Assembly (NCBI GenBank): GCA_948469375.1
Contig: CAOKLO010000033.1
Location: 1-37,643 of the forward strand
Direction of reading: 5' to 3'
DNA: 37,643 bases
Source: an uncultured bacterium
GTDB lineage: Bacteria > Bacillota > Clostridia > Oscillospirales > Oscillospiraceae
Under the pieces are notes generated by a model that worked only from the letters and a program-made list of their open reading frames with translations, ran no database searches and was not told the DNA's origin. Position 1 is the first letter of the stretch, and each line of letters begins with the position of its first letter. This document shows positions 1 through 37,643 of the stretch, piece after piece. The position numbers and the translations under genes are program-made.

Positions 1-60
1 CTCTATTTTCGCACTTATCATCGATTTGTGCAATATTTATTTTTCAAACAAGCCCAAATC

Positions 61-78
61 GTTCGACACGGTTCGACA
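61..78. repeat. GTTCGACA direct repeat
   Basis: The octamer GTTCGACA occurs at 61-68 and again at 71-78, a 10-bp period, about 10 bp upstream of a candidate promoter (TTACAA at 89-94, 16-bp spacer, TATGCT at 111-116) for the gene starting at 168. One helical-turn spacing suits a repeated protein binding site. No matching regulator is visible in the window. Confidence 0.3.
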
Positions 79-167
79 GGATATTTTTTTACAATCTGCT
101 AAATTTGTGTTATGCTATATACGTGATATAGTACGCTTAAAAGCTATGACGAAAGAGGGCTGATGTT

Positions 168-1028
168 ATGCCGCAAATGAACTTCACACATTTCCGAGGG
201 GCCGTCCCCCGGTTCCGAAACTATGCCGCCGTTGCGGAACAGAGGGTGCTGTTCATCACGCCGGAGGCCGGTGTACTGCCTCGCCGCTATGACCCCTTCG
301 AGGACAGCGAGGGCTTGCTGCTGGACGTGGTGCGGGCCGGGGCGGCGGTGGCGGGTTGTGACGCTTTCATGGACTACTGTCTCTCCCACAAAATGCTCCC
401 CCTGCGGGACGCCGAGTTTTGGCGGGATTGCGATTTTTTTACCGTCCGCCCCGATGGGGTACAGCCGCTTGTTGATACCCTGCTGACCTTTGTCCGGCTC
501 TATGGCCTCCCGGTATGGGAGCAGAATACTATCGTCACCACAAGTTATCCCGCCCGGTATGAACAGCGGGCTATAGCGGTTCATTTCAGCGAGGATGATG
601 GCGGTAATGATATGGTGTACCTCGCCCATTACGAGGCCGTAAAACGGGCTTGCAGCCGTTCCGGGGCCGTCCCTGCGTGTACGCTGGCCCTCATGCTGTT
701 GGACTTCTACCTTCGATTTTTAGAAGGTGTGGACGGCGGTCACTTCTTCATTCGCAACGCCGAATGGACGCTGGATTTCGAGCACAACAAAACACCTGAG
801 CTGAGAGCCCAGGTGTACGATTTGACGACCTGTATCAATCTGGCTTATGCCCAGCTTGTTTCCGGCGAGGGCAAGGCTGTCCGGCAATGCAAACACTGTC
901 AGAAGTTCTTCATTGCCGATGATTGGCGGGCGGAATACTGTTCTCCCCGGTGCCGGGGTGCCTATAACTCTAAAATGACAAGGAAAAGGGTAAAAGAGCG
1001 GAAAGAGAGAGAACAAGCGAAAATTTGA
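168..1028 (+). CDS. DUF6076-type protein with C-terminal zinc-finger-like motif
   Basis: A 286-aa protein of unknown function. The C-terminus carries a four-cysteine cluster (C241-x2-C244-x13-C258-x3-C262) followed by a very basic tail (MTRKRVKERKERE), which resembles CGNR-like zinc fingers and suggests nucleic-acid binding. I associate this architecture with DUF6076 proteins, which I recall being common beside integrases in Firmicute mobile elements; this is from memory. The ATG at 168 follows a GAAAGAGGG stretch, a moderate ribosome binding site. It lies 75 bp upstream of the integrase start on the same strand, so it is probably element cargo. No signal peptide or membrane segment is seen. 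A 161-residue open frame on the opposite strand is a codon-bias shadow. Confidence 0.75.
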   Translation: MPQMNFTHFRGAVPRFRNYAAVAEQRVLFITPEAGVLPRRYDPFEDSEGLLLDVVRAGAAVAGCDAFMDYCLSHKMLPLRDAEFWRDCDFFTVRPDGVQPLVDTLLTFVRLYGLPVWEQNTIVTTSYPARYEQRAIAVHFSEDDGGNDMVYLAHYEAVKRACSRSGAVPACTLALMLLDFYLRFLEGVDGGHFFIRNAEWTLDFEHNKTPELRAQVYDLTTCINLAYAQLVSGEGKAVRQCKHCQKFFIADDWRAEYCSPRCRGAYNSKMTRKRVKERKEREQAKI

Positions 1029-1102
1029 CCTGTCTGCCGCTGTATGTTACAATAAAGATAACCTATCACGGTAGGACTGGTTCACACCCGGAAAGGAGAA
1101 GT

Positions 1103-2272
1103 ATGCCGCGCAAAGCAAAGAAAAACGCGCAGGGTGCGGGAACCATCCGCAAACGATCTGATGGCCGCTGGGAAGCCCGGTATACTGTGGGCTTTGACCC
1201 GGTGACCGGCAAGCAGAAGCAAAAATCCATCTATGGCAAAACCCAGAGAGAGGTTCGGGAGCGGTTGGCGGAAATTACTACTGAACTTGACAATGGCACC
1301 TATATCGAGCCGTCCAAAAACACGGTTGGAGAATGGCTGGACACCTGGGTTGGAACCTATGCACAGTTTTCCGTCAAGCCCTATACATTGGACGCCTACC
1401 AGCGCATTTGCCACAATTACCTCACACCAGCTTTGGGAACCCTCCGCCTGTCGGAACTGACCGCGCCGCACATCCAGCGTTTCTACAACAGCCTTTTGAT
1501 GGAGAGGGGCCTATCTCCCAAAACGGTGCGGAATATCCATGGGGTGCTTCACCGCGCGCTGGAACAGGCCATGAAACTTGGTATGCTCCGCAGTAACCCC
1601 ACCGAGCTGTGCGACCTTCCCAAAGCCAGACGTAAGGAGATTCGCCCCATGGAACAGGACAAAATCGGGGCGTTTTTACAGGAAATCAAAGGGAGCAAAT
1701 ATGAACTACTCTATTTGGTCACACTGTTCACCGGGATGCGGCAGGGCGAGGTGTTGGGACTGACCTGGGATTGCGTAGATTTCACCCACAACACGCTTTA
1801 CATCAATAAGCAGTTGCAAAAGACGAAAAAGGTCGGCGGCGAGTACGCCTTGGCCCCCACAAAGAACAGCCGGGCCAGGGTTATCATCGTGGCGGCTTCG
1901 GTCTTGGCCCTGCTCAAACAGCAGAAAAGCCGACAGGAACAGGCGCAGTTGCTGGCGGGGAGCGGGTGGGATAACCGCTGGGGCCTGGTTTTTACCAATG
2001 AATTGGGTGGGCATCTCTCGCATTTCACGGTCTATAAGCATTTCAAGGAGGCTGTCAGGGCCATCGGGCTGGATGAAGAACGTTTCCACGATTTACGTCA
2101 CAGCTATGCGGTTGCCGCCATTGAGAGCGGTGACGATATCAAAACGGTACAGAGCAACCTGGGCCACGCCACCGCCAGCTTCACCCTGGACGTATACGGC
2201 CATGTCTCCCAAAAGATGCGCCAGCAGTCAGCCGAGCGCATGGAGCAGTTTATCCGCAAGGTGTCCGGATAA
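1103..2272 (+). CDS. Tyrosine recombinase / site-specific integrase (Tn916/phage type)
   Basis: A 389-aa integrase that would catalyse integration and excision of the mobile element whose right end lies here. Visible catalytic residues are R213 (TGMRQGE), candidate K254 (PTKNSRAR), H329 and R332 (HDLRH), H355 (GHA) and nucleophile Y365 (YGHVSQ). The N-terminus has the lysine-rich arm-binding region with GTIRKRSDGRWEARY, then a SAM-like core-binding domain at about 65-150. ATG at 1103 is preferred to the open frame beginning at 1025 because GAAAGGAGAAGT sits just upstream. Length is normal for the family, so it is probably intact. It ends 85 bp from the encoded CCA of a tRNA-Ser gene transcribed toward it, the usual arrangement for an element inserted at a tRNA 3' end. 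No excisionase is visible. Confidence 0.93.
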   Translation: MPRKAKKNAQGAGTIRKRSDGRWEARYTVGFDPVTGKQKQKSIYGKTQREVRERLAEITTELDNGTYIEPSKNTVGEWLDTWVGTYAQFSVKPYTLDAYQRICHNYLTPALGTLRLSELTAPHIQRFYNSLLMERGLSPKTVRNIHGVLHRALEQAMKLGMLRSNPTELCDLPKARRKEIRPMEQDKIGAFLQEIKGSKYELLYLVTLFTGMRQGEVLGLTWDCVDFTHNTLYINKQLQKTKKVGGEYALAPTKNSRARVIIVAASVLALLKQQKSRQEQAQLLAGSGWDNRWGLVFTNELGGHLSHFTVYKHFKEAVRAIGLDEERFHDLRHSYAVAAIESGDDIKTVQSNLGHATASFTLDVYGHVSQKMRQQSAERMEQFIRKVSG

Positions 2273-2287
2273 ACCCGCAAAAATCCG

Positions 2288-2309
2288 GTAAGGGTCAGCG
2301 TAAGGGTCA
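2288..2309. repeat. Tandem GTAAGGGTCA repeats at element end
   Basis: GTAAGGGTCA occurs at 2288-2297 and 2300-2309 (12-bp period), between the integrase stop and the tRNA-Ser terminator. Repeats just inside an attachment site are typical integrase arm-type sites. That role is inferred only from position. Confidence 0.4.
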
Positions 2310-2318
2310 AAGGACAGC

Positions 2319-2351
2319 TAAAAGCCCTGGAACCGTTGCGATTCCAGGGCT
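2319..2351 (-). terminator. Terminator of the tRNA-Ser genes
   Basis: Perfect 10-bp stem AGCCCTGGAA/TTCCAGGGCT (2323-2332 with 2342-2351), 9-nt loop, followed on the minus strand by a short T run. It lies immediately past the tRNA-Ser(GCU) 3' end. If it is the native terminator, the mobile-element boundary lies to its left. Confidence 0.6.
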
Positions 2352-2356
2352 GACGC

Positions 2357-2447
2357 TGGCGCGGAAGGAGGGATTTGAACCCTCGCACGGTTTTACCCGC
2401 CTACTCCCTTAGCAGGGGAGCCCCTTCGGCCACTTGGGTACTTCCGC
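2357..2447 (-). tRNA. tRNA-Ser (anticodon GCU)
   Basis: Reads on the minus strand from GCGGAAGTA to CTTCCGC, discriminator G, with CCA encoded (2357-2359). The 7-bp acceptor stem is perfect. The anticodon loop is CTGCTAA inside a CTCCC/GGGAG stem, giving anticodon GCU, and a long class II variable arm and GTTCAAATC T-loop are present. Likely chromosomal target of the neighbouring integrase. Confidence 0.95.
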
Positions 2448-2482
2448 GTGTCGAAAACATCGAAAATGATGAAATTGTAATC

Positions 2483-2569
2483 TGGCGGAGAGAGTGGGAT
2501 TCGAACCCACGGCCCTTGCGGGTCACCGGTTTTCAAGACCGGCTCCTTAAACCACTCGGACATCTCTCC
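2483..2569 (-). tRNA. tRNA-Ser (anticodon UGA)
   Basis: Minus-strand gene with acceptor GGAGAGA/TCTCTCC, discriminator G and encoded CCA (2483-2485). The anticodon loop is CTTGAAA, giving UGA, within a CCGGT/ACCGG stem. A long class II variable arm and GTTCGAATC T-loop are present. It lies 35 bp upstream of the tRNA-Ser(GCU) gene and is probably co-transcribed with it. Confidence 0.96.
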
Positions 2570-2714
2570 ATATTGGAAACCGTCCAAACGCAAGTGTTAT
2601 ATTACCATACTCTATATCGTTTGTCAACGGGCAAATTTTCTTTCTTTGTGCCAAAAGGAACAGCATTGAGGCAAAACACCCGTCCTCAGAACAGGCCTGG
2701 AGGGAGGTAACATC

Positions 2715-2768
2715 ATGGAAAACGTCATCAGTGTCGCCTGCCCGTCAAAGAGCCCGGATACTCAATAA
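2715..2768 (+). CDS. Possible 17-aa ORF with strong ribosome binding site
   Basis: ATG at 2715 is preceded by GGGAGGTAACATC, a near-ideal Shine-Dalgarno site with good spacing. The frame encodes MENVISVACPSKSPDTQ and its TAA lies exactly in the loop of the hairpin at 2751-2781. I recognise no family. It could be a leader or small peptide, or the Shine-Dalgarno match may be chance. Nothing else is visible in the 250 bp between the tRNA genes and the debranching enzyme. Confidence 0.35.
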   Translation: MENVISVACPSKSPDTQ

Positions 2769-2781
2769 GAGTATCCGGGCT
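2751..2781 (-). terminator. 13-bp hairpin terminator downstream of glgX
   Basis: Perfect stem AGCCCGGATACTC/GAGTATCCGGGCT with loop AATAA, 38 bp beyond the glgX stop. The minus-strand 3' flank is CTTTG, a weak U tract. It can fold on either strand. Confidence 0.65.
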
Positions 2782-2818
2782 GCAAGATTGAATATGCGGT
2801 GTACAACTACGCTGTCTT

Positions 2819-4924
2819 TTATTTGGCCTGGAACACCATCACGGTGCGCGGTCCAATGGTGAAGCCGCTGCCGTTGACAAACCAGGAATGCTGCTCCTCA
2901 TCCCAGGTGTTTACCACACACTCCCAGCGCATGGACGCGGGCAGCTGGGGCAGGGTGGTGTGAAGCTCCTCCCAATAGGAGTTGGAGGCCACGTAAACGA
3001 TCTGAGGGCCCACATTCCGCTCCGCCCCGGCGAACATGACGCCCACATAGTGGTCGTGGGAGTCAAACTGCGCCTTCCAGGGGGATACGCCGTGGAAGCT
3101 GACGTCCGGGAAGCCGCAGGCTCCGCCGCTCATGTCCCGGCGGAGCACCCGGTGCTCCTTGCGGAAACGGATCATAAACTGGAAGAACCGGAACAGCCCT
3201 TGGTTTTTCTCCAGCAGAGACCAGTCCAGCCAGGAGATAAGATTGTCCTGACAATAAGCGTTGTTGTTGCCAAACTGGGTGTTGCCGAACTCGTCCCCCG
3301 CCAAAAACATGGGGATGCCCCGGGAGCACATCAAGACGGCGAAGGCGTTTCGAACCATCCGCTGGCGCAGAGCGTTGACATTGGGGTCGCCGGTCTCCCC
3401 TTCCGCGCCGCAGTTCCAGCTGTTGTTGTCGTTGGCGCCGTCGGTATTGTTCCAGCCGTTGCCCTCGTTGTGCTTTTCGTTGTAGGCGTACAGGTCGTGG
3501 AGGGTAAACCCATCGTGGCAGGTGAGGAAGTTCACCGAAGCGTTTTTCCGGGCGGCGGCGTCGTAGATATCGTGGGACCCGGCGATACGCAGGGCTGCGG
3601 CATGGGCCATGCCGCAGTCCCCCTTCAGATAACGGCGCATGTCGTCCCGGTAACGGCCGTTCCACTCCGCCCAGCGGTTCCAGGCGGGGAAGGTGCCCAC
3701 CTGGTACAGCCCTCCCGCGTCCCAGGCCTCGGCGATGAGCTTTACGTTCCCCAGAATGGGGTCGAAGGCCATGGCCTGGAGCAGCGGGGGGGACACCATG
3801 GGCGCGCCATTTTCGTCCCGGCCCAGGATGGAGGCCAGGTCGAACCGGAAGCCGTCCACCCGGTAGGTGGTCACCCAGTAGCGCAGGCAGTCCAGGATCA
3901 TCTGGTGGACCATGGGGTGGTTGCAGTTCAGGGTGTTGCCGCAGCCGGAGAAATTGTAATAATAACCCTCCGCGGTGAGAAGGTAATAGATGTTGTTGTC
4001 AAAGCCCTTGAAGGAGAAGAAGGGGCCCATCTCGTTTCCCTCAGCGGTGTGGTTGAACACCACGTCCAGATAGACCTCAATGCCCCGCTCGTTGCAGGCC
4101 CGGATCAGCCGCTTGAGCTCGTTGCCCTCCCGGTTGTACTCGGTGCTGGCGGTGTAGCTGGTGTTGGGCGCGAAAAAGCTGACGGTGTTGTAGCCCCAGT
4201 AGTTGTAAAGCTTTTCTCCGTTTACCTCCCGGTAGTCCAGCATCTCGTCGAACTCAAAGATGGGCATCAGCTCGATGGCGTTCACCCCCAGCTCCTGGAG
4301 GTAGGGGATTTTCTCCATCAGTCCCGCGAAGGTGCCGGGGTGTTCCACACCGGAGGAGCCGTCCCTGGTAAAGCCCCGGACGTGGAGCTCGTAGATGATA
4401 AGGTCTTCGCTGGGGATGAGGGGCTGGCCCATATTGCCCCAGTCGAAGTCGTCCTTCACCACCCGGGCCTTGTAGTGCTGGCCGTGGGGCGTGGTCTCTC
4501 CCCAGCGGCTCTGACCGGTGACCGCTTTGGCGTAGGGGTCCAGAAGATAGCGGTTTTTGTCGAAAATGAGCCCCTTTTTCGGCTCATAGGGGCCGTCCAC
4601 CCGGTATGCGTACTCAAATTCCTCGATGTTCAGCTTGAACACGATCATGGAGTACACGTTGCCGATGCGGTAGTGCTCCGGGAAGGGAAGCACCGCGAAG
4701 GGCTCGTCCTGCTCCCGGTGGAACAGCAGCAGCTCGATATTAGTGGCTCCGTGGGAGTAGACGGTGAAATTCACGCCGCCGGGAATGGCGGTGGCGCCGT
4801 TGATGTCGTAAAAGCCGGGACGGACCTCGAAGCCCGCGATGTTGTCCAGCGGCACCAGGTGGATGGAACGGGGCAGAACCACGCCGGGCTCCGGTTTGGA
4901 TACGGGGGTGCGTTTACCGCTCAT
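2819..4924 (-). CDS. glgX: Glycogen debranching enzyme (GH13 isoamylase/GlgX type)
   Basis: A 701-aa GH13 enzyme that hydrolyses alpha-1,6 branches in glycogen or limit dextrins in the cytoplasm. An N-terminal CBM48-like beta domain (about 30-130) precedes the barrel. Catalytic motifs are all present: DVVFNHTAEG (region I), GFRFD with nucleophile D362, IAEAWD with acid/base E399, and TCHDGFTL with D471. Length fits the GlgX/TreX family, and no signal peptide is seen, so it is intracellular. ATG at 4924 follows GGAAGGAAGATCGTGCT. The nitroreductase gene ends 59 bp upstream on the same strand, so read-through is possible. It would supply linear glucan to the glycogen phosphorylase at 18127-20421. 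A 695-residue open frame on the other strand is a GC shadow. Confidence 0.93.
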   Translation of the reverse strand: MSGKRTPVSKPEPGVVLPRSIHLVPLDNIAGFEVRPGFYDINGATAIPGGVNFTVYSHGATNIELLLFHREQDEPFAVLPFPEHYRIGNVYSMIVFKLNIEEFEYAYRVDGPYEPKKGLIFDKNRYLLDPYAKAVTGQSRWGETTPHGQHYKARVVKDDFDWGNMGQPLIPSEDLIIYELHVRGFTRDGSSGVEHPGTFAGLMEKIPYLQELGVNAIELMPIFEFDEMLDYREVNGEKLYNYWGYNTVSFFAPNTSYTASTEYNREGNELKRLIRACNERGIEVYLDVVFNHTAEGNEMGPFFSFKGFDNNIYYLLTAEGYYYNFSGCGNTLNCNHPMVHQMILDCLRYWVTTYRVDGFRFDLASILGRDENGAPMVSPPLLQAMAFDPILGNVKLIAEAWDAGGLYQVGTFPAWNRWAEWNGRYRDDMRRYLKGDCGMAHAAALRIAGSHDIYDAAARKNASVNFLTCHDGFTLHDLYAYNEKHNEGNGWNNTDGANDNNSWNCGAEGETGDPNVNALRQRMVRNAFAVLMCSRGIPMFLAGDEFGNTQFGNNNAYCQDNLISWLDWSLLEKNQGLFRFFQFMIRFRKEHRVLRRDMSGGACGFPDVSFHGVSPWKAQFDSHDHYVGVMFAGAERNVGPQIVYVASNSYWEELHTTLPQLPASMRWECVVNTWDEEQHSWFVNGSGFTIGPRTVMVFQAK

Positions 4925-4983
4925 AGCACGATCTTCCTTCCTCGCCGCGCCGGGGGCGCGGGTATGACTGTTTGACTCCGTCC

Positions 4984-5490
4984 TCAGAGCCAGGTGACTT
5001 TATCGGCCTGATAGAAGCCCCGTGCAGGCGGCTCCTCGTCGGGCACGCCCACGGAAATCAGGGCTACGGGGACCGATTTTGCCCCTACCACCCGGGCTAC
5101 GTCCTCCACCCGCTCCTGACGGGGCCAGCAGCCGCACCAGCAGGCGCCGTAGCCCAGCGCCGCGGCCTGTACCAGCAGGTTTTCCACCGCCGCGCCGCAG
5201 TCCAGGGGCCAAAAGCCCTCGCATACGTCCGCCTGGGCCTCCGGCAGGGCGCACACCACGATGGCCAGGGAGGCCGTCTCCAGCATACCCGCAAAGGGAT
5301 GGACGGCGTGCAGCTTGGCCTTCACCTCTGGGTTCTGAACCACGAAGAACTCCCAGGGGCGGCAGTTGCAGGCGCTGGGGGCCAGCATCGCCGCCTCCAA
5401 CATGCTCTCCACGTCCGCCCTAGGGATGGACACGCCCGGCTTGAATTTGCGGATACTCCGCCGGGCGCGGATGGCTTGGTTACAATCCAT
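4984..5490 (-). CDS. Nitroreductase family protein
   Basis: A 168-aa FMN-dependent nitroreductase-fold protein of the short class typical of anaerobic Firmicutes. Family features are the N-terminal RRSIRKF phosphate-binding segment, APSACNCRPWEFFVV in the FMN region, and the late-helix GYGACWCGCWP segment. The physiological substrate cannot be inferred; members reduce nitro compounds, quinones or other acceptors with NAD(P)H. ATG at 5490 follows GAGGAGGGAATCAT. Several cysteines (CNC, CWCGC) are notable, but no ferredoxin cluster motif is present. It may be co-transcribed with glgX. Confidence 0.88.
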   Translation of the reverse strand: MDCNQAIRARRSIRKFKPGVSIPRADVESMLEAAMLAPSACNCRPWEFFVVQNPEVKAKLHAVHPFAGMLETASLAIVVCALPEAQADVCEGFWPLDCGAAVENLLVQAAALGYGACWCGCWPRQERVEDVARVVGAKSVPVALISVGVPDEEPPARGFYQADKVTWL

Positions 5491-5519
5491 ATGATTCCCT
5501 CCTCTTCAAAAATAAAAAC

Positions 5520-5541
5520 CGGGCGGGCCGCAGCCCGCCCG
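5520..5541 (-). terminator. Rho-independent terminator after the small P-loop gene
   Basis: Stem CGGGCGGGC/GCCCGCCCG (5520-5528 with 5533-5541) followed on the minus strand by TTTTTATTTTTG. It separates the P-loop gene from the nitroreductase start. A second small hairpin, ATCCCA/TGGGAT, lies at 5543-5560. Confidence 0.8.
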
Positions 5542-5561
5542 ATCCCAAAAAATGTGGGATT

Positions 5562-5972
5562 TTAGAAGTACTTCTTCACGCCGTCGCTGGCTTTATCGGC
5601 GTCCTCGCTGATGGAGATGGTGTACTTGATGCCGGTCTTCTGGGAGAAGTCGTCCAGGAAAGCCAGGAAGGGCTCCACATCGTCGTTGCCCACGGTGGGG
5701 ACCAGCTTGTTCAGGCTCTCGATGAACACATGGGTGATATCGTAATTGCTGGCATACAGGCCGTACAGGAAGCCCCGGAGGGTGTCGTAGTTGGGAATGC
5801 TGTAGTCGGAGGTGTCCACCAGGCGGATCTTGTAGTTGATTTTATAGTTCAGCTTGGAATTGTGGGCGATGGCAACCACATTGCCATGCTCCGTATCCAC
5901 CGCTGTGTTGATGAGGTCGATCATCTGCTTGGTCTTGCCGGTGCCCTTCAGGCCCATAATAACCTTGACCAT
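5562..5972 (-). CDS. Small P-loop ATP-binding protein of unknown function
   Basis: A 136-aa protein with a Walker A motif very near its N-terminus (GLKGTGKT, residues 7-14, K13) and a Walker-B-like ITHVFIES segment ending in Glu. The rest is not recognised; it looks like a minimal ATPase core without partner domains. ATG at 5972 is chosen over the longer frame starting at 6053 because TTAAGGAGTGGTCAAAA lies just upstream. A promoter (TTGAAA, 17-bp spacer, TAACAT) sits at 6025-6053 and a GGGGGACTCCCCC hairpin in the leader. It is monocistronic between two terminators. It could be a nucleoside-kinase-like or signalling ATPase, but I assign no reaction. Confidence 0.8.
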   Translation of the reverse strand: MVKVIMGLKGTGKTKQMIDLINTAVDTEHGNVVAIAHNSKLNYKINYKIRLVDTSDYSIPNYDTLRGFLYGLYASNYDITHVFIESLNKLVPTVGNDDVEPFLAFLDDFSQKTGIKYTISISEDADKASDGVKKYF

Positions 5973-6024
5973 TTTTGACCACTCCTTAACTTGGTATTGG
6001 GGGGAGTCCCCCTTTGATATTCCT

Positions 6025-6053
6025 ATGTTACCATCTTTCGGTGAAAATTTCAA
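6025..6053 (-). promoter_or_regulatory. Sigma-A promoter of the P-loop gene
   Basis: On the minus strand TTGAAA (6048-6053), 17-bp spacer, TAACAT (6025-6030), 53 bp upstream of the start codon. Confidence 0.6.
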
Positions 6054-6074
6054 TACAGGAAAGTGAAGTTCACG

Positions 6075-6094
6075 AAAAATTAGGAAAGTTTCCT
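6075..6094 (-). terminator. Weak terminator after the flavoprotein gene
   Basis: Six-bp stem AGGAAA/TTTCCT with a 1-nt centre (6082-6094), followed on the minus strand by AATTTTTC. The loop is too small for full pairing, so a 5-bp stem is more realistic. Confidence 0.35.
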
Positions 6095-6098
6095 GAAA

Positions 6099-6899
6099 TC
6101 AGGCCAGACCCTCCAGGGCGAAGTGGGCGGCGGTCTGCCCCTGCCCCACCGCCTTGGCCAGCTGGAGGGGCTGTCCGGTGCAGTCTCCGGCGGCGTACAC
6201 GCCCCGCAGATTGGTGGCCATCCGCCCGTCCACCTTGATATAACCATCCGCCAGTTCCAGCCCCGGGGCCAGGTGGGCGGGGGCGATGGAGGCGCGCAGC
6301 AGGAACACCCCGTCGCAGGGGGTATCCTCCCCCTTGGCGTCCCGCACGGCGGCCACCTTGCCCTCCCCCAGAATGGACAGCCCCGCCAGCCGCTTCACCG
6401 CCACCTGACAGCCAATGGAGCGCAGAAATTCCACTTCTTCCTCAAAATTGGGGGCGTCTCCGGCGCAGACGACGGACTTATTGCGGTAAAACATCCCGTC
6501 GCAGGTGGCGCAGTAGCTGACGCCCCGGCCCAGCAGCTCCGCCTCCCCCTTCAACGGCGCGGCCCGGGAGACCCCCAGGGCCAGGATGACTGCGGAGCCC
6601 TCCACCGCGTCGCTGCCCACCGACACCATCACCGACTTTCCCATGGGCATGACGGACAGGGCCCGGCCCGGCCGGAGCTCCGCCCCCAGGTCCTTGGCCT
6701 GGGCCAGCAGGCGGTCCAGCAATTCCTTTCCCGTCACGCCGGGCAGTCCGGGGTAGTTGGCCATCTCCGGTGCCTTACCCAGCGGCGAGGCGGCGGGGTC
6801 GTTGGAAATCACCAGCACGGATTTGTTCCGCGCCCGGGCGTGGATGGCGGCGGTGAGGCCGGCGGGGCCGCCGCCCACGACAAGCAGATCATAGTTCAT
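6099..6899 (-). CDS. Thioredoxin-reductase-like FAD oxidoreductase
   Basis: A 266-aa flavoprotein. The FAD-binding GGGPAG motif is at residues 9-14, the redox-active CATC at 130-133, and the C-terminal FAD motif GVYAAGDC at 233-240. This layout is that of low-Mr thioredoxin reductase. However, the protein is about 40-50 residues shorter than usual, and the middle NADPH domain lacks the expected GGGxS/A loop and HRR motif (it reads VVCAGDAPNFEEE at 143-155). It may therefore use another donor, as reported for clostridial ferredoxin-dependent flavin thioredoxin reductases; that is inference. No thioredoxin gene is adjacent. ATG at 6899 follows GGAAGGGCTATATC. It is divergent from the asparaginase gene, with promoters on both sides of a palindrome. 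Confidence 0.85.
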   Translation of the reverse strand: MNYDLLVVGGGPAGLTAAIHARARNKSVLVISNDPAASPLGKAPEMANYPGLPGVTGKELLDRLLAQAKDLGAELRPGRALSVMPMGKSVMVSVGSDAVEGSAVILALGVSRAAPLKGEAELLGRGVSYCATCDGMFYRNKSVVCAGDAPNFEEEVEFLRSIGCQVAVKRLAGLSILGEGKVAAVRDAKGEDTPCDGVFLLRASIAPAHLAPGLELADGYIKVDGRMATNLRGVYAAGDCTGQPLQLAKAVGQGQTAAHFALEGLA

Positions 6900-6935
6900 G
6901 ATATAGCCCTTCCTTCCAGAAATTTTATGGTTTCT

Positions 6936-6964
6936 AGTATACTATCCTTCCCATTGTCTGACAA
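6936..6964 (-). promoter_or_regulatory. Promoter of the thioredoxin-reductase-like gene
   Basis: Minus strand TTGTCA (6959-6964), 17-bp spacer, TATACT (6936-6941). Confidence 0.65.
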
Positions 6965-6965
6965 T
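6953..6965. promoter_or_regulatory. Palindrome ATTGTC-T-GACAAT between divergent promoters
   Basis: Perfect 6+1+6 palindrome overlapping the -35 box of the flavoprotein promoter and 3 bp upstream of the asparaginase -35 box. The position suits an operator controlling both genes; the regulator is unknown. Confidence 0.35.
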
Positions 6966-6967
6966 AC

Positions 6968-6996
6968 TTGCAAATTTATTTTGATTGGGGTATACT
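6968..6996 (+). promoter_or_regulatory. Promoter of the asparaginase gene
   Basis: TTGCAA (6968-6973), 17-bp spacer, TATACT (6991-6996), 33 bp upstream of the ATG. Confidence 0.65.
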
Positions 6997-7028
6997 CAAG
7001 CGGAATCAATCCAAGGAGGCGCCCGTCC

Positions 7029-8021
7029 ATGAAACGCATTTTACTGCTCACCACCGGGGGCACCATCGCCTCCCGGCTCACCGACGAGGGGCTGGCCCCC
7101 GGCCTGAACGGCGCGGCCCTGTCCCACTACCTGGGCGGCCTGCCGGACAGCTACAATCTCACCGTCCGGGATATCCTCCACCTGGACTCGTCCAACATCC
7201 AGCCTGAGGAATGGCGGCTCATCGCCCGCAGCGTCTACGGCGCCCGGAAGGATTTTGACGGCATCGTGGTCTCCCACGGCACCGACACCATGGCCTACAC
7301 CGCCTCGGTGCTCAGCTATATGGTGCGGAACATCCCCGTCCCCGTGGTGCTCACCGGGGCCCAGCTGCCCATCGAGCACCCCCTCACCGACGGATTGGAC
7401 AACCTGCGCACCGCCTTTGCTATGGCGGCGTCGGGGCATCCGGGGGTGTTTCTGGCCTTCGACCGCCGGGTCATGCTGGGGTGCCGGGCCGTCAAGACCC
7501 ACACCACCGCCTTCGGGGCCTTTGACAGCGTGAACTGGCCTTTGGTGGCCCAGGTAAACGGCGCGGGGCTGACCATCCGGGAGGAGGCCATCCCCAGCGT
7601 GTCCGGCCCCTGCGTCCTGCGGGACAAGCTGTGTGAGGCGGTGTTCCTCATCAAGCTGACCCCGGGGCTGGACCCGGAAATTTTTGATATGCTGCTGCGG
7701 ATGCACTACCGGGGGGTTGTGATCGAGGCCTTCGGTGCAGGCGGGCTCCACTTCATCCGCCGCAACCTCATCGAAAAGCTCCACGCCGCCGCCCAGTCCG
7801 GAATGGCCGTGGTGGTGTGCAGCCAATGCCTGTACGAGAGCAGCAATTTTTCCCTCTATCAGGCGGGGCAGAAGGCGCTGGCGGAGGGGGTCATCCAGGG
7901 CTACGACACGACCACCGAGGCCGCCGTCACAAAGCTGATGTGGGCCCTGGGCCAGACCGGCAGTCTGGAGGAGGTGCGGGCCCTGTTCTCCCAAAGTCTG
8001 GCCGGAGAGCGGGGCGTTTGA
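7029..8021 (+). CDS. ansA: L-asparaginase (type I, AnsA-like)
   Basis: A 330-aa asparaginase converting L-asparagine to aspartate and ammonia. The first catalytic signature TTGGTIAS is at residues 8-15 and the second, HGTDTMAYTAS, at 83-93. These contain the two catalytic threonines, with K/D partners in the family pattern. There is no signal peptide, so it is probably the cytoplasmic type I enzyme. ATG at 7029 follows CCAAGGAGGCGCCCGTCC. The frame is open far upstream (from 6123), but that stretch lies antisense to the flavoprotein and includes the promoter. It ends at a bidirectional terminator. It opposes the AsnA synthetase encoded 5.4 kb away. Confidence 0.92.
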   Translation: MKRILLLTTGGTIASRLTDEGLAPGLNGAALSHYLGGLPDSYNLTVRDILHLDSSNIQPEEWRLIARSVYGARKDFDGIVVSHGTDTMAYTASVLSYMVRNIPVPVVLTGAQLPIEHPLTDGLDNLRTAFAMAASGHPGVFLAFDRRVMLGCRAVKTHTTAFGAFDSVNWPLVAQVNGAGLTIREEAIPSVSGPCVLRDKLCEAVFLIKLTPGLDPEIFDMLLRMHYRGVVIEAFGAGGLHFIRRNLIEKLHAAAQSGMAVVVCSQCLYESSNFSLYQAGQKALAEGVIQGYDTTTEAAVTKLMWALGQTGSLEEVRALFSQSLAGERGV

Positions 8022-8032
8022 CCATTTCGGAC

Positions 8033-8064
8033 ACAAAACCGCCGCTGAGAAGCGGCGGTTTTGT
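8033..8064. terminator. Bidirectional terminator
   Basis: Perfect 14-bp stem ACAAAACCGCCGCT/AGCGGCGGTTTTGT with loop GAGA, A-rich on the left and T-rich on the right. It serves the convergent asparaginase and DtxR/MntR-family genes. Confidence 0.9.
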
Positions 8065-8439
8065 TCATTCAATGCCCAGGTCCCTGTTGATGTGGTCCCG
8101 CAGGGCGTCAAAGGACTCAATGCTCAAATCGTGCTCGATGCGGCAGGCGTCCTCGGCGGCCACCTTTTCGTCCACGCCCAGGTGGATCAGCCATTTGGTG
8201 AGCAGCAGGTGCCGCTCGTAGATGCGCCGGGCGATCTCCAGCCCGTCGTCGGTGAGGGTGAGGAAGCCCCCCTGATCCATGACCACAAAGCCCCCCTCCC
8301 GGAGCAGGCTCATAGCCCGGCTGACGCTTGGCTTGGAAAAGCCCAAATGCTGGGCCACGTCGATGGACCGCACCGGCCCCTTTTCCCCCAGGGCCAGAAT
8401 GGCCTCCAGATAGTTTTCAGCGGATTCGTGGATATTCAT
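8065..8439 (-). CDS. DtxR/MntR-family metal-dependent regulator
   Basis: A 124-aa regulator. The N-terminal winged helix (about 1-65) contains ENYLEAILALGEKGPVRSIDVA and the recognition helix segment FSKPSVSRAMSLL. A dimerisation and metal-sensing segment follows, with H78, E99, C102 and H106 (ERHLLL ... AAEDACRIEH) in the MntR-like pattern. It lacks the SH3-like third domain of DtxR, as does MntR. Mn or Fe sensing is likely, but the metal is not decided by the sequence. ATG at 8439 follows GGAGTGAACGC. No metal transporter is adjacent; a CDF transporter lies at 35.8 kb. Confidence 0.88.
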   Translation of the reverse strand: MNIHESAENYLEAILALGEKGPVRSIDVAQHLGFSKPSVSRAMSLLREGGFVVMDQGGFLTLTDDGLEIARRIYERHLLLTKWLIHLGVDEKVAAEDACRIEHDLSIESFDALRDHINRDLGIE

Positions 8440-8481
8440 GCGTTCACTCCGATCTGCGGTTTGCCCTTGCTTACCAGCATT

Positions 8482-8510
8482 AATATACCACAGTTTTCCA
8501 ACCTTGGCAA
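8482..8510 (-). promoter_or_regulatory. Promoter of the DtxR/MntR-family gene
   Basis: Minus strand TTGCCA (8505-8510), 17-bp spacer, TATATT (8482-8487). The leader is about 40 nt. Confidence 0.6.
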
Positions 8511-8520
8511 CCTATTTTTC

Positions 8521-9546
8521 TCACAAAACGGAGCGGAGAAGCTCCAAATCCTCCCGGGTGGTGGACCAGCTGGTGCAAAAGCGCGCCACTGTTTGATTCG
8601 GCCCCCGCTTCTCCCAGAAGCTGAACGCCACCTGCTTTTTCAGCTCCTCCGCCCGCTGATCGTCCAGAATGACGAACTGCTGGTTGGTGGGGGACTCCAG
8701 GTAGAACGCCACCCCCTTCTCACGGAGGATGGTTTTCAGCTCCTCCGCCGTCTCAATGGCGCGGCGGCTCAGCTCAAAGTAAAGGCCGTCGGTGAACAGC
8801 GCGTCGAACTGCACCCCCAGCAGACGGCCCTTGGCCAGCAGGGCCCCCCGCTTTTTCACGGCGTTGACGAAGTGGGCCGGGCGGTTGTGACCGGTGAACA
8901 CCACCGCCTCCCCGCACAGCGCCCCCACCTTGGTGCCGCCGATGTAGAACACGTGGCACAGGCGGGCGATATCCTCCAGGGTCAGCTCCGCCTCCCGGCT
9001 CATCAGGCCGTAGCCCAGCCGGGCGCCGTCCAGGTACAGGGGCATATCGTACTTCCTGCACACCCGGGACAGGCCCTCCAGCTCCGCCTTGGTGTAGAGG
9101 GTCCCGAATTCCGTGGGGTGAGAGATGTACACCATTCCCGGAAACACCATGTGCTCGTGGTTCTCATCGGCGTAAAAGCCTCGGACAAACTCCTCCAGCA
9201 CCTCCGCGTCCAGCTTTCCGTCCCGCTGGGGCAGCTCCAGCACCTTGTGTCCGGCGTACTCGATGGCTCCGGCCTCATGGGTGCTGACGTGGCCGGTTTT
9301 GGCCGCCACTACGCCCTGATAGTCCCGGAGCAGGGTGGAGATGACGATCTGGTTGGTCTGGGTGCCGCCGGTGAGCAGCTCCACCTGGGCCTGGGGACAG
9401 CCGCAGGCGGCGCGGATTTTCTCCTTGGCGCCGGCGCAATAGGGGTCCTCGCCGTAGCCGGGGAGAGGCTCCAGATTGGTTTCCATCAGACGCCTGAGCA
9501 CCAGGGGATGGGCCCCCGCAATATAATCACTGGCAAATGAGACCAT
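8521..9546 (-). CDS. Threonine aldolase family PLP enzyme
   Basis: A 341-aa fold-type I PLP enzyme of the beta-eliminating lyase/threonine aldolase family, which cleaves L-threonine or allo-threonine to glycine and acetaldehyde. Seen are TGGTQTN (59-65, PLP phosphate region), H90-E91 in the stacking position, LDGAR at 172-176, and the likely Schiff-base lysine K206 in YIGGTKVG. ATG at 9546 is chosen over the upstream frame start (9639), since the preceding 31 codons are basic and non-conserved-looking; AAGGAG lies 16 nt upstream, a longish spacing. No metabolic partner is adjacent. Confidence 0.87.
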   Translation of the reverse strand: MVSFASDYIAGAHPLVLRRLMETNLEPLPGYGEDPYCAGAKEKIRAACGCPQAQVELLTGGTQTNQIVISTLLRDYQGVVAAKTGHVSTHEAGAIEYAGHKVLELPQRDGKLDAEVLEEFVRGFYADENHEHMVFPGMVYISHPTEFGTLYTKAELEGLSRVCRKYDMPLYLDGARLGYGLMSREAELTLEDIARLCHVFYIGGTKVGALCGEAVVFTGHNRPAHFVNAVKKRGALLAKGRLLGVQFDALFTDGLYFELSRRAIETAEELKTILREKGVAFYLESPTNQQFVILDDQRAEELKKQVAFSFWEKRGPNQTVARFCTSWSTTREDLELLRSVL

Positions 9547-9654
9547 AAATTCCGCCCGCTTTCTCCTTGATTTCCAGTAAATTATAGCACGTTTTTTTCG
9601 GAAAGGAAATACTGTCTTTTTTCGCTGTCCTGACCGCATTTTTTGTTCAAGACC

Positions 9655-9683
9655 TTGCCAACTGGGAAAAAAAGCGGTAAAAT
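9655..9683 (+). promoter_or_regulatory. Promoter of the leucyl aminopeptidase gene
   Basis: TTGCCA (9655-9660), 17-bp spacer, TAAAAT (9678-9683), about 50 bp upstream of the ATG. Confidence 0.6.
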
Positions 9684-9733
9684 GGCCCTGAAATATGAGG
9701 CGGCTCCGCCGTCTGTCAGGAGATGGAAATGCT

Positions 9734-11104
9734 ATGGTAGAGGTAAGGCTTTGGAATCAGGAGATTGCCGACTGGCGGTTTGCCATGGAGCGCGGCGGGG
9801 ACTGCGCCCCCCTGACCCTGCGGGCGGTGGGGCAGGACCACGCCCTGGTGGTAAACCTGGGAGAGGACGCCACGGCGGAGACCGCCCGCCGGGCCGCCGC
9901 CAAGGCGGTGAGGGCCGTCCGGGAGCTGGGGGCCCAATCCCTGCTGCTGGACGTGACCGGGATAAAGCGGGCATTGGGCGGGGAGGGCCTGGCCGCCGCA
10001 GCCCAAGGGGCGGAGCTGGCCTGCTACCAGCAGGAGAGCTGGAAAAAGCAGGAGGACAAGCCCTTCACCCTGTATATCGCCGGGACCGAGGGGCTGGACG
10101 CTGAAGCGGTTTTGCGGCGGACCGGCGTGGTGACCCGCGCCGTGCTTCGCGCCCGGGATATGACCAATCGCCCTGTCAATATGCTCACCCCGGCGCTTAT
10201 GGCCAAGACGATAGCCAAGGCGGCGGAAAAGGTGGGCGTTGAGGTGGAGGTTCTGCGGAAAAAGCAGACCCGCGCCCTGGGCATGGGAGCCTACCACGCC
10301 GTGGGCGACAGCGCCGCCCATTCCCCCCGCCTCATCGTCCTGCGCTGGAAGGGCGGCAGGGAGGAGGACGCCCCCGCCGTCCTGGTGGGCAAGGGCGTGT
10401 GCTTCGACACCGGCGGGTACAATCTGAAATCCGGCGCGGGCCTGAAAACCATGCGCTCCGATATGGCGGGGGCGGCGGCGGTGTACGCCGTGGTGCTGGC
10501 CCTGGCGGAGAACAAGGTCCCCGTCAACGTGACGGCGGTGATCCCGGCGGTGGAGAACCGTATCTCCCCTGAGAGCATGGTTCCTGGAGATGTGGTCCGC
10601 TCCATGTCCGGCAAGACCATCCAGATCAACAACACCGACGCCGAGGGGCGGCTCATCCTGGCCGACGCCATCACCTACGCCATTGAAAAGGAGAACGCTG
10701 CCCGGGTGGTGGACATCGCCACCCTCACCGGGGCCTGCGCCAACACCCTGGGCCACCTTACCGCGGGGCTGGTGAGCAACAACGACGCGTTCTGTAACGA
10801 CCTGCTGAACGCCGCCGCCCGCACCGGCGAGCAGTATTGGCGCTTCCCCACCTTTCCGGAGTACCACAAGATGATCGAAAGCCCCGTGGCCGACCTGTCC
10901 AACCAGTCCAACGACGGCTGCGGCGCCATCACGGCGGGGCTGTTTCTGGGGGCCTTTGCCGAGGACGTGCCCTGGATTCATATGGACATCGCGGGCACCG
11001 CCTGGACCGACCGGGCCCGCCGGGAATACCAGACCGTGGGCGCCACCGGCGCGGGGGTGACCACCCTGTACCAGTTGTGCGCGGACTTGGCGGATAAGGG
11101 CTGA
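9734..11104 (+). CDS. pepA: Leucyl aminopeptidase (M17, PepA-like)
   Basis: A 456-aa cytosolic metallo-aminopeptidase that removes N-terminal residues from peptides. The M17 signature NTDAEGRL is at 300-307. Metal and active-site residues follow the family order: K220 and D225 (GKGVCFDTGGYNLK), K232, D243, D302, E304 and R306. Residues 1-140 form the variable N-terminal macro-like domain. ATG at 9734 with AGGAG 11 nt upstream is preferred to the in-frame start at 9695. The response regulator follows after a 29-bp gap on the same strand and is probably co-transcribed. Confidence 0.93.
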   Translation: MVEVRLWNQEIADWRFAMERGGDCAPLTLRAVGQDHALVVNLGEDATAETARRAAAKAVRAVRELGAQSLLLDVTGIKRALGGEGLAAAAQGAELACYQQESWKKQEDKPFTLYIAGTEGLDAEAVLRRTGVVTRAVLRARDMTNRPVNMLTPALMAKTIAKAAEKVGVEVEVLRKKQTRALGMGAYHAVGDSAAHSPRLIVLRWKGGREEDAPAVLVGKGVCFDTGGYNLKSGAGLKTMRSDMAGAAAVYAVVLALAENKVPVNVTAVIPAVENRISPESMVPGDVVRSMSGKTIQINNTDAEGRLILADAITYAIEKENAARVVDIATLTGACANTLGHLTAGLVSNNDAFCNDLLNAAARTGEQYWRFPTFPEYHKMIESPVADLSNQSNDGCGAITAGLFLGAFAEDVPWIHMDIAGTAWTDRARREYQTVGATGAGVTTLYQLCADLADKG

Positions 11105-11133
11105 GCGCCTGCAATTTTAAGGAGGGAACCGAC

Positions 11134-11808
11134 CTGAATATTCTCATCATCGAGGACGACGTGCCTCTGGCCGACTCCCTTCGGGCCCTGCTGGAGGGCA
11201 GGGGCTACCAGGTGGAGAACGCCTACGACGGCGAGGCCGGGGTGCAGTACGCCCTGCTGGGGGTGTACGACCTTATTATTCTGGACGTGATGCTGCCCAA
11301 GCTGGACGGTCGGCAGGCGGCCAGGCAGCTGCGCTCCCAAAAATGCGCCGCCCCCATCCTGATGCTCACCGCCCGCGACCAGCTGGAGGACCGGGTGGAG
11401 GGCTTGAATGCCGGAGCGGACTACTACCTGCCCAAGCCCTTCGACACCCGGGAGCTGCTGGCCTGCGTGGGCGCGCTGCTGCGCCGCCAGGGCGGGCAGG
11501 TGGACCAGATTACCTTCGGAAACACGGTGCTGGACCTGGACTCGTCCACGCTGGCCTGCGGGGAGAAATGGGTGCGGCTGTCCGCCCGGGAGTTCGACGT
11601 GATGCGCTGTTTCATGCAGGCCAAGGGCAAAAACCTGTCCAAGGAGACCATTCTGGCCCGGGTGTGGGGGTTCGACTCCAACGCGGTGGAGAATCATGTG
11701 GAGGTCTACGTGGGCTTTCTGCGGAAAAAGCTGGCCAGCATCGGCTCCAACGTGCGCATTGAGGCGGTGCGGCGGCTGGGGTATCACCTGGAGGCGGACG
11801 AAGCATAA
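11134..11808 (+). CDS. OmpR/PhoB-family response regulator with CTG start
   Basis: A 224-aa two-component response regulator. The receiver domain has acidic residues E7-D8-D9, phosphoacceptor D51 (LIILDVMLP), T79 and K101 (YYLPKPF). A winged-helix OmpR domain (about 125-220) ends in RRLGYHLEADEA. The frame contains no ATG/GTG/TTG that would keep the first beta strand and acidic pocket; the first is GTG at 11161. CTG at 11134 gives the family-typical start xNILIIEDD, and AAGGAGGG lies 8 nt upstream, so CTG is proposed as the initiator. No histidine kinase is present within the window. The last 47 bp of the gene recur at 13181-13227. Confidence 0.88.
   Translation: MNILIIEDDVPLADSLRALLEGRGYQVENAYDGEAGVQYALLGVYDLIILDVMLPKLDGRQAARQLRSQKCAAPILMLTARDQLEDRVEGLNAGADYYLPKPFDTRELLACVGALLRRQGGQVDQITFGNTVLDLDSSTLACGEKWVRLSAREFDVMRCFMQAKGKNLSKETILARVWGFDSNAVENHVEVYVGFLRKKLASIGSNVRIEAVRRLGYHLEADEA
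11762..11808 (+). repeat. Left copy of 47-bp duplication (3' end of response regulator gene)
   Basis: This copy encodes the C-terminus of the response regulator through its TAA. The same 47 bp occurs at 13181-13227 with two mismatches (11800 g/a, 11804 c/t); the first 38 bp are identical. The repeats bracket an AT-rich island with a 1419-bp offset. Confidence 0.95.
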
Positions 11809-11811
11809 GAA

Positions 11812-11842
11812 ACAGGGCCACCGAAAAGGTGGCCCTGTCTTT
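11812..11842 (+). terminator. Terminator of the response regulator gene
   Basis: Stem ACAGGGCCACC/GGTGGCCCTGT with loop GAAAA, then CTTTT, immediately after the stop. Confidence 0.88.
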
Positions 11843-11869
11843 TACCAACAAGTTTATCGTAATAATGGC

Positions 11870-12568
11870 TTAATTTTGACAATTTAAATCTTCCCAACTC
11901 TGTGCCGCCATTTGTGTTCCATAAGAAAAACCAATGGAGCCGTAGCCTGGTATAGAAAAAGTTGGTGAAGTAGTAATAGTTGAGTGTCCATACTCGGCAT
12001 AAGCAGATAAGTCTTGGCGAGTATAGTTGTGGTAAAGGGTAAAGATGCCATATCCTGATTTGCCCCAGAAATAGTTGTTTTGCTGCGTCATTTTGAACTT
12101 GAATCCACCACCATTTGCGGTTGGTCCATTATTGGGAACATAAGTGGCTGGCATGGAGATATCTGGCTCGCTGCCATAGATATGGGTGTAGGTCACATAG
12201 GATAATTTTCCGTTGAGGGTCCAGTCATTCCAACTCACAGCGATAATGTCAGTTGTCATAATCAAAGGTTCGCCCGACCAATTAAAATTATAACATAAGC
12301 GTGCGTTTGTTTGATTTTCCGATGATGACCAAGTAACATAGTCAGCTTCGAGGGTAAATTCGAGGGTCGCAGCAAGCGCACGGATCTGATCTTCGGTTCC
12401 GGTATAGTTTTTAAAAATATCAATCTGTTCATCAGAGTATCCTAAACGCGTGAGAGCTTCTTTGTCCAAATCTTTGAACTGAAGAAGATGTTCGTTATAC
12501 GTCTCCTTGACATTTTCAATCTTCGCAATATCGGTTGCCGTATAACCCTGTATGGATAATTCTTCAAT
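11870..12568 (-). pseudogene. 5'-truncated gene for a secreted-type protein
   Basis: An open frame of 232 codons follows a TGA at 12569-12571, with no ATG/GTG start and no ribosome binding site; the first possible start, TTG at 12469, falls inside the fold. The N-terminal part (GYTATDIAKIENVKETY ... LGYSDEQIDIFKNYTGTEDQ) looks like a helical segment with an internal repeat. The remainder is rich in Tyr, Trp, Asn, Ser and Thr, as in extracellular beta proteins. I would expect a signal peptide upstream, and none exists in any frame. It is therefore read as a remnant that lost its 5' end. It is AT-rich, like the XRE gene upstream and unlike the surrounding chromosome. The function is unknown. 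Confidence 0.65.
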
Positions 12569-12598
12569 TCATATTTGTATATTTTTTGAATCAAAAGA

Positions 12599-13060
12599 CT
12601 ATCCACTGTCCGAATCTTTTGCCTGAATGTATCTTGAAAGTAGATATATACACAGCCCAATGTATCCAACTAGCAAAATCAACCCCCAATAAACAACCAG
12701 AATAAACTCTTCTTTTGTACCTCCTCCAACTATTGATTTCAAGAGTGGTATCGCAAATAGGCCACCACCAAAAACGAGTAATATAGAATATAGAATGACA
12801 GATAAAAGAATAAACTTAAATGATAGTGGTGACTTACTCTCATGCTTAGTACCATCATATGAATGTGGATATATCAAACTTTCAATCTCTATACCCAATT
12901 CCCGTGCTAATTGTTCCAGCGTCTTTATATCAGGAAACGATGATCCATTTTCCCAACTTGACAACGTTTGTGTTGTGATAGACAGCCTTTCCGCAAGTTG
13001 AGCCTGATCTAAACCCTTATTCAGTCGTTGGATTTTGATATTCGTCGCTATATCTGCCAT
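12599..13060 (-). CDS. XRE-family regulator with two C-terminal membrane helices
   Basis: A 153-aa protein. A Cro/CI-type HTH at about 5-60 (IKIQRLNKGLDQAQLAERL, then TQTLSSWENGSSFPDIKTL) is followed by a linker and two transmembrane helices (about 80-103 and 118-140). Membrane-tethered XRE regulators of this layout are common in Firmicutes; their signals are mostly unknown. ATG at 13060 follows CTAGGAGTGATTGA. The promoter at 13082-13110 overlaps a palindrome that may be its own operator. It sits in the AT-rich island between the two 47-bp repeats and 30 bp upstream of the truncated secreted-type gene, possibly its former target. Confidence 0.88.
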   Translation of the reverse strand: MADIATNIKIQRLNKGLDQAQLAERLSITTQTLSSWENGSSFPDIKTLEQLARELGIEIESLIYPHSYDGTKHESKSPLSFKFILLSVILYSILLVFGGGLFAIPLLKSIVGGGTKEEFILVVYWGLILLVGYIGLCIYLLSRYIQAKDSDSG

Positions 13061-13081
13061 TCAATCACTCCTAGCACTTTT

Positions 13082-13110
13082 ATTTTAGCATAACATACAA
13101 AGGATGTCAA
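13082..13110 (-). promoter_or_regulatory. Promoter of the membrane XRE gene
   Basis: Minus strand TTGACA (13105-13110), 17-bp spacer, TAAAAT (13082-13087) with an upstream TGC extended -10. Confidence 0.75.
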
Positions 13111-13121
13111 TTGTTTTGACA
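13105..13121. promoter_or_regulatory. Palindrome TGTCAA-N5-TTGACA, candidate XRE operator
   Basis: Perfect 6-bp arms 17 bp end to end, overlapping the -35 box of the XRE gene. The position favours autorepression by the gene product; this is inference. Confidence 0.45.
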
Positions 13122-13180
13122 TTAAATGTAAGCGCAATGCATAACAGGAGCCGTAGGACTGCTCGCTAAAATAAGTTCAA

Positions 13181-13227
13181 AGGCGGTGCGGCGGCTGGGG
13201 TATCACCTGGAGGCGGACAAAGTATAA
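13181..13227 (+). repeat. Right copy of 47-bp duplication
   Basis: Repeats 11762-11808 and would encode the C-terminus ...YHLEADKV followed by TAA in place of DEA. It is not attached to an upstream reading frame here. Its own strong terminator follows directly, as expected if it were the original 3' end of the response regulator gene displaced by an insertion. Confidence 0.95.
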
Positions 13228-13230
13228 AAA

Positions 13231-13260
13231 GGGCCCCGCTCGAACGAGCGGGGCCCTTTT
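13231..13260. terminator. Strong bidirectional terminator
   Basis: Stem GGGCCCCGCTCG/CGAGCGGGGCCC with TTTT on the right and AAAA on the left. It follows the right repeat copy and also the minus-strand 57-aa gene. Confidence 0.85.
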
Positions 13261-13261
13261 G

Positions 13262-13435
13262 TCAATATCGCAGGATAAAATACACCACATATACCCAGCT
13301 CATCAGCCCGTGGACGATGGCCCAGCCCACGGAGCGCCAGGTGGTGTAGCTGATTACCATGGCCAGGGCGCTGCCGAAGCTGATGCCCGCCTTGGCCGCG
13401 CTGCCGGCGTTCAGGCTCCCTTTTTTATCCTCCAC
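13262..13435 (-). CDS. 57-aa small membrane protein
   Basis: A 57-residue ORF starting at GTG 13435, preceded by AAGGGGGGTGGAATT. The N-terminus is polar (MEDKKGSLNAGSAAKAG). Two hydrophobic stretches follow, at about 17-30 and 36-55, the second ending in VYVVYFILRY. The protein would be membrane-embedded. It ends at the terminator at 13231-13260 and starts 13 bp after the asnA stop, so it is probably co-transcribed with asnA. The function is unknown, and the link to AsnA rests on position only. Confidence 0.65.
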   Translation of the reverse strand: MEDKKGSLNAGSAAKAGISFGSALAMVISYTTWRSVGWAIVHGLMSWVYVVYFILRY

Positions 13436-13448
13436 AATTCCACCCCCC

Positions 13449-14462
13449 TTACAGCAGAATGACCCCCGCCTCCCGGCACGCCTCGATGGTATGGGGGTCC
13501 CAGATGGACGCCTGCACCTCGCCGATGTGGGCCTTGCCCAAGAGGTACATGGACACCCGGCTCTGGCCGATGCCGCCGCCGATGGTCAGGGGCAGCTCTC
13601 CCGCCAGCAGGGCGCGGTGGAAGGGCAGCTCCCGGCGCTCGTCGTGGCCGGAGATGGACAGCTGTTTGTCCAGGGACTCCGGGGACACCCGGATGCCCAT
13701 GGAGGAGATCTCAAAGGCGCGCCCCAGCAGGGCGTTCCACACCAGGATGTCCCCGTTCAGCGACCAGTCGTCGTAGTCCGGGGCCCGTCCATCGTGGGAC
13801 TTACCGGACTTCAGCGCCCCGCCGATGCCCATGAGGAAGGTGGTGGGGTGGTCCTTCACCCAGGCGTCCTCCCGCTCCTTGGGGGACAGCTCGGGCCACA
13901 TATCCTCCAGCTCCTGGGCGGTGACGAAGGATGCCTCCCGGTCAATGAGGGGCAGGGTGGTGAGCTGGGGATACACCGAGCGCAAAGTCTGCTGAGTGTT
14001 GGCCAAAGCGCTGACGATGGTGGTTACGACACCCTTTAAGTAGTCCACGTTGCGGTCCCGGGGGGCGATGACTTTCTCCCAGTCCCACTGGTCCACGTAG
14101 ACGGAGTGGAGATTGTCCAGCTCCTCGTCCCGGCGGATGGCGTTCATGTCGGTGTACAGCCCCTCGCCCACAGAAAACTGGTAGCGGTGCAGGGCCATCC
14201 GCTTCCACTTGGCCAGGGAGTGGACCACCTGGGCGTCCCGGCCCGCGTCGGGCACGTCGAAGGACACGGCCCGCTCCACGCCGTTCAAATCGTCGTTCAA
14301 TCCGGTGGACGCCTCCACGAACAGTGGGGCGGACACCCGGCGCAGATTGAGCGCGCCGCCCAGGTCGTCCTCAAAGAGGCGCTTGAGCAGACCGATGGCC
14401 TTCTGGGTGTCGTACAGGTTCAACAGGGGAGCGTACCCCTGAGGAATGACGGTGGTAAGCAT
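13449..14462 (-). CDS. asnA: Aspartate--ammonia ligase (AsnA)
   Basis: A 337-aa ammonia-dependent asparagine synthetase, which makes asparagine from aspartate, ammonia and ATP via an aspartyl-adenylate. The fold is class II aminoacyl-tRNA synthetase-like. Family-typical stretches are VSAPLFVEASTGLNDDLNG near the start, VVHSLAKWKRMAL, GLYTDMNAIRRDE, HSVYVDQWDWE, and the C-terminal motif-3-like LTIGGGIGQSRVSMYLL. The length equals the E. coli enzyme to within a few residues. ATG at 14462 follows AAGGAGTAAAGCCT. A TATAAT box lies at 14498-14503. It acts in opposition to the asparaginase at 7029-8021. Confidence 0.96.
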   Translation of the reverse strand: MLTTVIPQGYAPLLNLYDTQKAIGLLKRLFEDDLGGALNLRRVSAPLFVEASTGLNDDLNGVERAVSFDVPDAGRDAQVVHSLAKWKRMALHRYQFSVGEGLYTDMNAIRRDEELDNLHSVYVDQWDWEKVIAPRDRNVDYLKGVVTTIVSALANTQQTLRSVYPQLTTLPLIDREASFVTAQELEDMWPELSPKEREDAWVKDHPTTFLMGIGGALKSGKSHDGRAPDYDDWSLNGDILVWNALLGRAFEISSMGIRVSPESLDKQLSISGHDERRELPFHRALLAGELPLTIGGGIGQSRVSMYLLGKAHIGEVQASIWDPHTIEACREAGVILL

Positions 14463-14497
14463 AGGCTTTACTCCTTTACTCCGTTGGAATATCAGAT

Positions 14498-14503
14498 ATT
14501 ATA
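14498..14503 (-). promoter_or_regulatory. -10 box of the asnA promoter
   Basis: Perfect TATAAT on the minus strand, 36 bp upstream of the asnA ATG. The hexamer 17 bp further upstream (TTGCAT) matches TTGACA only in its first half. Confidence 0.5.
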
Positions 14504-14532
14504 CAACTGCTCAGAAAAAAATGCAAATTGAA

Positions 14533-14561
14533 TTGTCTTTTCCGATTCGATATGGTATAAT
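14533..14561 (+). promoter_or_regulatory. Promoter of the phosphoglucomutase gene
   Basis: TTGTCT (14533-14538), 17-bp spacer, TATAAT (14556-14561) with a TGG extended -10. The leader is about 95 nt. Confidence 0.75.
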
Positions 14562-14663
14562 TTCCATATATCGCCGTGGCAGCTCCCGGGATTTCCGGCA
14601 AACTGCCCATCGGCGCCGCGTTTTTACACGTTAACAATCTTACATATCAGGAGGAATGGACCA

Positions 14664-16388
14664 ATGGACTACAAAAAAGCGTATGAGCAGTGGCTGAACT
14701 CCCCCGTCCTGTCTGAGGCGGAAAAGGCGGAGCTGACCGCCATCGCCGGGGACGAGAAGGAGATCGAGTCCCGCTTCTTCTCCCAGCTGGAGTTTGGCAC
14801 CGCCGGACTGCGCGGCACCATGGGCGTGGGCCTGTATCGTATGAACATCCACGTCATCCGCCATGCCACCCAGGCCTTCGCCAACGTCATTTTGAACGAG
14901 GGCCCCGAGGCCGTCAAGAAGGGCGTCGCCATCTGCTTCGACTGCCGGAACAACTCCGACGTGTTCGCCAAAGAGGCCGCCTGCATTATGGCTGCGGCGG
15001 GCATCCCCGTGCGGCTATTCGAGTCCCTGCGCCCCACCCCCGAGCTGTCCTTCGCCATCCGGGAGTACGGCTGCATCGCGGGCATCAATATCACCGCCAG
15101 CCACAACCCCAAGGAGTACAACGGCTATAAAGTCTACTGGTCCGACGGCGCCCAGCTCCCTCCCAACCACGCCGACCAGGTGGCCAAGATCATGCGGGAG
15201 TCCGGCGTATTCGATGTGAAGGTGGCCGACTACGACAAGGCGGTGGCCGGCGGCCTTATCACCATTATGGGCGCCGAGACCGACGAGAAGTTCCTGAAAA
15301 ACGTCATGGAGCAGGTCAACGACCAGGCGGCGGTGGACGCGGTGGCGGACACCTTCAAAATGGTGTACACCCCCTTCCACGGCACCGGCCACAAGCTCAT
15401 CCCCGAGGCCCTCAAGCGGCTGGGTATGAAGCACGTCATCTGCGTCCCCGAGCAGATGGTCATCGACGGCAACTTCCCCACCGTGGCCTCTCCTAACCCG
15501 GAAAATCCCGAGGGCTTCTATCTGGCTGTGGACCTGGCCAACAAGGAGGGCGCGGACTTCATCCTGGGCTCCGACCCCGACGCCGACCGGGTGGGCCTGA
15601 TGGTGCGCACCTCCGACGGCGAGTTCAAGGTGCTCACCGGCAACCAGACCGGCGTGCTGCTGCTGGACTACCTGATCGGCGCCAAGCAGCGTACCGGCAA
15701 GATGCCTAAGAACCCTGTGGCCCTCAAGACCATCGTCACCACCGAGATGGCCCGCAAGGTGGCCGAGGTCAACGGCCTGAAGTGCTTCGACACCTTTACC
15801 GGCTTTAAGTTCCTGGCCCAGAAGAAGGACCAACTGGAGGGCTCTGGCGAGGGCAATGTGATTATGTCCTATGAGGAGAGCTACGGTTATATGCTGGGCG
15901 ACTACGTGCGCGACAAGGACGCCGTCACTGCCGCCGTAGCTATGACCGAGATGGCTGCCTACTATGCGGGCAAGGGCATGACCCTGTACGACGCTCTGCT
16001 GGCCCTGTACGAGAAGTACGGCAACTACGGCGAGCGCACCATGAATCTGGTGATGCCCGGTCTGGACGGTTTGAAGAAGATGGCCGACCTGATGGCCAAT
16101 CTCCGCGCCAACCCGCCCAAGGAGATCGGCGGCGAGACTGTCAAGACCTGGAAGGACTACAAAGACGGGTCCGTGGTGGACGCCGCCTCCGGCGCCGAGA
16201 GCACCATGGAGCTGTCCGGCTCCAACGTGCTGCGCTACGAGCTGGCCGACGGCACGTCGGTGATCGTGCGGCCCTCCGGCACTGAGCCCAAGGTGAAGGT
16301 GTACATCCTGGCTCAGGGCGTCAGCCAGGCCGACTGCGCCGACAAGGTGGCCCGGTATTCTGCCTGGGCGGAGGGGCTGAAAAACTAA
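14664..16388 (+). CDS. pgcA: Alpha-phosphoglucomutase / phospho-sugar mutase
   Basis: A 574-aa enzyme of the alpha-D-phosphohexomutase superfamily that interconverts glucose-1-phosphate and glucose-6-phosphate. The phosphoserine loop is TASHNP with S146, the metal loop SDPDADR is at 303-309, the sugar loop SYEESYGYM is near residue 400, and the phosphate loop RPSGTEPK starts at R536. The length (about 570) and the N-terminal FGTAGLRG are those of the PgcA/PGM2-like group rather than GlmM. ATG at 14664 follows ATCAGGAGGAATGGACCA. It links GlgP-derived glucose-1-phosphate to glycolysis. The gene name is by similarity to B. subtilis PgcA. Confidence 0.93.
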   Translation: MDYKKAYEQWLNSPVLSEAEKAELTAIAGDEKEIESRFFSQLEFGTAGLRGTMGVGLYRMNIHVIRHATQAFANVILNEGPEAVKKGVAICFDCRNNSDVFAKEAACIMAAAGIPVRLFESLRPTPELSFAIREYGCIAGINITASHNPKEYNGYKVYWSDGAQLPPNHADQVAKIMRESGVFDVKVADYDKAVAGGLITIMGAETDEKFLKNVMEQVNDQAAVDAVADTFKMVYTPFHGTGHKLIPEALKRLGMKHVICVPEQMVIDGNFPTVASPNPENPEGFYLAVDLANKEGADFILGSDPDADRVGLMVRTSDGEFKVLTGNQTGVLLLDYLIGAKQRTGKMPKNPVALKTIVTTEMARKVAEVNGLKCFDTFTGFKFLAQKKDQLEGSGEGNVIMSYEESYGYMLGDYVRDKDAVTAAVAMTEMAAYYAGKGMTLYDALLALYEKYGNYGERTMNLVMPGLDGLKKMADLMANLRANPPKEIGGETVKTWKDYKDGSVVDAASGAESTMELSGSNVLRYELADGTSVIVRPSGTEPKVKVYILAQGVSQADCADKVARYSAWAEGLKN

Positions 16389-16522
16389 GTCTTATGGTAA
16401 AGTATCAATACCCTGGATAGGTTGGTTTATTTATCAGGGTGTCGAATTTTACTTGACACAGAAAGGAATTTATATATTGCGCTATAATATATTTTGTGAT
16501 GAAATAATATAAATTGAGGATT

Positions 16523-16735
16523 ATGAAAAATTTTTTAAGTATTGTGTTTGCTGTTTTAGCTTGCACTAGTTGGCTGTATCCAATCTTATTTGTACATCAT
16601 TTCCTCATATGTATAAAGGGGATTTTCGAGGGTAAGGAAGATGAAGAGTATCGCAAAAGTTTTATAATTTCTGCCGTTAGCTTGATTTGCATAAGCATTT
16701 CGCCTTTCGTGATTACTTTGTTGGTAACTGCATGA
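16523..16735 (+). CDS. 70-aa two-helix membrane protein
   Basis: A small hydrophobic protein. A first transmembrane stretch (about 4-28) is followed by a short charged loop (GKEDEEYRKS) and a second helix (about 49-68). ATG at 16523 is preceded by TTGAGGATT, a weak site with short spacing; TTG at 16514 is an alternative. A TATAAT lies at 16483-16488, with TTGACA at 16453-16458, but the spacing is 24 bp. The gene is clearly more AT-rich than its neighbours, suggesting recent acquisition. No family is recognised. Confidence 0.5.
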   Translation: MKNFLSIVFAVLACTSWLYPILFVHHFLICIKGIFEGKEDEEYRKSFIISAVSLICISISPFVITLLVTA

Positions 16736-16775
16736 TTAGACTATGCAACTATTTGAAAAGGAGCACATTTTCAAA

Positions 16776-17312
16776 ATGCAGAAGGATAAAATTATGATAC
16801 TCTACAACAGCAAAACCGGCTTCACCCAAACATACGCCGAGCTGCTGGCGGCGAAGCTGGACTGCGCCGCCCTGCCCCTGAAGGATGCCCCCGCTGATCT
16901 GTCCCAATATGATGTCGTGGCGTTCGGCTCCCGCCTCCACGCTGGAATGCTGGACGGCTGGAAGAAGGCCCGGAAGCTGCTGGCCCAGCGGAGCGCGAAA
17001 AAACTGGTGCTGTTCGCCACCGGAGCCATGCCCAACGAGGCAGAGGCGCAGATTCAAAAGGTCTGGGAGCAGAACCTCACTCCGGAGGAACAGAAAACCA
17101 TCCCCCATTTTTACTTGCAAGCCGGGCTGTGCTATGAGAAAATGGGCGGCGTGGACCGGGCCATGATGAAGTTCGCTGCCTGGGCCATGACCCGCAAAAA
17201 GTCCAAGACAGAAGAGGATGAGGCGTTCCGGAACGCCATCCGCCAGTCCTACGACATTTCCGATCCGAAGTACATTGAACCCGTCGTAACCTGCCTGAAA
17301 CAGGAAAGTTAA
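16776..17312 (+). CDS. Flavodoxin-domain protein
   Basis: A 178-aa flavodoxin-fold protein. The FMN-phosphate loop SKTGFTQ follows the first strand (IMILYN), then DVVAFGSRLHAGMLDGWKKAR and KLVLFATGAMP occupy the places of the second and third nucleotide loops. It resembles menaquinone-dependent protoporphyrinogen oxidase (HemG-like) or general flavodoxin domain proteins of Clostridia; the partner is unknown. Start choice: ATG 16776 (AAGGAG 12 nt upstream) or ATG 16794 (GAAGGATAAAATT just before it). The longer is given. A frame from 16743 is less likely. Confidence 0.8.
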   Translation: MQKDKIMILYNSKTGFTQTYAELLAAKLDCAALPLKDAPADLSQYDVVAFGSRLHAGMLDGWKKARKLLAQRSAKKLVLFATGAMPNEAEAQIQKVWEQNLTPEEQKTIPHFYLQAGLCYEKMGGVDRAMMKFAAWAMTRKKSKTEEDEAFRNAIRQSYDISDPKYIEPVVTCLKQES

Positions 17313-17316
17313 GCGC

Positions 17317-17350
17317 AAAAAAGTCCCCGCCTCCCGGCGGGGACTTTTTT
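17317..17350. terminator. Bidirectional terminator
   Basis: Stem AAGTCCCCGCC/GGCGGGGACTT with loop TCCC, flanked by AAAA and TTTTT. It is shared by the convergent flavodoxin and AIM24-family genes. Confidence 0.9.
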
Positions 17351-17352
17351 GT

Positions 17353-18027
17353 TTACTTGGAGGGAAGGATGGCCGCGATGGCCCCGGCAAAATTGCTGAT
17401 GGGCATGGTCTGGAGCACCACCCGGCCCGGACCGGTGACCACGGTGTTGAACAATCCCTCGCCGCCGAACAGCATATTTTTGACCCCCTTCACCGACTGC
17501 ACGTCCACCGAACAGGTGGTGTCCAGCATAACCAGGTTGCCGGTGTCCACGATGATCTGCTGCCCAGGCTGGAGGTCGTATTCCACAGCGGAGCCGTCGA
17601 TCTCCAAAAAAGCGGTGCCGTGGCCGCTGAGCTTCTGCAAAATAAAGCCCTCACCGCTGAAAAAGCCCGACATTCCCTTCTTCTGGAAGAACACGGACAG
17701 CTCCACCCCCGACTCAGAGGCCAGGAAACCGGATTTCTGCACCACGATGGGCCGGTCCGGAGTGATGTCCACCGCCCGAATGCAGCCGGGGAAGCTGGAC
17801 GCGAAAGCGATCATGCCCGGCCCGCCCTTGGCGGTGTAGATATTCTGAAACATGGACTCGCCGGAGAACATCCGGCCGAAGGCCTTGCCGAAGCCGCCCG
17901 CGCTGGTTTGCATCTCCATGTTGGGGGACATCCAGACCATGGACCCCTTCTCGGTAATCATGGACTCGTTGGCCTCCACGTCGCAGATGACCACGGGCAT
18001 GGGCTCGCCTGTAATATTGTAGCGCAT
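17353..18027 (-). CDS. AIM24 / TIGR00266 family protein
   Basis: A 224-aa protein of the AIM24 (TIGR00266) family, a double-stranded beta-helix protein whose bacterial role is undefined. Family-like features are the opening MRYNITGEPMPVVICDVEANESMITEKGSM, the Gly-rich FGKAFGRMFSGESMF, and repeats of beta strands ending GNLVMLDTT and GPGRVVLQTMP. ATG at 18027 follows GTAGGAGGAATACAT, whereas the open frame extends 20 codons further with no ribosome binding site. No enzyme motif is visible. It is downstream of glgP but separated from it by a terminator. Confidence 0.85.
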   Translation of the reverse strand: MRYNITGEPMPVVICDVEANESMITEKGSMVWMSPNMEMQTSAGGFGKAFGRMFSGESMFQNIYTAKGGPGMIAFASSFPGCIRAVDITPDRPIVVQKSGFLASESGVELSVFFQKKGMSGFFSGEGFILQKLSGHGTAFLEIDGSAVEYDLQPGQQIIVDTGNLVMLDTTCSVDVQSVKGVKNMLFGGEGLFNTVVTGPGRVVLQTMPISNFAGAIAAILPSK

Positions 18028-18054
18028 ATGTATTCCTCCTACTCGTACTTTGGG

Positions 18055-18099
18055 AGAGAAAACAAGCCCTCCCAGGACAGTATACACCCTGGGAGGGCT
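18055..18099 (-). terminator. Terminator of glgP
   Basis: Stem AGCCCTCCCAGG/CCTGGGAGGGCT (18065-18076 with 18088-18099) followed on the minus strand by TTGTTTTC. Confidence 0.85.
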
Positions 18100-18126
18100 G
18101 TGCGCAATTTAAGATTTGTGAAAACC

Positions 18127-20421
18127 TTATTTCAAACGCCAAATATCCTCGTTGTACTGGGCGATGGTGCGGTCGCTGGAGAAGTATCCGCTGCGGGCGG
18201 TGTTCACCAGCATTTTCCGCGCCCAGGCGGTGCGGTCGCCGTAGTCGGCCACGGCGCGGTCCCGGGCGGCGATATAAGCCTCCACGTCCAGCAGGGCCAT
18301 GAACCAGTCCTTGTTCGTCAAATCCGTCCACAGCGCTTTCAGCGCCGCCTCGTCGCCCAGGGTGGTGAGAACGGGGGCCAGCAGGAAGTCCACCAACGGC
18401 TTCACCGCCGGGCGCTCATAGTACACCCGGGACTGATAGCCCTTGGAGCCGTCCCTGGCCTTCTGATCATACAGCTCAATGACATAGTTGCTGGGCGCGC
18501 CGAAGGTATAGATGTTGTCCGGCCCCACCAGCTCGGCAATCTCCACATTGGCCCCATCCAGGGTGCCCAGTGTGACCGCGCCGTTGGCCATGAACTTCAT
18601 GTTGCCGGTGCCGCTGGCCTCCTTGGAGGCCAGGGAGATCTGCTCAGAAATGTCGCAGGCGGGGATAATCCGCTCCGCCCAGGTGACATTATAATTCTCC
18701 ACCATGGCCACATGGAGCCACGGGCGCACCTGAGGATCGTTCTCAATGAGCCGCCGCAGGCACAGCAGCAGATGGATGATGTTTTTGGCCATCACATAGG
18801 CCGGGGCGGCCTTGGCGCCAAAAATGACGGTGACAGGGCGCTGGGGAATCTTGCCCGCCTTGATCTCCAGATACTTATGAATCACATACAGCGCGTTCAT
18901 CTGCTGGCGCTTGTACTCGTGGAGCCGCTTGACCTGAATATCAAACACGGCCTCGGGGTCCAGGCGGATGCCGTACTGGTTCCGGACGAACAGGTCCGAC
19001 GCCCGGCGCTTGTTGTCCGCCTTGATCTCCAGCAGCTGCTCCAAAACGGCGCTGTCGTTGTAATAGTCCATCAGCCGGTTCAGCCGGGTGGGATCGATGC
19101 GCCACTCCGCGCCCACGCACTCGTCCAGCAAAGAGGCCAGCTTGGGATTGCACACCTCCAGCCAGCGCCGCAGGGTGACGCCGTTGGTCTTATTGTTAAA
19201 CTTGGCGGGGTAGATGTCCGCAAAGGATTTCAGCTCGGAATTCTTCAGAATGTCGGTGTGGAGCGCCGCCACGCCGTTCACGGAATAGCCGTAATGGATG
19301 TCCATGTGGGCCATATGGACCACCTCCTGGCCCGCGCCGCCCTGGAGGATGGCCACACGGGGGTCGGAGTGAGCGGCCTTGGCCCGCGCGTCCAGCTCCC
19401 GGATGATGGGCACCAGCTGGGGAGCCACCTTCTCAATAAAGGTCAGCGGCCACTTTTCCAGCGCCTCGGCCAGAATGGTGTGGTTGGTATAGGCGCAGGT
19501 TTTGGCCACCTGCTCCACCGCCTGGTCCATGGTGAGGCCCTTCTGGGTCAGCAGGCGCACCAGCTCGGGGATGACCATGGAGGGGTGGGTGTCGTTGATC
19601 TGAACAGCCACATGCTCGCTGAGGGTGTGGGCAGAACAGCCCCGCTCCTCCAGCTCCTTCAAAATAAGCTGGGCGCCGGCGGACACCATGAAGTACTGCT
19701 GGTACACCCGCAGCAGCCGCCCCGCCTCGTCGCTGTCGTCGGGGTACAGGAAGGAGGTGAGCCGGGCGGGCAGGTCGTGTTTGTCAAAATCGATGCCGTT
19801 CTCGGGGGGAGCGGCGGGGTTTTCCACATCGAACAGGTGGAGGCGGTTGGCGATCCCGGTGTGAGCGCCGGGGACCGCGATGTCAAGCAGCTTTGCCTTC
19901 ACAGGGCCAAAGCCGAAGGGCACCTCAAAGCTGACGCCGGTGGGAATGAGCCAGCTCTCGTCCTCGATCCAGGGGTTGGGCTGCTCAAACTGGTGGCTCA
20001 GGTGGAATTCCTGCTTAAACAGGCCGTAGTGGTAATTGAGGCCCACGCCGTCTCCGGGCAGGCCCAGGGCGGCGATGGAGTCCAGGAAGCAGGCCGCCAG
20101 GCGGCCCAGGCCGCCGTTGCCCAGGGAGGGCTCAGGCTCCGCGTCCTCCACCGCAGACAGGGTATGGCCGCATTCCGCCAGCACCTTGGACACCTGGTCG
20201 AAGATGCCCAGGGCCAGCAGGTTATTGCTCAGCAGCTTACCAATGAGAAATTCGGCGGAGAAATAGTACAGCTTCCGCTCTCCGGCAGGGGCGGGGCGGC
20301 TCTGGGCCAGCTCCTGGGTGAGCTGGAGCAGCACATGGTACAGCTCCCCGTCGCCGCACTGGGCCAGCTCCCGACCGTACTTGGCCTGGGCCAGCTCCTG
20401 CATTCGTTGCTTCACGTCCAT
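18127..20421 (-). CDS. glgP: Glycogen/alpha-glucan phosphorylase (GT35)
   Basis: A 764-aa phosphorylase that releases glucose-1-phosphate from alpha-1,4-glucan chains using phosphate and PLP. The PLP lysine is K609 in EASGTGNMKFMANG. Other family blocks are EPSLGNGGLGRLAACFLDS, VQINDTHPSMVIPELVRLL, TNHTILAEALEKW and FDIQVKRLHEYKRQQMN. The length fits the short bacterial class without an N-terminal regulatory extension. ATG at 20421 follows GAAAGGAGATCGTATAT. The promoter is at 20526-20554, and a cre-like site at 20469-20482 lies in the leader, pointing to carbon catabolite control. It works with GlgX and phosphoglucomutase. Confidence 0.95.
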   Translation of the reverse strand: MDVKQRMQELAQAKYGRELAQCGDGELYHVLLQLTQELAQSRPAPAGERKLYYFSAEFLIGKLLSNNLLALGIFDQVSKVLAECGHTLSAVEDAEPEPSLGNGGLGRLAACFLDSIAALGLPGDGVGLNYHYGLFKQEFHLSHQFEQPNPWIEDESWLIPTGVSFEVPFGFGPVKAKLLDIAVPGAHTGIANRLHLFDVENPAAPPENGIDFDKHDLPARLTSFLYPDDSDEAGRLLRVYQQYFMVSAGAQLILKELEERGCSAHTLSEHVAVQINDTHPSMVIPELVRLLTQKGLTMDQAVEQVAKTCAYTNHTILAEALEKWPLTFIEKVAPQLVPIIRELDARAKAAHSDPRVAILQGGAGQEVVHMAHMDIHYGYSVNGVAALHTDILKNSELKSFADIYPAKFNNKTNGVTLRRWLEVCNPKLASLLDECVGAEWRIDPTRLNRLMDYYNDSAVLEQLLEIKADNKRRASDLFVRNQYGIRLDPEAVFDIQVKRLHEYKRQQMNALYVIHKYLEIKAGKIPQRPVTVIFGAKAAPAYVMAKNIIHLLLCLRRLIENDPQVRPWLHVAMVENYNVTWAERIIPACDISEQISLASKEASGTGNMKFMANGAVTLGTLDGANVEIAELVGPDNIYTFGAPSNYVIELYDQKARDGSKGYQSRVYYERPAVKPLVDFLLAPVLTTLGDEAALKALWTDLTNKDWFMALLDVEAYIAARDRAVADYGDRTAWARKMLVNTARSGYFSSDRTIAQYNEDIWRLK

Positions 20422-20468
20422 ATATACGATCTCCTTTCAAATCCGGTGATGCCGCCGGGCGGCGGGTC

Positions 20469-20482
20469 TGAAAACGTTTCCA
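20469..20482. promoter_or_regulatory. cre-like catabolite response element upstream of glgP
   Basis: TGAAAACGTTTCCA matches the Bacillus consensus TGWAARCGYTWNCW at every position. It lies about 45 bp downstream of the glgP -10 box and 48 bp before the ATG, the layout of a roadblock-type site for CcpA or another LacI-family protein. Confidence 0.7.
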
Positions 20483-20491
20483 ATCAAGGGA

Positions 20492-20514
20492 CTGGAAGTA
20501 TCTGGTTCTTCCAG
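20492..20514. promoter_or_regulatory. Inverted repeat CTGGAAG-N9-CTTCCAG in the glgP leader
   Basis: Perfect 7-bp arms between the promoter and the cre-like site. It could be an RNA hairpin or a second operator. No regulator is identified. Confidence 0.35.
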
Positions 20515-20525
20515 CCTACACGGAA

Positions 20526-20554
20526 AGTATATCCTGCTTTTCCCGAAGAGTCAA
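20526..20554 (-). promoter_or_regulatory. Promoter of glgP
   Basis: Minus strand TTGACT (20549-20554), 17-bp spacer, TATACT (20526-20531); a strong sigma-A match with a leader of about 100 nt. Confidence 0.8.
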
Positions 20555-20610
20555 AGACTTTCTTCACAAAAATATGGAAAACTTTTTTTGCTTTTCAGGC
20601 AAAACGTATG

Positions 20611-20638
20611 AAAACCAGGGGCAAAGGCCCCTGGTTTT
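20611..20638. terminator. Terminator of the SprT-like gene operon
   Basis: Perfect 12-bp stem AAAACCAGGGGC/GCCCCTGGTTTT with loop AAAG. The right arm abuts the stop codon of the minus-strand gene, and the T run reads out on the minus strand. Confidence 0.85.
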
Positions 20639-21162
20639 TACTTTTTTCCGATATATGGCTGCTCTTTTCCGGCCTCCTCTACCCGGAGAACGCCGCCGCA
20701 GGCGCAGCGGTAGCGCTCCGGATGGTCCACCAGCGGGGACCGCTTCATCCGGGGGATGCTCCGCCCGCACTTGCCGCACACCACATAATAGCGCACCGGT
20801 CGGTTGTCTTCAATGCCCAGCTCGCTGTAATTGTCCGTCCGGCGGATGTGGTAGCCGTAGGCGTCATTCATCCGCTGGGCGTAGCCCTTCCAACGGGCCC
20901 CGTGGTTGGAGCAGCCGCAGCAGGTGTGCAGCACCTCATGGACCAGCACCTGAAGGATGGCGTCCTCGCTCCCCTGCTCGGCCAGCTGGGCGGACAGCTC
21001 GATGATGTATTTCCCATCCCTGCGGATGCAGCAGCCGAACCGGGTCCGGGCCCGGCGGTTGAGACGGACGCTGGGGATTATTTCCTGGGAAACCGGGATT
21101 TTGACCGCCCGGGCCTGGGCGGTGGCCAGGGCCAGCAGCCCGTCGATGTACTCCTGGTTCAT
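20638..21162 (-). CDS. SprT-like zinc metalloprotease-fold protein
   Basis: A 174-aa SprT-like protein. The zinc-binding helix is VLVHEVLHTCCGCSNHGARW, with H75, E76, H79 and H87. A C-terminal zinc ribbon is formed by C129-x2-C132 and C153-x-C155. The family includes Spartan/SprT proteins that act on DNA-protein crosslinks; most bacterial members are untested. ATG at 21162 follows AAGGGAGAGCGAC. It starts 11 bp after the SfsA stop, so the order FUSC-SfsA-SprT forms one operon ending at the 20611-20638 terminator. A basic LNRRARTRFGCCIRR segment could touch nucleic acid. Confidence 0.85.
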   Translation of the reverse strand: MNQEYIDGLLALATAQARAVKIPVSQEIIPSVRLNRRARTRFGCCIRRDGKYIIELSAQLAEQGSEDAILQVLVHEVLHTCCGCSNHGARWKGYAQRMNDAYGYHIRRTDNYSELGIEDNRPVRYYVVCGKCGRSIPRMKRSPLVDHPERYRCACGGVLRVEEAGKEQPYIGKK

Positions 21163-21173
21163 GTCGCTCTCCC

Positions 21174-21887
21174 TTACAGCCGCACCGCCACCGGCTTTGT
21201 CATGGTCAGGCTGTCCGGGGTGACGGCGCACTCCACCGCCAGCACCTTGACCCCTGCCTGGGCGGCCTCCCGCAGGGCCGCGCCAAATTCCGGATGGGTC
21301 TGGTCATTGGGGGAGAAGGCCGCCATGCCCTCCATTTGGATCACCAGGCACACCGCCGCCTCATAGCCCGCTTGACGGCAGGCGGTCAGCTCCCGCAGGT
21401 GCTTCACCCCCCGCTGGGTGGGGGCGTCCGGGAACAGCGCCAGACCGTCCTCCTCCAGAGTGCAGCCCTTCACTTCTACGAATCCCTTTCGGCCTGTTTC
21501 TGATTCCTCCCAGTAGAAGTCAAAGCGGGAATTTCCCCGGGTTGTCTCCGGACGCAACAGGGTGGGCCTTGGCAGGCCCAGCTCCGCCCCCTGGCCCGCC
21601 GCCATCCACTCACCGAACACCCTGTTGGGGGCCTGGGAGTCCATATTGATGAGCAGGGGCGGCTGTCCGGGCCGGACCTTTTCCACCGCCACCAAATCGA
21701 ACTTTGTCTTGCGCTGGGGATTGGCGCTCCCCTCCAGATACACGGTGCATCCGGGGACCAGCAGCTCTTTACACCGGCCCGTGTTTTTCACATGGACCGT
21801 CTCCACCCTGCCGTCCATCTCCGTTTGGGCGATGAAACGGTTGGGGCGGGCCAGAAACCTGGCGGCGTGGATGTCCTGATAGGTCAT
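21174..21887 (-). CDS. sfsA: SfsA family protein (DNA/RNA nuclease-like)
   Basis: A 237-aa SfsA homologue. Seen are the N-terminal OB-like part (RFLARPNRFIAQ, HVKNTGRCKELLVPG) and the restriction-endonuclease-like core: FDFYWEE followed by GFVEVKGCTLE, i.e. a D/E-V-K active-site pattern, then FPDAPTQRGVKHLREL. E. coli SfsA was named for sugar fermentation stimulation; the family is now annotated as a DNA/RNA nuclease. ATG at 21887 overlaps the stop of the upstream gene (ATGA), so translation is probably coupled; GGAGGAGCGGAA precedes it. Confidence 0.92.
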   Translation of the reverse strand: MTYQDIHAARFLARPNRFIAQTEMDGRVETVHVKNTGRCKELLVPGCTVYLEGSANPQRKTKFDLVAVEKVRPGQPPLLINMDSQAPNRVFGEWMAAGQGAELGLPRPTLLRPETTRGNSRFDFYWEESETGRKGFVEVKGCTLEEDGLALFPDAPTQRGVKHLRELTACRQAGYEAAVCLVIQMEGMAAFSPNDQTHPEFGAALREAAQAGVKVLAVECAVTPDSLTMTKPVAVRL

Positions 21888-22459
21888 TTCCGCTCCTCCT
21901 CGCCGTCCTCGGGTGGGTCAGCCTCTGTATCCGGCTCCGCCGCAGGAGACGGAACCGGCTGATGGGGCAGCAGTATGTCGATGCCGCAGGCCAGCACCAC
22001 GCCCACCGCCGTCTCAAAAAGGCGCTCAATGGAATAAATGGCGGGCTTGTCCCCCGGGTCCACCACCAGACACATGACCACCATGCAGGCCATACCGGCA
22101 ATGTCCGGCTTTTTGATGAGCAGACAGAACTCGATGACCGGAATCAGGAGCAGAGACATCAGCAGATACCGCAGCAGGTCAATATGCAGAATGTTCAGGG
22201 TATCCATGGCGTACACCGTCAGCACCCCCAACACGCCGCCCACCAGAGTGCCAAGCACGCGGTTGATGGAGGACTCGATGGTCATGCCCGTCGATTTTTG
22301 GACGCAGAACAGAGCGGCAAACATGGAATAGAGGGCGGACTTGTCCCGCAGAAAGGCCAACAGTCCGCACAGGAACACCGCGACCACCGTTTTGATGATG
22401 CGCATTCCAATGCGGTGCCGGTGCTCCGGGGTGATGAGCTGATTATTTTGCTGTTCCAT
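21884..22459 (-). CDS. FUSC / aromatic acid exporter-type membrane protein
   Basis: A 191-aa membrane protein resembling the N-terminal half of FUSC/ArAE_1 proteins. Hydrophobic segments lie at about 20-40, 43-60 (with the typical FAALFCVQKSTGMTIESSINRVLGTLVGG), 70-85, 95-115 and 120-165. It has an acidic Pro/Glu tail (DTEADPPEDGEEE) and lacks a long cytoplasmic C-domain. The substrate is unknown. ATG at 22459 follows CGGAGGTACGGCG. First gene of the FUSC-SfsA-SprT operon. Confidence 0.82.
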   Translation of the reverse strand: MEQQNNQLITPEHRHRIGMRIIKTVVAVFLCGLLAFLRDKSALYSMFAALFCVQKSTGMTIESSINRVLGTLVGGVLGVLTVYAMDTLNILHIDLLRYLLMSLLLIPVIEFCLLIKKPDIAGMACMVVMCLVVDPGDKPAIYSIERLFETAVGVVLACGIDILLPHQPVPSPAAEPDTEADPPEDGEEERK

Positions 22460-22488
22460 CGCCGTACCTCCGCTGAGTTGATTCTTGT

Positions 22489-22517
22489 ATCATACCACAT
22501 TGCTCCAGCGTCGGCAA
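22489..22517 (-). promoter_or_regulatory. Promoter of the FUSC-sfsA-sprT operon
   Basis: Minus strand TTGCCG (22512-22517), 17-bp spacer, TATGAT (22489-22494). Confidence 0.55.
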
Positions 22518-22588
22518 CAGACTTTTGTCCTTATGATGGACTTCCTTTTCCCTCTTTCTTGTGCTAAAATGTCAATTGAGGTGATTTT

Positions 22589-23206
22589 ATGCACATTCCA
22601 AGCGGCGACACCGCCCTGCTGGAGCTGGTCCGGTTCGACGACGCCCTGGCGGAGGCGCTGGCCCCTTCCCCGGATTATGATATTACAAAATGGCTTTACG
22701 TCCCCAACCATTATGGAGAGTACCGTTACATCCTGGGCACCCGGGGGGAGAAGCCCCTGATCTGCGTGGGGGTGAACCCCTCCACCGCCGCCCCCGGCGA
22801 TTTGGACAACACCCTGAAATCGGTGGAACGGGTGGCCTTGCACAACGGGTATGACAGCTTTATTATGTTTAATGTATACGCACAGCGGGCCACCCGGCCG
22901 GAGGATATGGAGCGGTTCTGCAACGCGGCCCTTCATGCGGAAAATATGCGGGCGTTTGACTACGCGCTGTCCCTGAACAAAGCGGGGGCGCCGGCGGTGT
23001 GGGCGGCCTGGGGAGCGGTCATTGAAAAACGCTCCTATCTCCCGCAATGCGTGAGAGATATGATTGCCGTTGGCGAACGGCGCAATGCCCGGTGGTTTTC
23101 CGCCGGAAAGCGGACAAGGGCGGGTCACCCGCACCATCCGCTGTACTTGCGAAAGGACAGCCCCCTCGACCCCTTCGACGTCGCCGCGTATCTTGAGGGC
23201 CTGTAG
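22589..23206 (+). CDS. DUF1643 domain protein
   Basis: A 205-aa protein of the DUF1643 family. The typical core is YRYILGTRGEKPLICVGVNPSTAAPGDLDNTLKSVERVA, then YDSFIMFNVYAQRAT, and a C-terminal GHPHHPLYL. The conserved NPSTA and HP(H)HPL motifs suggest a catalytic pocket, but no reaction is established to my knowledge. ATG at 22589 follows TTGAGGTGATTTT, and an extended -10 TGCTAAAAT is at 22562-22570. It is a single gene divergent from the FUSC operon. Confidence 0.87.
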   Translation: MHIPSGDTALLELVRFDDALAEALAPSPDYDITKWLYVPNHYGEYRYILGTRGEKPLICVGVNPSTAAPGDLDNTLKSVERVALHNGYDSFIMFNVYAQRATRPEDMERFCNAALHAENMRAFDYALSLNKAGAPAVWAAWGAVIEKRSYLPQCVRDMIAVGERRNARWFSAGKRTRAGHPHHPLYLRKDSPLDPFDVAAYLEGL

Positions 23207-23563
23207 GCCCAGCCCCTCGGAGGCCCTCCGGGGGGTTACTTTCTCTCACGCGAGAGAAAGTAACCAAAGAGCGCGCATAAGGGCTCGGCCCCTATGTACC
23301 CCCTTTACGGGAGAGCCCTATACGGTGCTTTGGGTCGAATCGTTCAGGCGCGTGCGGTTTTCGATGCCGGCGCCTCCAGTTGTGCTGCCGACAGTGTCTA
23401 GTCACTGGGGTAAGGTAAGTCCATTGGCCTGCGCCTCAGTGTTGGACCGTTCGGTCTGGGGCTGTCGTCCGCTTTTTGCTTTCCCTCGCAGGATTAAAGA
23501 TGTCGCGGCGGAGCCGGGATGTATGAAAGTGCACCTTGCTGCAAAGTTTTCTTGGCAAAACTA
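23207..23563. other. Non-coding stretch of about 360 bp
   Basis: No credible gene is seen. Short frames here lack ribosome binding sites. It contains the strong stem-loop at 23234-23265 followed by AAAGAGCGCGC, and a long GC-rich part with no recognisable protein, tRNA or riboswitch signature. The base composition is more balanced than in the coding regions. It may be a degenerate repeat or an unrecognised RNA. Confidence 0.4.
23234..23265. repeat. Stem-loop repeat GGTTACTTTCTCTC/GAGAGAAAGTAACC
   Basis: Perfect 14-bp stem with loop ACGC, 28 bp after the DUF1643 stop. A related hairpin (TTCTTTTCTC/GAGAAAAGAG, also followed by CGC) lies at 24588-24610. There is no U tail, so it is more like a dispersed palindromic repeat than a terminator. 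Confidence 0.6.
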
Positions 23564-23592
23564 TTGACAAGTACACTTGGCGTTGCTATAAT
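23564..23592 (+). promoter_or_regulatory. Consensus promoter of the DUF6442-XRE operon
   Basis: TTGACA (23564-23569), 17-bp spacer, TATAAT (23587-23592): a perfect sigma-A consensus, so tight repression is likely. Confidence 0.9.
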
Positions 23593-23615
23593 AAAAATGC
23601 CAAGTAAACTTGGCA
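23568..23615. promoter_or_regulatory. Twin operators CAAGTnnACTTG
   Basis: CAAGTACACTTG at 23568-23579 overlaps the -35 box and spacer. CAAGTAAACTTG at 23601-23612 sits just after the start point, inside the 18-bp palindrome TGCCAAGTAAACTTGGCA (23598-23615). The centres are 33 bp apart, three helical turns. The likely ligand is the XRE protein of the operon. Confidence 0.75.
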
Positions 23616-23637
23616 TTTTGGTTTGGAGGTTCGACGC

Positions 23638-23964
23638 ATGGACAAAGAGGAAATTTTGAAGAAAAGCCGGGAAGAGAACAACGACCGCGACCTAGTGGAA
23701 CTGGAGGTCCTCCACAGGGCCAACAACATAGCCCTCAGTGTGGGCATGTTAATATGCGCTCTTATCAGCGTGCTCCACGCCAGTTTCCGGCACAGCGTGG
23801 ACTATGCTGTATGGACCGTTCAGTTTGGTATGATGGCCACCGTTATGCTGGTCAAGTACGCCAAGCTCAAAAAACGGCACGAGCTGCTGCTTGGACTGGC
23901 CTATCTTGTATTTAGCATGATGTTTTTCTTATTCTATCTGGGCCGTGTGCTGGGGGTTTTTTGA
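23638..23964 (+). CDS. DUF6442-type membrane protein
   Basis: A 108-aa membrane protein. A charged N-terminal helix (MDKEEILKKSREENNDRDLVELEV) is followed by two to three hydrophobic segments (about 31-47, 57-74 and 85-105). I recall this N-terminal pattern as DUF6442, commonly next to an XRE gene; this is from memory. ATG at 23638 follows TTGGAGGTTCGACGC. The stop overlaps the next start (TGATG), so translation is coupled with the XRE gene. A membrane sensor or signal partner of the regulator is the simplest idea, but there is no direct evidence for it. Confidence 0.85.
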   Translation: MDKEEILKKSREENNDRDLVELEVLHRANNIALSVGMLICALISVLHASFRHSVDYAVWTVQFGMMATVMLVKYAKLKKRHELLLGLAYLVFSMMFFLFYLGRVLGVF

Positions 23965-24170
23965 TGGACGAAAGCCTGATTCTGAAAAACCGCCTGAAAG
24001 AGGCCCGCACGGAAAAGGGTCTGTCCCAGGCGGCGCTGGCGGAGTTGGTGGGGGTATCCCGCAACACCATCAGCTCCATCGAAACGGGGCAGTTCAACCC
24101 CACCACCAAGCTGGCCCTGATCTTATGCGTGGCGCTGGACAAAAAATTTGAGGAACTATTTTATTTTTAA
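23964..24170 (+). CDS. XRE-family helix-turn-helix regulator (YgzD/YozG-like)
   Basis: A 68-aa minimal HTH_3 protein consisting of little more than the DNA-binding domain: LKNRLKEARTEKGLSQAALAELVGVSRNTISSIETGQFNPTTKL, then ILCVALDKKFEELFYF. The short form ending in a hydrophobic tail is typical of small Firmicute regulators. It is translationally coupled to the DUF6442 gene by the TGATG overlap. Its probable targets are the two CAAGTnnACTTG sites at the operon promoter. Confidence 0.93.
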   Translation: MDESLILKNRLKEARTEKGLSQAALAELVGVSRNTISSIETGQFNPTTKLALILCVALDKKFEELFYF

Positions 24171-24184
24171 GGAGGCTGCCGGTC

Positions 24185-24484
24185 ATGGAGAAAATGTACA
24201 TTGTAAGCCTGTGCTATCATGGGGGCCTGCTGGGCGGCGGGGTGGTGCTGGACGATGAGAGGATCACCTACGGCACCACAAAGCTCCAAGTGCCGACCCG
24301 CATCCGGAACCTCCAGCTCCCCTATTGCCGCATCAAGAGCGTGGAAAAAAGCAAGGCGCTCTTTCTCCCCACCGTGACCATTAAAATGCAGGACGGAATG
24401 GAGTGGAAGCTCCTGGTCTTTGGCCGGAACAGCTTCCTGACCAACCTGAAAACCGCCATGGACGCCTACGCCTCCGGCGAATAA
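24185..24484 (+). CDS. 99-aa protein of unknown function (possible PH/GRAM-like fold)
   Basis: Third gene of the operon, starting at ATG 24185 with TAAGGAGGCTGCCGGTC. No membrane helix is seen. Alternating beta-strand patterns (MYIVSLCYHGG, GVVLDDERITYGT, LPYCRIKSVEKSKALFLPTVTIKM, EWKLLVFGR) ending in a helix (NSFLTNLKTAMDAYAS) resemble a small PH/GRAM-like domain. I assign no function. Coupling with the XRE gene 14 bp upstream suggests the three genes form one unit. Confidence 0.7.
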   Translation: MEKMYIVSLCYHGGLLGGGVVLDDERITYGTTKLQVPTRIRNLQLPYCRIKSVEKSKALFLPTVTIKMQDGMEWKLLVFGRNSFLTNLKTAMDAYASGE

Positions 24485-24489
24485 ATGCA

Positions 24490-24526
24490 AACAGGACCAG
24501 CGGCAAACCACACCGCCGGTCCTGTT
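24490..24526 (+). terminator. Terminator of the DUF6442-XRE operon
   Basis: Stem AACAGGACC/GGTCCTGTT extended past one mismatch by GCGG/CCGC. The U tail is poor (CACAATC). Confidence 0.5.
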
Positions 24527-24549
24527 CACAATCAAAAGTTCTTTTTCGG

Positions 24550-24610
24550 TTCCTTTTTCTTTCAAGGAAAAGGAAGGCCTCTTTTGGTTCTTTTCTCTGC
24601 GAGAAAAGAG
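24550..24610. repeat. Two further stem-loops, psuG 3' side
   Basis: TTCCTTTTTCTT/AAGGAAAAGGAA (24550-24561 with 24564-24575) and TTCTTTTCTC/GAGAAAAGAG (24588-24597 with 24601-24610). The latter resembles the stem-loop at 23234-23265. On the minus strand they follow psuG and may also act as 3' stabilisers or terminators. Confidence 0.5.
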
Positions 24611-24617
24611 CGCTCGC

Positions 24618-25535
24618 TCACTTCGCCAGACACGCCGCAGTCTGCGCGGCGACCTTCGCGTTGTTGAACACCAGCTGGATATTGGAGTCCAGGCTATCGC
24701 CGCCGGTAAGTTCCTTGACCTTGGCCAGCAGGAAGGGGGTGGTCTCCTTCCCGTGGATGCCGTTGGCCTTCGCCTGGCTCAGCGCCTCGTCGATGGCCGC
24801 GTTGATGACCTCCAGGGCCATGGAATACTCTTCCGGGATGGGGTTGGTCACCAGCATTCCGCCCTCAAAGCCCAGCTCCAAGCTGGCGCGGAAGGCCGCC
24901 GCCAGCTCCTCGGGGGTGTCCACCTGGTAGTCCACGGAAAATCCGCTGTGGCGGGTGTAGAAGGCGGGCAGCTCCTTGGTGCCGTAGCCCAGCACGGGCA
25001 CGCCGTGGGTCTCCAGATATTCCAGCGTCAGCCCCAGGTCCAGGATGGACTTTGCCCCGGCGCACACCACCATGACGGGGGTGTGCGCCAGCTCCTCCAG
25101 GTCGGCGGAGATGTCCATGGTGGTTTCTGCGCCCCGGTGCACGCCGCCGATGCCGCCGGTGGCAAAGACCTTGATGCCCGCCATGTGGGCAATTATCATG
25201 GTGGTGGTTACGGTGGTGGCCCCGTCCTGACCCCGGGCGCACAGCATGGCCAGGTCCCGGCGGCTGGCTTTTGTGACGTTGGTTCCAGCCTTGCCCAGGT
25301 ATTCGATCTCCTCCTTGGTGCACCCAGCCTTGAGCCGCCCGCCGATGACGGCGATGGTGGCAGGGACCGCGCCGTTCTCCCGAATGATGTTTTCCACAGC
25401 CAAGGCGGTCTCCACATTTTGCGGGTAGGGCATACCGTGGGAGATAATGGTGGACTCCAGTGCCACCACCGGTCTGCCATTGGTAAGAGCCTCGGCCACC
25501 TCAGGGGATACATCCAAATATTTGTTGAACATCAT
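24618..25535 (-). CDS. psuG: Pseudouridine-5'-phosphate glycosidase
   Basis: A 305-aa PsuG/YeiN/IndA-family enzyme, which splits pseudouridine 5'-phosphate reversibly into uracil and ribose-5-phosphate. Family motifs are VALESTIISHGMPYPQN (E27), ATIAVIGGRLKAG, KASRRDL, TTTMIIAHMAGIKVFATGGIGGVHRGAE and CAGAKSILDLGLTLEYLET, with K162 in the position of the Schiff-base lysine. The length is normal. The start is ATG 25535 or the adjacent ATG 25532, after GGAGGGTTTTATC. It is downstream of the kinase and the 20-aa ORF in one operon, so the pair completes pseudouridine breakdown. Confidence 0.95.
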   Translation of the reverse strand: MMFNKYLDVSPEVAEALTNGRPVVALESTIISHGMPYPQNVETALAVENIIRENGAVPATIAVIGGRLKAGCTKEEIEYLGKAGTNVTKASRRDLAMLCARGQDGATTVTTTMIIAHMAGIKVFATGGIGGVHRGAETTMDISADLEELAHTPVMVVCAGAKSILDLGLTLEYLETHGVPVLGYGTKELPAFYTRHSGFSVDYQVDTPEELAAAFRASLELGFEGGMLVTNPIPEEYSMALEVINAAIDEALSQAKANGIHGKETTPFLLAKVKELTGGDSLDSNIQLVFNNAKVAAQTAACLAK

Positions 25536-25566
25536 GATAAAACCCTCCATATAGATAAAAATTAAA

Positions 25567-25629
25567 TCAGTGCTTATCTCCGGTAAAAAGGCCCGCGATC
25601 CCAAACAACATTATCTTGATGCCTTTCAT
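25567..25629 (-). CDS. 20-aa hydrophobic ORF coupled to psuK
   Basis: ATG at 25627-25629 overlaps the psuK TGA, with GAGGTGAGGAC just upstream. It encodes MKGIKIMLFGIAGLFTG followed by DKH and a stop. The N-terminus is one amphipathic or transmembrane helix; I recall small Firmicute proteins beginning MKGIKIMLFGIA, here perhaps truncated. It lies between the kinase and glycosidase genes. Function unknown. Confidence 0.5.
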   Translation of the reverse strand: MKGIKIMLFGIAGLFTGDKH

Positions 25630-26714
25630 GTCCTCACCTCTCTCATCCGCTCCGCCAGCGTCTCTGCGTTCATCGCGCCGTTGATGGTCTCTCCGCTCTC
25701 CATGGCGAGGGCCGCAGCGGCGGAGCCCGCCAGGGCGGTTTCCTCCAGGGCGGTACCCTCCAGATAAGCCCAGGCTAGGGCCGCCATAAAGGCGTCCCCG
25801 CAGCCGGTGGTGTTCACCATGCGCCCCTTCGCGCAGGGCAGGCGCACCCGGCCGCTGTGGTCGGCGGCAAGGACTCCGTCCCCGCCCAGAGAAATGAACA
25901 CCCGGCGCAATCCCGTTTCCAGCAGCGCGTCAGCGGCGTGGTTCAAGCTGTCCTCGTCGGTGATAGCCACTCCGGACAGCAGCTCCGCCTCAATGCGGTT
26001 GGGCTTGAGGGTGTGGAGCCTTCCCAATACAGGCCGCAATCGCTCCGCCTTGGCTGTGGATACCGGGTCGGCAAAAATGGGAGGCTTGATATGCTGGGCC
26101 AGCCATTGGATTGCCTCGGCGGGGATGTTGGCATCCACAACGACCAACTGGGCGTTTTGCAGGAGCTGGACCCTTGAGGTCAGATAGGCCGGGGTGATAT
26201 GGCGGTAGATGTCCATGTCGGACAGGGCCAGGGCCATTTCCCCCCGCTCGTCGGCGATAAACAGATAGGTGGAGGTGCGCTCCCCCGGGATTTGCAGGGC
26301 CCGGCTTACGTCGATGCCAAGCGACCCGCAGGAGGCCGCGATGCGCTGGGCATGGCTGTCGTCTCCAAAGGCGGTGAGCAGCCGCACATCCAGGCCCAGC
26401 AGGGCCATATTGTGGGCGATGTTCCGCCCCACGCCGCCCAGGCTCATGCGCACCACGCCGGGGTTAGAGTCGGCGGCAATCAGCGGCGCAGTGGACACGC
26501 CGCCGATATCCATATTCACGCCCCCCACCACCACGGCGTAGGGCGCGGTGGACACGATATAGCCCTTTCCGGCGATGTGCCCCTTTTTCATCAGGTTGGA
26601 AATGTGCACCGCCACCGACGACCGGGCGATGCCCGCCTTGTCCGCCAGCTCCTGCTGGGAGATCAAGGGGTTTTCCTCGATCCATCGGAGGAGCTGGCGT
26701 TCCCGCTGGGTCAT
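25626..26714 (-). CDS. psuK: PfkB-family pseudouridine kinase with N-terminal winged helix
   Basis: A 362-aa fusion. Residues 1-55 form a winged helix (QRERQLLRWIEENPLISQQELADKAGIARSSVAVHISNL); residues 58-362 form a ribokinase/PfkB domain, with VVVGGVNMDI, the sugar-binding SLGGVGRNIAHNMALLG, TLKPNRIEAELL, and NTTGCGDAFM carrying catalytic D307. It should phosphorylate pseudouridine for PsuG. The HTH suggests that it also regulates transcription, probably of this operon. ATG at 26714 follows TTAGGGGTGATAGCC; GTG at 26723 is less likely. The substrate assignment rests on the psuG neighbour. Confidence 0.9.
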   Translation of the reverse strand: MTQRERQLLRWIEENPLISQQELADKAGIARSSVAVHISNLMKKGHIAGKGYIVSTAPYAVVVGGVNMDIGGVSTAPLIAADSNPGVVRMSLGGVGRNIAHNMALLGLDVRLLTAFGDDSHAQRIAASCGSLGIDVSRALQIPGERTSTYLFIADERGEMALALSDMDIYRHITPAYLTSRVQLLQNAQLVVVDANIPAEAIQWLAQHIKPPIFADPVSTAKAERLRPVLGRLHTLKPNRIEAELLSGVAITDEDSLNHAADALLETGLRRVFISLGGDGVLAADHSGRVRLPCAKGRMVNTTGCGDAFMAALAWAYLEGTALEETALAGSAAAALAMESGETINGAMNAETLAERMREVRT

Positions 26715-26745
26715 GGCTATCACCCCTAAACTTTATTATTTTTAT

Positions 26746-26759
26746 TAAGCATATGCTTA
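26746..26759. promoter_or_regulatory. Palindrome TAAGCATATGCTTA over the psuK -10 box
   Basis: Perfect 14-bp palindrome overlapping the psuK -10 hexamer. Candidate operator for the HTH domain of the kinase itself. Confidence 0.5.
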
Positions 26760-26776
26760 TTTCGTGTCGTTGTCAA
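26748..26776 (-). promoter_or_regulatory. Promoter of the psu operon
   Basis: Minus strand TTGACA (26771-26776), 17-bp spacer, TATGCT (26748-26753). Confidence 0.75.
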
Positions 26777-26798
26777 GAGCTTTCCCTCATTTTGTGCC

Positions 26799-26832
26799 AA
26801 AAATGCCCGCCGGAGAAACGGCGGGCATTTTT
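26799..26832 (-). terminator. Terminator of the DUF2089 operon
   Basis: Stem AAAAATGCCCGCCG/CGGCGGGCATTTTT, loop GAGAAA, just past the stop of the 123-aa membrane protein. Confidence 0.9.
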
Positions 26833-26837
26833 TCCCG

Positions 26838-27209
26838 TTATAAATCTTGAATGCGGCTCTTTTTCAATTGCTGTACAGTTTTCCAGCGCTTACACAGGCG
26901 GCACAGGCCATAGACCGCCAACAGCAGCAGCGTGGGGACGTTTTCCACCAGCACAGCCATGCACAGCTCCCCGCCCATGGCGGATACCGAGGAGTAAGCG
27001 CTCACCTGAATCATCCAGACGATCAGCTTGACCACCGACCGTAGCAGCATCAGCCCAGGCAGCACCAGCCCCAGCCGTCCGTCCTTTTTTACGCCTAAAA
27101 ATATCTCCAGCGCAATGGCTGCGGCCATCAGAGCCAGAATGATAAAAATGTCCTGCCCCTCCACAATAATCAGCGCCGTGCCCTCCTCAAAGTGAAACCC
27201 GGTATTCAT
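26838..27209 (-). CDS. 123-aa membrane protein paired with DUF2089 regulator
   Basis: Three hydrophobic segments (about 20-40, 47-70 and 82-103) and a basic C-terminal tail (KRWKTVQQLKKSRIQDL). No family is recognised. ATG at 27209 follows GGAGGAGTGACAG and lies 3 bp beyond the stop of the DUF2089 gene, so the two form an operon. DUF2089-type regulators often precede small membrane proteins, so a sensing or effector role is possible but unproven. Confidence 0.75.
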   Translation of the reverse strand: MNTGFHFEEGTALIIVEGQDIFIILALMAAAIALEIFLGVKKDGRLGLVLPGLMLLRSVVKLIVWMIQVSAYSSVSAMGGELCMAVLVENVPTLLLLAVYGLCRLCKRWKTVQQLKKSRIQDL

Positions 27210-27212
27210 CTG

Positions 27213-27503
27213 TCACTCCTCCTTCGTCTTTCGGTATTCGCTGAGCAGCAGCTTGGCCGTGCCGAAGTCCAGCTTGTCGTCCATGGCCAGCCGCTTCACC
27301 AGCGCCACATAGGGGTCGGCCTCCTCCGTCTCCGCTAGCCGTATTTTCTGAATCAAGCGGTCCAGCCGTAGCCGCATGGTGGGGTAGCTGACCCCATACA
27401 GCCCCGCCATCTCCTTCAATGACCCGGAGGCCAACACGAACTTCTTGATAAACGCCGCGTCTTCATCCTCCAGGTTGGCCATCCAGCTGGGAATGGTGTC
27501 CAT
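27213..27503 (-). CDS. DUF2089 family protein (HTH-like)
   Basis: A 96-aa protein. The first half reads as a sigma-70 region 4-like helix-turn-helix (WMANLEDEDAAFIKKFVLASGSLKEMAGLYGVSYPTMRLRLDRLIQKI), a pattern I associate with DUF2089. No zinc ribbon precedes it, so it is the short form. ATG at 27503 follows AAAGGAGGAGGTGGCT, which favours it over the in-frame start at 27509. First gene of a two-gene operon with the membrane protein at 26838-27209. Confidence 0.85.
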   Translation of the reverse strand: MDTIPSWMANLEDEDAAFIKKFVLASGSLKEMAGLYGVSYPTMRLRLDRLIQKIRLAETEEADPYVALVKRLAMDDKLDFGTAKLLLSEYRKTKEE

Positions 27504-27529
27504 AGCCACCTCCTCCTTTCACAAAATTT

Positions 27530-27558
27530 ATTTTATACTTAAATTTTATTAAAGTCAA
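27530..27558 (-). promoter_or_regulatory. Promoter of the DUF2089 operon
   Basis: Minus strand TTGACT (27553-27558), 17-bp spacer, TAAAAT (27530-27535), in an AT-rich stretch. Confidence 0.65.
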
Positions 27559-27576
27559 GATTTATTTTTGTTTTTA

Positions 27577-27615
27577 CAAAACAAAACAAGCCGCCCCGCG
27601 TCAGCGGGGCGGCTT
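27577..27615 (-). terminator. Terminator of the ABC transporter operon
   Basis: Stem AAGCCGCCCCGC/GCGGGGCGGCTT, loop GTCA, with minus-strand tail GTTTTGTTTTG. Confidence 0.9.
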
Positions 27616-27637
27616 TGAAACGCTCAGCCCAGATAGT

Positions 27638-28432
27638 TCAGCTCAGCAGCAGCTTGTCATCCGCCTCGTCGGACCCGGTAGCCTGTCCAAACTTGGCCAG
27701 CAGGTCCTCCACGGTGAGCTTTTTCTTCTCCTCTCCGGAGATGTCCAGGACGATGTTTCCCTCATACATCATGATGAGCCGGTTGCCGTGCACAATGGCG
27801 TCCTTCATGTTGTGGGTAATCATCAGCGTGGTGAGGTGGTCCTTCTGCACAATGCGCTCGGTGGCGTCCAGTACCTTGGCCGCCGTCTTAGGGTCCAGAG
27901 CGGCGGTATGCTCGTCCAGCAGCAGCAGCTGGGGCTTCTGCAGGGTGGCCATCAGCAGCGTCAGCGCCTGGCGCTGTCCGCCGGACAGCAGACCCACCTT
28001 GGAGGTCAGCCGGTCCTCCAGGCCCAGGTCCAAAATCTTGAGCATTTCCCGGTAGTGGTCCCGCTCGTCCCGGGTGATACCGGGGCGCAGGGTGCGGCGC
28101 TTCCCCCGGCGGGCGGCCAAAGCCATATTTTCCTCGATCTGCATGGTGGCGGCGGTGCCCATCATGGGGTCCTGAAACACCCGGCCGATATATTTGGCCC
28201 GTTTGTGCTCCGGCAGACGGGTCACGTCCACCCCGCCGATGGAGACAACACCCTCGTCCACCGGCCACACGCCCGCCACCGCGTTGAGCAGGGTGGACTT
28301 GCCCGCGCCGTTGCCGCCGATGACGGTGACGAAGTCCCCGTCGTTCAGGGTGAGGGACAGCCCCCGCAGGGCGGTCTTTTCGTTCACCGTGCCCGGGTTG
28401 AAGGTCTTGTAAATGTTCTTCACATCAAGCAT
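27638..28432 (-). CDS. ABC transporter ATP-binding protein (TrpZ-like)
   Basis: A 264-aa ATPase subunit. Walker A GGNGAGKST is at 39-47, the Q-loop near residue 87 (VFQDP), the signature LSGGQ at 149-153, Walker B LLLLDE with D173-E174, and H-loop ITHNM near 207. It couples ATP hydrolysis to import with the permease and lipoprotein encoded upstream. ATG at 28432 is preferred to 28441 because AAGGAGG is correctly spaced only from the former; its start overlaps the permease stop by 8 bp. Last gene of the operon. Confidence 0.93.
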   Translation of the reverse strand: MLDVKNIYKTFNPGTVNEKTALRGLSLTLNDGDFVTVIGGNGAGKSTLLNAVAGVWPVDEGVVSIGGVDVTRLPEHKRAKYIGRVFQDPMMGTAATMQIEENMALAARRGKRRTLRPGITRDERDHYREMLKILDLGLEDRLTSKVGLLSGGQRQALTLLMATLQKPQLLLLDEHTAALDPKTAAKVLDATERIVQKDHLTTLMITHNMKDAIVHGNRLIMMYEGNIVLDISGEEKKKLTVEDLLAKFGQATGSDEADDKLLLS

Positions 28433-29381
28433 GGGCGCCATCCTCCTTTTTCGCGGGTTTGACGGCCTTGGAGAAGTATTTTGCTTTCCAGTAAGGCACA
28501 GCCAGGAAAATGGCCACGATGACGGCGGAAATCAGCTTCAGGTAGTTGGTGTTGATATTGCTGAGGCTCACCACCGCCTGGATGACGATATAATAGACAA
28601 TAGCGCCGATGGACACCGCCAGCAGCTTCAGCGCGAAGTTGCGGAACAGCCTAGAGAACAGCACTTCGCCGATGATGACGGCGGCCAGGCCGATGACGAT
28701 GGCCCCCTTGCCCATGCTGGTGTCTGCAAAGCTCTGGTACTGGCTGAGCAGAGCCCCGGACAGGGCCACCAGGGCGTTGGAGATCATCAGGCCGATGACC
28801 TTGCCCACATCGGTGTTGATCCCTTGGGCCCGGGCCATGTTGGGGTTGGCTCCGGTGGCCCGGAGAGAGGCCCCCAGCTCGGTGCCGAAGAACCAGTACA
28901 GCACGGCGATCACCGCCAGGGTGAACAGTCCCACCACCAGGATGGGATGCCGCCACACCGGGGTGTTCCCCTTGGCCACCTCCTGGACAAAGCGGGAGGA
29001 GATCAGCATCCGCTCCAGGTTGTCCTTGAGGTTGATGGCCACGTTGGCCTTCATGCCCATGATGGCCAGATTGATGGACCACAGCCCCAGCTGGGTGAGA
29101 ATGCCAGCCAGGATGGCGGGGATGCCGCACAGAGTGTGCAGCAGTCCTGTGACCAGTCCCGCCAGCACTCCCGCCAGCAGCGCCGCCAGCAGGGCGGCCC
29201 AAATGCTGGCTCCGGAGCCGAACAGCATCACAAAGACGGCGCCTCCGGTGCAGAAGGAACCGTCCACCGTCAGGTCCGCGATGTCCAATATTTTATAGGT
29301 GATATATACGCCGATGGCCATGATGCCCCAGATGAGGCCCTGGGACACCGCCCCCGGCAGGGCGCTGAGAAAGCCTGTCAT
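28425..29381 (-). CDS. ABC transporter permease (BPD_transp_2 / TrpY-like)
   Basis: A 318-aa integral membrane permease of the branched-chain amino acid/BPD_transp_2 type. There are eight to nine hydrophobic segments, and the typical YKILDIADLTVDGSFCTGGAV near the N-terminus and ASLRATGANPNMARAQGI, the cytoplasmic coupling loop. This loop pattern and the partner lipoprotein are those of ABC_sub_bind-associated importers (TrpXYZ in streptococci). Substrate not proven. ATG at 29381 follows GGAGGATCATCCATC. The preceding gene is separated by an 86-bp gap holding a strong hairpin. Confidence 0.93.
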   Translation of the reverse strand: MTGFLSALPGAVSQGLIWGIMAIGVYITYKILDIADLTVDGSFCTGGAVFVMLFGSGASIWAALLAALLAGVLAGLVTGLLHTLCGIPAILAGILTQLGLWSINLAIMGMKANVAINLKDNLERMLISSRFVQEVAKGNTPVWRHPILVVGLFTLAVIAVLYWFFGTELGASLRATGANPNMARAQGINTDVGKVIGLMISNALVALSGALLSQYQSFADTSMGKGAIVIGLAAVIIGEVLFSRLFRNFALKLLAVSIGAIVYYIVIQAVVSLSNINTNYLKLISAVIVAIFLAVPYWKAKYFSKAVKPAKKEDGAHA

Positions 29382-29417
29382 GATGGATGATCCTCCCTGA
29401 TTTTAATAGGGTGCGGG

Positions 29418-29454
29418 AAAACGGCGGGATGGGGGAAGCCCGTCCCGCCGTTTT
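29418..29454 (-). terminator. Intercistronic hairpin within the ABC operon
   Basis: A 16-bp stem (one G-U pair) between AAAACGGCGGGATGGG and CCCGTCCCGCCGTTTT, followed on the minus strand by CCCGCACCC after its own TTTT. It lies between the lipoprotein gene and the permease gene, where partial termination or 3'-end protection would give excess binding protein. Confidence 0.65.
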
Positions 29455-29467
29455 CAGATGTGCTCGT

Positions 29468-30517
29468 TCAGCCCACGGCCTCGTAGCCGTCGGGCACGGT
29501 GATATTCAGGGCCTCGCACATATCGGGGTTGTATTTCTTCACGAACTCGGGAGCATACTGGATGGGCATTTCAGACACGTCGGCCTCGCCCTTCAGAATC
29601 TGGGCGGCCATCTCGCCGGTCTTGTAGCCGATGTCGTAATAGCTGATGGACAAAGTGGCCACGCCGCAGCCCTTGCAGATGTTTTCCTCCCCGCAGAATA
29701 CGGGGATGTTGCCGTGGCAGATGTTGTCAATGATGCCGGTGCTGGAGGCGGCGGAGTTGTCGGTGGGGATATACAGCACGTCGCTGCTGTCCGCGGCGGC
29801 CTGGCACACGGCGGCGATATCGTTGGAGTCGGAGAAGGCATACTGCTTGCAGGTGTAGCCCAGCTCCTCCAGATAGCCCTGGACGGTGTCCACCTGATAC
29901 TGGCTGTTGTCCTCGTTGGAGCAGTAGAGCAGGCCGATGTTCTTGGCGTCGGGATACCAGTCCTTGATCATCTGGGCCTGCTGGTCCAGAGGGGCCAGGT
30001 CGGAGGTGCCGGACACATTGGTGCCCAAGGTGCCGGAGAAGTCCTTGATGCCGAAGGCCACGCCGTACTCGGTGACGGAGGTGCCCAGGATCGGAATGTC
30101 ACCTGTCGCGGCGGCGGCGGCCTGAAGCGCCGGAGTGGCGTTGGCCATGATCAGATCCACGCCCCGGGCTACAAAATCATTGGCAATAGTGGAGCACACG
30201 GCGGGGTCCTCGGCGGCGTTCTGATACACAAACTCCACCTGGCCGGGCATCAGCTCGTTCAGCGCGTCCTGAAAGCCCTTGGTGGCGGCGTCCAGCGCGT
30301 CGTGGGTGACGTACTGGGAAATGCCTACGGTGAACTTGACCTCGCCGCCGGGCTCGGTGCCATCCCCGCCGGGGGCGGAGCTGGGCTCGGTGCTCTCAGT
30401 GGGCTGGGATTCGACGGGAGCGCTGCTCTCCGCGCCGGGGTTGTCGGAACAGGCGGCCAGAGATAGGGCCAGGGCAAGCGCCAGAAGCAGCGCCGGCAGT
30501 TTTGCAGTCTTTTTCAT
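29468..30517 (-). CDS. ABC transporter substrate-binding lipoprotein (ABC_sub_bind / TrpX-like)
   Basis: A 349-aa lipoprotein. The signal peptide MKKTAKLPALLLALALALSLAAC places the lipidated Cys at 23, followed by a Ser/Pro/Glu-rich linker (about 24-55). The periplasmic-binding-protein fold has VGISQYVTHDALDAATKGFQDAL, DLIMANATPALQAAA, ILGTSVTEYGVAFG, IGLLYCSNEDNSQYQ and VLYIPTDNSAASS, all typical of PF04392. The streptococcal TrpX relatives bind tryptophan or related aromatic compounds; the ligand here is unknown. ATG at 30517 follows GGAGGAAGACAAT. First gene of the operon. Confidence 0.93.
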   Translation of the reverse strand: MKKTAKLPALLLALALALSLAACSDNPGAESSAPVESQPTESTEPSSAPGGDGTEPGGEVKFTVGISQYVTHDALDAATKGFQDALNELMPGQVEFVYQNAAEDPAVCSTIANDFVARGVDLIMANATPALQAAAAATGDIPILGTSVTEYGVAFGIKDFSGTLGTNVSGTSDLAPLDQQAQMIKDWYPDAKNIGLLYCSNEDNSQYQVDTVQGYLEELGYTCKQYAFSDSNDIAAVCQAAADSSDVLYIPTDNSAASSTGIIDNICHGNIPVFCGEENICKGCGVATLSISYYDIGYKTGEMAAQILKGEADVSEMPIQYAPEFVKKYNPDMCEALNITVPDGYEAVG

Positions 30518-30603
30518 ATTGTCTTCCTCCAAAATCGCTTTATCACTTTGTGCCGTCAAAGTGGCGGGGCACAAAGAAGAGAGCTTCTCAGCTCACGTAG
30601 GCT
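30518..30603 (-). promoter_or_regulatory. Structured leader of the ABC operon
   Basis: About 80 nt of untranslated leader with two hairpins: GAGCT-TCTC-AGCTC at 30581-30594 and a 9-bp stem CTTTGTGCC/GGCACAAAG at 30546-30576. No T run follows the second hairpin and no T-box motif is seen, so attenuation is not demonstrated. Confidence 0.4.
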
Positions 30604-30632
30604 AGTATATCGCTTTACTGCGTTAATGTCAA
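30604..30632 (-). promoter_or_regulatory. Promoter of the ABC transporter operon
   Basis: Minus strand TTGACA (30627-30632), 17-bp spacer, TATACT (30604-30609). Confidence 0.8.
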
Positions 30633-30750
30633 GGGAAATTTGCGGAAATTTCAGAATATTCGACCCCGTTTCTGCCGTTATCACGCCGCGCCTGTTCCCG
30701 GCGGCTCCGCGCTTCTTCTTGAACGGACTGTAAATACTTCCCTTCATGGG

Positions 30751-30779
30751 TGGACTTTTTTTCAAGCCTGTGCTAAAAT
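30751..30779 (+). promoter_or_regulatory. Candidate promoter of the glycosyltransferase gene
   Basis: TGGACT (30751-30756), 17-bp spacer, TAAAAT (30774-30779) with a TGC extended -10. The 307 bp between the lipoprotein and glycosyltransferase starts hold this and the divergent ABC promoter, and no gene. Confidence 0.5.
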
Positions 30780-30824
30780 GCCAAAAGAAAAATGGATTGG
30801 TATGCTAAAGAGGAGGGATACGCC

Positions 30825-31547
30825 ATGCGGGTGGACGTACTGGGCGTGGCCTTTGACAACGTCACCATGGACGAGGCGGCGGACCGGGCGCTGGCCATGC
30901 TGGAGGAGGACCGTCCCCACTTGGTCGCCACGCCCAATCCGGAGATCGTTCAGCGGGCCAATCAGGACCCGGAATTTGCCGGAATCCTGGCCAAGGCCGA
31001 CCTGGTGGTCCCGGACGGCGTGGGGGTCATCTACGCCGCCAAAATACTGGGCCGTCCCCTCAAGGCCCGGGTGCCCGGCATCGATCTTGCCTCCAGCCTG
31101 CTGTCCCGCATCGCCGGGACGGGCAAGCGGCTGTTCCTGCTGGGGGCCGCGCCGGGGGTAGCGGAGCAGGCCGCAGTCAACCTCCGGGCGGCCTATCCGG
31201 GGCTTGTGGTGTGCGGCGTCCACGACGGCTATTTCCAGGAGGGCGGCCCGGTGGCGGAGGCCGTCCGGGCAGCCCGCGCCGACCTGGTGTTCGTCTGCCT
31301 GGGCGCGCCCAAGCAGGAGAAATGGATCGCCGCCAATGGCGAAGCCGCCGGGGCGAGGCTGTACATCGGCCTGGGAGGCGCTATGGACGTGTTCGCGGGC
31401 AAGGTGGAGCGGGCCCCGGAGAAATTTCAAAGGCTGGGGCTGGAGTGGCTCTACCGGCTGGCGAAGGAGCCCTCCCGCATCGGGCGCATGGTCAAGCTGC
31501 CCCTGTTCCTGGTATCCGCCGCAGGGGCAAAAATCAGAGGAAAATAG
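30825..31547 (+). CDS. WecG/TagA/CpsF family glycosyltransferase (GT26)
   Basis: A 240-aa GT26 enzyme. Such enzymes transfer N-acetylmannosamine (TagA) or related sugars to undecaprenyl-linked acceptors at the inner membrane face for cell-wall polymers. Family motifs are VATPNPEIVQRANQDPEF, DLVVPDGVGVIYAAKILG, LFLLGAAPGVAEQAAVNL, DLVFVCLGAPKQEKWI and a final GLGGAMDVFAGKVERAPEKFQRLGLEWLYRLAKEPSR. ATG at 30825 follows AGAGGAGGGATACGCC; an in-frame ATG at 30792 lacks such a site. It stands without other polymer genes. The three downstream genes follow closely and may share its transcript. Confidence 0.92.
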   Translation: MRVDVLGVAFDNVTMDEAADRALAMLEEDRPHLVATPNPEIVQRANQDPEFAGILAKADLVVPDGVGVIYAAKILGRPLKARVPGIDLASSLLSRIAGTGKRLFLLGAAPGVAEQAAVNLRAAYPGLVVCGVHDGYFQEGGPVAEAVRAARADLVFVCLGAPKQEKWIAANGEAAGARLYIGLGGAMDVFAGKVERAPEKFQRLGLEWLYRLAKEPSRIGRMVKLPLFLVSAAGAKIRGK

Positions 31548-31583
31548 CAACATCCAGATAATATAAAGAAAGGCAGATGCTCT

Positions 31584-32141
31584 ATGGTCTACATCCTGTT
31601 GGGCGCGGGCTTCGAGGAGGCCGAGGCCCTGGTCACCGCCGATGTGCTGCGGCGGTCGGACGTCCCCGTCACGCTGGCGGGTATCGGCGGAAGCGCCGTC
31701 ACCGGTTCCCACAGCATCACGGTTCAGGCCGACCTGCCGGTGGAGCAGGTCACGCTGAAGGCGGGGGACATGGTGGTGCTCCCCGGCGGCATGGGGGGCG
31801 TGGCCTCCATCGAACACAGCCGGGAGGCCATGGCCTTGGTTCGTCAGGCCGCCTCCAGCGGTGAATACTGGCTGGCTGCCATCTGCGCCGCTCCCACCCT
31901 GCTGGCCCGGGCGGGACTGCTCCCCAAGGGCGTTCCCTGCGTGTGCTATCCCGGGCTGGAGGGCGAGCTGGCCCAGGCCGGGGCGGCCCCCAAAATGGAC
32001 CGCTCCACCGTCGCTGCGGGCAGGCTCATCACCGGCCGGGGGCCCGGCTCCGCCTTCGATTTCGGCCTGGCCCTGGCGGAGGCGTTGGCGGGCGGCGCTG
32101 CCGCCGCCCAGGTCCGCGCCGGTCTGCAATACGAACTATGA
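31584..32141 (+). CDS. DJ-1/PfpI family protein
   Basis: A 185-aa DJ-1 superfamily protein. The conserved acidic residue is in GAGFEEAEA near residue 12-14, and the nucleophile-elbow cysteine is C101 in LAAICAAPTLLARAG, with GGMGG at 69-73 and RLITGRGPGSAFDFGLALAEAL at the C-terminus. It matches the YajL/DJ-1 subgroup, whose proposed roles (chaperone, glyoxalase, deglycase) are debated. ATG at 31584 has only a modest site, AGAAAGGCAGATGCTCT. Its stop overlaps the next start (ATGA), so it is coupled to the cyclo-ligase gene. Confidence 0.9.
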   Translation: MVYILLGAGFEEAEALVTADVLRRSDVPVTLAGIGGSAVTGSHSITVQADLPVEQVTLKAGDMVVLPGGMGGVASIEHSREAMALVRQAASSGEYWLAAICAAPTLLARAGLLPKGVPCVCYPGLEGELAQAGAAPKMDRSTVAAGRLITGRGPGSAFDFGLALAEALAGGAAAAQVRAGLQYEL

Positions 32142-32665
32142 CTGTCAAGGAACGCAAGGCGGAGCTGCGCCGCCACGCCGCCCGCCTGCCCCAGGTGGAG
32201 GCGGGGGCGCTGTTTGACCGTTTTCTGGCCCTGCCCCAGGTGGAGGCGGCGGACACGGTGATGGTGTTCTACGGCACCGGGCGGGAGCCCAACACCGTCC
32301 CCCTGATTCAGGCGCTGCTGGAGCGGGGAAAGCGGGTGGCTCTGCCCGTATGCCTGCCCCACCGGGGCATGGAGGCCCGGCAGGTGCTGGACATCGACCA
32401 GCTGGTCCCCAACCGCTTCGGCATCCCCGAACCGGACGAGTCCTGCCCCGTCATCGAAAAGAGTGAGATCGCCGTCGCCCTCATCCCCCACCTGATGGTG
32501 GACTGGGAGGGCTACCGCCTGGGCTGGGGCGGCGGGTATTACGACCGGTGGCTGACCGATTTTCCCGGTTTTACCGTGTGCGTGTGCCGCCCGGGGCGGC
32601 TGGCTGAGCGCATCCCCCGGGAAGCCTTCGATATTCCGGTGAAGCTTGTCCTTATTGAGGAGTAG
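32138..32665 (+). CDS. 5-formyltetrahydrofolate cyclo-ligase
   Basis: A 175-aa ATP-dependent enzyme that converts 5-formyl-THF to 5,10-methenyl-THF. The family signature LGWGGGYYDRWL is at 128-139. The N-terminal KERKAELRRHAARLP and the phosphate-contact region FYGTGREPNTVPLI are seen, as is LIPHLMVDWEGYRLGWG. The length is slightly short but complete. ATG at 32138 overlaps the DJ-1 stop. A larger frame starting at 31943 is an artefact lying inside the DJ-1 gene. The operon seems to end at the hairpin at 32669-32694. Confidence 0.93.
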   Translation: MTVKERKAELRRHAARLPQVEAGALFDRFLALPQVEAADTVMVFYGTGREPNTVPLIQALLERGKRVALPVCLPHRGMEARQVLDIDQLVPNRFGIPEPDESCPVIEKSEIAVALIPHLMVDWEGYRLGWGGGYYDRWLTDFPGFTVCVCRPGRLAERIPREAFDIPVKLVLIEE

Positions 32666-32668
32666 GAA

Positions 32669-32694
32669 GGACGGAGGGCATTTGCCCTCCGTCC
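32669..32694 (+). terminator. Hairpin after the cyclo-ligase gene
   Basis: Perfect 12-bp stem GGACGGAGGGCA/TGCCCTCCGTCC with a 2-nt loop, directly after the stop. There is no U tract. The following 32695-32843 contains nothing I recognise. Confidence 0.55.
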
Positions 32695-32843
32695 ATGGGT
32701 AAGATTTGCGCTGACTCAGCGCTTCGCCTGTTCGCAGCGCGCGGCTTCTCTCCGATTCGGGCGGATCTCTGGGGTCTGCGGCCCCATCGCTTGCCCTCGC
32801 TTCGGTCCATCCGCGCTGCTCACGATGGCTCCAGCAGCAAATT

Positions 32844-33056
32844 TTAGCAGCAGCCGTCGTTGCAGCCGCAGCCGTTGTTGCAGCCACAGCCGCAGTTGTT
32901 GCCGCCGCAGCCGCAGTTGTTGCCGCCACAGCAGCAGCAGCAGCAATTGTTGCCGCCCCAGCTGTTGCCGCTGCCGCCGCAGCAGCAAATCAGGAGGATC
33001 AGGATGATGATCCACCAGCAGCCCCCACCGAAACCACCATTGTTACCACAACACAT
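32844..33056 (-). CDS. 70-aa Cys/Gly/Asn-rich membrane-anchored mini-protein
   Basis: The protein has 21 Cys, 21 Gly and 12 Asn in 70 residues. It opens MCCGNNGGFGGGC, has one hydrophobic helix (WWIIILILLI, 14-23), then CCC, a GGSGNSWGGNN linker, six consecutive Cys, and a tail of GGNNCGCG-type repeats ending NDGCC. ATG at 33056 follows TGAGGTGACTAAATC, a good ribosome binding site, so it is probably real despite the low complexity. The DNA holds a 21-bp tandem repeat (about 32890-32935) behind the CGCGGNN units. I recognise no family. Metal binding or disulfide-linked surface or spore material are possibilities only. Confidence 0.65.
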   Translation of the reverse strand: MCCGNNGGFGGGCWWIIILILLICCCGGSGNSWGGNNCCCCCCGGNNCGCGGNNCGCGCNNGCGCNDGCC

Positions 33057-33267
33057 GATTTAGTCACCTCACATTTAATGTCCCGGTCACAGAGACCGGC
33101 TCGGACGCCGCAGGGGAAACACTGCGGCGCCGGAGCCGAGCCCCGTGGCTCTCCGGCCTCGCGGCCGTCTTCCTTGCCCGTTTCTGCGTCATACTATGTG
33201 GGGAGCGGAAAATTGGTTCCCATTCTCTCCCCGGCTTTTTGCCGGGAACCCCAAAGGAGTGAGCTAT
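33057..33267. other. Intergenic region with hairpins upstream of mltG
   Basis: GC-rich divergent spacer. It contains CGCCGCAG/CTGCGGCG (33108-33115 with 33124-33131) and a leader hairpin GGTTCCC/GGGAACC (33215-33221 with 33244-33250) just before the mltG ribosome binding site. No clear promoter hexamers are seen for either gene. Confidence 0.4.
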
Positions 33268-34515
33268 ATGGCAGATGAACGCCGTACCGCCGGGCGCGGT
33301 CCGTCACAGCCGGGCCGGGGGCAGCCCCCCGCCCGCCGGGGGGGCTCTCAGCCCCAGCGGAGTCCCGCCCAGCCTCAGCACAGGCAGTTCCAGCAGTCCC
33401 ATTCCCAGCAGGACCCCTCCCAGCCCCAGCGGCGGCCCCGTCGGAAGCGCAGCGCCGCGGCAAAGGTTGCCGGAGCGTTTTTGTACGTTTTGCTGATTAT
33501 CGCCGGCTCCGCCGTCCTGGCCACGGTGGGCTGGGTGTGGGCCTGCGACCTGCTGGGCCTCAACAAGGAACCGATCTCCATTGAGATCACCATTGAGGAC
33601 GACACGGACTTCGACACCGTGGTGGACCAGCTGGAGGAGGCGGGCCTGATCCAGTACAAATTCCTGTTCAAGCTCTACGCCCAGTTCTCCCACGCCCAGG
33701 ACAAGATTGCCCCGGGCAAGTACGAGCTGAGCACGGAGATGGACTATCACGCCCTGGTATCCAACATGAGCTCCTCCTCCGCCACCCGGATGACCACCGA
33801 CGTCACCATCCCCGAGGGCTACACAATCGACCAGCTTTTCGACCTGCTGGATGAACGGGGCGTCACCTCTGTGGAAAACCTCCGGGATATGGCCGCCAAC
33901 TGGGATTATGCTTTCGACTGGCTCCGGGGCATCCCCCTGGGGGACTATCACCGGCTGGAGGGCTACCTGTTCCCCGACACGTACACCTTTGAGATGGGAG
34001 AAAATCCTAAGTACGTCCTCAACAAGATGCTGGTGAACTTCGACGCGAAAATGGACCAGTACATGGCCCAGTATTCCGGCGAGGAGGCCCAGTACTCCCT
34101 CCACGACATCGTCACCATCGCCTCCATGATCGAGAAGGAGACCGACGGCACCAACAACAACGAGCGCAACGACTACCGGAGCATTGCCTCCGTTATCTAC
34201 AACCGCCTGGAGAATCCCATGGCGGAGACGGTGGGGTATCTCCAGATCGACGCCACCCTGGTGTATATCAACGGCGGCAGGGTGCCCACCGAGGCGGACA
34301 AGTCCATCGACTCCCCCTACAACACCTATATGTACCAAGGCTTGCCCGCGGGACCCATATCCAACCCGGGCATGGCCTCCCTGATGGCCGCCATGAACCC
34401 GGACAGCACCGGCTACTATTACTATGTGCTCAATCCGGAGACCAAGCAGCACGAGTATACCCGCACCTACGCCGAGCACAACGCGCTGCTCCAGCGCTAC
34501 AGCGGCAATGGCTAA
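33268..34515 (+). CDS. mltG: Endolytic murein transglycosylase MltG (YceG-like)
   Basis: A 415-aa membrane-bound lytic transglycosylase that cleaves nascent glycan strands during wall growth. Residues 1-62 form a Gln/Pro/Arg-rich cytoplasmic tail (SQPQRSPAQPQHRQF and RRPRRKR); one membrane helix lies at about 67-92. The YceG domain follows, with catalytic E289 in IASMIEKETDG and the family features VIYNRLENPM, LQIDATLVY, SPYNTYMYQGLPAGPISNPGMASL and YYYVLNPETKQHEYTRTYAEHN. ATG at 33268 follows CAAAGGAGTGAGCTAT; the frame is open to 33145 without a site. It overlaps the U32 gene by 8 bp. Confidence 0.94.
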   Translation: MADERRTAGRGPSQPGRGQPPARRGGSQPQRSPAQPQHRQFQQSHSQQDPSQPQRRPRRKRSAAAKVAGAFLYVLLIIAGSAVLATVGWVWACDLLGLNKEPISIEITIEDDTDFDTVVDQLEEAGLIQYKFLFKLYAQFSHAQDKIAPGKYELSTEMDYHALVSNMSSSSATRMTTDVTIPEGYTIDQLFDLLDERGVTSVENLRDMAANWDYAFDWLRGIPLGDYHRLEGYLFPDTYTFEMGENPKYVLNKMLVNFDAKMDQYMAQYSGEEAQYSLHDIVTIASMIEKETDGTNNNERNDYRSIASVIYNRLENPMAETVGYLQIDATLVYINGGRVPTEADKSIDSPYNTYMYQGLPAGPISNPGMASLMAAMNPDSTGYYYYVLNPETKQHEYTRTYAEHNALLQRYSGNG

Positions 34516-35719
34516 GGCGGAGGTCCTCTCCCCCGCCGGGGACCGGGAGCGGCTGGATATGGCCCTGGCCTACGGGGCGGACGCGGTGTACCTGGCCGGA
34601 AACGCCTTTGGGATGCGGGCCTTCGCCGGGAACTTCGACCGGGACGGCCTGGCGGAGGCGGTCAAGGCCGCCCATGCCCGGGGCGTGCGGGTCCATGTGA
34701 CCTGCAACACGCTGGCCCGGAACGGCGAGGTATCCCGGCTGCCGGAGTACCTGGAATACCTAGACGCCATCGGCGTGGACGCGGTGATCGCCGCCGGGCC
34801 GGATGTGCTGGACCTGTGCAAGCGGCACGCGCCCCGCGTCCAGGTGCACATGTCCACCCAGACGGGCATCACCAACTATGAGGCGGCCCGGGTGTGGCAC
34901 GAGCTGGGGGCCGCCCGGGTGATCTTAGCCCGAGAGCTGTCCCTGGAGGAGGTGGCTGAGCTGAAGGCCAAGACCCCCCGGGGGCTGGAGGTGGAGTGCT
35001 TCGTCCACGGCGCCATGTGCGTGAGCTGGTCGGGGCGGTGCCTGCTCAGCAACTATATGACCGGGCGGGACGCCTCCCGGGGGGCCTGCGCCCAGCCCTG
35101 CCGCTACCAATACGCCCTGATGGAGGAGAAACGCCCCGGCGAGTATTTTCCCGTATTCGAGGAAAACGGGGAGACCTTCATCATGAACAGCCGGGATATG
35201 TGCATGATCGACCACATTCCGGAACTCATCGCCGCCGGGGTGGACTCCCTGAAAATCGAGGGCCGGGCCAAGAGCGCCTATTATGCCGCCATGACCACCG
35301 CCGCCTACCGCCACGCCGTGGACGCGGCGGAGCGGGGCGTCCCAATGGACCCTGTGTGGCGCTCCGAGGTGGACAAGGTGAGCCACCGGCATTACTCCAC
35401 CGGCTTCTGGTTCGGCCAGCCGGGGCAGTACACCGACTCCGCCCGGTATGTGCGGGACTGGCAGGTGCTGGCCATCGTCACCCACTGTGATGGGCTGGGC
35501 AGCGCCAAGCTCTCACTGCGCAACAAGTTTGCCGCCGGGGATGAGATTGAGGTGGTGGGCCCCGGCGTGCCTGCCTTCTCCATGACCGCCCCTGTGATGC
35601 GGGACATGGACGGCTTCGACCTTGCGGAGCCCCGCCGTCCCCAGATGGAATTCCGCATGAAGCTGCCCCGGGCCGTCCCCCCGCTGTCCATTGTGCGGGC
35701 CTGTCGGCCCAGTTCATAA
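34508..35719 (+). CDS. U32 family protein (TrhP/RlhA-like hydroxylation enzyme)
   Basis: A 403-aa member of the 'peptidase U32' family. It has an N-terminal TIM-like barrel (EVLSPAGDRERLDMALAYGADAVYLAG) and the cysteine signature C164 (FVHGAMC), C171, C178 (SGRC), C194 and C198 (ACAQPCRY). Characterised relatives (TrhP, RlhA) are prephenate-dependent RNA hydroxylation enzymes with Fe-S clusters rather than peptidases. The gene begins inside the mltG 3' end (ATG 34508, mltG stop 34513-34515), so translation is coupled. In B. subtilis mltG (yrrL) also lies near the U32 genes yrrN and yrrO, which supports a tRNA hydroxylation role; this is inference. Confidence 0.88.
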   Translation: MAKAEVLSPAGDRERLDMALAYGADAVYLAGNAFGMRAFAGNFDRDGLAEAVKAAHARGVRVHVTCNTLARNGEVSRLPEYLEYLDAIGVDAVIAAGPDVLDLCKRHAPRVQVHMSTQTGITNYEAARVWHELGAARVILARELSLEEVAELKAKTPRGLEVECFVHGAMCVSWSGRCLLSNYMTGRDASRGACAQPCRYQYALMEEKRPGEYFPVFEENGETFIMNSRDMCMIDHIPELIAAGVDSLKIEGRAKSAYYAAMTTAAYRHAVDAAERGVPMDPVWRSEVDKVSHRHYSTGFWFGQPGQYTDSARYVRDWQVLAIVTHCDGLGSAKLSLRNKFAAGDEIEVVGPGVPAFSMTAPVMRDMDGFDLAEPRRPQMEFRMKLPRAVPPLSIVRACRPSS

Positions 35720-35723
35720 AAAC

Positions 35724-35758
35724 ATCTGCCTGGGTGGCCGCCCAGGCAGATTGCTATT
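35724..35758 (+). terminator. Terminator of the mltG-U32 operon
   Basis: Perfect 11-bp stem ATCTGCCTGGG/CCCAGGCAGAT, 6-nt loop, then TGCTATTT. Confidence 0.65.
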
Positions 35759-35822
35759 TGACCCAAGTTGGGCATACTATAGAGAGACGTCACCCGGCCT
35801 TACGGGAAAGGAGGAGATCTCT

Positions 35823-36983
35823 ATTCTGGACGCTATTCTGCGCCGTTTCATTCCAAACTACACCCAGACTCGCGACCCCGCCGTGCGGCAGCGCTGCGGT
35901 CTGCTGGCTGGCGGGACGGGACTGGCCCTCAACCTGCTGCTTTTCGCCGTCAAGCTATGCGCCGGAATTATGACCGGGGCAATTTCCGTTACTGCCGACG
36001 CCTTTAACAACCTGTCCGACGCCGCCGGGTCGGCGGTGACGCTGGCGGGCTTCAAGCTGGCCTCCCAGCGGGCGGACGAGCGCCATCCCTTTGGCCACGG
36101 CCGCATTGAATACCTGGCCGGACTTGGGGTATCCATGCTCATTCTGCTGGTGGGAGTAGAGCTGGGCAAAAGCTCTCTGGAAAAAATTTTTCATCCCGGC
36201 GAGACGCTTCTCTCCCCCCTGGCCGTCTGCCTGCTGCTGGCCTCCATCGCCGTCAAGCTGTGGATGGGCTGGTTTTACGCCGCTCTGGGAAAGCGCATCG
36301 ACTCCTCAGCCCTGTGCGCCTCCGCCGCCGACGCCCGGTCCGACGTGCTGGCCACGGCGGCGGTGCTGCTGGGCCTGCTTCTCTCCCGGCTGTTCCACGT
36401 CCAGCTGGACGGCTGGCTGGGGCTGCTGGTTGCGGCGTTTATCCTGCGCTCCGGCTGGGGCGCGGCCAAGGACACTCTGGACCCCCTGCTGGGCACGCCC
36501 CCAGATCCCGCCATGGTGGCGGACATCGAGGGACTCATCCTTAGCCATCCCCAGATTTTGGGCGTTCACGATCTGGTGGTCCACGACTACGGCCCCGGGC
36601 GGCGGATGATGTCCGTCCACGCCGAGGTGCCCGCCGGCGGCTCTCTGGTAGAGCTCCACAGCGTCATCGACCGGGCGGAGCGGGAGCTGGGCCGCCGTTT
36701 CGGCCTGCAGGCCGTCATCCACCTGGACCCGGTGGAGCGGGACGATCCCCGCTCCAGCCGCCTGCGGGCCCTGACGGAGGAGCTGGCCCGGGAAATCGAC
36801 CCCGCCGCCACCGTCCACGACTTCCGCTGCGGCGGGGACGGACAGGTGGCCTTCGACGTGGTGGTCCCCTACGACGTGGCCCTGTCCGACGGGGAAATCC
36901 GGACCGCCCTGGAGGAAAAGCTGCGCGCCCGGGAGCCGGACTGCCGCCCCATGATCGGGGTGGACCGGTCTCATGTGCTGTAG
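35823..36983 (+). CDS. CDF-family cation efflux transporter, non-canonical start
   Basis: A 386-aa cation diffusion facilitator that would export divalent metals by proton antiport. It has six membrane segments between about 27 and 220. Metal site residues D59 and D66 lie in TADAFNNLSD, HPFGH is at 88-92, and a second-site DARSD lies in helix V. A long cytoplasmic C-terminal domain carries HDLVVHDYGPGRRMMSVHAEV. The frame has no ATG, GTG or TTG near the AAAGGAGG at 35807-35814; ATT at 35823 has 8-nt spacing and CTG at 35826 has 11 nt. ATT is given as the start. The first ATG is inside helix 1. The metal is unknown (Zn, Mn, Fe or Co possible). Confidence 0.88.
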   Translation: MLDAILRRFIPNYTQTRDPAVRQRCGLLAGGTGLALNLLLFAVKLCAGIMTGAISVTADAFNNLSDAAGSAVTLAGFKLASQRADERHPFGHGRIEYLAGLGVSMLILLVGVELGKSSLEKIFHPGETLLSPLAVCLLLASIAVKLWMGWFYAALGKRIDSSALCASAADARSDVLATAAVLLGLLLSRLFHVQLDGWLGLLVAAFILRSGWGAAKDTLDPLLGTPPDPAMVADIEGLILSHPQILGVHDLVVHDYGPGRRMMSVHAEVPAGGSLVELHSVIDRAERELGRRFGLQAVIHLDPVERDDPRSSRLRALTEELAREIDPAATVHDFRCGGDGQVAFDVVVPYDVALSDGEIRTALEEKLRAREPDCRPMIGVDRSHVL

Positions 36984-37026
36984 GCCCCGCCGGGTCTCAA
37001 AAAAATTAAGATTTTTACAATTTTGT

Positions 37027-37038
37027 ATAGAATTCTAT
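37027..37038. promoter_or_regulatory. Palindrome ATAGAATTCTAT upstream of the second response regulator
   Basis: Perfect 12-bp palindrome covering the -35 region of the promoter whose -10 TATAAT is at 37051-37056. Possible operator. Confidence 0.35.
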
Positions 37039-37050
37039 GGGCGTTCGACT

Positions 37051-37056
37051 TATAAT
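37051..37056 (+). promoter_or_regulatory. -10 box of the second response regulator gene
   Basis: Perfect TATAAT, 71 bp before the ATG. No good -35 hexamer is present at 17 bp, so an activator may be needed. Confidence 0.45.
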
Positions 37057-37126
37057 AGCAGTGGAGCGAATCCCGCTCAACCGCCCGGCGCATCCGGGCC
37101 ATTCACAACAGAAAGGGTGTGCGGCA

Positions 37127-37643
37127 ATGCCCCGCAGCATTCTCATCGTAGAGGACGATAAAAACATCGCCGACCTGCTCCGGCTCTACCTGGAAAAGGA
37201 GGGCATGACCTGTACCGTGGCTGGGGACGGCCTGGAGGGACTGGAAAAATTTCACTCCGTTCAGCCAGACCTGGTGATTCTGGACATCATGCTGCCCAGC
37301 ATGGACGGCTGGTCCGTGTGCCGGAAGATCCGGGAGACCTCCAAAACCCCCATCATCATGCTCACCGCTAAGGGCGAGCTGGAGGACAAGGTATCCGGAT
37401 TGGAGATGGGGGCGGACGACTACATCACAAAGCCCTTTGAGACCAAAGAGGTTTTGGCTCGGGTCCATGCGGTCCTGCGCCGCTACGGCGAGGAGGAGCA
37501 GCCGGAAAAACGCCTCAGCTTCGACAAGCTGGTGGTCAATCTGGACTCCTATGAGCTGCTGGTGGACGGAAAGCGGGTGGATACGCCCCCCAAGGAGCTG
37601 GAGCTGCTGTTCCACCTGGCCTCCTCCCCCAACCGGGTGTTCA
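37127..37643 (+). CDS. OmpR/PhoB-family response regulator (partial, cut by window end)
   Basis: The first 172 residues are present. The receiver domain has E9-D10-D11, phosphoacceptor D53 (LVILDIMLP), T80 (IIMLTAK) and K102 (YITKPFE). The start of a winged-helix output domain is at about 125 onward (LSFDKLVVNLDSYELLVDGKRVDTPPKELELL). ATG at 37127 follows GAAAGGGTGTGCGGCA. A histidine kinase gene is expected downstream of the window. It is a different regulator from the one at 11134, with only family-level similarity. Confidence 0.93.
   Translation, partial: MPRSILIVEDDKNIADLLRLYLEKEGMTCTVAGDGLEGLEKFHSVQPDLVILDIMLPSMDGWSVCRKIRETSKTPIIMLTAKGELEDKVSGLEMGADDYITKPFETKEVLARVHAVLRRYGEEEQPEKRLSFDKLVVNLDSYELLVDGKRVDTPPKELELLFHLASSPNRVF

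Follow-up and report, generated by a model that had tools for sequence, protein, structure and literature searches.

Comparison with related genomes indicates that an AT-rich stretch of 1372 bp in this DNA is an insertion into the 3' end of a response regulator (RR) gene. The reading that we favour, with a probability of about 0.6, is that a decayed, CIME-like integrative element lacking an integrase was inserted into the RR 3' end via circular DNA. The window, i.e. the whole stretch of 37,643 nucleotides that was analysed, is contig C33 of G000, a draft genome of 3.68 Mb in 143 contigs (91.6% complete, 6.24% estimated contamination). The features to which the argument refers are the following:

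11161..11808, plus strand: OmpR/PhoB-type response regulator gene, the target of the insertion (Pfam Response_reg 1.5e-23, Trans_reg_C 2.2e-18; orthologues in congeners); the listed start is a GTG, and the true one may lie a few codons upstream
11762..11808, plus strand: 5' copy of the 47-bp repeat, attL-like, frame intact, ending at the stop codon
11809..13180, unstranded: inserted AT-rich DNA, 1372 bp, missing from the corresponding site in G039, G040 and G036
11810..11840, unstranded: terminator-like hairpin brought by the insert, not seen at insert-free sites
11873..12565, minus strand: remnant of a secreted-protein gene without start and signal peptide (about 51 codons); 55% identity to the intact 281-aa homologue in L052; in-frame stops upstream
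12599..13060, minus strand: XRE-family regulator, 153 aa, frame intact (Pfam HTH_3 8.7e-14); 41% identity to the XRE regulator beside the intact secreted gene in L052
13082..13110, minus strand: promoter-like site before the XRE gene, TTGACA-17-TAAAAT, 11/12, the best of 5 sites against a shuffle mean of 3.9 sites
13181..13227, plus strand: 3' (attR-like) copy of the repeat, the native RR end in its displaced position, now outside any gene and followed by a terminator as in G040 and G039
13227..13260, unstranded: native terminator-like hairpin of the RR gene, common to G039 and G040

The last 47 bp of the RR gene recur at 13181-13227 with 45 of 47 positions identical, and the copies begin with 38 bp (11762-11799) of perfect, unbroken identity. 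The second copy was recovered in the search of the own genome with E=1.6e-14; no third copy is present in the window, where the best other place agrees in at most 26 of the 47 positions. The 1372 bp between the copies have a GC content of 39.1%, against 65.9% and 61.9% in flanking stretches of similar size. Both the duplication of the RR end with two mismatches and the AT-rich character of the DNA in between had been described in an earlier note on this sequence, and our data agree with it on both counts. Direct repeats at the borders, here ending at the stop codon, correspond to the attL and attR sites expected of a CIME, and we infer that the two copies are recombination sites and that the integration was site-specific. 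A search for an inverted repeat or palindrome in the core gave nothing better than chance (1313 of 2000 shuffles were as good).

Among 25 RR loci of congeners (L004-L028), a match to the asnA region follows the RR gene in three, namely in G039 (L004), G036 (L005) and G040 (L012), and the synteny of these three with the window was upheld by longer stretches. The other 22 loci, of which L028 stops inside the RR gene, show no asnA match in the stretch of about 1.5 kb that was covered and therefore have no bearing on the question of insertion. Each of the three relatives has a single RR end followed by a terminator-like hairpin. The earlier note had proposed an insertion into the RR 3' end and expected an empty site to consist of one copy, the native terminator and a gene for a 57-aa protein. 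The three relatives do carry the site without the insert, although the expected arrangement is split between them: in G040 a terminator of the 13231-13260 type lies 1 bp past the RR stop codon with asnA beyond, but the 57-aa gene is absent, whereas G039 and G036 have the terminator (diverged in G036), the 57-aa gene and asnA, but with 94 and 133 bp of other DNA, respectively, between the RR end and the terminator. Thus only G040 has nothing else at this place. Since the site is found without the insert in three syntenic congeners, which is also what a CIME should show, the stretch is, judged by this comparison, an insertion. One could argue that the 3' copy, a clean fragment of an RR end, is what remains of a second full-length RR paralogue at 13181 whose 5' part was lost by deletion. 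However, the three syntenic relatives have one RR gene here, and a second RR end does not precede the native terminator in any of them; we regard such a loss as extremely improbable.

The hairpin at 13227-13260 is common to G039 and G040 and diverged in G036, which identifies the 3' copy as the native end of the gene (...EADKV). As this native hairpin lies beyond the 3' copy, the 5' copy (...EADEA) and the unrelated hairpin behind it came with the insert. The earlier proposal that the DKV end was displaced and the DEA end is new thus holds, and so does its observation of a terminator after each copy; that the hairpins terminate the RR transcripts is our reading. The terminator scan places both of them on the minus strand and gives 3 terminator-like sites against a shuffle mean of 1.7.

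Two further observations concern the DNA behind the RR gene. A gene for a sensor-like membrane protein (by eye, probably the kinase of the RR) directly follows the RR gene in 11 or more of the 25 loci from congeners (L013, L014, L016-L020, L023, L025-L027); in the window and in the three insert-free relatives the RR gene has no such immediate neighbour. Additionally, a repeated intergenic element, TTCTTGAAAGAAAAAGGAACCGAAAAAGAACTTT, was found with at most 2 mismatches in 12 of the 42 genomes of the genus, G000 included, with 25 copies in G039, 13 in G040, 11 in G037 and 6 in G000. One copy lies in the window at 24535-24568, and one of the G039 copies (C6:71638-71671) lies no more than about 30 bp past the stop codon of the RR gene, in the 94-bp spacer.

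Out to position 11811 the two copies differ at 11800 (G in the 5' copy, A in the 3' copy), 11804 (C and T) and 11809 (G and A, just past the stop codon). Position 11800 is G in G040, G039 and G036, as in the 5' copy, therefore the 3' copy is the altered one there; position 11804 varies among the relatives and the direction of change cannot be polarised. The pattern fits an RR end that no longer codes, though the changes are too few to prove much. At all three positions the 5' copy has G or C where the 3' copy has A or T, which resembles the drift of one sequence and could also be expected if cargo had been captured at a staggered break, with a fill-in of about 47-50 bp producing a long target-site duplication. 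Such an origin would account neither for the repeat ending at the stop codon nor for the hairpin that comes straight after it, and we consider it quite improbable.

The island holds an XRE regulator and a gene remnant, as had been noted earlier. The second half of the XRE protein looks membrane-spanning by eye. The remnant comprises 231 codons that align from residue 52 onwards with a 281-aa protein having a signal-peptide-like start; thus the truncation removed the head of the secreted gene. It matched no Pfam or NCBIfam family above the cut-off, and neither of the two island frames matched a transfer family. The structure model of the remnant (mean pLDDT 65.9) had no Foldseek match in the PDB at E<=0.001; the best 50 rows gave query TM-scores of 0.16-0.28 to beta-rich proteins of many kinds, leukocidin-type proteins included, and the best E of the sequence against the PDB was 0.04. 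The predicted model is too poor for a fold assignment and no function is drawn from it. Rfam gave 0 matches at gathering thresholds in 9000-15000.

An intact pair of these genes, with order and orientation unchanged, is found in Intestinimonas sp. (L069, NZ_JAPFEA010000121.1; within L062 of G338), a locus that is represented three times in our data (L052, L062, L069). The identities are 41% for the XRE regulator and 55% for the secreted protein. Unlike in the window, the secreted gene is intact there and the pair lies at another locus, beside a gene that is mnmE-like by eye; within about 600 bp of the pair no repeat of at least 11 bp was found flanking it. Homologues of the secreted protein are rare: they were found in 8 of 300 genomes of the family and, at E<=1e-8, in 6 of 394 genomes of the order, G000 being counted in both cases, and at 3 loci in the search of genome contigs. 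With regard to a derivation from an ICE or IME, searches of plasmids and phages gave no relative of the remnant, and none of 9 candidate stretches from IMG/VR was confirmed. The XRE regulator was found in only one of the 42 genomes of the genus, G000 itself (E<=1e-12), and in two IMG/VR loci matching residues 12-67 only. A tblastn search of 21 loci (14 distinct places, several loci extending only about 1.5 kb to each side) gave a good XRE match only at the Intestinimonas locus and one further match, in L063, limited to residues 4-78.

Repeats flanking the secreted gene were sought with 11-bp seeds in flanks of roughly 500-1000 bp each: G338, G125, G157 and G209 have none, and G003 and G273 have one 11-bp match each. 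At two other places the gene does lie between direct repeats. In Sedimentibacter (L070) the homologue is enclosed by copies of a repeat of about 255 bp (7458-7711 and 9213-9465, spacing 1755), which covers the beginning of an adjacent gene (AgrB-like by eye) together with the DNA upstream of it, and not a 3' end. In L071 the repeat is 50 bp long, 82% identical and promoter-like by eye (7349-7398 and 9076-9125, spacing 1727). The spacing in the window, 1419, is near these two, so that the secreted gene stands between direct repeats with a spacing of 1.4-1.76 kb at 3 of 9 places, the window included. No common sequence was seen in the three repeat pairs, and we take the likeness as unexplained and not as support.

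No recombinase was located in the island when the own genome was searched in six frames for PF00589 and PF07508. The insert is therefore free of integration and transfer genes, as a CIME would be, and has no recombinase gene of its own such as an autonomous ICE, IME or prophage should carry. The earlier statement that no recombinase is present is right for the island but not for the window, where a tyrosine recombinase domain lies at 1652-2212. This gene ends just before two tRNA-Ser genes on the minus strand (2357-2447 and 2483-2569), and the region 1025-2569 is probably the terminal part of a different integrated element that continues past the contig end. The recombinase load of G000 is high, with 29 PF00589 matches (28 above the cut-off) and 19 PF07508 matches, some of which may be contamination; serine recombinases (PF07508) were searched for in G000 only. 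Near 48 recombinase matches of G000 the best likeness to the core was 29/47, compared with 28/47 for the best shuffle. Among the matches listed for the nine congeners whose RR matches were best, none of the nine has PF00589 on the RR 3' side of the contig; those on the RR contigs of G024 and G037 are on the opposite side, at a distance of 28-56 kb.

The suggestion that the 38-bp core might recur as an attachment site was not borne out. With at most 3 mismatches the core pattern matched 9 of the 42 genomes of the genus, and a degenerate pattern matched 17 of 400 genomes of the family; in both searches G000 was matched twice and every other genome (8 and 16, respectively) once. As these patterns miss diverged RR ends, the probes reach only part of the genomes and most genomes are uninformative for reuse of the site. 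Two patterns of the core gave 0 matches each in IMG/VR, and an attP-like sequence was found neither there nor near the recombinase matches of G000. In ten stretches from nine genomes (L041-L050) the best place besides the RR end scored 25-30/47, which is a background level; the RR end of L047, being diverged, itself scores only 30/47, and L050 stops short of the RR end. Thus, of the site-specific type of insertion that had been suggested, the insertion and the rebuilt frame stand, while no recombinase, attP-like sequence or second occurrence was found. The RR 3' end might also be an unrecorded attachment site in gut Oscillospirales, at which a resident recombinase acts in trans on very small, integrase-less cassettes of about 1.4-1.7 kb (XRE plus secreted protein); we hold this to be improbable.

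The arrangement could have arisen as follows. A circular or circularised mobile DNA carrying a copy of the RR end (about 47 bp) and its own terminator would have integrated at the RR 3' end, since a single crossover between the copy on the circle and the chromosomal RR end yields this exact arrangement. The crossover would have fallen within the shared 38 bp, leaving the RR frame whole; it would have given the gene its new DEA end and pushed the native DKV end 1.4 kb downstream. The agent would most likely have been a site-specific recombinase, probably a tyrosine recombinase, that has since been lost or acts in trans; as neither a recombinase nor reuse of the site was found, it can only be inferred. 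In the decay that presumably followed, the secreted gene would have lost its head and the displaced RR end would have drifted, the XRE gene remaining.

One would argue that an integrase is not needed, and that homologous or homology-facilitated illegitimate recombination with a close-strain donor having the cargo downstream of its RR gene would give the identical structure. Specifically, one crossover within the RR gene combined with a chance join 47 bp before the RR end, or RecA-dependent integration of a circle through the short homology, is a fair rival: neither a recombinase nor a recurring site was found, and the RR end of the insert resembles another RR allele. However, the RR end of such a donor would have to match over 38 bp, including third codon positions at which all three insert-free relatives differ, and the same donor would need an unrelated terminator; no such donor appeared in the genus searches (42 genomes; 40 relatives, 25 of the genus). 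We therefore think this origin rather unlikely. A third possibility is that the assembler joined a 1.4-kb circle or a foreign contig that shares 38 bp with the RR gene, as 38 bp is the size of a short k-mer and G000 has the many contigs and the contamination given above. Yet the independent molecule would need an RR end with its own hairpin, i.e. it would be an excised element or its like, and the outer flanks are syntenic with the relatives, though synteny does not test the junctions. We give this artefact little credence.

The decayed element without an integrase is favoured because the stop codon marks the end of the repeat, as in some published 3'-end elements. The rebuilt frame, this position of the repeat and the hairpin supplied by the insert are features that an element adapted to the 3' ends of genes would, by analogy, be expected to show. 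The occurrence of the cargo pair elsewhere as a unit and the recombinase-rich genome speak for a CIME-like origin, whereas the lack of a recombinase, of core recurrence, of a core palindrome and of a repeat at the Intestinimonas pair speaks against it.

In the relevant passages of PMC5704250, CIMEs are elements left with att sites and cargo only, and those of PMC7563491 give classical CIMEs as cargo-only DNA of 1.2-13 kb that forms part of composite islands, with rpmG, rpsI, fda and rplL as the genes whose 3' ends are occupied. The streptococcal CIMEs, which derive from ICEs or IMEs, resemble our case by att-like repeats that flank them at a protein gene's 3' end, by cargo without integrase or transfer genes and by this size range. 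They differ in that our element is single, without a tandem ICE or IME within the window, has an RR gene as its target and has no known parent element. Tyrosine-integrase ICEs at the 3' ends of rplL, rpsI, rpmG, guaA and lysS likewise combine insertion into a gene end with repeats of 12-54 bp, according to the portion of PMC4701971 concerned with streptococcal 3'-end elements; the present insert lacks integrase and transfer genes, and its target is a transcription regulator and not one of those housekeeping genes. In the same portion some repeats are the exact gene end only and some extend into intergenic DNA, thus ending at the stop codon is common but not a rule. An RR gene does serve as an attB for a phage integrase in the section of PMC10865867 on mycobacteriophage Fionnbharth, although MSMEG_2807 is there a secondary site, used by a laboratory mutant in a mycobacterium.

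We found no report in the open-access literature of natural attachment at the 3' end of an RR gene, and the present case is a single, decayed instance. It makes a response regulator gene a further probable landing site at a gene 3' end, and the boundaries of the element stay readable even though little of an integrative element may be left. If active, the site would offer a landing place in gut bacteria that have been little studied.
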